From Neolewinella agarilytica (GTDB lineage Bacteria; Bacteroidota; Bacteroidia; Chitinophagales; Saprospiraceae): 64,000 nt of DNA. The stretch is taken from positions 1 through 64,000 of the forward strand of contig NZ_FOFB01000025.1 of the NCBI RefSeq assembly GCF_900110645.1. Direction: 5' to 3'. Under the pieces are notes generated by a model that was given only the letters and a program-made list of their open reading frames with translations, did no database searches and was not told the origin of the DNA. Below, piece after piece: positions 1-64,000 of this stretch. A program made the translations under genes and the position numbers. Numbering within the stretch: the stretch's first letter is position 1; the number at the start of each line of letters is the position of its first letter.

Positions 1-297
1 GTGCATTTTCCGTAGCGGAGCGAAGGATAAAATGTTCCTTTCCCTTCGGGGCTGCTTCGCGGTGAGGGTCCGGCTTCGAGTATGCGTTAGCCCTGTGGGG
101 GGGGCTTCCCGGAAGAAGGCAACTATACACTACTTAATTCTCATGACACTAATCACCCCCAAACTTCGAGTCGGCACTAGGCCTTCAAAACACAGATACC
201 TTCCCTCGACTACCACCTCCCCTCTGGGTGCAGGAATTTTGAGATATGTGGCTAATCCTGCTACCCCTCTATGAGATTTCCGATACCTTCTCCTAGC
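1..297. other. Intergenic region, no credible gene
   Basis: No convincing gene is visible; the 80-codon frame at 32-274 runs through a dispersed repeat. The stretch holds copy A of an 89-bp repeat (6-94), a G run (99-106), and a box at about 160-176 (AAACTTCGAGTCGGCA) that recurs at 1996-2011. It lies downstream of the lipoprotein gene that ends at 298, and may be upstream of a gene beyond the left edge. Confidence 0.6.
6..94 (+). repeat. 89-bp dispersed repeat, copy A
   Basis: This block matches 54473-54561 over its whole 89-bp length without gaps and with roughly ten substitutions. It begins TTTTCCG-AGCGGAGCGA, contains TAAAATGTTCCTTTCCCTT and GGGGCTGCT-CGCGGT, and ends GAGTATGCGTTAGCCCT. 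Equal length and even divergence in non-coding DNA point to a dispersed element; it shows no coding sense. Confidence 0.85.
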
Positions 298-1476
298 CTA
301 CAGCTTAATCAGGTAAAGCGTTTTGGGACCAACATCATTGTAGGCCTCGTCGAGCCCCTTTAACTCTTCTAACCACTCCTTGGATACTTCAGTAGCGTCT
401 GGGTCAATTTTGGCAAAATGCTTTACCTGGTAATCAGGAACAATCCGGAGAAAATGACCGTCATGGTACATTTGGGGTGGCTCAATAGTTAATTGATTAT
501 ACTTTAGGTATCTATGGTTCACCACCATTTCATTTGATTTTCTATCTATTAATCCAAAGTAATCTTTATGCCCAACTTTATAACGGAAAGCCAACCGTAA
601 GCTATCTGCAGCAAGACTCATCAGTTGAGGCACGCTTTCTTCTCGCATATATTTTAATTTATTCCGGATACTTTCTTTTTTCATAACCTCTTCCGATCTA
701 ATTGTTCCTTCAAATTTTATGGAAAATTCCGGACGCACCTCAGGCAAATTAACGCTATAAATGGTATCCCGGAAAGGTGCATGGTAGTACAGTGATTCAT
801 TTAGTAGACTAAACTCCTGAACCCCGCCTATAAGCAAATGTTCAGGCGCATAAGGAAGCGAGGTAATAAACGAATTTTCGACCTGCCCTTTAACAGTCCA
901 TATTAATTGTTTGGAACGATCCAATACATGTGTATTCAGGCGGCCTTGGCAAGAATAAACTACTTCATCAGGAGCTACGAAAGCCATTCGATTAAAGTTA
1001 AAAACTGGTTTAGGCTCAACGTCAACAAACTTTCCCTCTTGATTATAAGTATAAATTTTTTCGATACTCTGCACAATTAAAGTATTGTCAAAATAGTTAT
1101 AATAGACTGCTCTTACATCATTAAAAACTCTAAAATCTGTAGGATCAGCGGTCAATTGCCAAATAATATCTCCTTCCATACTAACACTAGAAATGATGCT
1201 GAAAATTTTGTCTACCAATATGACATTCTGACTTGCATCAAGCATAAAACTAGAAACATTCCCAACTTTTTCCGCAGTTTCTCTAGTTAGATTAATCGTG
1301 ACTATATTTCTAAACAACTCTGACGCATTAAAAACAACCTTATCGTTTCCTTTAGTTACTTTATAGTCCTTAAAATCAAAGGAATACTTTTGGGTACCCC
1401 CTCCCCCACTCTCACAAGAGGCAGCTAACGCCACTAACAGGGTAAAAAACATAAAAGCACTCCAGCATAGTCTCAT
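298..1476 (-). CDS. Secreted lipoprotein, 6-bladed beta-propeller-like
   Basis: The product has 392 residues from the chosen ATG at 1476. That start gives a clean lipoprotein signal (MRLCWSAFMFF, then a lipobox LAASC), whereas the longer frame adds 27 polar residues that overlap an upstream hairpin. After a Gly-rich linker the chain shows repeating beta-strand patterns and resembles the 6-bladed beta-propeller (BF3164-like) lipoproteins of Bacteroidota, which are surface proteins of unknown role. The family call rests on pattern only. The gene is clearly AT-richer than the RND and nuclease genes nearby. It lies downstream of a small secreted peptide gene, with a perfect hairpin between them, an arrangement reminiscent of NVEALA peptide/BF3164 pairs in Bacteroides. 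Confidence 0.6.
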   Translation of the reverse strand: MRLCWSAFMFFTLLVALAASCESGGGGTQKYSFDFKDYKVTKGNDKVVFNASELFRNIVTINLTRETAEKVGNVSSFMLDASQNVILVDKIFSIISSVSMEGDIIWQLTADPTDFRVFNDVRAVYYNYFDNTLIVQSIEKIYTYNQEGKFVDVEPKPVFNFNRMAFVAPDEVVYSCQGRLNTHVLDRSKQLIWTVKGQVENSFITSLPYAPEHLLIGGVQEFSLLNESLYYHAPFRDTIYSVNLPEVRPEFSIKFEGTIRSEEVMKKESIRNKLKYMREESVPQLMSLAADSLRLAFRYKVGHKDYFGLIDRKSNEMVVNHRYLKYNQLTIEPPQMYHDGHFLRIVPDYQVKHFAKIDPDATEVSKEWLEELKGLDEAYNDVGPKTLYLIKL

Positions 1477-1494
1477 CTTAGTATATTTAATTAT

Positions 1495-1543
1495 AAGCCG
1501 ACAAGACAATGAATAATTTATTAAAATCATGTCTTGTCGGCTT
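1495..1543 (-). terminator. Perfect 14-bp hairpin between peptide and lipoprotein genes
   Basis: The arms 1495-1508 (AAGCCGACAAGACA) and 1530-1543 (TGTCTTGTCGGCTT) are perfectly complementary around a 21-nt AT-rich loop. It lies after the peptide stop (1603) and 19 nt before the lipoprotein ATG (1476). There is only a weak T-rich tail on the minus strand, so it may be a leaky terminator/attenuator or a processing site rather than a full stop. Confidence 0.6.
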
Positions 1544-1602
1544 TCCTTTATCATCAAAATCAGTAAGAATTATGTCAACTATAGATTCAACTTAACTAAT
1601 GC

Positions 1603-1872
1603 TTAGCATCCTCGAAGCGGGCCTCCAAGTTCGATCTGAGTCCCATCACAGTTGACTAGCGTGCAACTGGACTCTCCTCCAATTGACGAGTCGCAGGTGA
1701 TGCGTTCAGAAGTTTCTGTTGCGTCACAGTATTCCATAAAGGAAATATATCCACAATCAGCACCACCACCTCCAATGCCACCCCCACCAGGCCCAGCAGC
1801 ATTAGCCATTGGCATCATACAAAACATGACCATGCCCAAGATGGTCGTTAATCTAAGAACTAAAGTTTTCAT
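1603..1872 (-). CDS. Small secreted Gly-rich, six-cysteine peptide
   Basis: The ATG at 1872 gives 89 residues; an in-frame TTG five codons upstream is less likely. A signal peptide (MKTLVLRLTTILGMVMF...) ends at about MANAA. A glycine-rich stretch (GPGGGGIGGGG) follows, and then a region with six cysteines (in ADCGY, EYCD, ITCDS, SSCTL, VNCDG and the C-terminal RGC), enough for three disulfides. I do not recognise the family. Size, export signal, glycine linker and even cysteine count suit a secreted peptide, perhaps a bacteriocin, signal or surface peptide; that is inference. The gene is first in a unit with the lipoprotein at 298-1476 and has a distinctive upstream region at 1932-2000 that is shared with a second peptide gene at 10080-10268. 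Confidence 0.6.
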   Translation of the reverse strand: MKTLVLRLTTILGMVMFCMMPMANAAGPGGGGIGGGGADCGYISFMEYCDATETSERITCDSSIGGESSCTLVNCDGTQIELGGPLRGC

Positions 1873-1931
1873 AAAAAAGGGTTTCAACCTGGTTTTTCCT
1901 TACACAGGTAAAGGCCATCACAAAAAGGCGC

Positions 1932-2000
1932 GATGGAGCCTATTATCGAGGACCAATTTAAGGGAGCATTAATTGCAACTTACCCAAACTTACCCAAACT
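1932..2000 (-). promoter_or_regulatory. Shared upstream region: 18-bp box plus 10-bp direct repeats
   Basis: Two tandem AACTTACCCA units plus a third AACTT start at 1977, 10-bp period. A box at 1932-1949 (GATGGAGCCTATTATCGA on the plus strand) is 60 nt upstream of the peptide ATG. The same two elements, at corresponding spacing, lie upstream of the peptide gene at 10080-10268. The 10-bp period would put protein contacts on one face of the helix. Confidence 0.6.
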
Positions 2001-2097
2001 TCGAGTCGGCATTAAGGTCAAAACCCGAGTTATGCAAATTCAGGCGATAAAATTTAGCTAGGGCCGGGACGCTTTTATAAATCGCACTACTAATTCA

Positions 2098-2196
2098 CCG
2101 CCGGTTAGAACCGGTGCTGTGCTACAAAGCTCTTCGAGCTATTATTAGTGAAGATAGCTCGAAGAGCTTCGTAACCCAGCACCGGCTTCAGCCGGA
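2098..2196. repeat. Triple-hairpin dispersed element, copy 1
   Basis: Central arms 2113-2142 and 2154-2183 pair over 30 bp with three mismatches. Each end carries its own small hairpin: CCGGTTAGAACCGG (2101-2114) and CCGGCTTCAGCCGG (2182-2195). The same design and core sequence (GGTGCTGTG-TAC-AAGCTCT) recur at 27099-27198. It resembles a non-autonomous MITE/REP-type element; no transposase is nearby. Confidence 0.8.
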
Positions 2197-2289
2197 AGCA
2201 GAAGAAGGCATCCGTGTATCTCAACACACACCTAATGTTGTCAATCCTCCCCCAACTCAAAATACCCTAACTTTACCTCGTACTAAAAC

Positions 2290-2364
2290 TGTAATCCACA
2301 ACCTGCACCCTGTAACCTGCAACTCGCAACCTGCAACTCGCAACCTGCAACCTGCCCCCCCCCC
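2290..2364 (+). repeat. Period-14 array and C10 tract at RND start
   Basis: Units of the type AACCTGCAACTCGC repeat imperfectly, and the array ends in a run of ten C (2355-2364) directly before the TTG assigned as RND start. It is one of several simple arrays in this window that touch a gene boundary. Such a tract is prone to length change. Confidence 0.7.
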
Positions 2365-5300
2365 TTGAAACCCTACCCCCTCCTCCTCTCCCTAACCGCT
2401 TTAGCCCTCATCGGCTACTTGCTACTGCCACGGCTCACCGTCCGCTGGCAGCCGGGCACGGGCGAGGCCAACCTGAGCGTCCGCTACGCCTGGGCCGGGG
2501 CAGCGCCGGACGCACTGGAGCAACAGGTGACCGCGCCGCTGGAAGCGGCCTTTGCCCTGGTGCGGGATGTAGAGGAGATCACTTCGGTGAGCCGCGCCGG
2601 GCGCGGCAGCATCAACCTAAAATTACGGCGGGGAGCGGATGGCGACTTTGTCCGTTTCAACGTCGCCAGTCAGATTAGGCGGCTCTATCCGGAGTTACCG
2701 GCGGAGGTGGGCTACCCTACCCTCGATTACGCCTCGGCCGAGAACGAAAAACTCACCGACCTGCCGGTGATGACCTACACCCTCTCCGGCCCCGACCCAC
2801 CCACTGAGCTTTACCGCTACGCCACCGAGCAGCTCGCTCCACGGCTGAGTCTGCTGCGCGGCCTCAACCGACTGGAGGTGACGGGCGGCAACCGCCCGCA
2901 CTGGCGCATCAGTCTGCGGCCGGAGGCGCTGGCGGCCGCCGGGCTGACGCCCGCTGGCATTCAGGGTTACCTACGGCAGTACTTCGAGCGTTCCGGGCTC
3001 GGATTTATGCTGTCCGGAAAGGAAAAACTGTACGCTTATAATGACGTACCGACGGAGACGTCTTCGCTAACCGCCACCGAATGGGCGGCCATTCCGCTGC
3101 CCACCACCGGTGGACGTCAGCTCACCCTTGGCGACTTGGCAAGCATAGATCGCGTACCGCTGCCAGCCCGCGCCTACTACCGCATCAACGGAGAAAACAG
3201 TATCCGACTTCTGGCCTACGCTACCGAAGATGCCAATCGCATTGCCCTCGCAAGGGAACTCAGCACCCGCGTCCGCGCCCTCACTACATCAGCCAGCGAT
3301 CAAATATCAGGCGAGGCAGGCAACGGCATTCTCCCCCCCGGCTACCAGCTCTTCCTCGAAGACGATGCCACCCGTTTCCTGCGCGAAGAACTCGCCAAAA
3401 CCCGCAAAAGAACGGCCCTCAGCATGGGCATCCTGCTGCTGTTCGTCCTCCTGGCGTATCGCAGTTTCCGCCGCCTGGGCGTGGTTTTGTTCAGCCTGGC
3501 CGTTAACCTTGGCCTCGCCTTCCTCTGCTACTGGTTTTTCGGCGTTGAGCTCAATCTCTATGCCTTCGCGGGCATCGCCGTTTCTTTCGGCATCATGGTT
3601 GACAACGTGATCATCGTCATCGACGGCCTGGGTCGAAAGGGCGGGCCGCTGCCTCCCGCCGTCATCGGCGCCACCCTCACCACCCTGGCCGGCCTTTCCG
3701 TCATCTGGTTCCTCTCCGATGAGTTGCGCACCCAACTCTACGAACTCGCCCGCGTAATGGCCATCAATTTATCAACTTCGGTTTTGGTGGCGCTGACGCT
3801 GGTGCCGGCGCTGGTGAAGGAGCAGGGGAAGGGCCAACCTCCAACGAGCGGCAGCCAAATCAAATATCCCAAATCAAATATCGCCTATCGCATATCCTCC
3901 CTCTATCAGCGTCTCCTAACCCTCCTCCTCCGCTTCCGCAAAACCACCCTCCTGCTCGTCATCCTCGCCTTCGGTTTGCCACTCTGGTGGCTGCCCAACC
4001 GGGTTGATGACTGGCCGATCTACAACGAGACCATCGGCTCCGACTTTTACCGCGATCAACTCCGCCCTCACCTCAACAAATACCTTGGCGGATCTTTCCG
4101 TCTCTTCAGCTACTACGTCTACGAAGGCAGCGGCTATCGCCCCGCCGAGGAAACCCGCCTCTACGTCGGCGCGGCCCTGCCCGACGGCGCTACGCTGGAG
4201 CAACTCAATCAGGTTGTCACCCAGGTAGAAGCCTACCTCGGGCGTTTTCCTGACAAGATCGACCGCTTCACGGCCCAAGTATATTCCGGGCAAAATGCCC
4301 GCATCGAAATCACTTTCCCCGATGGCGGGCGGGGTGGATTCCCCTACACGCTGAAGAATCGGCTGACGGCCTACGCCACCAATTTCGGCGGTGTAAAGTG
4401 GAACATCTACGGCGTCGGCCAGGGTTACAGCAACGATGCCAGCGGCCGGCCCGTCAGCTTTAACGTCACCCTGAAAGGCTATAATCAGGCAGGGCTGGAC
4501 GCGCAGTCTGGTCGCCTAGCCAGCCTCCTGCTCAAGCACCCGCGCGTGCAGGAGGTTAACACCGACGCCAACCTCAACTGGTGGGAAAAAGACCGCTACG
4601 AATACCTGCTCCGCTCCCGCCCCGAAGACCTCGCACTGCGCGGCATCGCCCCCAACGAGCTACGGGCCAGCCTGGCCTGGTTCGACCAAAACGCCCAGCC
4701 GGACTTCTACCTGCGCGGCGGTGAGCCCGTCGCCCTCGTTGCCGAAAATGCCGACCGCTACGACCGCTGGCGCCTCGAGAACTGGAGCATCCCCCGCGAT
4801 ACGGGCCAGCTTAATTTCCCGGAGGTCGCCACGCTCGAAAAACGCCTCGCGCCCCAGGCCTTGCACAAGGAAGACCAGCAATACCTCCGCCTTGTCGCCT
4901 TCGAGTACCTGGGTAGTCCCCGCTTCGGCAATAAGCACCTCAATGCCTGCCTGGACACCCTGCGCGCCGAACTTCCCCTCGGCTTCACCGCCGAGCGCCG
5001 GAGTTATTCCCGTGACAAGCAGGCCAAAGAGATGACCGCCCTCATGGGGCTGGCCGTTTTACTGATCTTCTTTATCTGCGCCGTCTTATTTGAGTCACTA
5101 CGGCAGGCATTCAATATCGTCCTGCTCATCCCGATTTCCTGCATCGGTATCTTCCTGACCTTCTACTGGTTCAACGTTCGGCTGGACCAGGGTGGCTACG
5201 TAAGTTTCCTGCTCGTTACCGGCCTGGCGGTAAACGGGCTCATCCTGGTCATCAACGAATACAACTATCTGCGCAAGCAAGCCTCAGCAACTACGCCCGT

Positions 5301-5553
5301 CCAGCTCTATGCCACGGCCATCCGCCACAAGATCACGCCCATTGTTCTAACGGTAATTTCCACCGCCGCTGGCCTCATCCCCTTCCTGCTCGGCGGCCGA
5401 AACGAAGTCTTCTGGCACGCCCTGGCGGCGGGGACTATCGGTGGGTTGGTGTTCTCGGTGATCGTCATTCTCTTCGTTTCGCCGGTCTTTTTCCTGCGGC
5501 GGGAAGTTGTACCGCCGACTTCAGTCGGCGGGAAACAAGAACCAGAAGCTTAG
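2365..5553 (+). CDS. RND-family efflux transporter permease
   Basis: A 1062-residue inner-membrane proton-driven exporter of the AcrB/CusA superfamily. The first TM segment (residues about 4-22) precedes the porter region. A block of TM helices lies near residues 350-490, a second porter half near 540-880, and a last helix block near 890-1040. TM4 reads GIMVDNVIIVID, keeping one of the acidic residues of the proton relay; TM10 reads GLAVNGLILVINEY, with Asn where AcrB has Lys, as in some other family members. No membrane-fusion protein or TolC partner is adjacent, so substrate cannot be inferred. The start is uncertain: only TTG at 2365 precedes TM1, directly after a C10 run, and the frame upstream has no ATG back to a stop at 2284. 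The C-terminal tail (PPTSVGG) is encoded by a hairpin repeat. Confidence 0.9.
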   Translation: MKPYPLLLSLTALALIGYLLLPRLTVRWQPGTGEANLSVRYAWAGAAPDALEQQVTAPLEAAFALVRDVEEITSVSRAGRGSINLKLRRGADGDFVRFNVASQIRRLYPELPAEVGYPTLDYASAENEKLTDLPVMTYTLSGPDPPTELYRYATEQLAPRLSLLRGLNRLEVTGGNRPHWRISLRPEALAAAGLTPAGIQGYLRQYFERSGLGFMLSGKEKLYAYNDVPTETSSLTATEWAAIPLPTTGGRQLTLGDLASIDRVPLPARAYYRINGENSIRLLAYATEDANRIALARELSTRVRALTTSASDQISGEAGNGILPPGYQLFLEDDATRFLREELAKTRKRTALSMGILLLFVLLAYRSFRRLGVVLFSLAVNLGLAFLCYWFFGVELNLYAFAGIAVSFGIMVDNVIIVIDGLGRKGGPLPPAVIGATLTTLAGLSVIWFLSDELRTQLYELARVMAINLSTSVLVALTLVPALVKEQGKGQPPTSGSQIKYPKSNIAYRISSLYQRLLTLLLRFRKTTLLLVILAFGLPLWWLPNRVDDWPIYNETIGSDFYRDQLRPHLNKYLGGSFRLFSYYVYEGSGYRPAEETRLYVGAALPDGATLEQLNQVVTQVEAYLGRFPDKIDRFTAQVYSGQNARIEITFPDGGRGGFPYTLKNRLTAYATNFGGVKWNIYGVGQGYSNDASGRPVSFNVTLKGYNQAGLDAQSGRLASLLLKHPRVQEVNTDANLNWWEKDRYEYLLRSRPEDLALRGIAPNELRASLAWFDQNAQPDFYLRGGEPVALVAENADRYDRWRLENWSIPRDTGQLNFPEVATLEKRLAPQALHKEDQQYLRLVAFEYLGSPRFGNKHLNACLDTLRAELPLGFTAERRSYSRDKQAKEMTALMGLAVLLIFFICAVLFESLRQAFNIVLLIPISCIGIFLTFYWFNVRLDQGGYVSFLLVTGLAVNGLILVINEYNYLRKQASATTPVQLYATAIRHKITPIVLTVISTAAGLIPFLLGGRNEVFWHALAAGTIGGLVFSVIVILFVSPVFFLRREVVPPTSVGGKQEPEA
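5512..5531. repeat. Short hairpin related to triple-hairpin ends
   Basis: CCGCCGAC-TTCA-GTCGGCGG forms a perfect 8-bp stem inside the last codons of the RND gene. It matches the end hairpin of the element at 27099 (CCGACTAAAGTCGG) closely, so it may be a solo end or decayed copy. The following 5554-5691 is non-coding low-complexity CT-rich DNA. Confidence 0.6.
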
Positions 5554-5691
5554 AAGAACATTGGCGGTCGGATCGAAGCTGGCCACGGCTCCGAGCATCT
5601 GGACGGAAAATTTGCCACTACGCTCCAAATTTACCGACCTCCTCCGCCTCTCCCCACCCGGCAACCTGGCACCTGGCACCCCGCACCAGCC

Positions 5692-6630
5692 TCACCGCCT
5701 CCGCAACAATTTCCCCATCCGCCGCCGAAACCGCCCTTCGGCCAGCGGGTCTTCCATCCGGTAAGGAGCCAGACCGATTAAGAAGGTGTTCGGGCCGGAA
5801 AGCAAGGGTGTCGCGCCTTCGGCCCGGCCGAAGCCGGCGACCACCATTCCATCGGGGCTGTCTCTGGCGCCAATCTCTTCGTTACCGAGGTAACTGATGT
5901 GGTCGCCCAGAGTGTCGGGGGTTTTCTGGGCCATGAAAAACACGTAAGGGTTGTGGTCTTCGCCAAAATACAGATACCGGTGCTGGCCGCGCTGAACATC
6001 TCCCTGAAAGTGGTCGTGAATGTCGTAGCTCGGGCCGGTCAGATCAGTGGCCCAGAAGGTGGACCGGGGCAGATATTTCCCACCGGCGGGCCCTTCGTAT
6101 AGAAACCAGTAGTTGACACCTTCGGGAGTCAGCACTACGTCCAGACGGGCATAATTGGCGTAGAAGGTCCAGGTCCAGGCCCAATCTCCGGAGGTGCTTA
6201 CGGTATGAATTTTGTTGCGCCCCGTCACGCGGCTCTCACACTTCTTATGACCGGGATGACCAGCGCCATCATCATCTCCGCCGAAGACCAGGTTCGGCAC
6301 GCCGCGATAAGAGGAAGCAGCCGAGGCGGGGTATTCGCCCCCGGGCTCGTCCTGATACCCCACCCAGTCATTACCCAGTTTATCGAGAATGGAGCTGAAG
6401 CCACCCGCTACGGGATCGTAGAGATAGGTGGCCGTTCGGGTTTTGATGCGAAAATGCGGCCGGCCGAGGTAATTGACGGTTTTGATGCGGCGGGCGGTGG
6501 CAACTTTGTCGTTTTCTACATCAACCGGCATCTCTTCATCTGCACATTCGGCAGGCTCAGTAATCACGGTAGCACCCAAAAAAGGACAAAAGAAGAAGAG
6601 AATGACAAAAAATGTACTCAACAGTTTCAT
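5692..6630 (-). CDS. Secreted protein of unknown function
   Basis: 312 residues from the ATG at 6630, chosen over a TTG two codons upstream because it gives a compact Sec signal (MKLLSTFFVILFFFCPFLGA). The mature part is rich in aromatic residues and Gly/Asp turns (WVGYQDEPGGEYP, FGGDDDGAGH, WAWTWTFYANYARLDV, YFGEDHNPYVFFM) and looks all-beta, as in extracellular carbohydrate-binding or PmoA-like proteins, but I cannot name a family. The C-terminus is unusually basic (RFRRRMGKLLRRR). It converges with the RND gene and ends in the CT-rich spacer, so the basic tail may be an extension into repeat-like DNA. Confidence 0.6.
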   Translation of the reverse strand: MKLLSTFFVILFFFCPFLGATVITEPAECADEEMPVDVENDKVATARRIKTVNYLGRPHFRIKTRTATYLYDPVAGGFSSILDKLGNDWVGYQDEPGGEYPASAASSYRGVPNLVFGGDDDGAGHPGHKKCESRVTGRNKIHTVSTSGDWAWTWTFYANYARLDVVLTPEGVNYWFLYEGPAGGKYLPRSTFWATDLTGPSYDIHDHFQGDVQRGQHRYLYFGEDHNPYVFFMAQKTPDTLGDHISYLGNEEIGARDSPDGMVVAGFGRAEGATPLLSGPNTFLIGLAPYRMEDPLAEGRFRRRMGKLLRRR

Positions 6631-6713
6631 AGGCAAACTTGTGACGCTACAACCCCTAAGCGCCCCTCATGTTTACTATTGAACAAGATAGAAATGGATT
6701 GAGTGAAAACCTT

Positions 6714-9269
6714 TTAAAAGGAAAACCGAAAGCCTAAAAAGCCACTGAATGGTGGAAGATCCGCTCTTTGCACCTGCACTTCATTTAATAAAAAGTAAAA
6801 AGATTGGCCCGTATCATTAAGACTTTGAGAATAGCTTTCTATACTTGCTGTCAGCTGCCAATGATTTGATAATTTATGGGTTCCTTTCACCCTGAAAGAA
6901 GGTTTTACAAAAAGCAAACTACTGTATTGAGCCAAAGCTCCACCTTTAAGTTGAAGTCGAAAAGATCCAAAACTTCGTTCGCCTTGCAGCAAAAACAGAC
7001 TCGTCAGTATTGTTGGCCCAGTTGAATTTAAGTTCAAACGTTGCTGTGATGACAAGTTGATCATTTGATCACGAACCATGATTTCGTACTCGCCCTTCAC
7101 CTCAATTTTTGTTTGATAAGTATCCACAAACTCACTGACCCCGAATCCGCCAGACTTAGTACAAAAAATACTTGTGGATATTTTTGCACTTAAGTTCTCG
7201 CTCCTACGCCAATTCATTGACGCACGACTAAATAAGTTTTGAGCATCATCGTAAATGAATTTATCTTTCAGTAAAACGTCAACTATCGGTTGCTGAAAAC
7301 TAAGAATCGATTGCCTTTTCCCCCATTGCAAATAGAACATTTCAGTCCTCCCTTTTTTCGGAGACAAACGTGACCAGTACAGGCCTATATTTAAATAATT
7401 AAGTTGTGTAACTGCCTCAGGGAAATCAACAGACACCTGAGTAGCGCTAACAATTGACAACCGTCCTTCGGGCAATTTTGCGACATAGTCCTGAGGAGCA
7501 TAACTAACAGTACCACGCACCGTAGAGAAGCGAAACTTATGCTCTACAACAACATTCGTAGATGGACGCAAATATCCAGCTTGATAATCCCCACCTATTC
7601 TTCCATTAAATTCCAGTCCTTTTCTTTGCATCTGAAAATCTAACCCCGACGAAAATCGTTGATAGCCAGTAATAAAACTAAAGCGTTCCAAGGCAATCCG
7701 CTCTACTTGATGATTGTTAAAATCAGCACGCCACGAATTATACCATCCCAACTGAGCCCCCTTCCATTCCCTGGATAGAGTGTACCCCATTTCACTTGCG
7801 AGAGAGCGCCAACTTTCTTGCTGTACAACCGAATTACCATCCACCCCATAGATAAACTGGAGAACAGGCAAATTATCGGCAGAAGCCAATCTTAGCTGAT
7901 TTTCAGGAAGACGCTTAACATTCACACTCCCGCTTATTTCGTGTGCCCAACCTTTATTCATAAAAAAACCATCCAATGATGCACCAGCAGCAACACTCAT
8001 ATAATTTTTCTCTGAATCACTCGTCAGGCTTCGAATAGAATTAAAAACCCTGGTGCTGCTACCCTGATTTACAAAACCTTTTTCTACTGTGACTCCTGCG
8101 CTCAGGTGTATTGCAGCACTTTCAGAAAAACGCTTTTCCGTTTTATTGCGAACCGTGAAATGCCAACTTTCCTGATCATCCTCTAGTCGGCTGCTACTTA
8201 ACTCACCGTTGGGTCCGATTACAGAACTTGTTGAAGAAAGGGAGGAAGCATTAAAAACGCCTACTAAAGAAATAGAAGCGGATAGATTTTCTTTATCTGC
8301 TAGAGAACCATTAACGCCTACTGAGGAAAGATCATAATTACGTATTGGCTGCTGTCGAAAGTAGATTCGTGGAATCTTTAAGCCGTCCTTCGCATAGGAC
8401 AGGCCAACCAACGATATATAATCAATCGGCTGTAGCTCTGGGTTCCCTAAATTACGTGAAGCCGTGTTAACAAACCACTTTTTATTGTTGACATACATCC
8501 CAAAACCTTGGTGCAGGTAGCCAGGAAGCCCTTTCCCGTCTATGCCTCCAGCAACGTTGGCTCTCCCGAACAATCTATTCTTGCGATTACTCTCCAGTCG
8601 AATATCTACTTCAAAATTTTCAAGGGCATTCCCTCTCAATCCCTTTTGGGGAGAAAAGGCTAGCTCATCAACATCTCCGGCCTGGAGGTTAGTCAAAAGT
8701 GCTCTCCCGTTTTCACTAGCGAAATCATCTCCATCGATCAGAAAGCGGTTTAGCGGCCGCCCCAGGTAAGTGATTCCTTCATCAGTCTTTTCTACACCAG
8801 GAAGTCGTTCTAATATTTCACCTAATTGTTCCGAGCTATCCAGCTTAAACCTGTCAATGCTATAAACAAAGGTATCGCCATTCACCCTGATTCCCCTTCG
8901 TGTATCCTTAACAATTACGGACTCCATGAAGTTAGCCAGGGGTAATAACCTAATTGACAAAGTATCTTTAAAGGAAGTCGGTGCTTCAAACCTTATTGTA
9001 TCTGGTCTATAGCCAAGACTTCTGGTGATAAGCAACGAGGGAAAAACATAGTTTGAATCGACTGTTAATTGCCCGTACCCATCGTTATCGGTTGCAGTAA
9101 AGGTTTGAATCTGAGGGCTATCTCCGCGATATAGTATAACAGTAGCCCCTGGCAGTTGTTCCCCTTGCACTTCACTTTCGACAATTACCGTAAGGCTGAT
9201 CTGTGATGAGGCCACATAACCTGAGAACAGAAAACAAAGCAGCATGAAAAATCTTATGATTTTAATCAT
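6714..9269 (-). CDS. TonB-receptor-like outer-membrane beta-barrel with carboxypeptidase-regulatory-like domain
   Basis: 851 residues. A signal peptide (to about residue 22, ending ASSQ) precedes a carboxypeptidase-regulatory-like beta-sandwich (about 25-110, with GATVILYRG) and a plug-like region (about 115-215, with LERLPGVEKTDEG and RFLIDGDDF). The rest has alternating amphipathic strands of an outer-membrane barrel and ends in Phe (FLGFRFSF), the usual barrel-assembly signal. Such barrels are often found with GLPGLI proteins, one of which lies 8 nt upstream at 9278-9988. Substrate unknown. The gene is AT-richer than its neighbours outside the 6.7-10.3 kb module, suggesting acquisition of the module as a unit. 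Confidence 0.85.
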   Translation of the reverse strand: MIKIIRFFMLLCFLFSGYVASSQISLTVIVESEVQGEQLPGATVILYRGDSPQIQTFTATDNDGYGQLTVDSNYVFPSLLITRSLGYRPDTIRFEAPTSFKDTLSIRLLPLANFMESVIVKDTRRGIRVNGDTFVYSIDRFKLDSSEQLGEILERLPGVEKTDEGITYLGRPLNRFLIDGDDFASENGRALLTNLQAGDVDELAFSPQKGLRGNALENFEVDIRLESNRKNRLFGRANVAGGIDGKGLPGYLHQGFGMYVNNKKWFVNTASRNLGNPELQPIDYISLVGLSYAKDGLKIPRIYFRQQPIRNYDLSSVGVNGSLADKENLSASISLVGVFNASSLSSTSSVIGPNGELSSSRLEDDQESWHFTVRNKTEKRFSESAAIHLSAGVTVEKGFVNQGSSTRVFNSIRSLTSDSEKNYMSVAAGASLDGFFMNKGWAHEISGSVNVKRLPENQLRLASADNLPVLQFIYGVDGNSVVQQESWRSLASEMGYTLSREWKGAQLGWYNSWRADFNNHQVERIALERFSFITGYQRFSSGLDFQMQRKGLEFNGRIGGDYQAGYLRPSTNVVVEHKFRFSTVRGTVSYAPQDYVAKLPEGRLSIVSATQVSVDFPEAVTQLNYLNIGLYWSRLSPKKGRTEMFYLQWGKRQSILSFQQPIVDVLLKDKFIYDDAQNLFSRASMNWRRSENLSAKISTSIFCTKSGGFGVSEFVDTYQTKIEVKGEYEIMVRDQMINLSSQQRLNLNSTGPTILTSLFLLQGERSFGSFRLQLKGGALAQYSSLLFVKPSFRVKGTHKLSNHWQLTASIESYSQSLNDTGQSFYFLLNEVQVQRADLPPFSGFLGFRFSF

Positions 9270-9277
9270 ATTCCGCC

Positions 9278-9988
9278 TTATTGCTTCTTTTTACTCGCAC
9301 AGTATTCTTCTAATGTGAGTTCTTTAGCTACGGGGATCAATTCTTTAAGCCTTCCCAAGCCTATATGATCTTCCGGAAATTCGCTCTCTGCCTTTACTTC
9401 TATTGCTTTTACTACCCAAGTCTTTTCAGCGTTATTTACAGCTAAAACCAAGCCAGGAAAACCAACAAAGGCCCTGGGGCCTGTTGGGAATGGCAATTCC
9501 GGAGTGAAATATACAAAATAGTCGTTACCGCAATATTCTACTTTTGCCTCAAGACAAGTATAACCAGCTATTGTTTTCGAGACATTGGTCAAACTATATG
9601 AATGAGAGAAATCGCAGCTATGCAACCGTAAAGAGCCAGATTTCCTCGGCTTATTTTGGTGTATTTCTTTCGCACCGAAACTGTAATATACTGCTTCAGT
9701 TGTATCCGCATCTACTCTAACATTACTACTAAGTGATTTCTGATCAGAAATATTGGTATACAAAGAATGCTCAACCGTAAAGACAAGCATTGAGTAATGT
9801 TTTTTTTCCAGGGCTCCTAATATTTCATCAGTCATACCAGTCATTTTATCAGGAATAGCAGTCAAAACTTTCCCTGGATCAAATTTCTCACCATTCTCAC
9901 GTACATACTTCACTTCGAGTACCTCTTGCCCACAGACAGGTATTGAGCAAAGAAGCAAAAAACAACCTATTGTAACAAAAAATTTCAT
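9278..9988 (-). CDS. GLPGLI family protein
   Basis: 236 residues with a Sec signal (MKFFVTIGCFLLLCSIPVCGQ). The diagnostic motif appears as FVGFPGLVLAVN near residue 175, preceded by YFVYFTPELPFPTGP, both typical of the GLPGLI family (secreted or periplasmic, function unknown, restricted to Bacteroidota). Three cysteines in the mature part (HSCDFS, YTCLEAK, EYCGN) may allow a disulfide. It is the middle gene of a three-gene unit: small peptide, GLPGLI protein, outer-membrane barrel. The gap to the peptide gene contains a perfect hairpin (10029-10070); the gap to the barrel gene is 8 nt, so those two are probably co-transcribed. Confidence 0.85.
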   Translation of the reverse strand: MKFFVTIGCFLLLCSIPVCGQEVLEVKYVRENGEKFDPGKVLTAIPDKMTGMTDEILGALEKKHYSMLVFTVEHSLYTNISDQKSLSSNVRVDADTTEAVYYSFGAKEIHQNKPRKSGSLRLHSCDFSHSYSLTNVSKTIAGYTCLEAKVEYCGNDYFVYFTPELPFPTGPRAFVGFPGLVLAVNNAEKTWVVKAIEVKAESEFPEDHIGLGRLKELIPVAKELTLEEYCASKKKQ

Positions 9989-10028
9989 TTAATTTGTTTT
10001 AAAAAAAATTACAAGCATCAGTTAAAAG

Positions 10029-10070
10029 TGGACAGTGCCAAATCTCTTCCTGGTATTTTGGCACTGTCCA
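10029..10070 (-). terminator. Perfect 14-bp hairpin between peptide and GLPGLI genes
   Basis: Arms TGGACAGTGCCAAA (10029-10042) and TTTGGCACTGTCCA (10057-10070) pair perfectly around a 14-nt loop. On the minus strand CTTTTAAC follows, with an eight-T run further down, so partial termination is plausible and would raise peptide mRNA above that of the downstream genes. It occupies the same relative position as the hairpin at 1495-1543. Confidence 0.7.
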
Positions 10071-10079
10071 AATCAATGA

Positions 10080-10268
10080 TTAGTTTTCATCGAAACAGTC
10101 GACTGAAATAGTTAACGTCAACGTAACATCGTCATCGCCGCCCACTTCGAAACCATAGTAATCAAAAGGAACACCAGGAATTTCCTCGCATTCGTAAAAT
10201 ATCTCTAAGTGAGCCGCATTAAGTACTCCGGTGAAGCACAATACAGCAAGCATAGAAAAAAATTTCAT
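10080..10268 (-). CDS. Small secreted acidic peptide
   Basis: 62 residues from the ATG at 10268 (the frame extends nine codons further but that would bury the signal). The signal MKFFSMLAVLCFTGVLNA is followed by an acidic 43-residue mature part with two cysteines (FYECEE and SVDCFDEN), room for one disulfide, and a GGDDDV turn. I know no family for it. It heads the AT-rich unit with the GLPGLI protein and barrel and shares upstream elements with the peptide gene at 1603-1872, although the peptides themselves differ. A role as secreted ligand or surface component for the barrel is inference. Confidence 0.6.
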   Translation of the reverse strand: MKFFSMLAVLCFTGVLNAAHLEIFYECEEIPGVPFDYYGFEVGGDDDVTLTLTISVDCFDEN

Positions 10269-10333
10269 CTGGATGAAAGTTTTTAGCACCTTCATTTACC
10301 CATTCAGGCATTGGGTCATCATTAATAGGAAGT

Positions 10334-10417
10334 GATGAATCCTTTTATCAACCCCTAAATTAAACCAGGCACTTTAGTCAATTCCCCAAACTTACCCAAA
10401 CTTACCCAAACTTACCC
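10334..10417 (-). promoter_or_regulatory. Shared upstream region: 18-bp box plus three 10-bp repeats
   Basis: Three tandem AAACTTACCC units lie at about 10388-10417 with a lead-in CCC. A box at 10334-10351 (GATGAATCCTTTTATCAA on the plus strand) matches the box at 1932-1949 at 13 of 18 positions. Box-to-repeat spacing is 10 bp longer than at the first locus, which equals one repeat unit or one helical turn. The box lies 66 nt upstream of the peptide ATG (60 at the first locus). Confidence 0.6.
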
Positions 10418-10518
10418 GTCCCTCTGCGTGAAAAAACACCGCTGCGAAGCAGCCAACCTCCGCTTTGCTCCTCCCCTCGGCGCCCTCCACGTGAAAAAAG
10501 CACTGCGAAGCAGCCCCC
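10418..10518 (-). repeat. CACGCAGAGG / GCTGCTTCGC intergenic family, copy 1
   Basis: Read on the minus strand from the nuclease stop, the DNA shows GGCTGCTTCGCAG, a T run with CACG, GGCTGCTTCGCAGCGG, then TTTTTTCACGCAGAGGGACG. Related blocks begin at the stops at 28685 (+) and 52429 (-), in the same sense relative to the gene. Confidence 0.6.
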
Positions 10519-13440
10519 CTACCTCACCAACCCAATCAAACTCCGGTAATCATCAAAACGCGCATCATCAGCTTCCATTTCCAGCAGCTCATCGTGCGGC
10601 AAATCCTGATAAAGATCCTCCAGATGGCCCAGCGTTTCGTTGCAACGAACCTCGACTATCCCGTCCGCAAATTGTTCCCAACGCCAGTTATAGGTAGCCC
10701 GGATTTTCTTGAGCGTTGACGCCTGCACAACCTTCGCCTCATCTGCCCCGGCCACCGTTTCAATATTCGCAAAAGCCAGCTCATCACGGCTTAACATCAG
10801 GGCGTCCCGCAGTACGTAATAGGCCGTGTGCACCCGCTCTGGCTGCCGGTAAGGAGGCTTGTCTTCTCCGTCCGGGGGCAGGTTCTGGCGGATAAATTCC
10901 GCATAAAGACACAGCTGCACGTCCTTGGCATTACGCAGCAGGTTTTTAAAGACCGACTTCCCGCGCCACTTCAGGTCAACAACGGCCACTTCCACGATTC
11001 CATTCTTTTCCCGTTCCAGCACCAGGTCCGCCCGCCCGCGTATAAACTGCCCGCCCATCGGCTCCAACTCGCCTTCCAGCCGCTGCTCTGATCCGCGAAC
11101 GGACCAGCCATTCTCCTTGATATAATGCACCAATGACCAGGCCGAGTACTGCATCGTACGAATGAACTGTATCCGCTCCGGCTCCTGCCCGTATTCCAGC
11201 ATAACGGCCCCTTCCTGCGCCAGCAGGCGATCCGCATTGTCATCAATCCATTCCCGGACGGAGGCGCGTTCCATGAGCACTTCTCCGGACTTAATTTTAT
11301 TCAGCAGCCGCTCAATGAATAAGTGACTCAGGTTCCCCCGCAATCGATTTTCGGAAGCAATACTGAGAATCGGTGTGCCCTGCAAACGCAGTTGGTGGCG
11401 AAAAATCCATTTATGCGGGTAGTAGAGCAGGTCTTCCATGGCCGTCGGGGCTTCCCGCTCCCGGGGCTGAGCCTGCTGCAATCGCTCAATGGAGAACTGT
11501 GGCACCGGCCGGGAAAGCGGATGGATCGCTACCGGAGAAAAAGCTGGTCGCTGACCAGTAACCAGTGGCCCCGTAGCCTGGCCAGCGGCATCTACGTTGA
11601 TCGTAATCCGGTCCAGCGCACCATCGGGGAAGGCGGCTTCGAGGTCTCCGAAAAGCGGATGAGCCTCCACGGAGCTGCCGTCTACCCGTTCGGGCAGGCA
11701 CAAGATTAACTGCTCCCGGGTGTGCAGCACCGGGCGGAGTTGTTGCCAGGCAGAGCGTTCATTATGGTGAGCCGGGCCGTTGGGCCGGGCACCGAGGGAT
11801 TCCAGATATTCGAGCTCATCCGGATAATAGCGGGAGAAGAAATAATCGGGCTCATGCTCGATAAAATCCCACCAAATAAGCTTCTTCAGCGGATCAGTAC
11901 CGGGTAGTTTTGCCGCGGACGCAGGTGCAAAGATAGTTGAAAGCGAGCCCTGCTCCTTCGGCTGAAAATGAGTAGGGGCGGGCTCATACACCGTCCTTAC
12001 CAGTCGTTCCACTTCCAGAAAGTTGAGGTCCGTCTCCGGCTGGGCATCCAGCAGTTCCATGGCGCGTTGCGCCTGGGCAGAAAGCACCAGCAAGCCCGCA
12101 TAATCGCCAACCGTACGCTTGAGTTGTACGTCTTTCTTTCGTTTTTCCGTTCGTTCCAGTAGCGCCCATTCCCTTAGGTCAAAGAAGAGTTGCCGCAGGT
12201 CAAACTTAGGAATTCGCCCGTCCCGGCTGATCCGCCGCCGACGGAACCAATCGTCATACTGCTTCCGGATCGTCGCAATTTGATCGTTAGTCGTTTCACC
12301 GTCTGCTTGCAGTTCCCGGAAGAACCCCTCCACCATGGCTACCCATCGCGGCCCGAACATCCCTGGCGTATCCGCCAGGTGAACGGCCATGCGCTGCGCC
12401 AGCCGCCAGTCCAGTGGCTTGGTCACCAGGCTTACAAATTCCATTATCCGGTCTACCTCCAGGGGTTCCCAGAGAAAGGCCGTCACCAACTTCAACACCT
12501 GCAGACTCGGGCGGGCCAGGCTGGTGGAAGGGACCCCCAGGCTGGGAAGCCCCTCGGTCACCAGGGCGTTGTCCAACGTCTGGTTCCGGACCGTCAGCAG
12601 GGCACCGGGCCGCCAGTCAGGAGCGTCCCGCAGCAGGCGGGCCAGATAGGCCGCCAGATGCGTCTCGCGCTGCGCGCGCAGAATGACCAGAGAACCATCG
12701 CCCGTTAAATCCTGCTCCCGGGCAGTCGCTTCTGCAGCGGAGCTTGCCTCTTCACCAAAAAGTGATCCTTGAACAGGCTCCGGGCTCAACTTATCAATAC
12801 CACTTACAGCACGCAACTTGCGTTGCCAGGAGCCCAGGTCGTTATTCTTTAAAGGAGCTTTGGGCTCGGGGAGTGCAGAAACAGTGTCTCCCAGGCTCTC
12901 GAGCGCATCCAGCAGCCGGCGGGTTCCGGGCGTAAAGAGGTGGCGGGGCTCGTTGATAAAAATCTCTAACCTTGGGTGGCGGTCTTCGCCGAGACTGCTG
13001 AGCAGCAGGTTGAGCCGGTCGGCCGGACCGGCGTACAGATCAAGCTCATTATCATCGGCTAACAGCAGGGCTTCCAGTTCGTGCAGCACCCGGATTCTGG
13101 CCGGGGTTTCTTCCGCTCCTTCGGCGGAGAGGGGGTAGCCGGCATCCAGCAATTCGTCGCGCCGGCTTAGTAATTCTTCCGCAGTGGCCAGTTCATCCGC
13201 CCGAAAGGCCGCCAGGTAAAAAGGATCTTGTTCGCTGACCTTCAGGTACTGTACCAGAACTTGCCGATATTGCTCCGTGCGCAACGCCGCCCGGTTTACC
13301 GCCGGTGTACCGAGCGAATAAAAAGTCTCCAGGTAGCTCAACAGCCCGGAGGGAGACAGGATTTGGCTATTTACCAATTCAGCTGGCGCTGCGGGAAGTA
13401 GCTGCGGGTCGTTAAAAGTGAGTCCTAAGTATATTTTCAT
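10519..13440 (-). CDS. PD-(D/E)XK nuclease, AddB/RecB-like
   Basis: 973 residues. The N-terminal two thirds resemble the helicase-like body of AddB-type proteins, but I see no Walker A motif, as in other inactive family members. The C-terminal third has the ordered RecB-family nuclease motifs: YYPHKW, then GNLSHLFIE (the H motif), GRADLVL, VVDLKWRG (D...DxK) and QLCLYAEF (the Q..Y motif). It is expected to act on DNA ends in recombination repair with an AddA/UvrD-type helicase, which is not adjacent. A copy of the window's dispersed word lies in frame at 11912-11931, coding FAPASAA in a linker. The gene is GC-rich like the genome average. Confidence 0.8.
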   Translation of the reverse strand: MKIYLGLTFNDPQLLPAAPAELVNSQILSPSGLLSYLETFYSLGTPAVNRAALRTEQYRQVLVQYLKVSEQDPFYLAAFRADELATAEELLSRRDELLDAGYPLSAEGAEETPARIRVLHELEALLLADDNELDLYAGPADRLNLLLSSLGEDRHPRLEIFINEPRHLFTPGTRRLLDALESLGDTVSALPEPKAPLKNNDLGSWQRKLRAVSGIDKLSPEPVQGSLFGEEASSAAEATAREQDLTGDGSLVILRAQRETHLAAYLARLLRDAPDWRPGALLTVRNQTLDNALVTEGLPSLGVPSTSLARPSLQVLKLVTAFLWEPLEVDRIMEFVSLVTKPLDWRLAQRMAVHLADTPGMFGPRWVAMVEGFFRELQADGETTNDQIATIRKQYDDWFRRRRISRDGRIPKFDLRQLFFDLREWALLERTEKRKKDVQLKRTVGDYAGLLVLSAQAQRAMELLDAQPETDLNFLEVERLVRTVYEPAPTHFQPKEQGSLSTIFAPASAAKLPGTDPLKKLIWWDFIEHEPDYFFSRYYPDELEYLESLGARPNGPAHHNERSAWQQLRPVLHTREQLILCLPERVDGSSVEAHPLFGDLEAAFPDGALDRITINVDAAGQATGPLVTGQRPAFSPVAIHPLSRPVPQFSIERLQQAQPREREAPTAMEDLLYYPHKWIFRHQLRLQGTPILSIASENRLRGNLSHLFIERLLNKIKSGEVLMERASVREWIDDNADRLLAQEGAVMLEYGQEPERIQFIRTMQYSAWSLVHYIKENGWSVRGSEQRLEGELEPMGGQFIRGRADLVLEREKNGIVEVAVVDLKWRGKSVFKNLLRNAKDVQLCLYAEFIRQNLPPDGEDKPPYRQPERVHTAYYVLRDALMLSRDELAFANIETVAGADEAKVVQASTLKKIRATYNWRWEQFADGIVEVRCNETLGHLEDLYQDLPHDELLEMEADDARFDDYRSLIGLVR

Positions 13441-13545
13441 GCCGCAGGAGTACGTAACGATTTACAACGCCCCCATCATAGAGGACAAATCGCCAATCAA
13501 AAATCAAGAACCCCGAAGGGCTCAACGAAGCTAATCGAGCATCAA

Positions 13546-13926
13546 TTACCCGCCCATCTTAGCCTTCATCCGCTGCAGCTGGCTTTCCCACAAGGCACGC
13601 TGGTCATCCACCTCGTCGTCGTCAGCGAAATCCGTAACATATACGATGGTTTCACCAGTAACGGGGCTTTTGGTAATACTGAACTCCAGGTACTCGTCAT
13701 CATCGTCTGCATCTTCCCAGGCAAAGCGAACCATGACGCCCTCTTTGTCTTCAATGAGCTCTGCAATCTCGGCGGAGCCCTCCCACACGAAGGTGTAGGT
13801 TTGGTCATTAATATCTACCTCATCACAAAACCAGCGGGTAAGACAGGCTGGATCTGTAAGGAATTGGTAAACAATATTGGGGGATGCCCGGCAAATAAAC
13901 TCCGAGGTAAACTTAACACGTTCCAT
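13546..13926 (-). CDS. START-like (SRPBCC) domain protein
   Basis: 126 residues, cytoplasmic. The beginning ERVKFTSEFICRASPNIVYQFLTDPACLTRWFCDEV is the usual N-terminal part of START-like/AHSA1-type folds (helix-grip, hydrophobic pocket), and an acidic central loop (EDADDDDEY) and amphipathic C-terminal helix (LWESQLQRMKAKM) follow. Ligand unknown. It is divergent from rpoD and shares a 194-bp promoter region with it. Confidence 0.8.
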   Translation of the reverse strand: MERVKFTSEFICRASPNIVYQFLTDPACLTRWFCDEVDINDQTYTFVWEGSAEIAELIEDKEGVMVRFAWEDADDDDEYLEFSITKSPVTGETIVYVTDFADDDEVDDQRALWESQLQRMKAKMGG

Positions 13927-14061
13927 ATCAGGGGATTGGGGTAATGATCGCGGCCAATTAAGCTAAATAAACTGAGACTACCAAAATTAGTTTATATCCC
14001 AACCTATTGAGCGAATACGATGTTAGTGTAAAGGTATGCTCGTGGCAACTACGTTAAGGCC

Positions 14062-14092
14062 TTGATTTATAGGTAAACAAGTCTTAATTTTG
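14062..14092 (+). promoter_or_regulatory. rpoD promoter, Bacteroidota consensus
   Basis: TTG at 14062-14064, a 20-nt spacer, then TAATTTTG at 14085-14092. This fits the Bacteroidota -33/-7 consensus (TTG, 17-23 nt, TAnnTTTG). The ATG of rpoD is 29 nt downstream. Confidence 0.7.
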
Positions 14093-14120
14093 CGCCCGCT
14101 TTCTAAAACGTTACTCCTAC

Positions 14121-14990
14121 ATGAGACAGCTTAAAATAACCAAGTCGATTACTAATCGCGAGAGTCAGTCGCTCGAAAAATACCTGCAAGAAATCGGTAA
14201 AGTCGATCTACTGACCCCGGAAGAGGAAGTCGATCTAGCCAAGCGGATCAAACAGGGTGATCAGATTGCTTTGGAAAAACTGACTAAGGCCAACCTTCGC
14301 TTCGTCGTTTCGGTAGCCAAACAGTACCAAAACCAGGGCCTTTCTCTGAGTGATCTTATCAATGAGGGTAACCTGGGCCTGATCAAAGCCGCCCAACGCT
14401 TCGACGAAACCCGTGGTTTCAAATTCATCTCCTACGCCGTTTGGTGGATCCGCCAGTCTATCCTGCAAGCTCTCGCTGAGCAGAGCCGTATCGTTCGCCT
14501 GCCCCTCAACAAGGTCGGCAGCCTGAACAAAATCAACAAAGCCTTCTCCATGCTGGAGCAGCGCTACGAGCGCGAGCCAAGCAGCGAAGAACTTGCTGAC
14601 CAACTGGACATTGCCGCCGAAGAAGTAGAAACCACCCTCGGCGTTGCTGCCCGTCACGTATCTATGGATGCGCCCTTCGTTGAAGGGGAAGACAACAGCC
14701 TGCTCGACGTACTGGCCAATACCGCCACCCCCGGCACGGACACGGCACTGGAGTACAAAGAATCTCTCCGCCGTGAGATCGATCGCAGCCTCGGCACGCT
14801 CACGGAGCGGCAGTGCGACGTGATCAAACTCTACTACGGTATCGGCGTAGAGCACCCAATGAGCCTGGAGGACATTGGCGAAAAATTCGGCCTCACCCGT
14901 GAGCGGGTCCGCCAGATCAAGGACAAAGCCATCAATAAACTTCGTGGAGCTAACCGCTCGAAGTTGCTGAAGAACTACCTGGGCAACTAA
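14121..14990 (+). CDS. rpoD: RNA polymerase primary sigma factor
   Basis: 289 residues, the short form typical of Bacteroidota, without region 1.1 or the non-conserved insert. Region 1.2 is [20 protein letters not shown]; region 2 contains [28 protein letters not shown] and [13 protein letters not shown] (core binding and -7 recognition and melting); region 3 follows with [12 protein letters not shown]; region 4 ends with the [25 protein letters not shown], which contacts the -33 box. It has its own consensus promoter and a strong terminator at 15016-15054, so it is probably a single-gene transcript. Confidence 0.98.
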
Positions 14991-15015
14991 GCCCAAACGC
15001 CTTCGGCTTTTAGCA

Positions 15016-15054
15016 AAAACAGCCCCCGTTACGGATCGTAGCGGGGGCTGTTTT
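15016..15054 (+). terminator. rpoD intrinsic terminator
   Basis: The arms AAAACAGCCCCCG (15016-15028) and CGGGGGCTGTTTT (15042-15054) are perfectly complementary with a 13-nt loop. Runs of A before and T after allow function on both strands, so it may also serve the convergent gene that ends at 15108. Confidence 0.9.
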
Positions 15055-15107
15055 GTACCGCTGAGTGCGCTTCGCGTCTGCCTCCGGCGGTCAGTCGGCG
15101 GAAAAAC

Positions 15108-15683
15108 CTAAATCGCTGCGGGAAAAATATTCACCGTCAGGGTACTCAGGCTAAGAATATCATTAGCGTTTGAAGCACTACCATTAAACTGATAACCACC
15201 GTTACTCAGGTTCGGGTGAGCCCCGCTGCACAAGCTCGTTGCATCAATGATAAAGTCCGGATAGCTGGCCTCCACCGTAGCGCAAACGCTTTCTGCAATT
15301 GGGAAAAACAGCCGGTCTCCGGGAATGATCCCATCAAAAACAATGGCCTGCCCTGGGTTATTACAAGTGTAGCCAAAGCCACCCTGAATGTCAAGCCAGG
15401 TCACTCCACTTTCAGCATCTTCGGCCATTAGCCGGATCTCCGCCCGCTCATTAGTATTGATGTTAACGGTCGCGTTAAGGTCAGTAATTAACTGCAGAGA
15501 ACTGATGGGCCCCGATGGTGTATTGGCAAAAGTCACCACCTGCCAGGTGATCACCGGCCCCGTTACGTCATTGCTATTTACCCGAACGGTTCCTGGAATA
15601 TCTTCGCAGGGATCACAGGCAAAACTGAGCAGTACTAAAAAAGCGCCCAGAAAGCTAAGGAAGGAATTGGAATACGATTTCAT
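15108..15683 (-). CDS. Lipoprotein of unknown function
   Basis: 191 residues. A signal with lipobox LSFAC near residue 23 is followed by a Cys-containing start (CDPCEDIPG) and a beta-rich mature part containing GPVITWQVVTF and AEIRLMAEDAESGVTWLDIQGG, similar in style to Ig/cadherin-like extracellular domains. Three further cysteines lie in the second half (YTCNN, SVCAT, SLCSG). No family recognised. Unusually, no metabolic neighbours suggest a role; it is convergent with rpoD and divergent from the thioesterase gene. Confidence 0.6.
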   Translation of the reverse strand: MKSYSNSFLSFLGAFLVLLSFACDPCEDIPGTVRVNSNDVTGPVITWQVVTFANTPSGPISSLQLITDLNATVNINTNERAEIRLMAEDAESGVTWLDIQGGFGYTCNNPGQAIVFDGIIPGDRLFFPIAESVCATVEASYPDFIIDATSLCSGAHPNLSNGGYQFNGSASNANDILSLSTLTVNIFPAAI

Positions 15684-15819
15684 AGTGTAAGTATTTGTCG
15701 GATGGCAACCATCCGTATTCCCCCTTTTATGCGCTTCTCACCTGCTTCGTTACACCGGGGGAGCATATTCAGTACTATCCTTGTGTGTGTAACAATGGTC
15801 CGCTCTACCGTCTACTCTC

Positions 15820-15827
15820 TACCTTTG
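15820..15827 (+). promoter_or_regulatory. -7 element of the thioesterase/methyltransferase operon
   Basis: TACCTTTG fits TAnnTTTG exactly and ends five bases before the ATG at 15832, so the transcript would be nearly or fully leaderless. I cannot place a confident -33 TTG. Confidence 0.5.
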
Positions 15828-15831
15828 CGCC

Positions 15832-16254
15832 ATGTTAACCATCGAAGACTTCAACATCACCCGTCGTTTCCCTACCCACTGGGGAGATATGGATAAAGCG
15901 CAACACATCAACAACCTCGTTTATCTGCGCTGGGCGGAGACCATTCGTGTCGTTTATTTCGACGCCATGGGAATGAATACCAGCTTTGCCCCGGGCGATA
16001 TTGGCCCGATCTTAGCCTGGCAAGACGCGAAATACATCTTTCCGATGACGCATCCGGACGTAGCCATCCTCGGCGTACGAACAATCGAAGTAATGCCCGA
16101 TCGCTTCCTGATGGAAACGGCCGTTTTCTCAGAAAAACATGAGCGAATTGCTGCCATCACCAAGCAAATTATCGTTCCCTATGACTACGACAAACTTTGC
16201 AAGGCTCCCATGCCGGACTCCTGGGTCGCGGGAATAAATAAATTGAACGCCTGA
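15832..16254 (+). CDS. Acyl-CoA thioesterase, hotdog fold (4HBT/YbgC-like)
   Basis: 140 residues, cytoplasmic. HWGDMDKAQHINNLVYLRWAE near the N-terminus is the 4HBT signature, with the Asp of the D-x-D/G-H-x-N-N-x-x-Y pattern and the adjacent His-x-Asn-Asn. Family members hydrolyse acyl-CoA or acyl-ACP; chain length cannot be read from sequence. Its stop overlaps the next start (ATGA at 16252-16256), which implies translational coupling to the RNA methyltransferase. Confidence 0.88.
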   Translation: MLTIEDFNITRRFPTHWGDMDKAQHINNLVYLRWAETIRVVYFDAMGMNTSFAPGDIGPILAWQDAKYIFPMTHPDVAILGVRTIEVMPDRFLMETAVFSEKHERIAAITKQIIVPYDYDKLCKAPMPDSWVAGINKLNA

Positions 16255-16787
16255 TGGAACATCGTAAGAAAAGCATGGAAGAACTCGGCCGGCTCTCACC
16301 CGAGGCCTTCCGGGAAGCAAAGAAGATACCGGTCTCTGTTTTGCTGGACGATATCCGGTCAGCTAACAATGTGGGCAGCATTTTCCGCACCGCAGATGGC
16401 TTCGCACTTGCACACCTCTACCTCTGTGGCATCACCGCTACCCCACCCCACCGGGATATTCTGAAGACGGCCCTCGGTGCAACGCAGTCCGTTAGCTGGA
16501 GCCATCACGAAGATGCGGAAGCTTTGGTGAAGCAATTGCGGGGCGACGGTGCGCAGGTGCAGTGTCTTGAACAAACGGAGCAAAGTACGCTCCTCCGGGA
16601 TTTCGTTGCGCCAGCGGCGCAACACCTCGTCATCGTCGTTGGCAACGAAGTCAATGGTGTCTCCCAAGCCGTTATCGACGCCTCCGACGGAACAATCGAA
16701 ATCGAACAGTTCGGAACGAAGCACAGCCTTAATGTGGCAGTAGCAACGGGAATGGTGGTTTGGCGGGTTAGTTCTTTGGTGCGTTAG
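16254..16787 (+). CDS. TrmH/SpoU-family RNA 2'-O-methyltransferase
   Basis: 177 residues with the three SPOUT motifs: NNVGSIFRTADGF (motif 1), LVIVVGNEVNGVSQAVID (motif 2), and IEIEQFGTKHSLNVAVATG (motif 3), which form the trefoil knot that binds S-adenosylmethionine. The substrate may be tRNA or rRNA. The gene is second in a two-gene operon with a 4-nt overlap. Its last codons (VSSLVR and the TAG stop) lie within a short-period TTAGTTCTTTGG array that continues past the stop. Confidence 0.92.
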   Translation: MEHRKKSMEELGRLSPEAFREAKKIPVSVLLDDIRSANNVGSIFRTADGFALAHLYLCGITATPPHRDILKTALGATQSVSWSHHEDAEALVKQLRGDGAQVQCLEQTEQSTLLRDFVAPAAQHLVIVVGNEVNGVSQAVIDASDGTIEIEQFGTKHSLNVAVATGMVVWRVSSLVR

Positions 16788-16829
16788 TTCTTTGGTCTTT
16801 TGGTTCTTTGGGCTACCGCATATTGGAGG
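16768..16829 (+). repeat. Gene-boundary array and core after the TrmH gene
   Basis: An array of TTAGTTCTTTGG-type units (period 16) overlaps the TrmH stop codon and runs into the core GGCTACCGCATATTGGAGG (16811-16829). The core matches 17460-17478 (minus) and 40212-40230 (plus). Confidence 0.8.
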
Positions 16830-16912
16830 TGTTGGAGGCGTTGGAGGCGTTGGAGGCGTTGGAGGCGTTGGAGGCGTTGGAGGCGTTGGAGGCGTTGGAG
16901 GCGTTGGAGGCG
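16823..16912 (+). repeat. 9-bp minisatellite, ten units
   Basis: Ten tandem copies of TTGGAGGCG (the first reads TTGGAGGTG) start within the core and continue for 90 bp. The Gly-Val frame through it (16792-16989) is an artefact. A second 9-bp array with a different unit follows the same core at 40232. Confidence 0.95.
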
Positions 16913-17059
16913 AAAATACACAAAGCGCTACTAGTCAGAATATTACACCACAAATAGACGTATTTATACGTTTACGTTTATATACGTAAGTATACGTTTT
17001 AAAAAACGGCTAGACGCACTTGCCTGATCGAGTTTTGTGGCTCATCAAAATGCTATACT

Positions 17060-17437
17060 ATGGCAAATTCAAGATTCAAAAGCTGGCAGGCTTATGAGCA
17101 ATCCTTCAAATTGGCAAGTTCTATTTTCAGAATGACACAGCAGTTTCCGAAAGCGGAGATGTATAGCCTTACTGACCAGATTCGTCGATCTTCCCGCTCT
17201 GTGTGTGCTAACCTGACTGAAAGTTATGGCAGACGCGAATACCCAAAACATTTTCACTCCAAGCTAGCCGATTGTGCCAGCGAAAACTTCGAAACCCAGG
17301 TATGGCTTGACTTTGCACTAGATTGCGATTACATCACCGAAGACATCCACGGCCAATACCTGGACGCTTCCGAAAGAGCAGGCAAACTCATCTCCTACAT
17401 GCAGGCCCACCCCGAGCGATTTTTGAAAGCTCGCTAA
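17060..17437 (+). CDS. Four-helix bundle protein (23S rRNA-intervening-sequence type)
   Basis: 125 residues matching the four-helix bundle/IVP family: FKSWQAYEQSFKLASSIFRMTQQFP, then YSLTDQIRRSSRSVCANLTESYGRREYPKHF, LADCASENFETQVWLDFALDC and a last helix. The family forms pentameric bundles of unknown role, first seen inside 23S rRNA intervening sequences and otherwise scattered through genomes. Here it stands alone between two repeat blocks, suggesting it moves as a single-gene unit. Confidence 0.9.
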   Translation: MANSRFKSWQAYEQSFKLASSIFRMTQQFPKAEMYSLTDQIRRSSRSVCANLTESYGRREYPKHFHSKLADCASENFETQVWLDFALDCDYITEDIHGQYLDASERAGKLISYMQAHPERFLKAR

Positions 17438-17459
17438 CAAGGTGTCTCACCCTATCCCG

Positions 17460-17513
17460 CCTCCAACATGCGGTAGCCCAAAAGACCAACGGACCAACGG
17501 ACCAAAGCACCAA
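17460..17513 (-). repeat. Gene-boundary array and core after the PP2C gene
   Basis: Read on the minus strand, the PP2C stop is followed by a TTGGTCCG-type array and then the core GGCTACCGCATGTTGGAGG (17478-17460). The core has one GTTGGAGGC unit and no minisatellite. Confidence 0.75.
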
Positions 17514-18251
17514 TCAAATCATCACCCGCACCAACGTCAAATCGTCCGTCGGGCGGAGCCCGAACGTATTCTCGATGTAGAGGATTTGTTTACGGATCAT
17601 GTTTTCCGACTCCTCGTCCATCCGCTCATCGAGCAGGTAACGGAGGAGATCCGCTTCCTGAACCGGCCGGTAGGAATCGTGGCTGAAGGCCCGGAAAGTC
17701 AGCACGCCGTCCGTAGCCAGGGTGAGATTAAGAAAGTCTTTGGCGGAGTAACGTCGCCTTTGCCCCGCCCACCAGCCAGCGAAGTCCTCTCGAAGATGGT
17801 AGCCGAGATAATCCGGTTTATTGTCCTGGTCTATTTCTGTAATCTGACCGTCGACATTGATAACACCATCGCCGATGGCGATGATCTCCGCCTCCGCTCC
17901 GCGGGTATCCACAATGGCCAGTATCAGCGTCGTCAGCAGCTCTTTTTCGTCAAGATCGAGGTCAGCCTGCAGGCGAGCCAGATCCTGAAACAGCGTTTCA
18001 ATTGTCTGTTTCAATAGTTCACCTGCGGAGAACGCCTTCCTTTCGGCGAAGGCCCGCAGCCCGGTCTGTTTCGCAATCCGTCGCAGCAGCTTGGCCACCA
18101 GCGCCGAGGCAAAGTGGCTCTCGGTGCCCATGGAGCAACCGTCCATAACGGCAAGGAGTACCTGGCTGTCGGTGATGTCAGCGACGACAAAGGCGTCTTC
18201 GTTGTGATCGGTGTGGTGAGTACCGATTTGGGAGTAGGTCTGGAATAGCAC
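17514..18251 (-). CDS. PP2C-type Ser/Thr protein phosphatase
   Basis: 245 residues with a GTG start at 18251 (no ATG fits before the first motif). Metal-binding motifs of the PPM fold are in order: DHNEDAF, VMDGCSMG, IGDGV, LATDG and TDDLTLV. It has no signal, TM or sensory domain, so it probably acts in the cytoplasm on phospho-Ser/Thr or regulates a partner; no kinase or anti-sigma gene is adjacent. The gene converges with the four-helix bundle gene. Confidence 0.88.
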   Translation of the reverse strand: MLFQTYSQIGTHHTDHNEDAFVVADITDSQVLLAVMDGCSMGTESHFASALVAKLLRRIAKQTGLRAFAERKAFSAGELLKQTIETLFQDLARLQADLDLDEKELLTTLILAIVDTRGAEAEIIAIGDGVINVDGQITEIDQDNKPDYLGYHLREDFAGWWAGQRRRYSAKDFLNLTLATDGVLTFRAFSHDSYRPVQEADLLRYLLDERMDEESENMIRKQILYIENTFGLRPTDDLTLVRVMI

Positions 18252-18367
18252 AGCAGCAAGGTAGACAAACTTCCCGGACCGTCACCCAGTCGGCAGGCTG
18301 ACCCTCGTCCTCCGGGAATCGGGCCGACGGCCCTGTCAAGAGCAAACATTGCTCCAAAAAGTCATAC

Positions 18368-18387
18368 TTTGCACCTGCGTCCGCGCC
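18368..18387 (+). repeat. Dispersed word TTTGCACCTGCG-N3-GCGCC
   Basis: Perfect copy (N3 = TCC) located 54 nt upstream of the VOC gene. Its first part overlaps a near-consensus -7 box (TACTTTG), so it may double as promoter. The following TGATCTTG also follows the copy at 34147. Confidence 0.8.
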
Positions 18388-18440
18388 TGATCTTGCCGAA
18401 GGCCGCCGCCGCCCAGATCACCTTATCGAAAACTTCTGTC

Positions 18441-18869
18441 ATGATTCAACCCTTCCACCTCGCCATTCCCGTTCAGGACCTCTCCATTGCCCGCAATTTT
18501 TACGGCACCATCCTCGGTTGTCCCGAAGGCCGTACGGACGATGAATGGATTGATTTTGACCTCTTCGGCCACCAGCTGGTAGCTCACATGGCCCCGAAAA
18601 AAGAGGAAAACGACCACCGCAACGAGGTGGATGGTAAGCACGTCCCCGTCCCTCATTTCGGCGTCGTGCTGGAATGGTCTCAGTTCGAGAAATTCGCCGA
18701 ACGCATCCGCAGCCACGGCGTCAAATTCGAGATTGAGCCCTACGTTCGTTTCGCCGGCCTGCCCGGTGAGCAAAACACCATGTTCTTCTACGACCCCTTT
18801 GGCAATGCGCTGGAGTTTAAGGCTTTTAAGGACATCTCGCGCTTATTCGCTAAGCAGTTGAATGGGTAG
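18441..18869 (+). CDS. VOC (glyoxalase/bleomycin-resistance/dioxygenase) family protein
   Basis: 142 residues from the ATG at 18441; the longer frame runs through the upstream dispersed repeat. Two beta-alpha-beta-beta-beta modules are visible: IQPFHLAIPVQDLSIARNFYGTILGC and PHFGVVLEWSQFEKFAERI, with possible metal ligands His (FHLAI, PHFGV) and Glu (NALEFKAF). It resembles the small predicted extradiol-dioxygenase-like members. Substrate unknown. Single-gene unit. Confidence 0.85.
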   Translation: MIQPFHLAIPVQDLSIARNFYGTILGCPEGRTDDEWIDFDLFGHQLVAHMAPKKEENDHRNEVDGKHVPVPHFGVVLEWSQFEKFAERIRSHGVKFEIEPYVRFAGLPGEQNTMFFYDPFGNALEFKAFKDISRLFAKQLNG

Positions 18870-18912
18870 TGGGGCAGCTGCCCGCTCTGCGTCCTCTACC
18901 ATTGAGCAGCCA

Positions 18913-21180
18913 TTAGCCCTTCAGGGGTTTCCCCATAAACGGCTGCTTATACCGCCGCTCGCCCGTTGCCCGATAGATCGCATTGGCCACCGCTCCGAAC
19001 ACCGGTGGAAAGGGTGGCTCCCCCAGTCCCGTGGGGTCCACCTCGCTCGCTACGAAGTGAACGTCAATAACCTTGGGCGCTTCGCTCATCCGGATCATCC
19101 GGTAACTATCAAAATTCTGCTTATCGGGTTTACCGTCGGTAAAAGTCATCTCTCCGAAGAAGGCATTGCCTACGCCGTCAACGATGCCTCCTTCGGCCAT
19201 GTTCGCCGCCGCGTCCGGGTTAACCACAACGCCGCAGTCGATGGCGCAGGTAACTTTCTGTACTACCGGCTTACCGTTTTCTACCGTGAGGTCCAGCACG
19301 TGGGCGGCATAGGAGTTGTGGCAGAAGTAAGCGGACACACCCCGACTGATTCCTTCGTCGCCTTGGCCCCAACCGGATTTGTCCCGGACGAGCTTAAGCA
19401 CTCCGGCATAGCGCTCCGGATCGTAGTCATTGCGTTCACCAACGGGCTTGTCCTTGGCTTTCTGCAGTAACTCCAGGCGGAAATCAATCGGGTCCTTACC
19501 GAGCTCTTCGGCCAGTTCATCCAGGAAAGCCTGTTCGGCGCCAGCCATAAAGTTGGAGCGCGGGGCCCGGAAGGCCCCGATGGTAATATTGGAGTCAATC
19601 GACCATTCTTCGGCCAGGTAATTATCAATTGATCCTGCGGGAAAACGATTCGCAAACAGGGGGCTTTCCGGTATGCCGCCCGCTTTTACGTGGAGAGCGG
19701 TAAGCTCTCCATTCGCATCAATGGCAGCACGGTAGGTAGCCTGGTAGGTGGGGCGGTAGATGCCGTTGGTCATATCATCTTCACGGGAGTAGATCAGTTT
19801 CACCGGTGCGGCTACTTCCTTGCTGATCAATGCTGCCTCCAGCATGTAGTGGGAGTAAGCCCGGCGGCCAAATCCGCCGCCCATTCGCGTCATTTCGATG
19901 TCGATATTCTCCACCGGCAGATCCATGCGGGCGGCAATCGTAGGTTCAATCAAACCGGGAGCCTGCAGTGGGCCGGCGATCCAGACCTGGTCACCCTCCA
20001 CGTGGGCGAAAGCATTCATTGGCTCCATACAGTTGTGGGCGAGAAAAGGGGCGCTGTAGCTCCGTTCCAGCACCCGGTCGGCCGTCCGGAACGCCAGCTC
20101 CGGATTACCGTCCTTACGCACTTCACGGGCGGGTTGAGCGGCCATCTCTTCCATTCGTTTGCTGTGCTCCGCCGAATTTTCCAGCCCGGCCGGGACCTTA
20201 CGACTCGTCTTGCCCCGGAAGCCATTGATACTTTCTTCGAAAGCTTCCTGCTCCTGCCAATCGACCAGTAGCGCCTTTTTGGCCTTCATTACCCGCCAGG
20301 TGGCGTCGCCGACAACAGCGACCAGCTCGGGGAAGGCGTTGGTATCAAAGCCGCCCTTTTCCTGGCCGTCCTTATAGGTTTTGATGGCAAAGACGTCCTT
20401 TATTCCGGGCATCGCCTTCACCTCATCCAGGTTCCGGATACGCTCCAGGCGTTGACCGAAGGAGGGTGGATGTACGATCATTGCGGTCAGCATGCCTTCC
20501 TTATGGTAATCAATCCCGAATAAGGGTTTCCCCGTCACGATTTCCCGCCCCTGTACGTTCTTTTTGGATTTCCCGATGATGCTGAAATCCTTCAGGTCTT
20601 TGAGTGGGGCCTCCTCTGGCATCGGGAGTTCAGCGGCCACCGTAGCCACGTCTCCGTAGCCCATCGCCCGGTCGCTGCCGGCGTGGTAAAGGCGGCCGGC
20701 TTTCGTAGTAATTTCTTCGGCGGGCACTTCCCACTCCTGAGCGGCAGCGGCGATGAGCATCTGGCGGGCCGTGGCGCCGGCCTGTCGCAGTCCGGCCCAG
20801 CGCGACATAATGCCCCGGCTGCCGCCGGTAAACTGGAAGCCGAATTTTTCGGCGTTGAAGGGGGCCTGTTCGGAGATGACGTCTTTCCAGTCTACGTCCA
20901 ATTCTTCGGCCAGGATCATCGGCATGGCGGTCATTACCCCCTGGCCGAATTCCGGGTTCGGGGTATAGATCGTCACCGTGCCGTTGTTACCGATTTTCAG
21001 GTAGGCATTGATGTCGTGCCAAGACTCCGGGAGCTCCGGGCCGAGGTCCACGCTGCCCGGCTGGGAAGCCTTTCCGGTGCAGCCCGTCAGCCAGTTGAAG
21101 CCCAGGAGTAACCCTCCCCCGCCCAGGGCGGTGGTCTTGAGAAAATTCCGACGATTTTGAGAATTAGCAGAGGTAGACAT
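18913..21180 (-). CDS. Molybdenum hydroxylase large subunit (xanthine dehydrogenase family, IorB-like)
   Basis: 755 residues. A Tat signal (RRNFLKTTALGGGG) ends in a lipobox-like LTGC, so the protein is probably exported folded and may be lipid-anchored. The body carries molybdopterin-cytosine-dinucleotide domains: GGSRGIMSRWAG, the GRRAYSHYMLEAALISK segment, a GAFRAPRSNFMAG cofactor region and the terminal GVGNAFFGEMTF region. It pairs with the 2Fe-2S subunit at 21279-21737, as in isoquinoline 1-oxidoreductase and aldehyde oxidoreductases, where electrons pass to a cytochrome. The substrate is unknown. A dispersed word (21227-21246) lies 47 nt upstream. Confidence 0.9.
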   Translation of the reverse strand: MSTSANSQNRRNFLKTTALGGGGLLLGFNWLTGCTGKASQPGSVDLGPELPESWHDINAYLKIGNNGTVTIYTPNPEFGQGVMTAMPMILAEELDVDWKDVISEQAPFNAEKFGFQFTGGSRGIMSRWAGLRQAGATARQMLIAAAAQEWEVPAEEITTKAGRLYHAGSDRAMGYGDVATVAAELPMPEEAPLKDLKDFSIIGKSKKNVQGREIVTGKPLFGIDYHKEGMLTAMIVHPPSFGQRLERIRNLDEVKAMPGIKDVFAIKTYKDGQEKGGFDTNAFPELVAVVGDATWRVMKAKKALLVDWQEQEAFEESINGFRGKTSRKVPAGLENSAEHSKRMEEMAAQPAREVRKDGNPELAFRTADRVLERSYSAPFLAHNCMEPMNAFAHVEGDQVWIAGPLQAPGLIEPTIAARMDLPVENIDIEMTRMGGGFGRRAYSHYMLEAALISKEVAAPVKLIYSREDDMTNGIYRPTYQATYRAAIDANGELTALHVKAGGIPESPLFANRFPAGSIDNYLAEEWSIDSNITIGAFRAPRSNFMAGAEQAFLDELAEELGKDPIDFRLELLQKAKDKPVGERNDYDPERYAGVLKLVRDKSGWGQGDEGISRGVSAYFCHNSYAAHVLDLTVENGKPVVQKVTCAIDCGVVVNPDAAANMAEGGIVDGVGNAFFGEMTFTDGKPDKQNFDSYRMIRMSEAPKVIDVHFVASEVDPTGLGEPPFPPVFGAVANAIYRATGERRYKQPFMGKPLKG

Positions 21181-21226
21181 CAGTCAATATTTTAATACCG
21201 CGCCGTTGCTTTCAGGAATGGAAAGG

Positions 21227-21246
21227 GGCGCGGCCGCGGGTGCAAA
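21227..21246 (-). repeat. Dispersed word TTTGCACCCGCG-N3-GCGCC
   Basis: Minus-strand copy with one change (CCC for CCT), in the 98-bp gap between the two oxidoreductase subunit genes. Confidence 0.75.
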
Positions 21247-21278
21247 GAAAGGTAGAAAGAGCAAGGGAAGTCTGTTCC

Positions 21279-21737
21279 CTAGCCCACTGCGTTAACCGAC
21301 TTAATGGCGGCTTTAATGCGGGTGTAGGTACCGCAACGACAGATGTTGCCGTTCATTGCCGCATCGATTTCGACGTCGCTCGGGTGGGGAGTGTTTTCCA
21401 GCAGGGAGCTTGCACTCATGATCTGCCCGGCCTGACAGTAACCGCACTGGGGCACATCATGGGCTAACCAGGCTCGTTGGACGGGGTGATCGCCGTGTTC
21501 AGATAAACCTTCAATGGTCGTTACCTTTTGCTCACCGATTTGCTCCACCCTCAGTTGGCAGGAGCGCATTGCGAGGCCATCCACATGAACGGTACAAGCG
21601 CCGCAGGAGCCGATGCCGCAGCCATATTTTGTGCCGACGAGCTGGAGTTGATCCCTAAGTACCCAAAGAAGAGGGGTGTCCGCGTCAACATCAACGCTTC
21701 GCGACTTACCGTTAACCGTCAAATTAATCGTTGCCAT
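21279..21737 (-). CDS. (2Fe-2S)-binding subunit of molybdenum hydroxylase (IorA-like)
   Basis: 152 residues, standard length. The plant-ferredoxin-type cluster motif is [20 protein letters not shown] with the fourth Cys in MRSCQLRV; the second, alpha-helical cluster motif is [12 protein letters not shown] with [11 protein letters not shown]. It carries electrons from the molybdenum site of the large subunit encoded just downstream. It lacks its own export signal and would be co-exported with the Tat-bearing partner, as is known for such pairs. Confidence 0.95.
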
Positions 21738-21827
21738 TTAAAATTTTCTTTGTGTCAAGTTAGTGAATAATAAGTAGAGCAGCTAAGCCGGATTACGGTT
21801 TGTTCCACCCTTTTTAGGGATGTTGCT

Positions 21828-22319
21828 TTACCGTTCAATCTCATGCGTATCCCGCACGCTGCTGAAGGTAAAGGCCAGCATCTTCCAATTCTGCCCCTGC
21901 CATTGGTAGACCTCCGTTACGGTGAACTCGTTTTCTACCGTATTGCCGCGCACCTCTGCTTCGAGGGTGATGCGGTTCCAGAGCACAGCGGTATTGCCCG
22001 ATACCTCTACGGCCACGTCGTGGACCTCAGCGTTCTTATACCAGATGCTACCGGTTTTAATGATTTCGAGTTCCCGGTCTTTTTTCCAGCTCCCGCTCAT
22101 GTGGACAAATTTGGCGGAGTCATCGAATAGCTCCGCAAGTTTGCCTACCTCCTTGTCCGCCATCCATTGCCACTTGTCAGTGGAGAGCTGGCGGATTTGT
22201 TGCTCGGCCCGGGCGACATCCTGAGAACTTTGTTTGATGGCGCTGGCGGGTGTCTGGCAGGAAGAAAGGCCCACAAAGAGCCACAGGCAGCAAGAATAGA
22301 AAAGAGTATGAGATCGCAT
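21828..22319 (-). CDS. NTF2-like (SnoaL/DUF4440) lipoprotein
   Basis: 163 residues from the ATG at 22319, chosen because it starts a lipoprotein signal with lipobox LSSC. The mature part shows the cone-shaped NTF2 pattern: IRQLSTDKWQWMADKEVGKLAELFDDSAKFVHMSG, then VEVSGNTAVLWNRITLEAEV and a final strand WKMLAFTFSSV. Ligand or reaction unknown. It lies downstream of an AraC regulator gene on the same strand. Confidence 0.8.
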   Translation of the reverse strand: MRSHTLFYSCCLWLFVGLSSCQTPASAIKQSSQDVARAEQQIRQLSTDKWQWMADKEVGKLAELFDDSAKFVHMSGSWKKDRELEIIKTGSIWYKNAEVHDVAVEVSGNTAVLWNRITLEAEVRGNTVENEFTVTEVYQWQGQNWKMLAFTFSSVRDTHEIER

Positions 22320-22379
22320 GATGGTCAATTTTATAGGAAAATGAAATTTGCTTAAAGCAGCTGAACTAATACAGTGCAC

Positions 22380-23273
22380 TTAGCTCAGCTTCCGGTACTC
22401 TACCGGTGTGACCCCCACTACCTTTTTGAATAAGCGCGTAAAATGCTGTGGGTGTTTAAATCCCAGACTGTAGGCAACTTCGGAAATGTTTTTGTGTGGG
22501 TCATGCAAATGTTCTTTCGCGATGCGGATCAGTTTCAGTTGCAAATGATCCTGCGGAGACTTCCCCGTTTCTTTTTTTATCAGATCCCCAAAGTAATTCG
22601 GCGAAAGGTGGAGGCGATCGGCGAAATAACTGACGGAGGGCAGCCCTTCCTTTTCCGCCCTTCCGGAGCGGAAGTACTCTCCGAGCAGCAGCTCAAATTT
22701 TGTCAGCACGCCCTGGTTGACGTTGGTCCGGGTGATGAACTGCCGGTCGTAGAAGCGGATACAGTAATTGAGAAATAGCTGCAGGTGACTGATGAGCAGC
22801 CGCTTCGTGTGTCTGTCTACGCCCTGCTTGAGTTCGGCCCCCACCTTGATGAGACAATCTTCGATCAACCTTCGCTCCCGTTCCGCCAGGTGCAGGGCCT
22901 CGTTGGCTTCGTAACTGAAAAAAGAATATTCCTCCATGCTGCCCGCCAGGGCGGTTCCGAGCAGGAAGTCCGGGTGAAAAGCCAGCGCCCGACCGATCGG
23001 CTGATACACCACATCACCTGCCTGACCGATTACCTGACCAGGAGCGAGGAAGACTAATGTTCCCTCGTCGTAATCATAAGTATTGCAGCCGTAGCGGAGG
23101 TCGCCGCACCTGATCTCCTTAAGGAAAACGAGGTAAAAATTAAACTGCATCCGTTGCAGCTTACGTGGGTCAGCCAGCGAAAGATCGACCAGCGCAATTT
23201 GCGGATGCAAAACTCCCTGTTTGTTGAAGGCGCAGTATTGCTTGATCGTGTCGAAGGTGGTGATTTTGTCCAT
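22380..23273 (-). CDS. AraC-family transcriptional regulator
   Basis: 297 residues. The N-terminal half is a cupin-like sensing domain (YDEGTLVFLAPGQ); residues about 195-297 are the double HTH, with LHLSPNYFGDLIKKETGKSPQDHLQLKLI and ISEVAYSLGFKHPQHFTRLFKKVVGVTPVEYRK. It is divergent from the cupin/CMD gene at 23431 (157-bp gap) and upstream of the NTF2-like gene, the likely targets. Confidence 0.92.
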   Translation of the reverse strand: MDKITTFDTIKQYCAFNKQGVLHPQIALVDLSLADPRKLQRMQFNFYLVFLKEIRCGDLRYGCNTYDYDEGTLVFLAPGQVIGQAGDVVYQPIGRALAFHPDFLLGTALAGSMEEYSFFSYEANEALHLAERERRLIEDCLIKVGAELKQGVDRHTKRLLISHLQLFLNYCIRFYDRQFITRTNVNQGVLTKFELLLGEYFRSGRAEKEGLPSVSYFADRLHLSPNYFGDLIKKETGKSPQDHLQLKLIRIAKEHLHDPHKNISEVAYSLGFKHPQHFTRLFKKVVGVTPVEYRKLS

Positions 23274-23430
23274 TGGGTAAAGATCGTAGCTTACTGGCTA
23301 AGGTCGCCTACCCTGATTACGGGTTGAGTTACCCAAATTACTGAGAAGAAGACAGCCGGGAGGAGCTATTCACGCCGCAGGACTACTTTTACTGCTAACG
23401 TGTCCCATCCTGTTCCTAAATTCCCCGGCC

Positions 23431-24507
23431 ATGCGTTTCCTCAAAACATTGCTCCTCCTACTATTGATGGCACCTGCGTCCGCGCAAAAAATCCCCGACT
23501 CCCTTAACGTCATCTTTGGCCCCGGCCAGCGCATCGAGAGTCCCAACTTCACCGGTCCAGTATGGGTGGAGCGCATGGTGATCATCGAAGATGAAACGCA
23601 ACCGGTGCCCATCGGCAACGTCACCTTCCCGCCAAAATCTCGTAGCAACTGGCACCACCATTCCGCCGGGCAGACCTTGTTGGTACTGGATGGTGTTGGC
23701 TATTACCAGGAGAAAGGAGGGAGCGTTCAGGTCCTCCGGAAAGGCGACAAAGTACAGTGCCCGTCCGGGGTTGAGCACTGGCACGGCGCGGCCAACGACC
23801 ACTGGTTCGTACAACTGGCCCTCACCAAAGAGCACCCCGACGGCCGCGTCATTTGGGGAGAACCGGTGACTAACAGACAGTACCAGGCCGGGCTCACAGC
23901 CGAAGGAAAATCATGGCGTTACTACCACCTCGCCCGCGTAGCGGCGCTCGCCACCCAGGGAGATTTGCACCAACTTGAAATAGCCTTCGCCGACGCGCTC
24001 GAGGCCGGGCTGACCGTGGCGGAGCTGCGCGAAGCGATGGTGCATTTATATGCTTATGCAGGCTTTCCACGGAGTATTCAGGGGCTGAAAACACTCATGG
24101 CGACAACCAATAAACGCGCTGCGGGTGACGACGATATGAGCACGCAGGCCACTACCCCGCCAGAGCCTCCCACCAAGCTGCTAAAGGGAAAAGACGCAAA
24201 GTACGACCAGGGCCTGACGACCCTGGAACAACTCACCGGCCGCGCCTGGACCCAGCCCTCTGACTACGGCCAGTTCGCTCCCCGTATTGACGTTTTCCTC
24301 AAGGAACACCTCTTCGCCGATGTCTTCGCCGACCAGACCCTGAGCTACGCCGACCGGGAGGTAATTACCGTTGCCGTGCTCGCCACCCTGGGAGAAGGCG
24401 TTGAGCCAATGCTGGCGGGCCACTCCAACATCGCCCGCCACCAGGGAGTGAGCGAGGTGGATTTACGGATGATCCGCTCTGTACTTTTGCAGACGCAGCG
24501 CTTGTAA
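23431..24507 (+). CDS. Secreted cupin plus carboxymuconolactone-decarboxylase-like protein
   Basis: 358 residues. A Sec signal (MRFLKTLLLLLLMAPASA) is cleaved before QK. A cupin domain (residues about 35-145) has metal ligands in NWHHHSAGQTLLVLDG and GVEHWHGAANDHWFV. Two CMD-like helical repeats follow: residues about 160-230 (LHQLEIAFADALEAGLTV) and 265-358 (REVITVAVLATLGEG). The CxxC pair of peroxidase-type CMD proteins is absent. The cupin-CMD fusion is known in bacteria without defined role. A copy of the dispersed word lies in frame at the signal cleavage site (23470-23485). Confidence 0.85.
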   Translation: MRFLKTLLLLLLMAPASAQKIPDSLNVIFGPGQRIESPNFTGPVWVERMVIIEDETQPVPIGNVTFPPKSRSNWHHHSAGQTLLVLDGVGYYQEKGGSVQVLRKGDKVQCPSGVEHWHGAANDHWFVQLALTKEHPDGRVIWGEPVTNRQYQAGLTAEGKSWRYYHLARVAALATQGDLHQLEIAFADALEAGLTVAELREAMVHLYAYAGFPRSIQGLKTLMATTNKRAAGDDDMSTQATTPPEPPTKLLKGKDAKYDQGLTTLEQLTGRAWTQPSDYGQFAPRIDVFLKEHLFADVFADQTLSYADREVITVAVLATLGEGVEPMLAGHSNIARHQGVSEVDLRMIRSVLLQTQRL

Positions 24508-24525
24508 AAGAGAGCGAAGCGAACG

Positions 24526-24572
24526 CCTCTCCCCTGCGGTAGCCCTACAAGACTACCCGACTACAAGACTAC
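24526..24572 (-). repeat. Gene-boundary array and core after the amidohydrolase gene
   Basis: On the minus strand, the amidohydrolase TAG stop (24571-24569) begins an array TAGTCTTGTAGTCGGG-TAGTCTTGTAG that ends in GGCTACCGCAGGGGAGAGGC. Confidence 0.75.
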
Positions 24573-25915
24573 TTCACTCTCTCCCCATGCTTCACCACCA
24601 TATCCACTCCCTGCAGCAGGGCGATGTGGCGTAGTACGTCCCCCTTCACGGCGATGATGTCGGCGTATTTGCCTTCGGTGACGGTGCCGTAGTCTTTGTC
24701 GACGCCCATCATCTTGGCGGGCCAGTAGGTGGCGGCTTTGATGGTGTACATGCTCTCCAGCTCGAATTCATTGACCCAGACGTCGAGCTCGTTCCAGGTG
24801 CTCTGGCAGTGAAACTTCATCGGGATACCGGAGTCGGTACCGACCATCAGCACCACGCCCGCGTCTTTGAGCTGCTTGACTTTGCGCTCCAGCGTCGGGC
24901 GGCGGATGGGCGTCAACTGAAAGTAGGGCAGCTGACCGGGACGGTGGATGCTGGCGCGGATATCATCGATGATTTCCGGCGTCAGGCCTTCGTGCCAGCA
25001 GTCGTTATCGAGGGCTTCGGGATTATCGCGGGTATATTCGTAGTTGTAGAGGCCTTCTACGGTGGGCGTCCAGTAAAGCGGCCCGAGGTTCATCTGGGCG
25101 GTACGCTCGCGGATCATCTCCAGCACATCTTCCGGGTAGCCGGGGGCGGAGCTGAGGCCGGTGTGCTCGAAGCAGTCAACACCCGCTTTGAGTCCGCGGC
25201 GGATTTCTTCCGGACGGTGGCTGTGGGCCACCACGGTGAGCTTCCGTCGGTGGGCCTGATCGACGAGAGCCATGAAGGCGTCCATCGGGATTTGGTCCTG
25301 GTCAACGACCTTGATGCAGTCTACCCCGGCGTCGGCCAGTTCGTTGACTTTGCTGCGGGCGTCGGCAACGGTTTTGACGCTCCAGCGGAAGGCTTCGGTG
25401 CCCGGATAGGGCTCGTGTTGGAGGAAGGGTCCGGACATATACATCGTCGGGCCCATGAGCTCACCTTTATTGATTCGGTCGCGGACGGCGAGGGATTCCT
25501 TGAGCGGCCCGCCGAGGTCGCGGGCGCTGGTGATGCCGGCCATCAGCAGTTGTTTGGCGCTGGCGGGCATGATGATTTCTTCGAGGTAGGGCGGCATCAC
25601 GGTGTCCCAGTAGGCGTAGTCGCTGTGGCCATTGATCATCAGGTGCACGTGCATGTCCCATAGTCCGGGCAGTACGCTCATGCCTTCGGTGGAGATGATT
25701 TCGGCGTCGGCCGGAATGTCTACCGTAGCGCGGGTGCCAACGGCCTTGATGCGCTCGCCTTCGATGAGGACGACTGAGTTGCGGAGGGGCGTCCCGCCGA
25801 AGCCATCGATCAGGGTGCCTCCGACGAGGGCCTTGGTTTTGGCCTGTGCGTTCATTTGGGCGCTGACGCAGGTGCAAAGGAGGGTAAAAAAAGCAAGGTG
25901 GAGGAAGGTTCTCAT
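24569..25915 (-). CDS. Secreted amidohydrolase (metal-dependent, imidazolonepropionase-like)
   Basis: 448 residues from the ATG at 25915, which starts a Sec signal (MRTFLHLAFFTLLCTCVSAQ); the longer frame crosses the divergent promoter. The TIM-barrel metal ligands are present: WDMHVHLM, a likely carbamylated Lys in VDCIKVVDQ, VAHSHRP, CFEHTG and GTDSGIP. The N- and C-terminal beta-sandwich parts (LVGGTLIDG; GKYADIIAV) are typical. Substrate may be a peptide or ring amide; unknown. The signal peptide is encoded partly by the dispersed word (25859-25878), and the TAG stop lies in a boundary array. Confidence 0.9.
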   Translation of the reverse strand: MRTFLHLAFFTLLCTCVSAQMNAQAKTKALVGGTLIDGFGGTPLRNSVVLIEGERIKAVGTRATVDIPADAEIISTEGMSVLPGLWDMHVHLMINGHSDYAYWDTVMPPYLEEIIMPASAKQLLMAGITSARDLGGPLKESLAVRDRINKGELMGPTMYMSGPFLQHEPYPGTEAFRWSVKTVADARSKVNELADAGVDCIKVVDQDQIPMDAFMALVDQAHRRKLTVVAHSHRPEEIRRGLKAGVDCFEHTGLSSAPGYPEDVLEMIRERTAQMNLGPLYWTPTVEGLYNYEYTRDNPEALDNDCWHEGLTPEIIDDIRASIHRPGQLPYFQLTPIRRPTLERKVKQLKDAGVVLMVGTDSGIPMKFHCQSTWNELDVWVNEFELESMYTIKAATYWPAKMMGVDKDYGTVTEGKYADIIAVKGDVLRHIALLQGVDMVVKHGERVK

Positions 25916-25963
25916 TGTGTGTGCGTAATTTGTGGGTTCAAGATAGTTCGCAGCGTCTAAAGG

Positions 25964-27109
25964 ATGATCAAATACCCACAAACTACCATTGCGGTTGGAA
26001 AAGCCTCCCTCCGGATCGGCTGTCAGCTCAGTCAGATGAGCGGCCAAACGGATTATCACATCGGGGATCGTCTGACGGGCGAATTGATCGTACACCCTTA
26101 CATGACTATAGCGCTCCTTAAAATTGAAGCCCGTCTGGAATATATTCTGCGGGGAGATCAGCAGTCATCCCGTCAGTATCATGACGGACTCATGGTTTCC
26201 CGGGAGCTACGCCTGGATGCCGGCAAACAACATCGCCTGCCCTTCTCCTTTGCCAAACCCTTCCATCTGGTTAATTACACCGATAGCAAGCCAAAGGGTT
26301 TCTGGCGCCTGGAGTTTACATTTTACCCCCAAAAGGCCAGGTCCGGCCTGATGAACAGTATTCGGATACCCGGAGGCAACCCTGCCGTAGAGACTACCCT
26401 GCAAGTGCCGGTCGTACATGGTGACGGGCAGTTCAGGGCGCTTCCTAAAGAACTTGACATCCAAAACTTCAGTTTTCGGGAATCAATTGCCGCCCTGATC
26501 GGATTCGGATTTCTCTTTTACCTGGCTTTGGCCACTGATCTGGCCGAGACCACCAACTTCCTTCCGGCCATTTTTCTGTGGATTCTCCTTCCGGTGATTG
26601 CCATACTGCTGTTTCGTCTATACCGCTTTAAAGATATCCCCATGGAGCTGGCGGAAACCGGAGACGGTAAGCTCAAGGTTCGCATGCTCGACCGGGGAGA
26701 TGGCCACTGGAAAAAGATGACGCTGGGGTATCAGGTAATCAGTTCACACGTTGATAAAGATGGTAAAAAAAGGGAAATCAACCGGCGCGTCCTGTACAAA
26801 ACTGATTTCCCGCTGGAAGACATTGCCCGGCCCCGCGAGCACTTCATTGAGGCCACCCTCCCCTGGCCCAAATGGCCACACTCCAAGCTCCCTACCAGCT
26901 ACCGACGCGACCAACAGGGCTACCACTGGGAAATATACCTGAAAACGCCGGGGCTACTAAAAGAGCAGGTTCAAACCTGGCCCGTTGCGGTGAGCTGGGA
27001 GGCTTTTCGGTTGCCGGGGGAGAGCGTGGCAGAATCGATTTCGGAAGATGTATTGGAGCTGGAACCTTTGAAGGAACGGGTTCGGCTTGAAAATGACGCG
27101 GCCGACTAA
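25964..27109 (+). CDS. Membrane protein of unknown function, arrestin-like ends
   Basis: 381 residues. The soluble N-terminal region (about 1-165) contains RLTGELIVHPYMTIALLKIEARLEY and GFWRLEFTFYP, in the style of arrestin-like beta-sandwiches. Two TM helices lie at about 173-215 (FGFLFYLALATDLAE, LPAIFLWILLPVIAILLF). The C-terminal half is again soluble and beta-rich (GYQVISSHVDKDGKK, IYLKTPGLLKEQVQTWPV). No known family recognised; the arrestin-like comment is inference. It is divergent from the amidohydrolase. Its last codons (DAAD) and TAA stop lie inside the triple-hairpin element at 27099. Confidence 0.55.
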   Translation: MIKYPQTTIAVGKASLRIGCQLSQMSGQTDYHIGDRLTGELIVHPYMTIALLKIEARLEYILRGDQQSSRQYHDGLMVSRELRLDAGKQHRLPFSFAKPFHLVNYTDSKPKGFWRLEFTFYPQKARSGLMNSIRIPGGNPAVETTLQVPVVHGDGQFRALPKELDIQNFSFRESIAALIGFGFLFYLALATDLAETTNFLPAIFLWILLPVIAILLFRLYRFKDIPMELAETGDGKLKVRMLDRGDGHWKKMTLGYQVISSHVDKDGKKREINRRVLYKTDFPLEDIARPREHFIEATLPWPKWPHSKLPTSYRRDQQGYHWEIYLKTPGLLKEQVQTWPVAVSWEAFRLPGESVAESISEDVLELEPLKERVRLENDAAD

Positions 27110-27198
27110 AGTCGGTGCTGTGTTACGAAGCTCTGCGAGCTATTGTTTTATTACTCCAGCTCGGAGAGCTTCGTAACACAGCACCAGTTTTAACCGGC
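27099..27198. repeat. Triple-hairpin dispersed element, copy 2
   Basis: Central arms 27114-27141 and 27158-27185 pair over 28 bp with one mismatch. The left end hairpin is CCGACTAAAGTCGG (27102-27115); the right end is a weaker CCAGTTTTAACCGG. Sequence and layout match 2098-2196. The stop codon of the preceding gene sits in the left end hairpin. Confidence 0.85.
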
Positions 27199-27276
27199 TG
27201 AAATTAGACGGGAGCTTACACCTCCCCCAAAGAAGCCATACAACAGCACCGGTAAGCCCCCTGCTCTTTACCCGCC

Positions 27277-27296
27277 CCTGCACCTGCGGCCGCGCC
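27277..27296 (+). repeat. Dispersed word CCTGCACCTGCG-N3-GCGCC
   Basis: Plus-strand copy (N3 = GCC) in the 280-bp gap between the triple-hairpin element and the Lacal_2735-like gene. Confidence 0.75.
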
Positions 27297-27389
27297 TAAC
27301 TATCTGCTGTTGTGAACGATAAGCCCGTAAACGTCGATAAAACCAGAACCATTCCCGCCCCACGCCGTTACACCAGCAAATAGTAAACT

Positions 27390-27563
27390 ATGTTTGGATT
27401 ATTCAAAAAAGACCCCGTAAAAGCCCTCGAAAAGAAGCACGCGCAGCTGATGGAAAAGGCGATGCACGTACAGCGAAGTGGAGACCTCAAAGCCTACGCT
27501 GCCATCATTGATGAAGCGAAAAAGGTGGAGGATGAGATTATTGAACTGAAGGAGAAGGGGTAG
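27390..27563 (+). CDS. Lacal_2735-family small protein
   Basis: 57 residues: MFGLFKKDPVKALEKKHAQ..., an amphipathic helical hairpin with AMHVQRSGDLKAYAAIIDEAKKVEDEI. This matches the conserved Bacteroidota family often named Lacal_2735/DUF6435, a small cytoplasmic protein of unknown function. The start is fixed by the invariant MFGLFKKDP. The TAG stop is the first triplet of a boundary array (TAGTCTGGTT...). Confidence 0.88.
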   Translation: MFGLFKKDPVKALEKKHAQLMEKAMHVQRSGDLKAYAAIIDEAKKVEDEIIELKEKG

Positions 27564-27600
27564 TCTGGTTGTTCGGTAGTCTTGTAGGCTGCCGCGAGGG
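27561..27600 (+). repeat. Gene-boundary array and core after Lacal_2735 gene
   Basis: From the TAG stop: TAGTCTGGTTGTTCGG-TAGTCTTGTAG, then the core variant GGCTGCCGCGAGGGGC. Same sense as the gene. Confidence 0.7.
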
Positions 27601-27676
27601 GCTTGCTCGCTTCGCTCGTGTGTGACCATTTTGACGCTGACTACTGCACCCTACCATCAAACCTCCAGCTGCATAG

Positions 27677-27729
27677 CAGCGTGCCTTCCAACAGCGGTAG
27701 CTACTACCAAACTACCCGACTATAATACT
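27677..27729 (-). repeat. Gene-boundary core and array before DUF2256 gene
   Basis: On the minus strand, beginning at the start codon, an array (TAGTATTATAGTCGGG-TAGTTTGGTAGTAG) runs out to a core variant GCTACCGCTGTTGGAAGGC. The array touches the gene and the core points away. Confidence 0.65.
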
Positions 27730-27876
27730 ATGAAACGTCCCCTCCCCTCCAAAATCTGCCCTGTTTGCAACCGCCCCTTCAACTGGAGAAAGAAGTGGGA
27801 GAAGGTTTGGGATGAGGTAAAGTACTGCTCGGAGAAGTGTCGGAGGAACAAGTCAGGCCATCAAACAGTCAAGTAG
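27730..27876 (+). CDS. DUF2256 zinc-ribbon-like small protein
   Basis: 48 residues from the ATG at 27730; upstream codons of the longer frame are array sequence. [19 protein letters not shown] and [12 protein letters not shown] give two CxxC/CxxxC knuckles for one zinc, the DUF2256 signature; members are small nucleic-acid-binding-like proteins of unknown role, often near photolyase-type genes (none here). Both ends of the gene are bounded by arrays, and the stop is TAG. Confidence 0.9.
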
Positions 27877-27902
27877 TCAAACAGTAGCTACCGCACGTGA
27901 TT
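27857..27902 (+). repeat. Gene-boundary array and core after DUF2256 gene
   Basis: TCAAACAGTCAAGTAG-TCAAACAGTAG spans the last codons and TAG stop of the gene, followed by the core variant GCTACCGCACG. The array therefore extends into the coding sequence. Confidence 0.65.
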
Positions 27903-27988
27903 AGCTCGCTTCACAAGTTATTGCGTGACTAATCTGACTCTATGATTGCTTAAATTTCCACTTTACCTACAGTCGTGCAGCGACGTAC

Positions 27989-28043
27989 CTCCGCCTTGCG
28001 GCAGCCACTACATTACTACCGACTACAATACTACATTACTAAA
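27989..28043 (-). repeat. Gene-boundary core and array before oxidase subunit III gene
   Basis: On the minus strand from the start codon: TTTAGTAATGTAGTATTG-TAGTCGGTAGTAATGTAGT, then the core variant GGCTGCCGCAAGGCGGAGG. It faces the preceding element across about 90 bp of plain DNA. Confidence 0.7.
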
Positions 28044-28685
28044 ATGGAAAACCGCCCCTACGAGGTTGCCCCTCCCATCGATGAAAGCCAGGACAACTTC
28101 GCCTTCCACCCGAAGAATGTCGTCCTCATGCTCCTCATCATCAGCCTGACGATGTTGTTTCTGACGCTAACGGCAGCTTTCGTGTATACCCGGGTACAGA
28201 GTGATTTGCCGCCGATCAAGCTCCCCATCCTTTTTCTGGTCAATACCGGTATTTTGCTCGCCAGTAGTTACACCATGATCCGCGCCAAGCGCGCCTACCT
28301 GGCGGATAACACTAAGGAGTACACCAATATGCTATGGGTCACCCTTGGCTTGTCCTTTTTCTTCCTGGGCATGCAGTGTGTGGCCTGGTATCAGCTTTTT
28401 GCCCAGCAGATTTACATCACGTCGGACAACTCCGCAGGCTATCTCTATGTCATCAGCTTTCTGCACTTTGCTCACGTTATTGGGGGGATTCCCTTTCTCG
28501 GGGTATTTCTCTATCGTGCAAGGAAGTATATGCGGGAGCCCGTGTCCGTACTCGTCTATTTTTCTGATCCGGCGAAGCGGCTTAATCTGCGGTTACTGAC
28601 AATTTACTGGCATTTTCTGGATGCACTGTGGATATATCTGGTGGTCTTCTTTTTCATTAATCAGTTGATTTGGCAGTTTGGGTGA
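28044..28685 (+). CDS. Cytochrome c oxidase subunit III-like (heme-copper oxidase)
   Basis: 213 residues from the ATG at 28044 (upstream codons are array). Five TM helices are visible near residues 28-48, 62-78, 97-118, 131-155 and 185-205. Family signatures include SLTMLFLTLTAAFVYTR, FFLGMQCVAWYQL and FLHFAHVIGGIPFLGVF, and the last helix has TIYWHFLDALWIYLVVFFF, the W-H-F-x-D-x-x-W pattern of subunit III. It is the small type found in Bacteroidota caa3/bo-type oxidases. The catalytic subunits are not in this window, so it is an isolated copy. Confidence 0.92.
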   Translation: MENRPYEVAPPIDESQDNFAFHPKNVVLMLLIISLTMLFLTLTAAFVYTRVQSDLPPIKLPILFLVNTGILLASSYTMIRAKRAYLADNTKEYTNMLWVTLGLSFFFLGMQCVAWYQLFAQQIYITSDNSAGYLYVISFLHFAHVIGGIPFLGVFLYRARKYMREPVSVLVYFSDPAKRLNLRLLTIYWHFLDALWIYLVVFFFINQLIWQFG

Positions 28686-28705
28686 GGAAGGGTTGTGGCG
28701 CAGCG

Positions 28706-28836
28706 AAGGGTTGTTTCACGCAGAAGGACTCAGAAGAGGGGGAAGGACGCAGGAGGGCTGCTGCGCAGCTAAGAGTTGTTTTCACGCAGAAGGACGCAGA
28801 GGAAGGGGAAGACGCAGAAGCTGCTGCGAAGCAAGT
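28706..28836 (+). repeat. CACGCAGA(A)GGACGCAG family, copy 2 (two units)
   Basis: Two units of about 70 bp: GTTGTTTCACGCAGAAGGAC and GTTGTTTTCACGCAGAAGGA start near 28710 and 28778, each followed by GGGGAAG and a GCTGCTGCG block. It follows the oxidase gene in the same sense, as copies at 10418 and 52340 follow theirs. Confidence 0.65.
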
Positions 28837-29197
28837 GCTGAAAAGTAAAGGAACAGAAATCCAGTTACTACTCTACTTTAGGACACTGCGCTCTAGAACA
28901 AATCCTCCACTAATCAGAACCAAAACCTACAATACCTCCCCCCATCTTAAGCGGAGGGTCATCCCTCTCCAGCGAGGCACGAGCGGTATGGAGAGGGACC
29001 GAGGGAGAGGGTTTAAAGGGCTGCTGTCCAGCGAAAGGTTAAACACTGAGGGACGCTGATGCCGCTACAGCGGGCTTTCCATTCAAGCCTGTTCCATCTC
29101 CAAAACCGTTACCAATTCCCTAAAAAATGCACTCTAAGTGGAGTCTGACTAACTAATCCGTCAACCACTACGTTTCCTTAGGGAACACGCGTATTTT

Positions 29198-29213
29198 CGC
29201 GGTCTGAACCGCG
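29198..29213 (+). promoter_or_regulatory. Hairpin directly before the TamB start
   Basis: CGCGGT-CTGA-ACCGCG forms a perfect 6-bp stem ending two bases before the ATG at 29215. TATTTTCG at 29192-29199 is close to the -7 consensus, so the hairpin may be at the very 5' end of the mRNA and affect initiation. Confidence 0.35.
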
Positions 29214-29214
29214 C

Positions 29215-32200
29215 ATGAGTCAACAAGCTGTACAGAACGAACCAAGTCCAAACCCGCCCCGCCCCCGTCGGAGCCGGGTATGGAAATGGGTGCGCCGGAC
29301 TTTTATCTGGACGGTTCTGCTTTTGGTCTGCATTATCCTGCTATTTCAGTGGCAGCCGGTACAAGACTGGCTGGCCCGCCAGGCGACCAACTCGATCAGC
29401 AAAACCCTGGAAACCCGGGTAACGGTGGGCAAAGCCCGCCTTTCCTGGCTGGACCAACTGCGGATCGAAGACGTCTTCATCGAAGATAAATACGGAGACA
29501 CCTTACTCTATGGAAAGACCCTGGAAGCCAATTTCAACATCTTCAACGGACTGGAAATTGAAGGGATTCTGATTGAAGATACCCGCTTCCAGATCAGGCG
29601 TGACCTGGGGGACCCCGAGAGTAACTTAACCACCGCCCTGGGGAAACTCTTCAGTAAGGAGTCCGAATCCAGCAGCACCCCGCTCAACCTGAAACTGAAA
29701 AGAGTTGACCTCCATCGAATTGCCTTCATCCAAAACGATAGTGTGAAGGGGCAGCGCTTCGACGTGAGCCTGGAATCCGGAGTGGTGCGGATGGACGAGC
29801 TGGACCTCCCCAACGGAGAAGTCCGCATCGCCAGCGCCGAGCTGCGCGAACCCCTGGTTCGCCAAACCAGCATCGTCCCCTCCCCGATCGATCCCGCGCT
29901 GCTGAAGCTGGACAGCATTACTCAGGATACGAGCCAGCAGTCGCTGCGTTTTCTGGCGGGCAGTATTGAAGTCATTGATGGCGGCTACCAACTCGACAAC
30001 TTCCGGAAGGAGCCCATTCAAACAGGAGACATCACCGCCGTCGACTTTGCCCGCCTGGGTGTTTTTGACATCGACCTGGAGCTGATTGAGGTAGACTTTT
30101 TTGATGGAGACTTTCTGGCAAAGCTCAAACACCTGAGTCTGGAAGAAAGGTCAGGATTTGTGCTGGACCGCCTTAGTGTTCAAGACCTAAAAATAACGCC
30201 TACGGAGTTACAGTTATACGACCTGGAGCTCGTGACGGAAGAGAGCGAGCTATCGGACAGTCTCCAATTCAACTTCCGGAATGGTTGGGGCTCCTGGGCG
30301 GACTTCAACAATGAAGTACGCATGGACATCAAGGTAAAGAACAGCCAGGTAGCCGTTCGTGACCTGCTCTATTTTGCCCGTAAGCTCCGGTTCAACACTT
30401 TCTTCCGCGACAACCTCGGCCGCAAACTTACCCTCGGCGGCCGCCTCAGCGGCCGGGTCAATAACCTTCGGGGCCGGGACGTAGAAATCTCCCTGGACAA
30501 CTCCACCTCCCTCGTTGGAAGCTTTGGCTCCCGTAACCTCGCTAAGCGCGGGTCCGAATCCCTTAACCTCGACCTGAAGCGCCTGACGACCAACATGAAC
30601 ACCCTGCGCCGGCTGATCCCTGACTTCAGCCCGCCGGAGAATTTTGACCGGCTGGGCACACTACAGTTCAAGGGAAGTTTCGATGGCTTCTTCACGGACT
30701 TTTTTGCTTCCGGAGACCTGCGTACGGACATCGGCCAGACGATCTTCAACATGGCCCTCGTGATCAATGACAACGCTCCGGCAACTTATAACGGCCAACT
30801 GGCCCTGAATGACTTCGACCTGGGCGTATGGGCTAACAACCCCGACTTTGGCATCGTTAATTTCAGCGGAGCCATTGAAAACGGTATTGGCCTCGAGGCA
30901 GCCTCCGCCCGGGCAGACCTGGACGCCACCATTCAGGATTTTAACTTCCGGGGGTACACCTATGCCAATGCCGTCATTGACGGCCGGCTGGAGGAAAAAT
31001 TCTTTAACGGGAATTTCCAGATTGCCGATGAAAACATCGACCTCAACTTCCTGGGAGAACTCGACTTCCGGGACTCTATCCCCACCTTCGACTTTGACGC
31101 CACCGTTGGTGAGCTTGACCTGCTGGCCCTCAACCTCAGCAAAAAGCCAATTGCGCTCTCCGGCGGCATTGATCTGAACCTGGTAGGAACTAACTTCAGC
31201 GAAATGGAAGGTCGTGTAGAACTCTCCGATTTCGAAGTACTGATTGACACCCTGGCGGTAGACATTGACACTCTCCTGGCCTACAGTACTTTCGATGCCG
31301 AAGGGCAAAAGGTCGTTAAGCTGGAAAGTGACATTGCTACTGGCGAGATTGTCGGTCGTTTCGACCTCGAAGAAGTACCTGCCAGTTTAACCAACTACCT
31401 GGTTAACTACTACCCCGCCTGGGTGGGCCGCTTAAAAATCAAGCCCCCCAGAAACGTTCCCCCTCCGAATCGATTCAGCTTTGACCTCCAGATTTTAGAT
31501 TCCAAGGGGCTCAACCGGCTAATCAGTCCCCAACTGGGCCGCATTGTGGACGTTTCCCTCAATGGTTCCTATGATGGTTTCGAGGATGAGCTACAGGCAG
31601 AGTTCATTGCCCCGAACCTGAATTTTGCGGACTTCCGCTTCGTAGATTTCGTGCTTAAGTCAAAAGGGGAAAAAGATGAAGGTGAGCTGGATTTTTCGGT
31701 CGACAGTACCTTCGTCAATGGTCGTCCGCTACTTAATCGGTTGACTTTGCTCAGTTTGGTAGACAATGAGTTAATCGACTTTGGCATCACCTACGGCGGA
31801 GACCCGGACAATATTTTCCTGGACCGGATCAACCTGGATGGTCAGCTTAGCCTACCCGACAGTCAGAATTTTGAGCTGCGGTTTGATGCGTCTCAGCTTG
31901 AAATATTCCAGCAGCGCTGGCAGATTAGCCGGGGCAACTACGTCATCTTCGGGCCACGCCTGATTGACGCCCAGAACTTTGCCCTCCGCAGCGGTCGCCG
32001 CAGCATCCGGCTCAATAATTTTGGCGAGGACGGTCTGAATCTCGACCTCCTGAATATGGATCTGGCCCTGATCGATTCCGTCTGGAACTATCCGCCCCTT
32101 GACTTCAGCGGTGACGTTGACATCAACATCTCCGTAGCTGACGTCTTCCGCCAGGAAGGCATCTCTGCGCAAATCCGGTCAGACACCTTCCTGATGAACA

Positions 32201-34062
32201 ATGAGGACTACGGCTACCTGCGCGTCGATGTTTCTGCTCCTAACCCCCGGAGCCAGTTAACTGCTTACATGAACCTCAATCGGGATACCGCTCAACTCAT
32301 CGCAGAAGCGACCTTCAACCTCGCTGACCTGGTAGAATCTGATCCACTACCCAAACAGCAGAAAAACTACCTGGATCTGAATGTGGGCATCAACGGCTAC
32401 CCTCTGGACTTAGCCAAATACTGGGTTGGTGGCTCCGTGTCTGACATTACCGGAGAGTTTAACGCCAAACTCAACGTGAAGGGCCCCGTTAAAAAGCTGG
32501 ATGTCGATGGTTACATCGACGCCTTAGGCGGTGCCTTCACTCTTGACTATCTACAAACCCGCTACCGCTTTTATCAAAGCCGGGTCAACATCAACAACAC
32601 CCTCTTCGACCTCACGGGAACCCGCCTGATTGACCGTTTTGGCAACGGAGCAGAGCTCAGCGGAGGTATGACACATAACCGCCTGAAAAACCTGGGGCTC
32701 GATGCCCGAATCACGACGAATCGCTTCCTGGCACTCGACCTTGCCCCGGGGCAGAACCCCAACTTTTTCGGCACCGCCATTGGTAGCGGACTGGTGACCT
32801 TCACGGGTAATTTTCAGCAAACGGACATTTACGTCTCCGCCAAAGTAGGGCGTGACTCCAAGCTCTCCATTCCCGTTTCCTATGGCTCCGAGGCCGGGCC
32901 TATCGATAATGTACGCTTCGTCAATCGTAGTATCTACACCGAAGAAACCAAGCAGGAAAAATCGACCACGCCTACGGGAGTGAGTTTGAAAATGGACCTC
33001 GTGGTAACCGATGAGGCCATTGGGGAGATCATTTTCGATGAGGAGGTTGGCGACATCCTTCGGGGCCAGGGCAACGGCAATCTTCAGCTCAACATTCCCC
33101 GGGACGGAGACATGGAAATGTTCGGGACCTACAATATTACCGGAGGAGACTACCTGTTCACCTTCCAGAAAATCATCAATAAAGAGTTTTCTGTCCGGCC
33201 CGGAGGGACCGTTCGCTGGACCGGAGATCCCTTTGAAGCGACGCTTGATGTTTCGGCGGACTATGAGAATCTGGAAACGCCCATCCTTCCGTTCATTCAG
33301 GAGTATCTCGTCACGGCACCACAGGAATTAACCGATTTCGCGGCAAACGCTACGGAGATTGACCTTACACTGGAGTTGGATGGCCTGCTGAGTAAGCCCA
33401 ACATCAATTTTGACATCGGCTTTCCTAACCTGACCGGTCAGTTGGAAAGCTACGCCAACAATAAACGGAGACTGCTGCTGCTGGACCAGAACGAGCTCAA
33501 CCGGCAGGTTTTCGGACTCATTGTCGCGGGGCAGTTTCTGCCGTCTGATCTCTCCTTCGGCATTTCGGATGCAGCCATCAACACGCTCAGTGAGTGGCTG
33601 TCCAACTACCTGAGCTTACTGCTTAATGACCTGGTAAGAAACGCCTTCGGTGAAGACGCCTTCATTTCTTCCATAGAGTTCGACCTGGCTTACAATAGCT
33701 ACCGAAATTCAAGTTTGAGTACGAATAATGATGGCAGAAGCTCTGCCCTTGAGTTTTCTTTCCGTCGAGATTTTAATAACCGCCTCTCTATTCAGGGAGA
33801 CGTTAACGTGCTCAACAATAATCAACTGACCAGCCTGGGCAATTCAGGTACATTCATTGGCAATAACCTGGCCCTTGAATATGTCTTGAATGACGCCCGC
33901 ACGCTGAAGGTTCGCCTCTATCAAAGGCTTGAACCAGACATTGCCAGTGGCCGGCGGATCCAGGGCGGCGTGGGCCTCAGCTGGCGGCGGGAGTTTGATA
34001 CACTCAAGGAATTTTTCCGGAGTTTCAAGAAAGATAGTGAGCGGCAGACACGGAATAATTAA
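29215..34062 (+). CDS. TamB-family translocation/assembly module protein
   Basis: 1615 residues. One TM anchor (residues about 27-46, TFIWTVLLLVCIILLFQW) is followed by the AsmA-like start (LEARVTV-type KTLETRVTVGKARLSW) and a very long run of beta-strand repeats expected to form a hydrophobic groove across the periplasm. The C-terminal TamB/DUF490 domain has GTYNITGGDYLFTFQKIINKEF, VRPGGTVRWTGDPFEATLDV and NELNRQVFGLIVAGQFLP. Known relatives move phospholipid to, or help assemble proteins in, the outer membrane. No TamA/BamA gene is adjacent. The gene stands alone with its own promoter region and ends at an inverted pair of the dispersed word. Confidence 0.95.
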   Translation: MSQQAVQNEPSPNPPRPRRSRVWKWVRRTFIWTVLLLVCIILLFQWQPVQDWLARQATNSISKTLETRVTVGKARLSWLDQLRIEDVFIEDKYGDTLLYGKTLEANFNIFNGLEIEGILIEDTRFQIRRDLGDPESNLTTALGKLFSKESESSSTPLNLKLKRVDLHRIAFIQNDSVKGQRFDVSLESGVVRMDELDLPNGEVRIASAELREPLVRQTSIVPSPIDPALLKLDSITQDTSQQSLRFLAGSIEVIDGGYQLDNFRKEPIQTGDITAVDFARLGVFDIDLELIEVDFFDGDFLAKLKHLSLEERSGFVLDRLSVQDLKITPTELQLYDLELVTEESELSDSLQFNFRNGWGSWADFNNEVRMDIKVKNSQVAVRDLLYFARKLRFNTFFRDNLGRKLTLGGRLSGRVNNLRGRDVEISLDNSTSLVGSFGSRNLAKRGSESLNLDLKRLTTNMNTLRRLIPDFSPPENFDRLGTLQFKGSFDGFFTDFFASGDLRTDIGQTIFNMALVINDNAPATYNGQLALNDFDLGVWANNPDFGIVNFSGAIENGIGLEAASARADLDATIQDFNFRGYTYANAVIDGRLEEKFFNGNFQIADENIDLNFLGELDFRDSIPTFDFDATVGELDLLALNLSKKPIALSGGIDLNLVGTNFSEMEGRVELSDFEVLIDTLAVDIDTLLAYSTFDAEGQKVVKLESDIATGEIVGRFDLEEVPASLTNYLVNYYPAWVGRLKIKPPRNVPPPNRFSFDLQILDSKGLNRLISPQLGRIVDVSLNGSYDGFEDELQAEFIAPNLNFADFRFVDFVLKSKGEKDEGELDFSVDSTFVNGRPLLNRLTLLSLVDNELIDFGITYGGDPDNIFLDRINLDGQLSLPDSQNFELRFDASQLEIFQQRWQISRGNYVIFGPRLIDAQNFALRSGRRSIRLNNFGEDGLNLDLLNMDLALIDSVWNYPPLDFSGDVDINISVADVFRQEGISAQIRSDTFLMNNEDYGYLRVDVSAPNPRSQLTAYMNLNRDTAQLIAEATFNLADLVESDPLPKQQKNYLDLNVGINGYPLDLAKYWVGGSVSDITGEFNAKLNVKGPVKKLDVDGYIDALGGAFTLDYLQTRYRFYQSRVNINNTLFDLTGTRLIDRFGNGAELSGGMTHNRLKNLGLDARITTNRFLALDLAPGQNPNFFGTAIGSGLVTFTGNFQQTDIYVSAKVGRDSKLSIPVSYGSEAGPIDNVRFVNRSIYTEETKQEKSTTPTGVSLKMDLVVTDEAIGEIIFDEEVGDILRGQGNGNLQLNIPRDGDMEMFGTYNITGGDYLFTFQKIINKEFSVRPGGTVRWTGDPFEATLDVSADYENLETPILPFIQEYLVTAPQELTDFAANATEIDLTLELDGLLSKPNINFDIGFPNLTGQLESYANNKRRLLLLDQNELNRQVFGLIVAGQFLPSDLSFGISDAAINTLSEWLSNYLSLLLNDLVRNAFGEDAFISSIEFDLAYNSYRNSSLSTNNDGRSSALEFSFRRDFNNRLSIQGDVNVLNNNQLTSLGNSGTFIGNNLALEYVLNDARTLKVRLYQRLEPDIASGRRIQGGVGLSWRREFDTLKEFFRSFKKDSERQTRNN

Positions 34063-34086
34063 GGGCACCGGAGCCCTTCGGCATGC

Positions 34087-34168
34087 TCAGGCGCGGCCGC
34101 AGGTGCAGGGTAGAGGTCAGGAGGAGCAATGCTCTTTAACTTCCCTCTGCACCTGCGGCCGCGCCTGA
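34087..34168. repeat. Perfect 22-bp inverted pair of the dispersed word
   Basis: 34087-34108 (TCAGGCGCGGCCGCAGGTGC + AG) is the exact reverse complement of 34147-34168, with a 38-nt spacer. Both arms are full copies of the word (N3 = GCC). The pair lies between the convergent TamB and 765-residue genes, where a bidirectional terminator would be expected. Confidence 0.85.
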
Positions 34169-34197
34169 TCTTGTCGCGTTCCGTCCGCTCAACAACT

Positions 34198-36495
34198 TCA
34201 GGCTTCCCGAATCGCTTTAACGATTTCATCCAGCTCCTCGCTGAGCCCCATCCACAGGCGATCAGCCCGCAAGCCCAGGCAATGGAACCCCGCTGCCCGG
34301 AGCTCTCGCTGTCGCAAAGCTTCCGCCCATTCCCCGGCCCGGCCCGGCAGGCGGCCATCCGGCAGAAGCACTGTCTTCCGGCCGCTGGGCGCCAGTACCA
34401 CAAGGGGCAAAAAGGTATCCCGCCACGCCTGGTGCAGCTCAAAAAAGTGGTCCGGCAGCCGTTCCGACAGCAGCTTTCGCAGATTCTCCGCCAATGGATG
34501 AGGGGCCGGGTCCGGCAGGCCGCAGCGGGTACGGTATTCCCGGCCCAGGGCCACGATCGCATCCCGGTCATAGGGCTCCGCCATGGCGGCCTCCGCCGCC
34601 CGCAGGATCACCGCCGCCAGAAATTCCACCGTTACCCCATCGCTAAGCAAGGCCTGCGTAATACGCTCGTTACTCCAGCCATGGAAAATCCGTACACCAG
34701 GGGCTACGGTCATAATTTCTTCTGCACGGGCCTGCAGGGCCTGCCCGTCTTCCGGCAAAATTTCATCCGGTAAGTAAAGCCGTATAACCCCTTCGGCAAT
34801 ACCATCCCATTCGGGCAGTGGCATCCAGGGACCTCCTTCTTTCACCTGCAAGCACAAATGGCCATTGCTTCCGGGAGGTGCTTCGTTAGTCCTCACCTCC
34901 GCCCAGTCAGGGCCGGACACCGGTAAGAAGGGTTGCCCGAACAACAAGCCAGCCTCCAAACGGCCCGCCAACTGGTAGTGATCAGCAGTATCGTCCCATA
35001 AGGGCCGAAGGCTGATAAAATGGCCCTCCGCCCATTTTTCAGGACGGCCTCCTCCGGTAAGATCAAAGCAAAAAGCTTTCATGCCATCCCTTTGCGGAAG
35101 TTCCTCACCCGGAAGCACAAAGTGTACCCGATCCCAGTCTATTTCCGTTGCCGCCGTTGATTCCTCCAGCATTTTCTGTAGCGTGGCCGGGTTCAACCAG
35201 GCTTCTCCGGTAGCATCCACCCGCTGCAGGCAACGCTCAAAGTACCAGCTGCTGAAGGCAGTTTCCCATTCCTCTGGCGGGAGTTCCCGCAGGGGAGCCA
35301 GTAACCGGCGCAGCCGGGCGGGCTGCGCATACCAAAAATGCCGTCGGGCATAAAAGTCATCTAACTCATGGAGGTGACGGTGGGTGTTTCGCAGTCGGTC
35401 CCGAACACTTTCCAGCAATTGCAGCTGCCTGGGTGCCGTGGCAGCATCCGTTCCGCCCAAAGGTAGCTGGTAGAGCCCCGCCTCGTCAATTTCCCGAATC
35501 AATGCGCTCAGTTCTTCGCCCATTTTTCTGAGCGATGCTGCCAGCGGGGCGTCGCCGGCGACCGTTACTACGCTAAGGGAGAGGCTGGCCGGGCGCAGTT
35601 CCCGGTTCAGGTTCTGTCGCTGTTGATGGAGTGCCCGCAGTTCTTCCTGAAGTTCTTCGCGTAGCGCCGGAAACGGTAGTTGTGGATTTACGGGGGTCGT
35701 CGTTCCATACCAGCGCTCCCGGTAAGCGGACCATTCAGCAATAGCCTCCTTCAGCTGTCTCCTCCCCTGCCGGCCATTGACCTTTTCCAGGCGTTGGAGT
35801 TCTGCCTGAATCGTTCCGATCTTGGTCCGGCGTTCGGACAGTTCTCCCTGCCGCTCAAACAGCAACTTCCGGGCGTGCCCGTTAATTAACAGCTGATATT
35901 CCCGTTGTAACCGACTTATACGATCGAGGTAATCCTCCAGGTTAGTCGTAATAAACTGCCGGCTTTCCTCCAGGCTTTGGTGGCGAAAAAAGCCCGTATT
36001 CAGGTCATCCAAAGAGCGGGAAACCTGCGGCAGGCGGGCAAAACGACGCATTGTGCGGTCAATTCTTTCGCGGAGGTCCACAAATTCTGCAGGAGTAAAC
36101 TCAAAGCTGTCCGTGGAAATGAAAGGACTCAACAGGGCGGATGCCGGTTCCCCCGCCGTCTTCAGCCAAAGGCCGACTGTTGCCGCAAAGCCGTAGGGGC
36201 CAAAAACCTGCGGAGCCTTCTGCCCGCCGGAAGCCTCCCCTTCTTCCGTTTCTACAATTAGCTGTTTGGCCGCCATCTGAAGTCCCTGACGAACCTTGCC
36301 GGCTTCATGACCGTTCCTTAAAAGAAGATACACGGTCTCTTCTTTACGGAGCGCCCTTACACACTGACCTAAGCCATAAAAAAAGGCTCCGGAGCCACGG
36401 GTACCCGAAGGAGCAGTCAGGCCACTGTTTTCCCCGGCATAGGGAATACCCAATGCGGGCGGTATTGACAATTCGAAAAGTTCATCCGTGGCCAT
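34198..36495 (-). CDS. Large coiled-coil protein of unknown function
   Basis: 765 residues, cytoplasmic, no signal or TM. Residues about 165-330 are strongly coiled-coil (YLDRISRLQREYQLLINGHARKLL, RRTKIGTIQAELQRLEKV, LQEELRALHQQRQNLNREL). A middle region has WETAFSSWYFERCLQRV, and the last 100 residues (FLPLVVLAPSGRKTVLLPDG, RQRELRAAGFHCLGLRAD) resemble the nuclease-fold tail found at the end of some superfamily-1 helicases. I see no Walker A or B motifs. It could be a degenerate helicase-like protein, but that is low-confidence inference. It is GC-rich and stands alone. Confidence 0.4.
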   Translation of the reverse strand: MATDELFELSIPPALGIPYAGENSGLTAPSGTRGSGAFFYGLGQCVRALRKEETVYLLLRNGHEAGKVRQGLQMAAKQLIVETEEGEASGGQKAPQVFGPYGFAATVGLWLKTAGEPASALLSPFISTDSFEFTPAEFVDLRERIDRTMRRFARLPQVSRSLDDLNTGFFRHQSLEESRQFITTNLEDYLDRISRLQREYQLLINGHARKLLFERQGELSERRTKIGTIQAELQRLEKVNGRQGRRQLKEAIAEWSAYRERWYGTTTPVNPQLPFPALREELQEELRALHQQRQNLNRELRPASLSLSVVTVAGDAPLAASLRKMGEELSALIREIDEAGLYQLPLGGTDAATAPRQLQLLESVRDRLRNTHRHLHELDDFYARRHFWYAQPARLRRLLAPLRELPPEEWETAFSSWYFERCLQRVDATGEAWLNPATLQKMLEESTAATEIDWDRVHFVLPGEELPQRDGMKAFCFDLTGGGRPEKWAEGHFISLRPLWDDTADHYQLAGRLEAGLLFGQPFLPVSGPDWAEVRTNEAPPGSNGHLCLQVKEGGPWMPLPEWDGIAEGVIRLYLPDEILPEDGQALQARAEEIMTVAPGVRIFHGWSNERITQALLSDGVTVEFLAAVILRAAEAAMAEPYDRDAIVALGREYRTRCGLPDPAPHPLAENLRKLLSERLPDHFFELHQAWRDTFLPLVVLAPSGRKTVLLPDGRLPGRAGEWAEALRQRELRAAGFHCLGLRADRLWMGLSEELDEIVKAIREA

Positions 36496-36604
36496 ACTCG
36501 AGGGGGAAATTTTACTCCTTCATTTCGTTAAGTATCCTTTTTCGCTGACAAACTTAAGTCATCGGAGATTGATGTAACAAAATCAGGCGCTTCTGCGAGG
36601 AGAT

Positions 36605-37477
36605 TTGGCTTTCAGGCATCTTTCTTTTCTCCTCTCTATTTACTATCTTTATCAGGAAAGAGGTGCTTTATTTTCGATTATTGACTTCATCCTTTTCGAT
36701 CAAACTAAACAAGTAGTGTACAATACATCTGTCATTCTGACCGACGCCAGGCGTCGGATCCTTTGGGTCAATGATCAATTTGAAGTCATGACCGGCTATT
36801 CAAAGCGAGAACTCGTTGGCAAGAGCCCCGGGAGCATTCTTCAGGGGCCTGAATCGAGTAAAGACGCCGTACTCCGAATAAGAAAAGCGCTGGCTGAAGA
36901 GAAGCCCTTTGAAGACGCTTTGATTAACTATCGAAAGAACGGGGAGGCATATGTCTGTCAGCTGGCCATCCATCCCATTCATGATCACCAACAAAATTTA
37001 ACCAATTTTCTTGCCTTCGAAACAGAAGGGAAAATGGAAGAGTTTGAAGCCAGCAGCCAGGCCGAAACCCATGCTGTTTTACCCCGGAGGTATGAATCCA
37101 GCAGTCTTCGCGGGCTCAACGAGATTCGTTTGTTTGAACGCGTTCAGCGGGTTATGAAGCAGGAAAAATTATACCTGAATCCTAAGCTGACACTACGGAT
37201 GTTAGCCTCAAAACTGGAAACCAATATTAAGTACCTCAGCCAGGTGATCAACCTTCATGGCAATACGAACTTCCTTGGTTACGTCAACAGTTACCGGCTG
37301 GAAGAATTCAGGTATAGAATTTTAGCAGGAGACTCCAGGCATACTACGCTATTTGGCATTGCCCAAAGATGTGGCTTCAAGAATAAGAGCACCTTTTTCA
37401 AAGTATTCCGCGACCAGATGGGGATGACCCCAAAAGCCTTTCAGGACAAGTTGCTGCGTCAACGAAGGAGTGAATAG
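36605..37477 (+). CDS. PAS domain and AraC-type HTH regulator
   Basis: Up to 290 residues; the 5' end is uncertain because no ATG precedes the PAS domain (TTG at 36605 or GTG at 36716 are possible). The PAS domain starts near NTSVILTDARRRILWVNDQF and has GYSKRELVGKSPGSILQGPE, similar to LOV-type PAS but without the photoreactive Cys. The C-terminal HTH has LTLRMLASKLETNIKYLSQVI and FGIAQRCGFKNKSTFFKVFRDQMGMTPKAF, an AraC-type domain. A signal-responsive regulator with unknown ligand. It converges with the MORN lipoprotein gene 14 bp away. Confidence 0.85.
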   Translation: MAFRHLSFLLSIYYLYQERGALFSIIDFILFDQTKQVVYNTSVILTDARRRILWVNDQFEVMTGYSKRELVGKSPGSILQGPESSKDAVLRIRKALAEEKPFEDALINYRKNGEAYVCQLAIHPIHDHQQNLTNFLAFETEGKMEEFEASSQAETHAVLPRRYESSSLRGLNEIRLFERVQRVMKQEKLYLNPKLTLRMLASKLETNIKYLSQVINLHGNTNFLGYVNSYRLEEFRYRILAGDSRHTTLFGIAQRCGFKNKSTFFKVFRDQMGMTPKAFQDKLLRQRRSE

Positions 37478-37491
37478 CTTTCCTGTTCCTG

Positions 37492-38079
37492 TTACTCAAC
37501 GATTCCGCCGGAAACCCGTTCTCCATCCCTGTACAGGTACTCGAGCGTGATCTTCCCCTCTTCGTTGTAGTAGCGCATCGGGCCATCCTGCAGTCCCATT
37601 TTGTAGGTTACTTCCTGCTTAATCTTGTTCGTACGATAATCGTACTCAATCATGATACCATCTAACTTACCATCGATGTAATTAGCCGTCGTAACCGGTC
37701 GCCCAATTTTGTAAGTGCCGTAGGGGCCATGTAAAACGTTGGCTTTATAATTGGACAGAAGTGAGATTCTTCCCTGCTGATCTAATTCGATGTAAGGTCC
37801 GTTCAGAGCTCCGTCGATATAACTGGTAATTTTTTCCGGAGCACTGGATTCGAAATTGAAGTTAGTCCAGGTTCCTTGCTTCAGGCCATTCAGAATAAAC
37901 CCGCTTTCCACCACTGCTCCAAGGGCATCTTTTCTTTCAGCCCGCAGAGCTTTTGAACCATCAACGGGAGTCACCTCGTACTCCGTCTCGTCTACAGAGG
38001 CTCTCTGCACTTCTACCGGAGGTGCTTCCTGACAGGCAACCAGGCTAAAGGCAAGCAATAGGGTAAGTAGTAATCGCAT
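37492..38079 (-). CDS. YwqK/MORN-repeat lipoprotein
   Basis: 195 residues. A lipoprotein signal with lipobox LVAC (residue about 16) is followed by at least five MORN-2-type repeats of about 23 residues, such as LKQGTWTNFNF, LNGPYIELDQQGRI, LHGPYGTYKIGRPV, LDGIMIEYDYRTN and LQDGPMRYYNEEGKI. This is the YwqK family, often labelled 'antitoxin', but I see no toxin partner and Bacteroidota have many such surface or periplasmic proteins of unknown role. Confidence 0.88.
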   Translation of the reverse strand: MRLLLTLLLAFSLVACQEAPPVEVQRASVDETEYEVTPVDGSKALRAERKDALGAVVESGFILNGLKQGTWTNFNFESSAPEKITSYIDGALNGPYIELDQQGRISLLSNYKANVLHGPYGTYKIGRPVTTANYIDGKLDGIMIEYDYRTNKIKQEVTYKMGLQDGPMRYYNEEGKITLEYLYRDGERVSGGIVE

Positions 38080-38520
38080 AGCAGTGTTTTTTTGAAATAC
38101 AAATGTAGTCAGGCTACTGCAGAGCTCAAATCCTTCGGTTTCAGAAAGTAGATTGGGAGTAGTTACTTTTTGCCTCTATGGCCGTCCAAAGAATGGTATG
38201 TGGCTTCGCTGCAGCCCTGCTACTGCTTTTAACAGATGTTTAATTTTGGTTCGACAATCAGCCAAAAAACCAGTAGCGAGGGCTTTATTTTCTACCCTTT
38301 TCCGGTAAATGTTAAAATTTTAGCGTTGGCTAATTTTCGGAAAAACCATGCCGTTTAGGCAGCACCGGCTAATTAAAACGTCAGCTGCAACCGCCAAAAC
38401 CAGGTAGAATCCCATCTGTCTTAACAGTTCTTAAGATTTGTCATTAGCAAGACAGGAAAAGATTTGCCTGGCAGTGAGCAAGCTTTACTTAGTAGCCTTC
38501 AAGCCTTAGATTTGTCAGCA

Positions 38521-38737
38521 TCGAATGTCTTTCAACCCCTTTGACCAGAAATAAACACTACTTCATAGCAACAACCCAATAGAGTTCACCCTGAAAATCC
38601 TAGAGTAGTATTCGCCAGAACCCATAATATTTAAACACCTTGACCCGTAGCATTTAACACCTTACCCATTTTCATTTTATATATCTTCTATTGCTCCTTT
38701 CCTTATCCCGCGCGCCGTTTGGTGTAGCGGGATTTTT
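38521..38737 (+). ncRNA. Candidate small RNA (about 215 nt)
   Basis: A plus-strand -7 box TAGATTTG at 38507-38514 predicts a start near 38521, and an intrinsic terminator lies at 38705-38737: ATCCCGC pairs with GCGGGAT, extended by GCGCC/GGTGT with wobble pairs and one bulge, GTTT loop, then TTTT. No open frame lies between. It does not show RNase P, tmRNA or SRP signatures; 6S-like folding was not evident by eye. It could also be an attenuated leader of the peptidase gene. Confidence 0.35.
38705..38737 (+). terminator. Intrinsic terminator with no upstream gene
   Basis: GC-rich stem ATCCCGC-GCGCC / GGTGT-A-GCGGGAT followed by a short T run, at least 120 bp before the peptidase ATG. Confidence 0.7.
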
Positions 38738-38856
38738 ACTGCGGGACGGCTTCTCACAGCTTTTATTCCTCTTTTCGGGTAAAAACCAGTCATGGAGCAA
38801 ACGAAAGCTATAGTTTTAAGTTTTATGTGGGTTAGCTAACCAAACTAATCCATTTT

Positions 38857-40188
38857 ATGCTTTTTAAAAGATTCGGAGCGATTGCAGTCCTTTGCCTTGC
38901 CGCAATGTCTATGAGCGCTCAGAAAACCAACATTGAATTCACCAAATACACCCTGGACAATGGCCTGAAGGTCATTCTTCATCAAGACAAATCGACGCCC
39001 ATTGTTGCAGTGTCGATCATGTACGAAGTAGGTGGCAAAGACTCCTACGAAGGCCGGACCGGCTTTGCTCACTTTTTCGAGCACCTCTTATTCGAAGGCT
39101 CCGAGAATATCGGCCGTGGTGAGTATGCCAAATACGTTGAAGACGCTGGCGGAGCCCTGAACGCCAACACCAGCCAGGACCGCACTTATTACTACGAAAT
39201 CTTACCCAGCAACCAACTTGAGCTTGGGCTCTGGCTGGAGAGCGAGCGGCTGCTGCATGCCGTTGTTGACCAGGAAGGCGTTGATACTCAACGGGAGGTC
39301 GTGAAAGAAGAACGCCGGCAGAGCATGGATAACCGTCCGTACGGGCAGCTGCTCTACGAACTGTTCAAGCATGGCTTTAGCAAGCACCCCTACAAGGATC
39401 CGAACATTGGCTATATGGATGATCTGAATAGCGCCGAAGCGGAGGATTACGTCAAGTTCTATAAGACGTACTACGTCCCTAACAATGCCATTCTCTCCAT
39501 TGCCGGAGACATTAGCCTGGAAGAAACCAAGGCGCTCGTTGAGAAGTACTTCAGTACGATTCCCAGAGGAGCGGAGCCTCCACGGGTAAGTATCGTCGAG
39601 CCAACACTTGGCGGAGAAGTCCGGGACACCGTTTACGATGCTAAAGCACCACTGCCTGCACTGGTTATGGGATACAGGACACCAGAGCGGAACCACCCCG
39701 ATTACTACGCCATCAGCATGTTGAATCAGGTAATGAGCCAGGGACAAAGCTCCCGATTAAACAAAGTTCTCGTTGACGAGAAGCAACTGGCCGTACAAGC
39801 CGGTTCTTTCCCCTCTTTCACCCAAGACCCCGGGCTCGCCATTGCTTTCGCCATCCTAAAGCCAGGCGCGGATATAATGGCGGCAGAAGAAGTCTTCAAC
39901 AGTGAAGTCAAAAAAATGCAAACGGACCTGATTAGTGATCGGGAATTCCAAAAGCTACGGAACCAGGTGGAGGCAGACGCTATTTCCGGCTACGGAACAA
40001 TGGCTGGTATTGCAGAAGGCCTCGCCAACTATGAAATGTATCAGGGAGATGCTAATCTCATCAACACGGAAACGGAAAAGTATATGGCCGTAACCCGCGA
40101 AGACATTCGCCGGGTAGCACGCGAATACTACAAGAAGGGCAACCGGGTCACGCTGTATTGGATGCCGGGCGAGAAGCCGAGTAAGTAG
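38857..40188 (+). CDS. M16-family zinc peptidase (active type)
   Basis: 443 residues. A Sec signal (MLFKRFGAIAVLCLAAMSMSAQ) leads to two M16 halves. The inverted zinc motif is AHFFEHLLFEG (H72, E75, H76), with the third ligand Glu near residue 151 in VVKEERRQ. The C-terminal half is the inactive M16 fold. Together with the following gene, which lacks the motif, it should form the two-chain periplasmic peptidase seen in many bacteria. The TAG stop begins a boundary array. Confidence 0.95.
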   Translation: MLFKRFGAIAVLCLAAMSMSAQKTNIEFTKYTLDNGLKVILHQDKSTPIVAVSIMYEVGGKDSYEGRTGFAHFFEHLLFEGSENIGRGEYAKYVEDAGGALNANTSQDRTYYYEILPSNQLELGLWLESERLLHAVVDQEGVDTQREVVKEERRQSMDNRPYGQLLYELFKHGFSKHPYKDPNIGYMDDLNSAEAEDYVKFYKTYYVPNNAILSIAGDISLEETKALVEKYFSTIPRGAEPPRVSIVEPTLGGEVRDTVYDAKAPLPALVMGYRTPERNHPDYYAISMLNQVMSQGQSSRLNKVLVDEKQLAVQAGSFPSFTQDPGLAIAFAILKPGADIMAAEEVFNSEVKKMQTDLISDREFQKLRNQVEADAISGYGTMAGIAEGLANYEMYQGDANLINTETEKYMAVTREDIRRVAREYYKKGNRVTLYWMPGEKPSK

Positions 40189-40230
40189 TCTGGTGGTCTT
40201 GTAGTCTGGTAGGCTGCCGCATTTTGGAGG
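40186..40230 (+). repeat. Gene-boundary array and core after the M16 gene
   Basis: From the TAG stop: TAGTCTGGTGGTCTTG-TAGTCTGGTA, then the core GGCTGCCGCATTTTGGAGG (40212-40230), matching the cores at 16811 and 17478. Confidence 0.8.
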
Positions 40231-40231
40231 C

Positions 40232-40282
40232 ATGACAGGCGTGACAAGCATGACAGGCGTGACAGGCGTGACAGGCGTGACA
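40232..40282 (+). repeat. 9-bp minisatellite, about 5.7 units
   Basis: Units of (A/G)TGACAGGC, one reading GTGACAAGC. It directly follows the core, as the TTGGAGGCG array does at 16823, but with a different unit. Between the two peptidase genes, 75 bp before the next ATG. Confidence 0.9.
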
Positions 40283-40356
40283 ATTTCGCTTCTTTAGGCC
40301 TCCCTCCCTTTTTTTCAACATTAATTATCCGGGCATTGCCCGAAAAAATAAAATCA

Positions 40357-42474
40357 ATGCAACGCATTTTTCTGGGCCTTTTCGCCCTGCTTCTGCTTGC
40401 TGGCTGTAACACGCCAAAAGCAACTACTGATAAGATGGCAGAACAAGCCACTACTCCCATGATGAAGGACGACTTCCGGGCCAAGGCGCCCGCTGCCGGT
40501 CCGGCGCCAGAGATCAAATTGGGAGACTTTCAGGATTTCAAACTGGACAACGGTCTGCAGGTTGTTCTCGTGGAAAACCACAAGCTTCCCCGCGTAAGCT
40601 ATCAGCTTTTTATCGATGTGCCGCCGCATTTGGAGGGCGCGTACGCAGGTGCAGGGGATATTATGGGGCAGATGCTTCGCCGGGCTACTTCCGATATGAC
40701 TAAAGAACAGATCGACGAGGAGATCGATTTCATCGGAGCCTCACTCTCTACCTCCGGCAGCGGTGCCTTTGCGTCCACCATCAGCAAGTATAAATCCAAA
40801 ATGATGGGCATGATGGCAAAGGTCGTGCTCGACGCCCGTTTCCCCGAAACGGAGTTCGAAAAGGTAAAATCCGATGCAGTCGCCGGGCTCAAGTCACAGC
40901 TTGCGGACCCCGACGCCATCGCCAGCCGGGTACGCCGGGTATTAACCTACGGTGCCGATCATCCCTTCGGAGAATTAACGACCGAGGAGAGCCTGAATAA
41001 CATCGACCTGGCCACCATCAAGAAGTACTACGAAACGTACTTCGTGCCGAACCGCAGTTACCTCGTCATGGTTGGAGACCTCTCGCGTGCAGAGGCCGAA
41101 AAACTGGCCAACGAAAACTTTGGCTCCTGGAAGAAAAAAGACGTGCCAACTCCTTCCTTCTCCATGCCAAAGCAGCCTCAGGGCACCGTCGTGAGTTTTG
41201 TCCCCAGAGCCGGGGCCGTGCAGTCTAATATTATCATCAGTCACCCCGTAGAGCTGCAACCCGGCACTAAAGAGGCCATCCGCGCCGGTATCGTAAACAG
41301 TATTCTTGGCAGCGGATTCAACGGCCGGTTATTTCAAAACCTCCGGGAAGACAAAGGCTATACCTACGGCGCTTACTCCAGTGTGTCTCCCAGCAAGGTA
41401 ATTGGCAGCTTTAGCGCGAACTCTAACGTCCGCAATGAAGTAACCGACTCCGCAGTGACACAGTTTATGCTCGAACTGGCGAAAATCAGCAGTGAGCCGG
41501 TAACGGCCGATGAGCTCAACCGTGCCAAAAGCCTGCTCAATGGTTCTTTCGGTCGTGCCCTGGAAAGCCCGCAGCGAATCGCCAGCTACGCCCTCAACAC
41601 CGTACGCTATGGCCTGGACCGCGACTTCTACCCCACCTACCTCAAAAAGGTAGCTGCTACCAGCGCTAATGACCTGCTGGAAGTTGCCAGGGAGGTTATT
41701 ACGCCTCAGGCGACTAATATCATCGTTGTCGGTGACAAGAGTGTCGCTGAAAAGCTAGCCTCCTTTGCCACCAGCGGCAAAGTAAACTTCCTGGACGAAA
41801 ACGGTCAGCCCGTAGAAATGGTAGAAATGGAAGCCCCTTCTGACCTTACGGTAGAAAGCGTCGTCAGGAAGTACGCTGATGCCATCGGCGGCATGGCTGC
41901 CATCGAGAAGGTGAAGAACTATAAAATGACCATGGAAGCCTCCGTTCAGGGGCAGACACTCTCCCAAACCTTGATCAAGGATGGTGGCTCTAAGCTGAGC
42001 AGCCAGATGACCATGATGGGAATGGTTATGATGGACCAGCGCTACAACAACGGGAAAGCGCAAATGACTCAGCAAGGGCAAACAATGCCCCCTAACCCAG
42101 AAATCGATGCTGCGATGAAAGATCAGGCAGCACTCTTCCCCGTGGTTGATCTGCTCAGTCAGCTGGACAAAGTCAAGCTGGACGGAATTGAGCAAATTGA
42201 TGGTAAGAACGTTGTCGTTTTGGCCGTAGAAGGTGCCACCGGAACCAGCCGGCAGTATTTTGATCAGGAATCCGGCCTGCAGGTACGGACTGTTCAAAGT
42301 CAGGGAGGACAAACCGTCACCACCGATCTTGGCGACTACCAAACGGTAGGCGGGATAAAATTACCCTACGCCATGACCATCAGCGGCGCTATGCCCTTCG
42401 CCATAGAAATGAAGGTGACGAATGCAGAGGTAAACGCCGAAATTGACCAGACTCTCTTTGAGCTAAAAGAGTAA
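40357..42474 (+). CDS. M16-family peptidase partner, inactive, with LolA-like C-terminal domain
   Basis: 705 residues from the ATG at 40357, which starts a lipoprotein signal (lipobox LLAGC). Residues about 40-480 are an M16 pair without the HxxEH motif (GDIMGQMLRR stands in its place) but with the substrate-binding GFNGRLFQNLREDKGYTYGAYS. The last 200 residues (VRKYADAIGGMAAIEKVKNYKMTME, then KLPYAMTISG) resemble LolA/DUF4292-type lipoprotein-carrier folds common in Bacteroidota. It is probably the regulatory chain for the peptidase encoded upstream, anchored in a membrane. A dispersed word lies in antisense at 40636-40655. Confidence 0.9.
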   Translation: MQRIFLGLFALLLLAGCNTPKATTDKMAEQATTPMMKDDFRAKAPAAGPAPEIKLGDFQDFKLDNGLQVVLVENHKLPRVSYQLFIDVPPHLEGAYAGAGDIMGQMLRRATSDMTKEQIDEEIDFIGASLSTSGSGAFASTISKYKSKMMGMMAKVVLDARFPETEFEKVKSDAVAGLKSQLADPDAIASRVRRVLTYGADHPFGELTTEESLNNIDLATIKKYYETYFVPNRSYLVMVGDLSRAEAEKLANENFGSWKKKDVPTPSFSMPKQPQGTVVSFVPRAGAVQSNIIISHPVELQPGTKEAIRAGIVNSILGSGFNGRLFQNLREDKGYTYGAYSSVSPSKVIGSFSANSNVRNEVTDSAVTQFMLELAKISSEPVTADELNRAKSLLNGSFGRALESPQRIASYALNTVRYGLDRDFYPTYLKKVAATSANDLLEVAREVITPQATNIIVVGDKSVAEKLASFATSGKVNFLDENGQPVEMVEMEAPSDLTVESVVRKYADAIGGMAAIEKVKNYKMTMEASVQGQTLSQTLIKDGGSKLSSQMTMMGMVMMDQRYNNGKAQMTQQGQTMPPNPEIDAAMKDQAALFPVVDLLSQLDKVKLDGIEQIDGKNVVVLAVEGATGTSRQYFDQESGLQVRTVQSQGGQTVTTDLGDYQTVGGIKLPYAMTISGAMPFAIEMKVTNAEVNAEIDQTLFELKE

Positions 42475-42517
42475 CACAAGGGAATAATCATTATGACCGG
42501 CTCTTCGGAGCCACCTG

Positions 42518-42579
42518 ACGACCAGCTATCAGCTCTCAGGCACTACCGCTTTGAGCACTGATGGCTGGTCGTTTTTTTC
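42518..42579 (+). terminator. Intrinsic terminator after the M16 operon
   Basis: ACGACCAGC (42518-42526) pairs with GCTGGTCGT (42564-42572), with inner ATCAG/CTGAT pairing, followed by seven T. It ends just before the convergent TPR gene stop. Confidence 0.88.
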
Positions 42580-42583
42580 CGTT

Positions 42584-43687
42584 CTAAACCCCCAGATCAT
42601 CCAACCAGCCCTCCCTCAGGCTGTACTGGTCATTTCCGTTGCGTTTATTGAAGGCCTCCCGAATTAGCGCAATCTCATGGTCAAGGACTTCCAACAGTTC
42701 CGCTACGGGATAACTATTTTCTGAGCGGTAGAAGGAAAGTTGTTCGTTAAGGTTCAGCTTAACCTCTTCACGCCCCGCAGCCCGGAGTTGACGCAGTAGA
42801 AAGCGGGCAGCCAAAAAGAAATCAAAGGGCGTTTGTCGCTCCCGCATCCCGTCAGCCAGGTGCCAGTTTCGCTCCAACAATTCCAAAGCACGGCTTACAT
42901 TATCATTAACGGCGTGCAGCAAGAGCGCCGTGTGGGTGATATCCAGTTTGCGGGCCGTGTCCTCCTGCTCCATTTTATCCAACAGCGCCAGTGCCTCTGC
43001 GCGCCGACCGGTTTTCAGGTAAGGAATGGCCATTACATCGTAGAACATGGATGGGATTTCACCACAAGTCTCTTCCCCGTTTAAAATAGGCTGGGCCTCC
43101 TCAATGGCTTTCTCCCACATGCCTCGTCTGCGGTAATGAGAAACCCGCCCGCTGCGAAAACAGGCCACACAGTCGCTCATGCTGAACATGGACGATTCTG
43201 TAATCAGTCCCCCCAACTCCTCCAGCGCAGCTTCCGCCCGTTCGTATTCTCCTATTTTGCTATTAATCCGAAACCGGTACTGCAGGATAGCCTCTTCTGC
43301 GTGGTCAAGCTTCTGAAAGCGTGATTCAAGATCCCCTAATGTATCCTCTATTTGTTGTCGGGAAATGAAGGGAAATGCCGGCAGCTTATCAATCACCCAT
43401 TTGTAATGCCACATTAGCATATGCGAATCCAGAAAACCGCCAAACAGTTCAGGCTTACTATCGAATTTGCCTAACAGGTAAGAATAAGCGACCAGGGCCT
43501 TTTCAGGGTAGCCGTTCAGGACAGCTGCCTGGACGAGCTTGTTACGAGCATCTATCGCCAGCTGCTCATCCTGGTGCAGATCCGCCAGCCGGGTGGCGTT
43601 CTCAGCCATTTGGAGATGTTCCAGCTCCGTAGCACGGCTGGGAATTTGCGCCAGCAGGCGTTCAATTTCTTCGTGGTAATCAGCCAT
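42584..43687 (-). CDS. TPR-like helical repeat protein
   Basis: 367 residues, cytoplasmic, all-helical. TPR-like pairs include DEQLAIDARNKLVQAAVLNGYPEKALVAY, EEAILQYRFRINSKIGEYERAEAALEELG, YRRRGMWEKAIEEAQPIL and PYLKTGRRAEALALLDKM. No enzymatic domain. It starts 38 nt downstream of the HSP90-family gene on the same strand, so the two are probably co-transcribed, and it may be a binding partner or co-chaperone of that protein; this is inference from context. Confidence 0.75.
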   Translation of the reverse strand: MADYHEEIERLLAQIPSRATELEHLQMAENATRLADLHQDEQLAIDARNKLVQAAVLNGYPEKALVAYSYLLGKFDSKPELFGGFLDSHMLMWHYKWVIDKLPAFPFISRQQIEDTLGDLESRFQKLDHAEEAILQYRFRINSKIGEYERAEAALEELGGLITESSMFSMSDCVACFRSGRVSHYRRRGMWEKAIEEAQPILNGEETCGEIPSMFYDVMAIPYLKTGRRAEALALLDKMEQEDTARKLDITHTALLLHAVNDNVSRALELLERNWHLADGMRERQTPFDFFLAARFLLRQLRAAGREEVKLNLNEQLSFYRSENSYPVAELLEVLDHEIALIREAFNKRNGNDQYSLREGWLDDLGV

Positions 43688-43725
43688 AGTCAGGGGTATT
43701 ATTCGTGTTAAAACGGAGCCACTCC

Positions 43726-45510
43726 TCAGCGATCCATAAGCTGTAACAGCCCGTTACTGAGAATATCTAACTCATCATTGTTCAGGGGATGATGGCCCAG
43801 CAGGAGCGCCTGAACGTATAAAATCTCTATTTCCAGTTTGAGGTCGCCCGTTTTGGCTGCCAGCCGCTGAATCAGCGGATGACGGTAGTTCAGGCATAAT
43901 TGAGAATTGGAAACGGAAGGAACGCTCCCCGACAGGCTATCTAGCATCGACGCGAAAGTATCCGTCGCAATTTCTCTTGACTTCTTAATGGACCGGTTAA
44001 AGTTCGTCCGGTCGTCCATGTAGTAGATCGTTGGCACGTTAGCGGGCTCGAACTTTCGCAAGACCGCCTGACACTGAAACCGGTGGAGAGCAGCGTCCGC
44101 CTGCTGCAGAAAGTCAAACGTGGCCTCTCTCTCCGCTACCGTCAGGTCTTCAAAGTGCTGGATAAAGTGACTGGTATTCACCGCCTGAACGGGAATACGG
44201 TTGCGTTGCCCGTACTTTGCCACCAACTGGTTATCGTAGAGGTAGCCGCTACAGACTACAAGCTGTTTTTGCGCACTGGCTACTCCTACTAATTGGCGGT
44301 ATTCGTCCAGGTCCGGTACGTGGCGAAGTGTGTCCGTCTGCCGTGCTACTTCAGGCAAAAGCATTTCCCCGTAGGTCGTCTTGAACGGCAGGTGATCAAC
44401 GATAACGTCGAAGAATTCATCATCGTGCAGGGCCAATCCCTTCAGGGTAGCCAGGTGAATGGAAATGAGCTGCCGCATCCGGTCGGGGCGGTTAGCCGCT
44501 AATCCCTTGAGGTAGTTCTTCAGGGCATCACCCAATTCCTGCCGCGTTTGCTTCAGGTATTCGTCCTCGTAGAAAGATTCGCGGCTGGCCGTTGGGCGAA
44601 GGTTGCCCGTATTGATGATACACTTAACGAAAAAGGCCCAGTCGGGCAGCACGTTATCGATCTTCTCCGAGATCAGCATTCGCTTCAGGTAGACCTTGTG
44701 CGTCGTCTTCTCGGCGGGGTTGGGAGCATAAGGCAGAATGTAGGCTACGCCCCGGGTTGTACCGTCCGATGTACGGAGTGGGACAGCATCGAAGAACTGG
44801 GTCCGGAATTGCTCGATGCCGTAGCGACCGAGCTCATCGCTCGACACCAGGTCATTCATAAAGGGTGCATCTCCGGCATTGAGCGGCGTCGCTTCTTCCG
44901 CAAAGTGAATCGGGAAGGGCAGAAGATCACCGTAGTACTTCACCAGCTTACGGAGAAATTCCGCCTGGAAGAATTTCTCTACCCCCGCTTTCTGGCGGAG
45001 GTAAACCCTCGTCCCGGGCTCCAGCTCGAGATCCAGCTGACGAATTTTATAGGAGCCATCCGCATTGCCCCTCCATTCCAGTGCGGAGCCGCCCTTAGCA
45101 CTGCGGGTGACCATCACGATCTCATCAGTGATCATAAAACAGGAAAGCAGCCCGATGCCAAACTGCCCGATAAAGTCCTCACGGGAAGTCACTTCATTGA
45201 CGGTCTTCTTGGAACTGGAGCCAATACTGGAAAGGAAAAGATGGACCTCCTCCTCCGTCAGCCCTACCCCATTATCTTCAAAAATGATCTGCGCCGGACT
45301 GTCCCCGTCTCCGGGAATCAAATCAAGGCGCACCTGCCCCACAAAGCCGTCTTCAATTTTTTGGCGGGCGGTGATGGCATCCGTAGCGTTTTGCAGGAGT
45401 TCCCGCAGGAAGACTTTTTCTTCGCTGTACAAGTGGTTAGCCAGGATATCAATGATACCGGCGAGATTTACCTGGAAGTTGAAACTGGAATCAGCAGGGG
45501 TGTTAGGCAT
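43726..45510 (-). CDS. HSP90-family chaperone, short divergent type
   Basis: 594 residues, shorter than classical HtpG (about 620-680). The GHKL ATPase domain has LRELLQNATDAI (catalytic Glu and Mg-binding Asn), IIFEDNGVGLT, LSSIGSSSKK and IGQFGIGLLSCFM. The middle domain has KVYLKRMLISEKIDNVLPDWAFFVKCIINT and the conserved NLRPTASRESFYED. The C-terminal dimerisation region is reduced and reads HPLIQRLAAKTGDLKLEIEILY. It is probably a paralogue distinct from housekeeping HtpG, specialised with the downstream TPR protein. Confidence 0.9.
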   Translation of the reverse strand: MPNTPADSSFNFQVNLAGIIDILANHLYSEEKVFLRELLQNATDAITARQKIEDGFVGQVRLDLIPGDGDSPAQIIFEDNGVGLTEEEVHLFLSSIGSSSKKTVNEVTSREDFIGQFGIGLLSCFMITDEIVMVTRSAKGGSALEWRGNADGSYKIRQLDLELEPGTRVYLRQKAGVEKFFQAEFLRKLVKYYGDLLPFPIHFAEEATPLNAGDAPFMNDLVSSDELGRYGIEQFRTQFFDAVPLRTSDGTTRGVAYILPYAPNPAEKTTHKVYLKRMLISEKIDNVLPDWAFFVKCIINTGNLRPTASRESFYEDEYLKQTRQELGDALKNYLKGLAANRPDRMRQLISIHLATLKGLALHDDEFFDVIVDHLPFKTTYGEMLLPEVARQTDTLRHVPDLDEYRQLVGVASAQKQLVVCSGYLYDNQLVAKYGQRNRIPVQAVNTSHFIQHFEDLTVAEREATFDFLQQADAALHRFQCQAVLRKFEPANVPTIYYMDDRTNFNRSIKKSREIATDTFASMLDSLSGSVPSVSNSQLCLNYRHPLIQRLAAKTGDLKLEIEILYVQALLLGHHPLNNDELDILSNGLLQLMDR

Positions 45511-45653
45511 AGCGGGAGGTTAATGGCTGCAAAATAACGCTCCTCGGGGAAAACTAGTTGCGCCCGGCGTACGCGCTATAAATTCGTAGCGTGGCTGGAA
45601 GCCGCTGCGGCCGGTCGCTGCGGGAAGCAACTTACACCGCTCCAAAAACAATC

Positions 45654-45673
45654 TTTGCACCTGCGTATGCGCC
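45654..45673 (+). repeat. Dispersed word TTTGCACCTGCG-N3-GCGCC
   Basis: Perfect copy (N3 = TAT) ending one base before the stop codon of the glycosyltransferase gene (which runs on the minus strand). Confidence 0.8.
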
Positions 45674-46384
45674 CTACCCTAACCGCAGACCAAACTTCAC
45701 AATACAGTAGATCGCCCGTACCCCATCTCGCCAACCAATCTTTTTACCCTCCTCGTAGGTGCGGCCGTAGTAACTGATGCCTACTTCATAAATACGGACG
45801 TTTTTGATGCGGCTGATCTTCGCCGTCACCTCGGGCTCAAAGCCAAACCGCTTTTCCTTCAAGGTCAGTGATTGAATCATCTCCCGGCGAAAAAGCTTGT
45901 AGCAGGTTTCCATATCCGTCAGGTTCAGGTTGGTGAACATATTGGAGAGAGTCGTGAGGAACTTGTTCCCGATCGTGTGCCAGAAGAAGAGGATCCGGTG
46001 CGGCTTGCTGCCCATGAAACGGCTGCCGTAGACCACGTCCGCAAAGCCCGCCAGCACGGGCTTCAGCAAGTCGTTATACTCCTCCGGGTCGTACTCCAGG
46101 TCAGCGTCCTGAATGATGAGATACTCGCCGGTGGCCCGGGCAATGCCCGTGTGCAACGCCGCTCCCTTGCCCTTATTTACCTCGTGGGCGAAGTATTGAA
46201 TATTCAGTTCCGGATTAGCCTGCTGGTAGCGGGCTACGGCGCCCGCCGTATCGTCCGACGAGCAGTCGTTGACAATGATGATCTCCTTAGTCAGCCCGCC
46301 GATCAACTCTACATCCCGGACTTTATCCAGAATCAGGTGAATAGTGCGTTCCTCGTTGTAGGCGGGGATGATGATGGAGAGCAT
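45674..46384 (-). CDS. Glycosyltransferase family 2, dolichol-phosphate-mannose-synthase-like
   Basis: 236 residues, cytoplasmic face, no TM. GT-A signatures: [42 protein letters not shown], the DxD in [11 protein letters not shown], and YGSRFMG. The ending ([46 protein letters not shown]) is typical of the DPM1-like bacterial group that loads sugars on polyprenyl phosphate. Stands alone. Confidence 0.93.
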
Positions 46385-46484
46385 AAATAAGCTGGTTTTC
46401 TCTGGTCTTTTTTACGGGGTCGTAAAGGTACAATTCAGATATTGTCCGGTCTGGCTACCTTCAGGGCAGCAAATTTCTATAGCC

Positions 46485-46922
46485 ATGATTCCTTTTCTCT
46501 CCATAACGTTGTTCGCCGTTTTCGCTTTCCTTTCCGGAATGCACTTTTACTGGGTCGCCGGCGGGCGCCGGGCACTGGATGGAGCCATGCTTCCGGAAAT
46601 GTGGGAGCAGGTAATGCGCCCGGAGCGGCAGTGGAGTTTCCGGCTGATGACACTGGTAGTAGCTATCGGTCTGGGCCTGATGGCTTACCTGATGCTGAGT
46701 TACTGGAAAGGGGATATTCCGGCACTTCTCCTGCCCTACCGCCCCTGGATCACCCTGGGTGTTGCCGCTATTTTCACGATCCGGGCAGTCGGGGATTTCA
46801 AAAAGGTCGGGCTCTTTCAGCGGGGGCAAACCGGTATCTTTGCAGAGCGGGACAAGGCGATTTACAGTCCGCTTTGTGTAGTACTCGCAGTGGGAAGTTT
46901 TTTGCTTTGGTGGTTAGGATGA
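46485..46922 (+). CDS. DUF3995 membrane protein
   Basis: 145 residues from the ATG at 46485. Four TM helices: near 3-23 (ITLFAVFAFLSGMHFYWVAGG), 52-72, 83-101 and 125-143. HFYWVAGGRRA and IGLGLMAYLML fit DUF3995, small membrane proteins of unknown function. Divergent from the glycosyltransferase gene with a 100-bp gap. Confidence 0.8.
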   Translation: MIPFLSITLFAVFAFLSGMHFYWVAGGRRALDGAMLPEMWEQVMRPERQWSFRLMTLVVAIGLGLMAYLMLSYWKGDIPALLLPYRPWITLGVAAIFTIRAVGDFKKVGLFQRGQTGIFAERDKAIYSPLCVVLAVGSFLLWWLG

Positions 46923-46936
46923 CCAGGGAGAATATG

Positions 46937-46958
46937 GGCGACGGCGCGCAGGTGCAGT
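46937..46958 (-). repeat. Variant dispersed word GCACCTGCGCGCCGTCGCCC
   Basis: Minus-strand GCACCTGCG followed by CGCCGTCGCCC; the same variant tail occurs at 48893 (plus) and 16541 (minus). Confidence 0.6.
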
Positions 46959-46990
46959 GGAAGGTCCCTCCCTCCAATGCTAACCGCACA

Positions 46991-47023
46991 GAAAAAGCCC
47001 CTGACACATATTGATCAGGGGCT
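46991..47023 (-). terminator. Intrinsic terminator (minus strand)
   Basis: AGCCCCTGA (46996-47004) pairs with TCAGGGGCT (47015-47023), with five A on the plus strand to the left, giving a U tail in minus transcripts. It lies 90 bp beyond another minus-strand terminator, with a mini-ORF between them. Confidence 0.8.
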
Positions 47024-47052
47024 GCCAGAAATGAATGGGATTAAATGAGAAC

Positions 47053-47085
47053 TTATACCTTACCGCTACTTACGTAAAAGTTCAT
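47053..47085 (-). CDS. Candidate mini-ORF with strong Shine-Dalgarno
   Basis: Ten codons (MNFYVSSGKV) and a TAA stop, preceded 11 nt upstream by AGGAGGTG (47104-47097), a full Shine-Dalgarno, which is unusual in Bacteroidota. Terminators flank it on both sides in the same sense. It may be a leader peptide, a translated small RNA or chance. Confidence 0.3.
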   Translation of the reverse strand: MNFYVSSGKV

Positions 47086-47113
47086 ACGGGTGGATTCACC
47101 TCCTCTGCTTTTT

Positions 47114-47153
47114 GCAAAAAAAGCCCCCACTGCAGCTGACTACAATGGGGGGC
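47114..47153 (-). terminator. Terminator of the DUF4382 gene
   Basis: On the minus strand GCCCCCCA...TGGGGGC forms a GC-rich stem (47146-47153 with 47123-47129) followed by seven T. Confidence 0.85.
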
Positions 47154-47192
47154 GGATTAGACTTTCCGTTGGCCGGATAGCCGTCACTTTCC

Positions 47193-48146
47193 TTAAGGAA
47201 GCAGTGACAGCAGTGTCAGGTTTATGGTGGTGGAAGCCTGAGCGCTGACCTGAACCCCGGACAAGCTCAGAGAGCCAAAGGCATTGAGCACAAAGCTACC
47301 TTTCAGCGCTGTTTCTCCGTCACCATCTTCGTCTTCGTAGGCAACGGCAACGAGCTCATAGTTGCCGGCCGGGAGGAAATTAAATTCATAGTCACCGCTT
47401 GCGGATAACCTCGTGGAAGCAACAGCGTTTAGGAACAGTTCATCATCACTGTCTCCTTCTCTTTCTGCAGCGGTGTAAGTATTGGCGGCGTAGGCGTAAA
47501 TAACCACCTCGGTGTCTTCACCGGAGTTGTTAGTGACCGAACCGCTTAGCGTACCAGTGCTCTCCCGCTCTACGAACCGCAGGCTGCTCTCCAGACGGTT
47601 TTCGGCGGCGAAGGCGTAGGGGCGGGCGGCATCGTCCGTCCGGACGAGTGCCTTGCGCAGGTCAAAATCGATGACCGTAGCCAGGTTACCGCCCTGGGTG
47701 ATGGTGAACCCTGAGTTGGCGGCCTCCAGGCTGCCATCTCCGACGACCTCCAGGGCGACCTTGGCATTGTCAGCGGTAAGCACGTAACAGCCAGGCCCAC
47801 CGGAATTGGTGGCATCGTTAGCGTCGTCCAGAACGATTTCAACGGAATTGTAGGCTTTGGCCTCTACGTCGGCGTTGGCAATCATTTCCGTTACGCCGTT
47901 TTGCAGAGCGGAGAGCTCTACCGTAGTGCGGGAGAAACCGGAAACGGAAGCGCCGTCCAGTTTTACGTCAGCTACCGTAACGAAGACCGCGCTGACGTTA
48001 GGGTCATCTACCGGGGCATCGGTTAACTCAAGGGAGAAGCGTCCTTCGCTGGTGGAGACGACAACGTCGTCATCTTCACAACTGAACAGTACGGACACAA
48101 GGAGGAGGCACGCGGCGAAGCGTGTGAAAATGAAATTTGCGTTCAT
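47193..48146 (-). CDS. DUF4382 lipoprotein
   Basis: 317 residues. Lipoprotein signal with LFSC near residue 23, then DUF4382 (FSLELTDAPVDDPNVSAVFVTVADVKLDG, residues about 36-180) and a C-terminal carboxypeptidase-regulatory/CNA-B-like beta-sandwich (GTLSGSVTNNSGED, YEFNFLPAGNYELVAVAY). Surface-exposed or periplasmic, function unknown; common in Bacteroidota. Confidence 0.92.
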   Translation of the reverse strand: MNANFIFTRFAACLLLVSVLFSCEDDDVVVSTSEGRFSLELTDAPVDDPNVSAVFVTVADVKLDGASVSGFSRTTVELSALQNGVTEMIANADVEAKAYNSVEIVLDDANDATNSGGPGCYVLTADNAKVALEVVGDGSLEAANSGFTITQGGNLATVIDFDLRKALVRTDDAARPYAFAAENRLESSLRFVERESTGTLSGSVTNNSGEDTEVVIYAYAANTYTAAEREGDSDDELFLNAVASTRLSASGDYEFNFLPAGNYELVAVAYEDEDGDGETALKGSFVLNAFGSLSLSGVQVSAQASTTINLTLLSLLP

Positions 48147-48597
48147 GATAATGGATTAAATTGGTTTTACCGGCGACTGGTGCAAAAGTGACCGGCTTTG
48201 AAAAAATCAGAAACCTAAGTTTAGAATTTGGGTGTGGTTATAAAATGTTATTCTTAGCGTCACCAGAACGAAGAGCGTTTACACAAATTACCCGGCGACC
48301 GGTTTTTTTTGGCAACGCAAGCTGGCCGGAACAGGTTCGCTGCCCGGCTAACGCTCTTTATTTTCGGCTACGGAGCTTTTTTTGACGGGCCTGCCTGCCT
48401 GCACCAATGAACAATCTTAATGGTGATGTATTATCACACTTTAGCCAGTCAGGAAGCCAGTTGGTGCAGGCAACAAAAGCGGCCATCAAATTGTCTTCTC
48501 CAGAATCCTCAGAGATAAGGCATCCTACTGTCTACCGTCTACAAAACTACCGCTCTACCCTTCTACTGTCTACCGTCTACCAAACTACCGTCTACAT
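48147..48597. other. Intergenic region with terminal array
   Basis: 451 bp between divergent genes; no credible gene. From about 48531 to the ATG at 48598 a CTACCGTCTAC-type array directly abuts the start codon, without the GGCTACCGCAT core. The rest shows no structure I can name. Confidence 0.6.
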
Positions 48598-50283
48598 ATG
48601 TCCCGTACCCGCGCTCAAGAATCCCGTACCGCCGTTCAACGTCTTTACATTGCTATGCGTCACTTGCTGATTCGTGGCAGCTACAAGCCCGGTGGCATGA
48701 GCGGTAAGACGCTGATGGATAACCTGATGGTGCTACGTCCGGAAATCTACGGTTCTATTGCTGACGACGAGAAGGTAGAGCTCAACGGCCTGCACTACAT
48801 TTTTACCCGGCTGCCGAAGGGGATTGAAGAATGCCGCTTCGTGAAACTCATTACCCGGGAAGGCTATGAAAACAGCCACTTCGAGCCCATCATTGCACCT
48901 GCGCGCCGTCGCTCTGCCTATCGCATTGATGATAATGAGATGTACATCGAGATGACGCGGGGGCGCTCTGACATCTATGATATTCTGACCCACCTCACCT
49001 TTCTCTACGCCGAGGCCAATAAGATTTACCAGAACAGCCTTGACAGCAAAGATCGCCCTAAACGGGAATGGGGGCTACTGGAAGACATTGTACTGAACAA
49101 AAAGAAAAACAGCCCCGCCAAGGTGGAGACGGCCTACACTTATCTGAGCACGTTACTGGGCCGCACCTATGATGAGGTCGTCAACGCCTGCGAGCGCTTC
49201 GCCGCCGTCGATGAGGTGAACTCACTCTTCCACATCACCTACTGGCTTGGTCGCCTGGCCAAAGAAGAATCCGAGCACGACCACGACCGGGAAATTTCCT
49301 TCAGCAACACCCTCCGGGAGTATACCGGGCACCACTACTATGGAGAGCAGTGGGCGCTCAACATTAAAGCGGCCTTGCTGAAGCATAAGCTGATCGAGCG
49401 CCCCATTCACATTATCAGCGCCAACTTACACAGCGTGGCGAACAGCCTGTTCGGTGCCGCAGCCTTATCTCCAAAACTAAAAAAGCATAAGGGCCTCTTT
49501 GAATTCGCCAGAGCCATGAGCCAGCAGGAATTCAAGCATTTGCGCCCCGAAGTGTTTAAGGTAGCCCGGGAAAACGGCTTAATCGACGTAGCGGACCAAA
49601 GCGGCACCAACCTGGGCGTTCAACTCTTTGACACCGCGGCCTTTGACCCCAAGGTCATCGCTCCGGAGCTAAACTTCAGCCCCGCGAAAAACCCCGATCA
49701 GGCCCCCGTCTTGCTCGTGATGGATTACCCCTTCGGCGAGCAAGCTTACGAGGCGATGGATGAGCTCCTGCGCCCCTACCATGATCTTACCACGGGCAGA
49801 GTCTACGACATGCCCGTTGAAAGCATTAACGTGATGGGTAAAGCCGGTATTCTGGAAGGGAAAAAGGGCGACATCATGGTGCCCGATGCGCACATCTTTG
49901 AAGGTACGGCGGATAACTACCCGTTCAAAAACGACTTTACCGTCGAAGATTTTACCGACGAAGGCCTCGATGTATACGCCGGCCCCATGGTTACCGTGTT
50001 GGGCACCAGCTTGCAGAACATTCCGATTCTGGATTACTTCCTCACCAGCAGCTGGAAAGCTTCGGGCCTGGAAATGGAAGGCGCGCACTATCAGAAAGCC
50101 ATCCAGGCCGCTACGCATATCCGCAAGTCCGTCAACCCTGACCTAAAGCTCCGCTATGCCTACTACGCCAGTGATAATCCGCTGGTGACCGGTCATACGC
50201 TCGCCTCCGGCTCGCTGGGAGTTGATGGCGTAAAGCCGGCATACTTGATTACGGTGCGGATATTGGAGCGGATACTCGCTTAG
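48598..50283 (+). CDS. DUF6909-like protein with nucleoside-phosphorylase-like C-terminus
   Basis: 561 residues, cytoplasmic. The N-terminal half is helical (AMRHLLIRGSYKPGGMSGKTLM, DILTHLTFLYAEANKIY). The C-terminal 200 residues contain NVMGKAGILEGKKGDIMVPDAHIFEGTADNY and GLEMEGAHYQKAI, patterns like the phosphate/nucleoside-binding and MEG/MEA segments of purine nucleoside phosphorylases. I believe this is the Bacteroidota-specific DUF6909 family, with moderate certainty. Function unknown. The start is fixed by the array that abuts it. Confidence 0.65.
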   Translation: MSRTRAQESRTAVQRLYIAMRHLLIRGSYKPGGMSGKTLMDNLMVLRPEIYGSIADDEKVELNGLHYIFTRLPKGIEECRFVKLITREGYENSHFEPIIAPARRRSAYRIDDNEMYIEMTRGRSDIYDILTHLTFLYAEANKIYQNSLDSKDRPKREWGLLEDIVLNKKKNSPAKVETAYTYLSTLLGRTYDEVVNACERFAAVDEVNSLFHITYWLGRLAKEESEHDHDREISFSNTLREYTGHHYYGEQWALNIKAALLKHKLIERPIHIISANLHSVANSLFGAAALSPKLKKHKGLFEFARAMSQQEFKHLRPEVFKVARENGLIDVADQSGTNLGVQLFDTAAFDPKVIAPELNFSPAKNPDQAPVLLVMDYPFGEQAYEAMDELLRPYHDLTTGRVYDMPVESINVMGKAGILEGKKGDIMVPDAHIFEGTADNYPFKNDFTVEDFTDEGLDVYAGPMVTVLGTSLQNIPILDYFLTSSWKASGLEMEGAHYQKAIQAATHIRKSVNPDLKLRYAYYASDNPLVTGHTLASGSLGVDGVKPAYLITVRILERILA

Positions 50284-50296
50284 CGTAAAGCTCCGT

Positions 50297-50914
50297 TTAT
50301 TCCTCTTCCCACTTAGACCGTGGCAGCACGTTGCCAACTGCAAACGAGCCCAATAGCGGGCTATCGAACGTTTCATCACGAGAGAAGAACACAATGCTTT
50401 CGTACCCCTCCTTTTCGGTGGGTTCGGTATGCAGTTCCAGGTGATGGTCAATCAGATTGATGATCCAGTACTCCTGGATTCCGTAAGAGGCGTAGAGCTT
50501 AGCTTTTGGACCACGATCGCGGCCTAGCGTAGAATCGGCTACTTCGACGATCAGTCTGACGTCTTCTGGCTGCGGTCTTTTTTTGCGAAACCGATGCTTC
50601 ATTTTACGGGCCAGCACGTAATCTGGCTCAGGCATACTGTGAAGTGGAAAGGCTACGGGTTGCTCCTGGCGGCAGATGTACTTCTTTCCATAATTCGTTA
50701 TCATGAAGTAATTCATCTCTTGCAACACAAAAGAATGTGACGCACCAATCGGACTCATATCAACAATTTTTCCAAAAAGCAACTCTACCTTATCTGTGTC
50801 CCCCAGCACTCCTGACTCAATCATCATTTCGTACTGCTCCAACGTCCAGGTGTGCTGATTCAGGATCAGTTCCGTTTCATCCAATACCGGAATGGGCAAA
50901 TTTTGCACAGTCAT
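50297..50914 (-). CDS. Uma2-family (DUF820) putative endonuclease
   Basis: 205 residues from the ATG at 50914. PD-(D/E)XK-like motifs of the family: KVELLFGKIVDMSPIGASHS, PEPDYVLARK, VRLIVEVADSTLGRDRGPKAKLYASYGIQEYWIINL. Members are widespread in cyanobacteria and Bacteroidota and of unproven role. No adjacent methylase or defence gene. Convergent with the DUF6909-like gene 13 bp away. Confidence 0.9.
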   Translation of the reverse strand: MTVQNLPIPVLDETELILNQHTWTLEQYEMMIESGVLGDTDKVELLFGKIVDMSPIGASHSFVLQEMNYFMITNYGKKYICRQEQPVAFPLHSMPEPDYVLARKMKHRFRKKRPQPEDVRLIVEVADSTLGRDRGPKAKLYASYGIQEYWIINLIDHHLELHTEPTEKEGYESIVFFSRDETFDSPLLGSFAVGNVLPRSKWEEE

Positions 50915-51093
50915 ATTGCTAAGATAACGTATTTTTTCGAGGGAACGTTGCACGCGGCAGGGCAATCACTTTTAGACAAATCAGGCCTTCGGTGCGCCCT
51001 TCGGCAAGCTCAAAAGGCCATAAGCACTAAAACCGATTGCCCTGTCTCACGCGGTTACCATCGTGTATATCACCAAATGGACATTACTACCGC

Positions 51094-52245
51094 CTACAGA
51101 TACACCCACCGCTCTTCCGCATCACTTTTGATGATGGCATCGCAGATGACAAGCTCCCGCAGGCCATCTTCGAAGTTGGCGTAGAGGGTGTGCTCGTCAT
51201 CGGCGGCATCGCCGGCGAGGATGGCATCGTAGAAGGCCCGGAAGCATTGCTTAAAGGTATCGGGGAAGCCCTCGTTATGGCCACCGGGGTAGTTTACGAA
51301 AGGTGCTGGCAGGCCCTGCAGTAGGGCTGGGTCTTTCAGCAGGAATTCGCTGGCTTGGTCTCGACGACCGATGAGGAGTTCGTTCGGGCGTTCGCTGTTG
51401 AACTCGTAGGCAGCGTCGGAGGTGGCAATGTCGTAAGTCAGGCGGTTTTTGTGCCCGGCGCTGACCTGGGTGACAAAGAGTTGGCCCTTAGCGCCCCCCT
51501 TAAACTTAAGGAGGATACTGGCGCAGTCATCAGTGGTGATGTCGATGGTTTCCAGGTCCTCGTCGCGTAGCACCTCGTTATTGAAGGAGCTTACTTCGCC
51601 TTTGGGCCGGCGGCGGGTCTTGTGCACCGTCGTCAGGTCCGCCAGGATGGCTTCCACCTCGAGACCGGTGGTAAAGTGGACCAGGTCCAGCCAGTGCGTT
51701 CCGATGTCGGACACGGCACGCAGGGCGCCGCCCTGATCGGCCAGTACGCGCCAGTTGTAGTCCGTATCGTAGAGTAGCCAGTCCTGTTGGTAGCCCCCCA
51801 CAACGGAGAAGATTTTTGCATCGCCTTCTTCCAGTCGCTTTTTCACCTCCAGGTTCATGGGGTAGAAGCGAAGGTTGTAGTTGACGCCGGCCTTCAGGCC
51901 GCTCTTTTTGGCCAGTTCGACCAGTTCGATACCCTGCTCAGAGGTCATGGCCAGTGGCTTTTCGCACATGACGTGTTTTCCGGCGGCAAGGACTTGCTTC
52001 ACCATCGGGTAGTGCAAAACGTTGGGCACCGCCAGGTGAATGACGTTGAGCTCATCGTCAGCTAACATAGCGTCAAAATCAGGGTAAGCGTGCTCCAGGT
52101 TGAGCTGTTGGCGGGCTTCTTCTGCTAACTCAAGCGTAGCGCTCGAAATCCCCTTAACCCGGACGCCCAGGCGGCGAAGGCCTTCTACGTGAACGGGGCC
52201 GATGAATCCGGTGCCGGCAACGCCGGCTGTAATCGTACTGTACAT
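51094..52245 (-). CDS. Gfo/Idh/MocA-family oxidoreductase
   Basis: 383 residues, cytoplasmic. A Rossmann start (AGVAGTGFIGPVHVEGLRRLG) and EKPLAMTSEQG, the conserved E-K-P, define the family; the C-terminal alpha/beta domain contains VSDIGTHWLDLVHFTTG with the catalytic-type His. Likely an NAD(P)-dependent sugar or inositol dehydrogenase. No catabolic cluster surrounds it. Confidence 0.93.
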   Translation of the reverse strand: MYSTITAGVAGTGFIGPVHVEGLRRLGVRVKGISSATLELAEEARQQLNLEHAYPDFDAMLADDELNVIHLAVPNVLHYPMVKQVLAAGKHVMCEKPLAMTSEQGIELVELAKKSGLKAGVNYNLRFYPMNLEVKKRLEEGDAKIFSVVGGYQQDWLLYDTDYNWRVLADQGGALRAVSDIGTHWLDLVHFTTGLEVEAILADLTTVHKTRRRPKGEVSSFNNEVLRDEDLETIDITTDDCASILLKFKGGAKGQLFVTQVSAGHKNRLTYDIATSDAAYEFNSERPNELLIGRRDQASEFLLKDPALLQGLPAPFVNYPGGHNEGFPDTFKQCFRAFYDAILAGDAADDEHTLYANFEDGLRELVICDAIIKSDAEERWVYL

Positions 52246-52339
52246 ATTGTGTGCTTATGGGTGGTTGGCTTGGGCAAAGGCAAGCTAGGCAAAATCGAGA
52301 ACAGGAGAGAATTATTGAAGGAGGGAATTACAATAACAA

Positions 52340-52428
52340 AGCACTCCCCTCCCCTGCCTTTCCCTTCTGCGTCCTCTCCTCCCTTCCGCGTCCTTCTGCG
52401 TGAGAAAACCCCAGGGCAAGCAGCGAAC
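52340..52428 (-). repeat. CACGCAGAAGGACGC family, copy 3
   Basis: On the minus strand from the DUF4349 stop: GCTGCTTGCCCTGG, GGTTTTCTCACGCAGAAGGA, CGCGGAAGGG and GGACGCAGAAGGG. Same sense and position (just after a stop) as at 10418 and 28706. Confidence 0.6.
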
Positions 52429-53313
52429 CTATCCCCGCCCCTTCCGTCGCCACCGCCGAAAGCCCCAAAACGCTACTCCACCAATCAGTAACAAAGGCCA
52501 GATGGCAACAAGGCCCAGCACCAACTCCTGGATCATTTCCCAGCCGAAGGCCAGGCTCGACAACAACTTATTACCGAAACTACGCCGGTAGCTATCTCCC
52601 GTGTCCCGGTACTCCTGTGTCTCGTAAAGTTCCAGGGTCAGCGTCGAAAGGCTAACCTGATCGCGGAGATAGCGCAGCTGCCCTTCTTTTGATTCGATCT
52701 CTTCGGTAATGACGCGGATTTTGTCTTCCGCATTAAGAATATCCTCCACTTTCTGGGCGCGGTTACGCAGAACATCGATGTAACGATCCCGAACGTCGCG
52801 TTTGGTTTGCAGGCGAGATTCAAGGTCAAGCCACTGGGCGGTTACGTCGCGGCTGTCCAGGTTTTGATAGTCGATGTCCTGAGCAATCAGGGGCAAAAGC
52901 TCCAGCGTGCTGCTAAGGTGATCTGCCGGCAGACGAATCTCCATGGTCACCGTATGCTCGTAGGAAGAGTTCCGGCGGTGCTGACTGGCCAGATAGCCCC
53001 CCGCTTCAGCTACCGTGCGGCTTACGATGGCCAGCGCCGTATCCAGCTGTTCCACACGGGCGCGGGCGCTGGCGGTGTAGATGATTTTGGGAGCAGTCGA
53101 GGCCTTTTCCGGGGAAACGTCAGGTGAAGATTCCACCGTCAGGTTACTTACCATTCCATCGCTATCATCTCCATCAAATTGCATCTCCTCCATGATCGTG
53201 GGTGACTCCATCGCCATCCCGGCGTCTCTGGCCATTTCGGAGGATGTGGCGCTGTCGCAGGTGCAGAGAAGGGTTAAGAGCGCAAGGAGCGTAAAACATC
53301 GGATTAATCTCAT
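52429..53313 (-). CDS. DUF4349 lipoprotein
   Basis: 294 residues from the ATG at 53313 with a lipobox-like LLCTC. Mature part: a DUF4349 domain (KIIYTASARARVEQLDTALAIVSRTVAEAGGYLAS), a coiled-coil hairpin (EDILNAEDKIRVITEEIESKEGQL), then STLTLELYE and a C-terminal TM helix (AIWPLLLIGGVAFWGF) with basic tail. The family is membrane-anchored, function unknown. The signal peptide codons include the dispersed word (53248-53267). Confidence 0.9.
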   Translation of the reverse strand: MRLIRCFTLLALLTLLCTCDSATSSEMARDAGMAMESPTIMEEMQFDGDDSDGMVSNLTVESSPDVSPEKASTAPKIIYTASARARVEQLDTALAIVSRTVAEAGGYLASQHRRNSSYEHTVTMEIRLPADHLSSTLELLPLIAQDIDYQNLDSRDVTAQWLDLESRLQTKRDVRDRYIDVLRNRAQKVEDILNAEDKIRVITEEIESKEGQLRYLRDQVSLSTLTLELYETQEYRDTGDSYRRSFGNKLLSSLAFGWEMIQELVLGLVAIWPLLLIGGVAFWGFRRWRRKGRG

Positions 53314-53466
53314 CAGTATTGATTTTAGCTTAAGATGCGGGTTTTCACAGGAATGCATGAACAAAGTGCCTTATTCACAGCCTGTTGACAATTCCTTCCG
53401 GTACTATTAACAGGGAACAAAAGGTTCTCCGGCCCGTTAGAAGCGGGCGAGTGCAAAACAAACTAT

Positions 53467-54336
53467 ATGAAACTATTTTACCCCCTCTTCTTCCTTGTGG
53501 CGTTTACCACAAGCAGTCTCTTCGCTCAGTACACGGACACTACCCGGACGACAGACTTCGACATTCACGATCAATACGCCGTCAACCCCTGGGTGAGTGT
53601 GCCCGTCATTGCGCTCGGGGCGTGGGGTAGCCAGACCCGCCTGAAAAAGTTACAGGATAAGCCCGGGCTTACTCCCCTGGAGATCGCCAACCGCAATCCG
53701 GACGATGTCCCCGGCATCGACCGCATCGCCCTGCGGCAGGATTTTGACAAGCATAAGCAGGCCATCATCAACTCCGACAATCTCTTTGGCTTTGGGCAAT
53801 TCGCCCCTTTCTCCCTCTTCATTTGGAAGAAGTACCGTAAGAACTGGCTAGACATCAGCCTGATGTATTTCGAAGCACAGGTAACCCAGGGGCTTTTCTA
53901 CGGCTTCGCTCCCTTTGGCCCTACGAGTATTGATCGGTATCGCCCCAGGGTATACTACGATGAGGCGGAGCTTGAGTCCCGCACTGACGGTAACCAGCGC
54001 AACAGTGTTTTTAGCGGCCACGTGAGCACGATGTCTACCGGCTTTTACTTTACGGCCAAGATGATCGACGATCACAACCCGCAGTTCACTGGTGGCCAGC
54101 GCGTACTGTTATACACCGGTGCTTCGATCCCTTCACTTGTTGGTGGCTGGATGCGCGTTCGCGGCCTGAAGCACTACCCTACTGACGTGGCCATCGGCCT
54201 CGGTGTCGGGGCCATCAGCGGCATCCTTGTGCCGGAGCTCCACCGCTGGTGGGAGCGCCGCCACAAGAGCAAGATGATGCTTCGGCCGGTCTACGGCAAC
54301 GGAGCAGCGGGAGCCGGATTTTCCCTGATTTTTTAG
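53467..54336 (+). CDS. PAP2-family phosphatase, paralogue 1
   Basis: 289 residues with a Sec signal ending LFAQ. PAP2 motifs: the Lys-rich RKNWLDISLM region, the Ser-Gly-His motif in NSVFSGHVSTMSTGF, and MRVRGLKHYPTDVAIGLGVG (the R...H..TD motif). It is probably a periplasmic or outer-membrane lipid or glycan phosphatase. A paralogue follows at 54645; the two share NPWVSV/NPWVSG, NSVFSGHVST/NSFFSGHVST and LKHYPTD/LKHFPSD. Confidence 0.9.
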   Translation: MKLFYPLFFLVAFTTSSLFAQYTDTTRTTDFDIHDQYAVNPWVSVPVIALGAWGSQTRLKKLQDKPGLTPLEIANRNPDDVPGIDRIALRQDFDKHKQAIINSDNLFGFGQFAPFSLFIWKKYRKNWLDISLMYFEAQVTQGLFYGFAPFGPTSIDRYRPRVYYDEAELESRTDGNQRNSVFSGHVSTMSTGFYFTAKMIDDHNPQFTGGQRVLLYTGASIPSLVGGWMRVRGLKHYPTDVAIGLGVGAISGILVPELHRWWERRHKSKMMLRPVYGNGAAGAGFSLIF

Positions 54337-54472
54337 CCCGGCCATCACATGTACTCCTGTGCGTGTTCAGACTCGCCGGACGCTGAAAGGAACTCTGTAA
54401 TTTCGCCTCCGGCTCCATGGTTGAGCGCCTTCGGGACCCTGAAAAGGACAGTCCAGGACTTCGAAGCGTACC

Positions 54473-54561
54473 TTTTCCGGAGCGGAGCGAGGGGTAAAAT
54501 GTTCCTTTCCCTTTGGGGCTGCTGCGCGGTTAGGGTCCGGTAGCGAGTATGCGTTAGCCCT
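54473..54561 (+). repeat. 89-bp dispersed repeat, copy B
   Basis: Ungapped counterpart of 6-94, inserted between the two PAP2 genes. Confidence 0.85.
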
Positions 54562-54573
54562 TTACAACCTCCC

Positions 54574-54593
54574 TTTGCACCTGCGGTAGCGCC
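54574..54593 (+). repeat. Dispersed word TTTGCACCTGCG-N3-GCGCC
   Basis: Perfect copy (N3 = GTA), 52 nt upstream of the second PAP2 gene and 13 bp after the 89-bp repeat. Confidence 0.8.
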
Positions 54594-54644
54594 CTACGAA
54601 CCATCTCATCTTGGGTTACGTTGGGTAGACAACACAGCTACAAG

Positions 54645-55508
54645 ATGAAAGTATTTCCCTTCGCAGTACTCGCAGCCCTGCTCCCCATTAGTCTATTTGC
54701 GCAGAAGACCGACGAAGACACTTATGACCCCAAGACCGAAAAAGTCTACCGCGTTAACCCCTGGGTTAGTGGAGGGGTCGGCGTCGGAGGCATGCTCATT
54801 TCTACTATTGGCATCGACCGGTTACGGGAAAAAGAAGGCTTTACACTCGACGAATTAAACGCCCTTAACCGGGACGACGTTCCGGGCTTTGATCGCTACG
54901 GCCTTAGCCGTGACCCCGAAAAGCGGGAAGCCTCCGAGGAAGTAAGCGATTATATCTTCAATGCCTCCATCCTTCTTCCGCTGACGCTATTCACGCATAA
55001 AAAGTTCCGGAAAGACTGGTTGGATATCACAACGCTGTATATCGAAGCCCATGCGCTTTCGGGGAATACCTACGCCTGGACTCCTCTTGGGCCAACCTTC
55101 AATGACCGGATCCGGCCAGTGGCTTACTACCCTGAGGTGGACTTCGGGCTAAGGAGCCAGGGAAATAGCCGGAACAGCTTTTTCAGTGGCCACGTGAGCA
55201 CGACGGCCGTGGGTACTTTCTTCTTCGCCAAAGTTCTGTCTGACTATAACCCGCAGTGGACGGGCGGCCAACGGGCGCTGGCCTTCGGCCTGGCCAGCAT
55301 CCCCCCTATCTTCGCTGGCGTACAGCGGGTACGAGCCCTGAAGCACTTTCCCTCTGACTCCGTAGCTGGCCTGGCCGTCGGTGCTTTCTTCGGTATCATG
55401 ACCCCGCAAATACATAAAAACTGGCAGCGAAAGCACCGGACCAGACTATCCGTAGGCGGTAGCTACGGAGATGGTGCGGGGAGTGGCGGATTGGTACTGA
55501 CATTTTGA
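54645..55508 (+). CDS. PAP2-family phosphatase, paralogue 2
   Basis: 287 residues from the ATG at 54645 (signal MKVFPFAVLAALLPISLFAQ). Motifs as in paralogue 1: FRKDWLDITTLY, NSFFSGHVSTTAVGTFF and QRVRALKHFPSDSVAGLAVG. The catalytic Ser-Gly-His and the R...H are kept; T is replaced by S in the last motif. Probably arose by tandem duplication; the 308-bp gap now holds repeats. Confidence 0.9.
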   Translation: MKVFPFAVLAALLPISLFAQKTDEDTYDPKTEKVYRVNPWVSGGVGVGGMLISTIGIDRLREKEGFTLDELNALNRDDVPGFDRYGLSRDPEKREASEEVSDYIFNASILLPLTLFTHKKFRKDWLDITTLYIEAHALSGNTYAWTPLGPTFNDRIRPVAYYPEVDFGLRSQGNSRNSFFSGHVSTTAVGTFFFAKVLSDYNPQWTGGQRALAFGLASIPPIFAGVQRVRALKHFPSDSVAGLAVGAFFGIMTPQIHKNWQRKHRTRLSVGGSYGDGAGSGGLVLTF

Positions 55509-55560
55509 AGATTGCAGGATTTTACTAACTTGACTCGCTAACTGTTGATTTTACTGACTT

Positions 55561-57513
55561 ATGATCGATCTGCTTAGCATTCACAACTCTCCCGACGCCG
55601 ATATTTCCTACCGTCACGTTGGCAGCACGGACCTCACCCGCTACGAAAAGATGCACGTAGAGGTGTTTTCCGAAAGCGACAATGCCTCCATTGCCGTAGC
55701 CCGCGAAATTGCGGACCTGATCCGGGCACGCGCTTACCAGAAAAAACAGTGCGTACTCGGGCTGGCGACCGGTTCCTCCCCCATCGGAGTCTACAAAGAG
55801 CTCGTTCGGCTACACGAAAAAGAAAACCTGAGCTTCCGCAACGTCGTCACTTTCAACCTGGATGAATATTACCCCATGGAGCGGAGCGACATCCAGTCCT
55901 ACTGGCACTTCATGCAGGAGAACCTATTCAAACACGTAGACATCACGCCGGAGAACATCCATATCCCCGACGGCATGATTGAGCTGGCGGATGTTTACAG
56001 CCACTGTATGCAGTACGAAAAAATGATCGATGATCATGGCGGACTCGATTTCCAGCTGCTTGGCATTGGCAGAACCGGCCACGTAGGGTTTAATGAGCCA
56101 GGCTCCAACTCCCGCAGCCTCACCCGGCTCATTACCCTCGATCATCTTACGCGGGTAGACGCCGCCCCTGCCTTCCAGGGTATGAACAACGTGCCGACGC
56201 GAGCCATCACGATGGGCATCAACACCATTCGGAAGGCTAAGCGGGTGGTACTGGTGGCCTGGGGCCACAAAAAGGCGGAGATCGTTCAGACGGCCGTCGA
56301 AGGCGAGCGCACCTCCGTCGTTCCGGCCTCTTTCCTGCAGGACCACGACAACCTCACCGTCCTGCTCGATCAGGAAGCCTGTTCTGAACTGCGGCGCTTT
56401 AAGACGCCCTGGTTGGTTGGGCCCGTCAACTGGGACGAAGACCTGAAGCGTAAAGCCATCGTCTGGCTCAGCAGCTACGTAGAAAAGCCCATCCTTAAGC
56501 TTACCGAACGGGACTATAACAACCACGGCATGTCTGACTTGCTCGCCCGGGAAGGTTCCGCCTACGAGCTCAATATTCAGATGTACAACGCCCTGCAGCA
56601 CACCATCACCGGGTGGCCGGGAGGCAAAGAAAAAACGGAAGGACAGAACCGGCCGGAGCGCCCGCAGCCGAAGCATAAACGGGTTATTCTCTTCAGCCCG
56701 CACCCGGATGATGACGTGATCAGTATGGGCGGCACTTTTCTGCGGCTTGTAGACCAGGGGCACGAAGTACACGTTGCCTACCAAACCAGCGGGAACATTG
56801 CGGTGTCTGATGCCGACGCTTTGCGCTTCGCTGAGTTCAGCCAGCAACTCAACCAACATGCTAAGGTTGAAAACCCGAAACTGGACCAGGTCATCAAACG
56901 GCTGCGCAAACAAAAGCGATCAGAGAAACCCCACAAGGAAGTACTCAACATCAAGGGGCTCATCCGCCGGGGCGAAGCCCGGGCCGGCGCGCGTTTCTGC
57001 GGCCTGCCGGATGATCAGATCCACCACCTGGATCTGCCTTTTTACGAGACCGGCGACAACCAGAAAAACCCTCCCGGCGAAGCCGACTACGAAAAAACCA
57101 TTGAGCTGATCAAAAAGGTCCGCCCTCACCAGATTTACGCCGCCGGTGACCTGGCGGACCCGCACGGTACACACCGGGTTTGCCTTGACATCGTCTTCGA
57201 ATCTCTGAAGCGATTGAAGGGAGACAAAGCCATCAAAGACACCTGGCTCTGGCTCTACCGGGGCGCCTGGCAGGAATGGCCCATCCATGAAATTGAGATG
57301 GCCGTACCGCTTAGCCCTCAGGAAGTAGACAAAAAAAGACAAGCCATTTTCTTCCACCAGAGCCAAAAAGATGGTGTCATGTTTCAGGGAGAGGACGACC
57401 GGGAGTTCTGGCAGCGCGCGGAGCAGCGCAACCGGGAGACGGCCAGACGGTACAACCAGTTGGGTCTGACAGAGTACGAAGCAATGGAAGCCTTCAGGCG
57501 CTGGCGGTTTTAG
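55561..57513 (+). CDS. nagB: Glucosamine-6-phosphate deaminase fused to PIG-L deacetylase
   Basis: 650 residues. Residues about 25-330 are the NagB domain: LGLATGSSPIGVYKELV, FNLDEYYPM, LLGIGRTGHVGFNEPGS and LDHLTRVDA. It converts glucosamine-6-phosphate to fructose-6-phosphate and ammonia. Residues about 375-640 are a PIG-L/LmbE domain with zinc motif FSPHPDDDVISMGGT and DPHGTHRVCLD, a likely N-deacetylase of GlcNAc-type substrates. The fusion is known in Bacteroidota and would couple deacetylation and deamination. Cytoplasmic. Confidence 0.95.
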   Translation: MIDLLSIHNSPDADISYRHVGSTDLTRYEKMHVEVFSESDNASIAVAREIADLIRARAYQKKQCVLGLATGSSPIGVYKELVRLHEKENLSFRNVVTFNLDEYYPMERSDIQSYWHFMQENLFKHVDITPENIHIPDGMIELADVYSHCMQYEKMIDDHGGLDFQLLGIGRTGHVGFNEPGSNSRSLTRLITLDHLTRVDAAPAFQGMNNVPTRAITMGINTIRKAKRVVLVAWGHKKAEIVQTAVEGERTSVVPASFLQDHDNLTVLLDQEACSELRRFKTPWLVGPVNWDEDLKRKAIVWLSSYVEKPILKLTERDYNNHGMSDLLAREGSAYELNIQMYNALQHTITGWPGGKEKTEGQNRPERPQPKHKRVILFSPHPDDDVISMGGTFLRLVDQGHEVHVAYQTSGNIAVSDADALRFAEFSQQLNQHAKVENPKLDQVIKRLRKQKRSEKPHKEVLNIKGLIRRGEARAGARFCGLPDDQIHHLDLPFYETGDNQKNPPGEADYEKTIELIKKVRPHQIYAAGDLADPHGTHRVCLDIVFESLKRLKGDKAIKDTWLWLYRGAWQEWPIHEIEMAVPLSPQEVDKKRQAIFFHQSQKDGVMFQGEDDREFWQRAEQRNRETARRYNQLGLTEYEAMEAFRRWRF

Positions 57514-57759
57514 GGAATAGAGAACATCCACGGGGTGTACGAACTGACGAAAGCGCTCTCCTGGCACCTTAGGAATCAGGGATAGGTCCTGAAATAATAT
57601 CCGGGGAGAACAATCGGCCACGACTGAAGTATAGCTCCATCCGGGCGGCTATACCCAGACCACTTTGACTTAGGTGTAATGTTAATTATGGGATGATTTA
57701 GTTATACGAACCAACTATCTTTCCCATAAGAAAGTCGTTATGTAAAAAAGACAAGCATA

Positions 57760-58080
57760 ATGACATCAGCCGCTCTCGATTTGCCTCAGTCCTGTCTTCA
57801 GCAAGCCCGTGCCTGCCTGGGTGTTTGTCGCCACTGTTTTGACAGCACGAGCCCTACTCAGTCCTGTCATACAAGCCTCTCCGATGTCATCGTATCATTG
57901 GAAGTTACCATTCTGCTATTGGGGACTAAAAACGAATTGGCTCACAATCACCTGGGCCACTGCGTGGAAGTCTGCGCCAGTTGCGCAGCGGAATGGGGAA
58001 AGAGTGGATGCCCCCGCTGCCAGCAGAGTGCCAGTGCTTGCCAGTCTTTTGTTGCTTTTTGGCGGGGGAATCGACATTAG
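57760..58080 (+). CDS. Small cysteine-rich protein, Csp/DUF326-like
   Basis: 106 residues with 11 cysteines and no signal. Spacing CLQQARACLGVCRHCF and HCVEVCASCAAEW...CPRCQQSASAC matches helical CxxxC and CxxC patterns of the four-helix-bundle copper storage proteins (Csp, DUF326), which bind many Cu(I) ions inside the bundle. It lacks one or two of the usual CxxC segments and has a Cys-free second helix (VIVSLEVTILLLG), so it may be a short or diverged member. A near-consensus -7 box (TATCTTTC, 57716-57723) lies upstream. It is alone and convergent with uxaC. Confidence 0.5.
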   Translation: MTSAALDLPQSCLQQARACLGVCRHCFDSTSPTQSCHTSLSDVIVSLEVTILLLGTKNELAHNHLGHCVEVCASCAAEWGKSGCPRCQQSASACQSFVAFWRGNRH

Positions 58081-58099
58081 CAGTCAGCTAAAGTCACTA

Positions 58100-59503
58100 C
58101 TACTCTACCCCAAAGTATGCCGCAGCATTCCCATAACAAACGTTGCCAACCAATTCGCTCAACATCGCCTTATCCCCGGGAATACGGCCTTTGGCGGCGT
58201 CGTTGCCCAGGAGATTACAGAGCAGGCGGCGAAAGTATTCGTGGCGGGGGTAGCTGAGGTAGCTGCGCGAGTCCGTCAGCATACCGATGAAAGTAGACAG
58301 GAGGCCCATGTTGGAGAGCGTATTGATTTGCTCGGTCATTCCGTCCCACTGATCAAGGAACCACCAGGCGGATCCCCACTGTACCTTTCCGCGAATGCCG
58401 CCTCCGGCGAAGTTGCCGATCATGGTAGCGAAGACGGCGTTGTCCGCAGGGTTAAGGTTATAGAGAATGGTTTTGGGTAGTTCGCTGGTGTTATCCAGCG
58501 TATTGAGCAGACGGCTCAGACCGGCTGCTTGCGGGAAATCACCGATGGAGTCGAAGCCAGTATCGGGGCCGAGTTCCCGCAGACCGCGCTCGTTATTGTT
58601 GCGCAGAGCGCCGAGATGAAGCTGAAATACCCAGCCGCGTTTAGCGTACATCCGGGCCAGATCAACCAACAAGGTAAAGGTGAAAGTTTGGGCGCTCACC
58701 GCAGGTGCCAGGAAGGTTTCTGAAAGCAAGGTTTGCCCACACACCTCCGCCGCCAGCTCGGGGTCATAGGCCACATTGGGCACGAAGGAAAGTCCGTGGT
58801 CAGAAATGGTACAGCCCTGAGCCGCAAAATGATCAAGGCGCTTGCTTAGTGCCCTCAGTAAATCGTCGTAAGAAGCTATGCTGACGCCACTCACTTCGCT
58901 CAGCTTAGCGATGTACTTCCGCCAGTTTTCTGCGTCGATCAACAGCGCTTTATCCGGCCGCCAACCGGGGAGCATTCTCGTCTTACAGTCGGTCTTCGCC
59001 AGTGCAGCGTGGTGTTCAAGGCCATCCGTTGGGTCATCCGTGGTGCAGACCATGCGGACGTTCTGCCCGGCCAGCAAACCCCAGGTCCCGCCGTTCTCGC
59101 TCCGCAGCTTTTCACCGGCTTTGTCGTAAACGTAGTCTGCGTTCTCCGCCGTGAGCAAGGCATCAATACCGAAGTAGCGCTTCAGCTCCAGATGGCTCCA
59201 GTGAAAGAGTGGATTTCGCAGCGTGTGGGGAACCGTTGTAGCGTAGGCTCTGAATTTATCCCGGGGTTCAGCATCTCCGGTAATCAGTTTTTCTTCCACC
59301 CCGTGCATTCGCATGGCCCGCCATTTATAATGGTCTCCGGCCAACCAGGCGGCATGGAGGTTGGCGAAGTGGTGATCCGTCGCCAACTGCTCCGGAATCA
59401 AATGATTGTGGTAATCGATGATGGGCTGCTCCCGCGCAACATCGTGGTACAGCTCACGGGCGAGCGGGGTTTCGAGAAGCCAGTTTTCTTGGATGAAAGA
59501 CAT
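58100..59503 (-). CDS. uxaC: Glucuronate/uronate isomerase
   Basis: 467 residues, standard length. DYHNHLIPEQLATDHHF near residue 30, WLAGDHYKWRAMRMHGV, HWSHLELKRYFGI and TTDDPTDGLEHH are typical UxaC segments (metal-dependent amidohydrolase-fold isomerase). It converts D-glucuronate to D-fructuronate, the first step of hexuronate breakdown. It lies downstream of uxuA in the same sense with 111 bp of array DNA between. Confidence 0.97.
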   Translation of the reverse strand: MSFIQENWLLETPLARELYHDVAREQPIIDYHNHLIPEQLATDHHFANLHAAWLAGDHYKWRAMRMHGVEEKLITGDAEPRDKFRAYATTVPHTLRNPLFHWSHLELKRYFGIDALLTAENADYVYDKAGEKLRSENGGTWGLLAGQNVRMVCTTDDPTDGLEHHAALAKTDCKTRMLPGWRPDKALLIDAENWRKYIAKLSEVSGVSIASYDDLLRALSKRLDHFAAQGCTISDHGLSFVPNVAYDPELAAEVCGQTLLSETFLAPAVSAQTFTFTLLVDLARMYAKRGWVFQLHLGALRNNNERGLRELGPDTGFDSIGDFPQAAGLSRLLNTLDNTSELPKTILYNLNPADNAVFATMIGNFAGGGIRGKVQWGSAWWFLDQWDGMTEQINTLSNMGLLSTFIGMLTDSRSYLSYPRHEYFRRLLCNLLGNDAAKGRIPGDKAMLSELVGNVCYGNAAAYFGVE

Positions 59504-59505
59504 GA

Positions 59506-59615
59506 GTAGATGGTGGTTTGGTAGACGGTAGATAGTAGTCGGTAGGCGGTAGGCGGTAGACGGTAGGCGGTAGATAGTAGACGGTAGAGGTCAGGGTATC
59601 TACCGTCTACCAAAC
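59506..59615. repeat. GGTAGACGGTAG array with 19-bp inverted ends
   Basis: Imperfect GGTAGRCGGTAG units fill the space between uxuA and uxaC. The ends 59516-59534 and 59597-59615 (GTTTGGTAGACGGTAGATA) are perfect inverted copies. The uxuA TAG stop lies in the right end. Confidence 0.8.
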
Positions 59616-60745
59616 TAACGCCTACCCAAAAGCCCCCGTCGCAGCCCTTCCAGTTCTGCCAGCCCCTTCATACGGCCATAGAGGCTGTAACCGGGGTTGG
59701 TGGGGCGCTTTCGGTCGTCGAGAAGCGTGAAGCCATGATCGGGGCGAAAGGGAATATCTTTATCGACCAGGGGAGCCATCACGGCGGCCATATCGACGTC
59801 GCCCTCCAGGTGGCCGCTTTCGGCGAAGGTGCCGTCGGGGGCCTTAACAACATTACGAAGGTGCAGGAAGTGAATACGGTCAGCAAACTCCCGGGCCATG
59901 GCGGGCAGGTCATTATCCGCCCGGGCCCCGAGGGAGCCGGTGCACAGGCAGAGCCCGTTAGCATTGGTATCGACCATGGCCAGCAGCTCCGCCAGATCAT
60001 CCCGGTGAGAGACAATGCGTGGCAGCCCGACAACGGGCCACGGCGGATCATCGGGGTGAATGGTCAGCTTAACGCCTTCGGCCTCGGCAACGGGCACTAC
60101 CGCTTCCAGGAAGCGGCGGAGGTTATCCTTAAAGTCCATCCGGCTGATACCCAGGTATGGAGCTACTGCAGTTTTAAAAGTGTCAATCGTGAAGCTTTCC
60201 TCGGAGCCCGGAAGCCCTTTGAGCATCGTCTCCGTGACTTCCTCTTTATCCGCCTTGCTCATAGACTCCCAATGCACCTGCGCGCGCGCCAAAAGGTCTG
60301 CCGGATACTCTTTCTCTGCTCCTTCCCGCTGTAAAATGTAGAGGTCGAAGGCCGCCAGGTCGAGGCCGTAGAGCGCTACCGTTGTACCACCAGTGACGGG
60401 TACGGCCAGTCGCGTCCGCGTCCAATCCAGTACCGGCATAAAATTGTAGCAAACCGTCGTAACGCCCTCTGCTGCCAGATGGCGAATACAGGCTTTGTAG
60501 TTCTCCAGCAGGGCCTGGGCAGACGCTCCGTTCTGCTTAATCTGCTCGTGTACCGGCACACTTTCCACCACCGACCAGGGAAGGCCATCCAGCTCTGTTA
60601 TCCGCTGGCGAATTTCTGCACGACTCCATACTTCGCCATTAGGCACATGGTGCAAGGCCGTCACGACGCCCTTGGCGCCAGTTGCTTTTACTTCGTCAAT
60701 ATGGATGGGATCATTCGGGCCATACCAGCGCCAGGAGGAGTACAT
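59615..60745 (-). CDS. uxuA: Mannonate dehydratase
   Basis: 376 residues. WRWYGPNDPIHIDEVKATGAKGVV, WSVVESVPVHEQIK, CYNFMPVLDWTRT, LTIHPDDPPWPV and PFRPDHGFTLLDD are family hallmarks (TIM barrel, metal-dependent). It converts D-mannonate to 2-keto-3-deoxygluconate. Upstream of uxaC; the fructuronate reductase (uxuB) linking the two steps is not in the window. A dispersed word lies in antisense at 60271-60290. Confidence 0.97.
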   Translation of the reverse strand: MYSSWRWYGPNDPIHIDEVKATGAKGVVTALHHVPNGEVWSRAEIRQRITELDGLPWSVVESVPVHEQIKQNGASAQALLENYKACIRHLAAEGVTTVCYNFMPVLDWTRTRLAVPVTGGTTVALYGLDLAAFDLYILQREGAEKEYPADLLARAQVHWESMSKADKEEVTETMLKGLPGSEESFTIDTFKTAVAPYLGISRMDFKDNLRRFLEAVVPVAEAEGVKLTIHPDDPPWPVVGLPRIVSHRDDLAELLAMVDTNANGLCLCTGSLGARADNDLPAMAREFADRIHFLHLRNVVKAPDGTFAESGHLEGDVDMAAVMAPLVDKDIPFRPDHGFTLLDDRKRPTNPGYSLYGRMKGLAELEGLRRGLLGRR

Positions 60746-60880
60746 AGTCAGTGCGTTGAAACTTTGGAATTAAACCACAACGCACGTTAATGCGTCAGTT
60801 TAACACACAATATTACGATAAAATACGGAGACTGATTTCTTCCTACGATGCCAGAGGCGTCATCCCGTTCTAATACTTCC

Positions 60881-60922
60881 CTAATGCGGTAGCTCTTACA
60901 GACTACCGAACTACAAGACCAC
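60881..60922 (-). repeat. Gene-boundary array and core after the Tat oxidoreductase gene
   Basis: On the minus strand: TAGTTCGGTAGTCTGTAAG from the TAG stop, then the core variant AGCTACCGCATTAGGG. Same sense as the gene. Confidence 0.65.
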
Positions 60923-62044
60923 TCTCTTCCCCGTCTCCGCACTTTCGATGATGGCCCGGATCACGGCTATATCGTCCCGGCCCATTTCTCCGGGTGCCAA
61001 AACTGGCGTATTGTTCATGATAGCCAGGGCGTCATCATCCATTTGCAGAGTCTGTTGCTTTCCGTCGATGGGTGGCCCAAGCACGGTGCCGGCACTCGTC
61101 AGTCCCTTTACACCTCCATAGGGCTGCATAGGTTGCATCTCATGCCAGCCGTTTTCGCCTTCGATGCGCAACTGATTATAGTTGGTTACCACACTGGTTT
61201 TTCCTTCGGCCAGCAGCCCACCGGGAAATTCCAGGGTATACTCCGTCGTAACGTCTACTTCCGTTGGGCGGTGTTGCATGGCTTTAACGACGGCCACGGG
61301 CGCCATTTGCAGACCGTAGCGAAGGCCATTAACGGTATACACGCCCATATCGTAGAGAGCCCCTCCCCCCATGGCGCGTTGGCCGCGCCAGTAATCAGTG
61401 GGCGGGTCACTGCCGGCGTAGCCAGCCAGGGAAGTAGCGGCGGTGAAAGCCCCGAAGGCTTTCTCTTTGCTCAGGGCGATAAAATCCTGAGTATTTGGTT
61501 CGTGCAGCATCCGGTAGCCGATGCTTAGGCGGACATTATTTTCGTTGCAGGCATCGATGATAGCCTGGCTGTCTTCGACCGTCATGGCCATCGGCTTTTC
61601 GCACCAGACATGCTTACCCGCTTTGGCGGCGCGGACGGCAAATTCTTTGTGCGTAGCCGTTGGAGTGATGACGTAGACGACATCGATGTTGGGGTTATCC
61701 GCCAGCTCGTCCATATTGTCGTAGCTGTAGACGTTTTCGTCCGGAATATCGTGCTTCGCCTGCCACTCCGGAATTTTTTCCGGGCTGCCGGTAATGATGC
61801 CCGCCAACTGACAGTGCCGGGTAAACTGCAGGGAAGGCGCAATTTGTCCCTTGGCATAGCTTCCGAGACCTAACAAGGCTACGTTAAGCTTACGGCCTTT
61901 TTCGGGCGCACGCGCGGGTGCAGAGGAGCTTGCAGTAGCCGTGTTGCCAGCTCCGCAACTCACCAGCCCGGGGGCCAGAGCCAGGCCCGTTGCGGCCGTA
62001 ACGGTTTGCCGCAGAAAGCGGCGGCGGGAGTTTTTGTTCATCAT
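60911..62044 (-). CDS. Tat-exported Gfo/Idh/MocA oxidoreductase
   Basis: 377 residues. A Tat signal (SRRRFLRQTVTAATGLALAPGLVSCG) ends with lipobox-like LVSC. A linker (ASSSAPARAPEKG) coded by a dispersed word (61915-61934) leads to the Rossmann domain (VALLGLGSYAKGQIAPSL), CEKPMAMTVEDSQ and GVYTVNGLRYG. It resembles glucose-fructose oxidoreductase-type periplasmic enzymes with tightly held NADP. Upstream of uxuA in the same sense, suggesting sugar or uronate oxidation. Confidence 0.92.
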   Translation of the reverse strand: MMNKNSRRRFLRQTVTAATGLALAPGLVSCGAGNTATASSSAPARAPEKGRKLNVALLGLGSYAKGQIAPSLQFTRHCQLAGIITGSPEKIPEWQAKHDIPDENVYSYDNMDELADNPNIDVVYVITPTATHKEFAVRAAKAGKHVWCEKPMAMTVEDSQAIIDACNENNVRLSIGYRMLHEPNTQDFIALSKEKAFGAFTAATSLAGYAGSDPPTDYWRGQRAMGGGALYDMGVYTVNGLRYGLQMAPVAVVKAMQHRPTEVDVTTEYTLEFPGGLLAEGKTSVVTNYNQLRIEGENGWHEMQPMQPYGGVKGLTSAGTVLGPPIDGKQQTLQMDDDALAIMNNTPVLAPGEMGRDDIAVIRAIIESAETGKRVVL

Positions 62045-62059
62045 CGAAAAGAGTGTGGC

Positions 62060-62251
62060 TCAGGATTTCTGTCCTCGCCGGTGTAGTAATAAAGCCAGCC
62101 CCAGACAGACCAGAATCAGTATCAGGTTGTACATCCACGGCAGCTCTCCGCCCAAAACGCCGTACTTCAAGCCGAAGTAGGCGCCAAAGTAGACAGCACT
62201 CATCAAGATGAACAGCCCCGTGGAAGGCTTGTTCGGGTTAATCGGTTCCAT
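62060..62251 (-). CDS. Small membrane protein, paralogue 2 of overlapping pair
   Basis: 63 residues from the ATG at 62251. Two TM helices (about 12-30 GLFILMSAVYFGAYFGLKY and 40-56 MYNLILILVCLGLALLL) and a basic end. It shares AYF-x2-KY-x4-GE ... AL-x3-R with the upstream protein (62238-62462), whose stop it overlaps by 14 bp. Function unknown. Confidence 0.65.
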   Translation of the reverse strand: MEPINPNKPSTGLFILMSAVYFGAYFGLKYGVLGGELPWMYNLILILVCLGLALLLHRRGQKS

Positions 62252-62462
62252 TATTATCTGAATTGTGAGTTGACCGAAACTGCTTTCGATACTGCCAAAG
62301 AGCAACTTCTGCTAAGATCACGGCGCCAAAAAGCAGCATTTGCTGCTGCCCCGTCATTTCCCCTCTGAAAAGTAGATACTTAATGGCAAAATAGGCCATC
62401 ACAGGAGCCCAGCCTGCGTATTTAAGCCAAGGTGGTGGTTGGTTAGAAGTACCGTGGTTCAT
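62238..62462 (-). CDS. Small membrane protein, paralogue 1 of overlapping pair
   Basis: 74 residues from the ATG at 62462 (the longer frame adds an unlikely soluble leader). Two TM helices (KYAGWAPVMAYFAIKYLLF and LLFGAVILAEVALWQYR) and a polar tail (HNSDNNGTD). Related to the next gene. Function unknown; possibly a membrane-anchored helper for the Tat oxidoreductase encoded downstream, by proximity only. Confidence 0.6.
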   Translation of the reverse strand: MNHGTSNQPPPWLKYAGWAPVMAYFAIKYLLFRGEMTGQQQMLLFGAVILAEVALWQYRKQFRSTHNSDNNGTD

Positions 62463-62578
62463 TTGCCAAAGATAAGTGCGTGAACAGAAATCGTAAATAG
62501 AGGGAAAGGCGATTAGCCCGTAAATCCGGTTAGCCAACAGCTAAAAGACTTCTTAACATTAGTTGCCACAACAAAAAA

Positions 62579-62605
62579 AGGCCCAAACGAATCGCGTTTG
62601 GGCCT
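62579..62605 (-). terminator. Terminator of the HTH gene
   Basis: AGGCCCAAACG (62579-62589) pairs perfectly with CGTTTGGGCCT (62595-62605), with a five-base loop; seven A on the plus-strand left side give a U tail for minus transcripts. The 62606-62801 stretch is AT-rich untranslated DNA. Confidence 0.92.
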
Positions 62606-62801
62606 GATTATACGACTGTGCTGTCCACAGCGTCTCTCATGAAAAATAAACCTATTCTTAGTATTCGGTAGCCAAAACTCATTAAGAGTTACATCTCAAC
62701 TACTAAATGGTACCGCAAATTTAGCTTGTTCAGGCTGCAAGAACGTAGCAAATAATGCAAAAAACAAATTAATTTTAAGCTAATATTAGTACAAATTAGC
62801 A

Positions 62802-63815
62802 TTATCGCACGTTCATAACCTCAATTCGCTGTTTCGTATTGCCCACCTTGCGGCGCAAGTTATGAAAATACGTGGTAGTGTACTTAGCTGAATCGGCACT
62901 AAGTACGTTTGCTTTATCTAAAAGATTGTTAAACCATAACTTCATCTGTTTAACGATGCGTTCATCGTAAGTGACCAGATAGTTCGGTGTTATTAGTGTT
63001 GAAAACACAATAGACTGCAGCTTTGAATCTACTATTACAACGCTATTTGTGTTGCTCAGTTCATTGTGATAGACCCGAAAATCGGGGCTTTCTTTAGTGG
63101 GCTTTTCACTAGGAACAAAGCGCTTGCCTTCCCGTACCATATCTTCCATGTGCTGAATGATAACTTCTATCTCACTAAACATTCTTTCCACCAGGTGTGG
63201 AGCACTGAGATAACCTGTTTGTACCCCATGTTCAATTCTCCTGAGAGTAACATCTAATATGTCAATTGACCACAACTCGCGGGAGGGGAAACTATAGGCA
63301 GCTTTCAAGGAACGCTCCGCAATTTCATATATCTCCGGATCAATCAGGTCCACACTGAAACTTTTCCCTTTCCACTTTTCGAAGTTCCAGGTCGTCAAAC
63401 CAAACAGATACGTTTTGTAGGCCAGTAAGGTCGGGGAATACAGTTCGTAAAACAAGGGCAACTCCGAGGTGGCATAATCGACCCTTGCGCCTGGAATTGT
63501 TTTTGCGAGGACAATCTGTTTTTCCAGGCTCAGAAAATAGTCTTTCTCACTGGGGAATTTCGCTTCATTCCCTGCGGGGTAATACATCTGTGGGCGATCC
63601 GTTCTGCCATCGTCAAGTCTTATCCTATAGTGACGGGAAAGGTTGATAAGTTCCTGGGCCGATAAAGCCGTATCTCCACGTAACCGCCGGTAAACTGCGT
63701 CTCTTCCTACGTGAAGAATCTCTCCTATCTCTGAAACCATTTCTGTACGAGACTCAAATCTTCTTGATAACCTCAAAAAGAAATCCGCCTGAAAATTTTC
63801 TCTGCTAATATCCAT
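62802..63815 (-). CDS. HTH-domain regulator of unknown family
   Basis: 337 residues. An N-terminal HTH (EIGEILHVGRDAVYRRLRGDTALSAQELINLSRHY, residues about 28-62) precedes a long helical C-terminal region with no catalytic motif (LPLFYELYSPTLLAYKTYLFGLTTWNFEKWKG). It resembles Bacteroidota proteins with an Xre-like start and a large unassigned sensor region. AT-rich compared with its left neighbours, like the two peptide modules. Upstream (63816-64000) is untranslated and its partner genes lie beyond the window. Confidence 0.6.
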   Translation of the reverse strand: MDISRENFQADFFLRLSRRFESRTEMVSEIGEILHVGRDAVYRRLRGDTALSAQELINLSRHYRIRLDDGRTDRPQMYYPAGNEAKFPSEKDYFLSLEKQIVLAKTIPGARVDYATSELPLFYELYSPTLLAYKTYLFGLTTWNFEKWKGKSFSVDLIDPEIYEIAERSLKAAYSFPSRELWSIDILDVTLRRIEHGVQTGYLSAPHLVERMFSEIEVIIQHMEDMVREGKRFVPSEKPTKESPDFRVYHNELSNTNSVVIVDSKLQSIVFSTLITPNYLVTYDERIVKQMKLWFNNLLDKANVLSADSAKYTTTYFHNLRRKVGNTKQRIEVMNVR

Positions 63816-64000
63816 TATCCTTACTCTACCAAATCATTTGTCCTAAAAGACAATTCTTTACTTAACAAACTCGAACCTGATGGTTACCAGACTCAACAAT
63901 TGCTAAGACAATGTTTATTTTTCGTAAAGAGGGACGAATAGAAGAAAGCGAAGTCACTATATCGACGCTAAGTTAGGATTTTCCTAACAAACCACGAATA

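Follow-up and report, generated by a model that had tools for sequence, protein, structure and literature searches.

Arrays of 10-bp direct repeats precede secreted-peptide modules in Neolewinella agarilytica and are linked to genes of small HTH proteins

Two peptide modules in the window

The window analyzed here, a stretch of 64,000 nucleotides from the Neolewinella agarilytica genome (contig NZ_FOFB01000025.1), carries two modules in which a small secreted peptide gene is preceded by a tandem array of 10-bp units. Their features are the following.

Locus 1
2365..5553, plus strand: RND efflux pump (ACR_tran), neighbour of the locus
1996..2011, minus strand: conserved upstream edge of the array (TGCCGACTCGAAGTTT), found also at C15, C21 and twice at C52
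1976..1995, minus strand: array of two 10-bp units, GGGTAAGTTT GGGTAAGTTG in gene direction; edge unit CAACTTACCC
1953..1960, minus strand: predicted -7 box TAAATTGG, 5/6 of TAnnTTTG, 15 nt past the last unit
1932..1949, minus strand: 18-bp box, predicted transcript start region (TCGATAATAGGCTCCATC), partly conserved at this position among 11 promoters
1603..1872, minus strand: Cys-rich secreted peptide, 89 aa
298..1476, minus strand: six-bladed propeller lipoprotein, DUF5128 (PF17170, 34.9 bits with 298-1557, over the gathering cut-off of 22.9)
161..176, minus strand: lone copy of the array upstream edge (AAACTTCGAGTCGGCA) without array, a remnant

Locus 2
10388..10417, minus strand: array of three units GGGTAAGTTT
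10378..10387, minus strand: degenerate fourth unit GGGGAATTGA, register kept
10355..10362, minus strand: predicted -7 box TAATTTAG, 5/6, 15 nt past the degenerate unit
10334..10351, minus strand: 18-bp box, predicted transcript start region (TTGATAAAAGGATTCATC)
10080..10268, minus strand: small acidic secreted peptide, 62 aa
9278..9988, minus strand: GLPGLI family protein (TIGR01200, 76.6 bits, over the curated cut-off of 50)
6714..9269, minus strand: 851-aa protein, outer-membrane barrel by inference, with weak CarboxypepD_reg matches below cut-off

The repeat arrays reported in a preliminary description of this DNA are present at both loci, although the coordinates given there omit the degenerate fourth unit at 10378-10387 and the array of locus 1 was placed here at 1976-1995. 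The two 18-bp boxes are similar as described, but a recount gave 14 of 18 identical positions instead of 13, and the box-to-ATG distances of 60 and 66 nt are consistent with starts at 1872 and 10268. Both modules are AT-rich, as had been claimed, with GC contents of 0.389 and 0.409, whereas two genes nearby have 0.611 and 0.577. The sequence AAACTTCGAGTCGGCA, noted near 160 and 1996, was located at 161-176 and 1996-2011, yet the third locus suspected off the left edge found no support and was rejected: position 161 has a single unit that is not part of an array, a -7 box is missing from where it would be expected, and the contig starts at base 1. The two window peptides matched no Pfam family, none of eight peptides compared with NCBIfam scored over cut-off, and a PADLOC search with 12 peptides gave no match. 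An Rfam scan of window positions 1-12000 returned sub-threshold matches only. Efflux pump genes such as the one beside locus 1 adjoin modules of this kind in N. aurantiaca, G023 and G058 as well.

Genomic distribution and promoter register of the arrays

Tandem arrays of the 10-bp unit GGGTAAGTTT/GGGGAAGTTT occur at seven genomic places, each of them 5' of a small secreted peptide gene. A double unit with at most three mismatches per 20 was found at seven places only across the whole 6.22-Mb genome against none for the reversed-pattern control, and there were no strict period-10 runs in 477 kb of background (400 kb of other stretches and 77 kb more); therefore, the arrays are not due to chance. 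The shared upstream architecture and the common kind of regulator that had been proposed from it are well supported. Repeats equally frequent before housekeeping genes would have argued the other way, but seven of seven arrays precede peptide modules and the 477 kb of background gave none. The peptide gene is followed by a lipoprotein gene at six of the seven arrays, four of these being propellers over the Pfam cut-off, and by the GLPGLI and barrel genes at the remaining one (window 6714-10417). Grouping both module types together was justified, as GLPGLI modules bear arrays in other genera too.

The consensus of the -7 box in Bacteroidota primary-sigma promoters is TAnnTTTG. Of 11 arrays, drawn from this genome, from Neolewinella aurantiaca and from a MAG, nine have a box with at least five of six matches exactly 15 nt past the last unit, and in the other two the box is found at offset 25, one degenerate unit further (one 5/6, one 4/6). 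A box with at least 5/6 matches is therefore present in 10 of these 11 own-lineage arrays, while the best single offset in 2000 shuffles reached 3/11. The sequence of the 15-nt spacer is not conserved among the 11 promoters, and the distance from array to -7 box varies between genera. The 18-bp box is predicted to be the transcript start. A terminator-like reading of AGGCTCCATCAAGCCT was dropped, and this sequence was retained solely as a transcript-start region.

Across loci the arrays hold from 2 to about 8 units, and within a single genome one unit is common to arrays whose flanks are unrelated. Locus 1 of the window and its C15 counterpart have nearly identical flanks, with 2 and 6 units respectively and each unit differing by one base, and therefore the arrays appear to be remade by slippage. 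The leader DNA of the two peptides is also nearly identical, whereas their mature parts are unrelated. The horizontal acquisition suggested in the preliminary description gains only indirect support, from the low GC content, the absences in congeners (no arrays in two of them; no HTH match in three, among the part of candidates scored) and one mature peptide that occurs in another genus as well.

Arrays and small HTH proteins in other genomes

In other genera the period is still 10 bp and the same two module types lie downstream, but the units are different, TTTCCAGTTA, CAAAATGCGT and ATTTGCAACG among them. Arrays precede a module in 9 of 38 stretches sampled around propeller genes. Two runs of period 10, the AT-rich L161:9770 and L271:16006, were excluded from the tally because neither precedes such a module. 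Occurrences of the exact unit in other phyla were treated as unrelated 10-bp repeats; of L039, L040, L045 and L050, around which the genes were read, L040, from a Culturomica MAG, is without such a module.

Many arrays are accompanied by the gene of a small HTH protein. The 23 members compared have 59-89 aa and a single HTH domain with no effector or dimer domain, the Pfam families shown for them being nearly all HTH types, and the HTH profile has matches in 52 of the 219 genomes that were sampled from the bacterial family. An HTH gene or its remnant lies within about 300 nt of 17 of the 35 tallied arrays; none was found within that distance of the other 18, the window pair included. The single intact copy of this genome is on contig C15, away from both window arrays. 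Several copies beside arrays are decayed: those of C21 and C52 are remnants, N76 contains a stop and L167 lacks a start. In the opposite direction, 17 of 26 HTH genes inspected, a set that was not blind, have an adjacent array, and so do 22 of 60 new neighbourhoods chosen by the HTH protein alone (24 minus two 5-bp simple repeats), compared with 0-10 strict arrays at other non-harmonic lags. At many of the 38 blind loci without a strict array, degenerate 10-bp repeats are visible by eye. An exact TAnnTTTG lies within 65 nt of the array in 14 of the 22 blind-set arrays (shuffle mean 1.3, maximum 8), and in G341, a genome of another family also chosen by its HTH protein only, a six-unit array adjoins the HTH gene. 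Finally, HTH similarity and unit similarity are correlated in pairs from different genomes (r=0.24, p=0.0002, 39 loci), a modest covariation of which part may reflect joint inheritance.

A candidate mechanism and its alternatives

Taken together, our analysis makes it probable that the small HTH regulators bind head-to-tail on the 10-bp operator arrays, in the manner of BldC, and drive secreted-peptide and envelope operons. The repeats would be the operator arrays of a promoter class, on which a single-HTH protein of about 60-90 aa would place one protomer per 10-bp unit, or helical turn, head-to-tail along one DNA face and presumably with cooperativity. The end of this filament would fall at or near the -33 region, where it would aid RNA polymerase (or, less likely, block it) at the TAnnTTTG -7 box, which follows downstream at a constant spacing. 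The operon so driven would comprise a peptide and a propeller lipoprotein, a peptide with GLPGLI and barrel proteins, or some other protein destined for export. In many cases the gene of the regulator would be carried beside its own array, and the C15 copy may act in trans on seven arrays including both window arrays. Regulator and unit change together, and therefore each lineage would have its own 10-bp word.

BldC of Streptomyces is reported to be a 68-residue MerR-like regulator that binds direct repeats in varying number, head-to-tail, with the consensus AATTXXXX(C) (PMC5859096). The two systems share very small regulators consisting of a DNA-binding domain only, and direct repeats in varying number whose units, spaced by about one helical turn, each have an AT-rich and a G/C portion. 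They differ in that the units described here are strictly tandem at 10 bp, lineage-specific, often beside the regulator gene and serving envelope operons. Of 23 HTH proteins compared with the BldC model NF033787, 22 failed to match it at E 1, the remaining one matching at E 0.012, and hhalign aligned 29 HTH residues of an HTH protein with BldC at 34% probability, leaving the wing unaligned.

The 18 arrays without an adjacent HTH gene would also fit another direct-repeat-binding regulator encoded elsewhere, and both LytTR and OmpR/PhoB type response regulators are reported to bind direct repeats (PMC5859096). A receiver-type regulator gene is indeed divergent to the L165 array, but such a gene was read near one array only, in contrast to the arrays beside 17 of the 26 inspected and 22 of the 60 blindly chosen small HTH genes, and the unit changes follow the HTH sequence. 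TAAGTTTGG matches the LytTR consensus, a word from which GGGGATACTT and the majority of the other units depart. We regard a response regulator as an unlikely reader of the arrays.

Quite unlikely is a reading of the arrays as minisatellites born by slippage, which would vary expression, by phase or dose, through their number of units and with no dedicated binding protein. Their range of 2 to about 8 units and the remade arrays of locus 1 and C15 speak for it, yet the period remains 10 in many genera despite unrelated units, the same unit stands amid unrelated flanks in one genome, and the -7 box register is fixed and the HTH gene linked. Moreover, slippage may build arrays without being their function. 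Very unlikely, in turn, is an excisionase-like HTH protein with the array as the recombination site that moves the cassettes: the excisionase family is one of the NCBIfam profiles with the largest numbers of matching HTH members (6/23, best E 3e-4), the modules lie on broken contigs and appear shuffled, and a transposase-like gene was read near N45, but inspection of the ORF listings by eye revealed no integrase and the promoter register would have no role. Control of transcription or gene conversion by a G-quadruplex of the G-rich units is extremely improbable, and was rejected as a general cause: the GGGG(N6) repeats of C15, C71, N45, N76 and M39 match the usual G4 pattern, but locus 1 has just two G tracts and TTTCCAGTTA, CAAAATGCGT and ATTTGCAACG have no G runs.

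Relation to known peptide loci and implications

Small peptides of the NVEALA/BF3164-like pairs are coupled with DUF5128, DUF4221 or TolB_like propeller lipoproteins, and the propeller modules described here resemble them in gene order, with a small secreted peptide first and a six-bladed propeller lipoprotein after it. Relative to these known pairs, the shared promoter arrays are a new feature. Likewise, window protein 9278-9988 and those of L159, L221, L304, L318, L324 and L332 are members of GLPGLI (TIGR01200) over cut-off, and the array promoter, the HTH gene and the preceding peptide, which the family definition lacks, are features of the loci described here. In G100 and G058 a cis-regulatory candidate, the DUF805b RNA (Rfam RF02914), is present in the 5' leader that follows arrays or HTH genes, with two matches over and two just under the gathering score; it was not found in window positions 1-12000 or in L010, L011 and L076, the three loci of the own lineage that were scanned.

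A more far-reaching reading of the HTH-operator model, possible though rather doubtful, is that minimal HTH proteins and their own 10-bp arrays form self-contained mobile cassettes, in which word and array co-diversify so that sister cassettes coexist in one cell without cross-talk, and slippage-set unit number tunes the expression of rapidly evolving secreted peptides. If true, it would provide dozens of natural orthogonal regulator-operator pairs across one bacterial family. The way in which regulators and their 10-bp words vary together in nature may almost amount to a ready code for the reading of DNA by a minimal HTH. Regulon membership becomes searchable as a 10-bp array, often beside a small HTH gene, 5' of an exported protein, and a concrete control system that can be tested, its candidate regulator being named, is now at hand for secreted-peptide, propeller and GLPGLI loci, which are still poorly understood in Bacteroidota.

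Tandem arrays upstream of secreted-peptide modules

The two repeat blocks, the two 18-bp boxes (1932..1949 and 10334..10351) and the low GC content of both modules lie where the preliminary description placed them. A search of the whole genome (G000; 6,220,808 bases in 74 contigs, of which C58 opens with the window) for two tandem 10-bp units with up to three mismatches returned 20 match positions at seven places, and the reversed pattern had no match in the same genome. In gene direction the unit is GGGTAAGTTT at five of these places and GGGGAAGTTT at two.

C58:1976 (1976..1995, minus strand), array of window locus W1
C58:10388 (10388..10417, minus strand), array of window locus W2
C52:1755, array
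C52:4448, array
C21:127836, array
C15:1909, array
C71:6505, array

As background, no period-10 run occurred in 400 kb of large contigs of this genome or in 77 kb more. The suggestion that the repeats mark a class of secreted-peptide loci agrees with the genome-wide listing of the genes behind them, since a small secreted peptide gene follows the array in all seven cases. These peptides have 62-90 aa and, judging from their hydrophobic leader, would be secreted. In six of the seven modules the next gene encodes a lipoprotein, assigned to DUF5128 in W1 and C71 and to DUF4221 in C21 and C52a (all over the Pfam cut-off) and to TolB_like, slightly under it, in C52b; that of C15 had no Pfam match. 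In the seventh, W2, the peptide is followed by GLPGLI and barrel-like proteins. Three further DUF5128-type genes of the genome (C37 and C57 over the cut-off, C73 below) are located in stretches that lack any period-10 run. Contigs C15, C21, C52 and C58 end at or near cassettes; the cassette repeats probably broke the assembly, from which copies may be missing.

Promoter register

The Bacteroidota -7 consensus is TAnnTTTG. When the 60 nt after each of 11 own-lineage arrays were scanned for it, a -7 box (at least 5/6 match) began exactly 15 nt past the last unit in nine of the 11, which are partly related to one another and thus not 11 independent cases; in 2000 shuffles at most 3 of 11 arrays hit any one offset. 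In W2 and in the N. aurantiaca locus N50 the best match begins at 25 (5/6 and only 4/6, respectively), the extra 10 bp being one degenerate unit (GGGGAATTGA, GGGGAAGAGT). No sequence conservation is seen in the 15-nt spacer, so what is kept is its length. The 18-bp box, formerly counted as a shared upstream element, is present in both modules, but it starts a few nt past the -7 box and is therefore read as the predicted transcript start. The -7 distance is also constant within other genomes, measuring 32 twice in G018 and, counted from the ends of the runs, 27 three times in G024, whose fourth array (L257) again shows 27; it is not equal between genera.

Arrays in relatives and other genera

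A looser-pattern scan of the genome collection yielded 23 stretches. Arrays of GGGGAAGTTT precede peptide and lipoprotein genes at two loci of Neolewinella aurantiaca SSH13 and at one of a Bacteroidia MAG, whose contig breaks off 49 aa into the lipoprotein. A DNA search located a third N. aurantiaca locus with another unit, GGGGATACTT, repeated five times at the same position. When the tandem unit was sought, allowing one mismatch, in 150 sampled genomes of the family, six matched, our own included; the other five have one or two matches each, every one carrying a mismatch, and two congeners gave none. The Planctomycetales MAG CSMAG_3057 carries 10-bp repeats of AAACTTTCCC with similar flanks at four loci (L037, L051, L052, L058).

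Of 120 genomes sampled from the family, 19 matched the propeller family DUF4221 and 29 matched DUF5128. In 483,700 bases, made up of 38 stretches around the better matches and eight sources from the own lineage, lag 10 gave 27 runs, its harmonic lag 20 gave 19 and every other lag 0-14. The 27 comprise 11 own-lineage arrays, 15 runs making 14 new arrays and an unrelated one (L161). As the new arrays sit in just nine of the 38 stretches, most propeller loci of the family are without a strict array. Their units include, in gene direction, AATAATCGGA, TTTTGACCGA and GTTTTGTCAG (G100), AAATTGGTGC, ATTTGCAACG and TTTGTCCAAC (G023), CAAAATGCGT (G058), AAAATGTCCC (G018) and TTTCCAGTTA (G024). Behind 12 of the 14 come a small secreted peptide gene and, next, the gene of a propeller-type lipoprotein; one array is followed by GLPGLI and a large protein that reads as barrel-like, and one by a 182-aa lipoprotein. 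Within G018, and likewise within G024, arrays with unrelated flanks have one unit in common. The G024 unit occurs in its genome in a single cluster, on C35 (four arrays), and the G100 unit on C57 (five) and C93, with one weak match on C14 (reversed control, 0-1 per strand); background in 293 kb of G100, G024 and G018 was one run (L271).

A small HTH gene near many of the arrays

A small HTH gene, the candidate regulator, lies directly upstream of the array in C15 and in N. aurantiaca N76, and tblastn located relatives, or remnants, next to the arrays of C21, C52, L162, L165 and L167, as well as at L160, L171 and L178, three loci that have no strict array. Of 11 genomes searched with a six-protein profile, most contain such genes; the profile's sole match in the Bacteroidia MAG was a long, unrelated-looking frame. 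Lag-10 identity of at least 15/20 was found within 330 nt of 17 of 26 HTH genes (15 downstream, 2 upstream), a set that was not blind and left out two more at contig edges, and the other non-harmonic lags gave 0-1 on either side.

For a blind test we used a 23-row HTH profile, its rows mostly from array loci. Among the candidates scored it had matches in at least 52 of the 219 genomes sampled from the family and in 39 of 112 genera, 96 rows in all; 26 rows were already known, 10 were left aside and the other 60 formed the blind set. Twenty-four of the 60 reached 15/20 at lag 10 within 400 nt (other non-harmonic lags 0-10; lag 20, 19). L325 and L362 proved to be 5-bp simple repeats, leaving 22. 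At 17/20, lag 10 gave 15 (13 without these two) and other non-harmonic lags at most 4. In 14 of the 22 an exact TAnnTTTG lies no more than 65 nt further on (shuffle mean 1.3, maximum 8), and at 21 of 27 loci with at least 14/20 the first ORF contains a hydrophobic stretch (threshold 2.0, chosen afterwards). The GLPGLI test was positive for all four proteins tested, each downstream of a small secreted peptide gene.

In a phylum sample of 345 genomes (E 1e-10) our genome and G341 were the only ones matched among the candidates scored; absences in this search and in that of the 219 family genomes are weak because only part of the candidates was scored. G341 is a member of a different family within the same class, and six units adjoin its HTH gene ahead of a membrane-protein gene. 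At E 1e-8 our genome has the HTH gene on C15 only, among the candidates scored; a weaker match on C59 (1.1e-5) did not look like one on reading. At L222:3720-3947 a small HTH gene with weak repeats only stands ahead of cytochrome-oxidase-like genes, presumably ccoS/ccoN of cytochrome cbb3 oxidase.

Leaving out L161 and L271, 35 strict arrays adjoin genes of these kinds: seven in our genome, four in N. aurantiaca, one in the MAG, 10 in G100, four in G023, one in G058, three in G018, four in G024 and one in G341. Peptide then propeller-type lipoprotein is the cargo of 24 (some under the Pfam cut-off), a propeller-type gene alone of one, the GLPGLI module of three and other secreted, lipo- or membrane proteins of seven. 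An HTH gene or remnant lies within about 300 nt of 17 arrays and of none of the other 18, W1 and W2 among them; the window arrays would depend on a regulator acting in trans.

Exchange of parts and neighbouring genes

W1 and C15 are nearly letter-for-letter alike in promoter and leader and differ in a unit base, unit number (2 vs 6) and mature peptide. The C15 mature peptide in turn closely resembles one from G024 (local score 190) that has a different leader and unit. It follows that mature parts, leaders and arrays recombine or evolve independently of one another. Window 1606-1872 and L011:2072-2299 are near-identical leader/promoter DNA fused to unrelated mature peptides.

Genes for RND pumps or HlyD membrane-fusion proteins are found close to modules in our genome (window 2365-5553), N. 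aurantiaca, G023 and G058 (L083, L162, L163, L167, L011); the pump may serve in peptide export or be the sign of an insertion site. One N. aurantiaca cassette stands between a pump gene and, by reading, an apparent fusion-protein remnant. DUF805b RNA (RF02914) occurs in 5' leaders of two genera, two over and two barely under the gathering score (L159:620-654, L223:3156-3190, L219:4521-4555, L167:4684-4718).

Covariation and possible mechanism

HTH similarity was compared with best-rotation unit identity. Eighteen hand-curated pairs gave r 0.44 (p 0.0001), and r 0.29 (p 0.006) without four near-duplicates. With 21 blind loci added (39), different genomes only, r was 0.24 (p 0.0002), and 0.21 (p 0.001) for HTH similarity under 0.6; mean unit identity climbs from 5.8 to 7.7 of 10. 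In one HTH subclass the word is kept but its direction relative to the promoter is reversed between L150/L332 and L225/L348, which favours recognition over mere promoter inheritance.

A protein consisting only of a DNA-binding domain would bind the 10-bp units head-to-tail and cooperatively. Such binding would fit a strict head-to-tail repeat of variable number in fixed -7 register. BldC is the described case (PMC5859096); we do not claim that the small HTH proteins belong to its family. In the window lineage activation seems likelier than repression, because the last unit falls at the expected -33 element.
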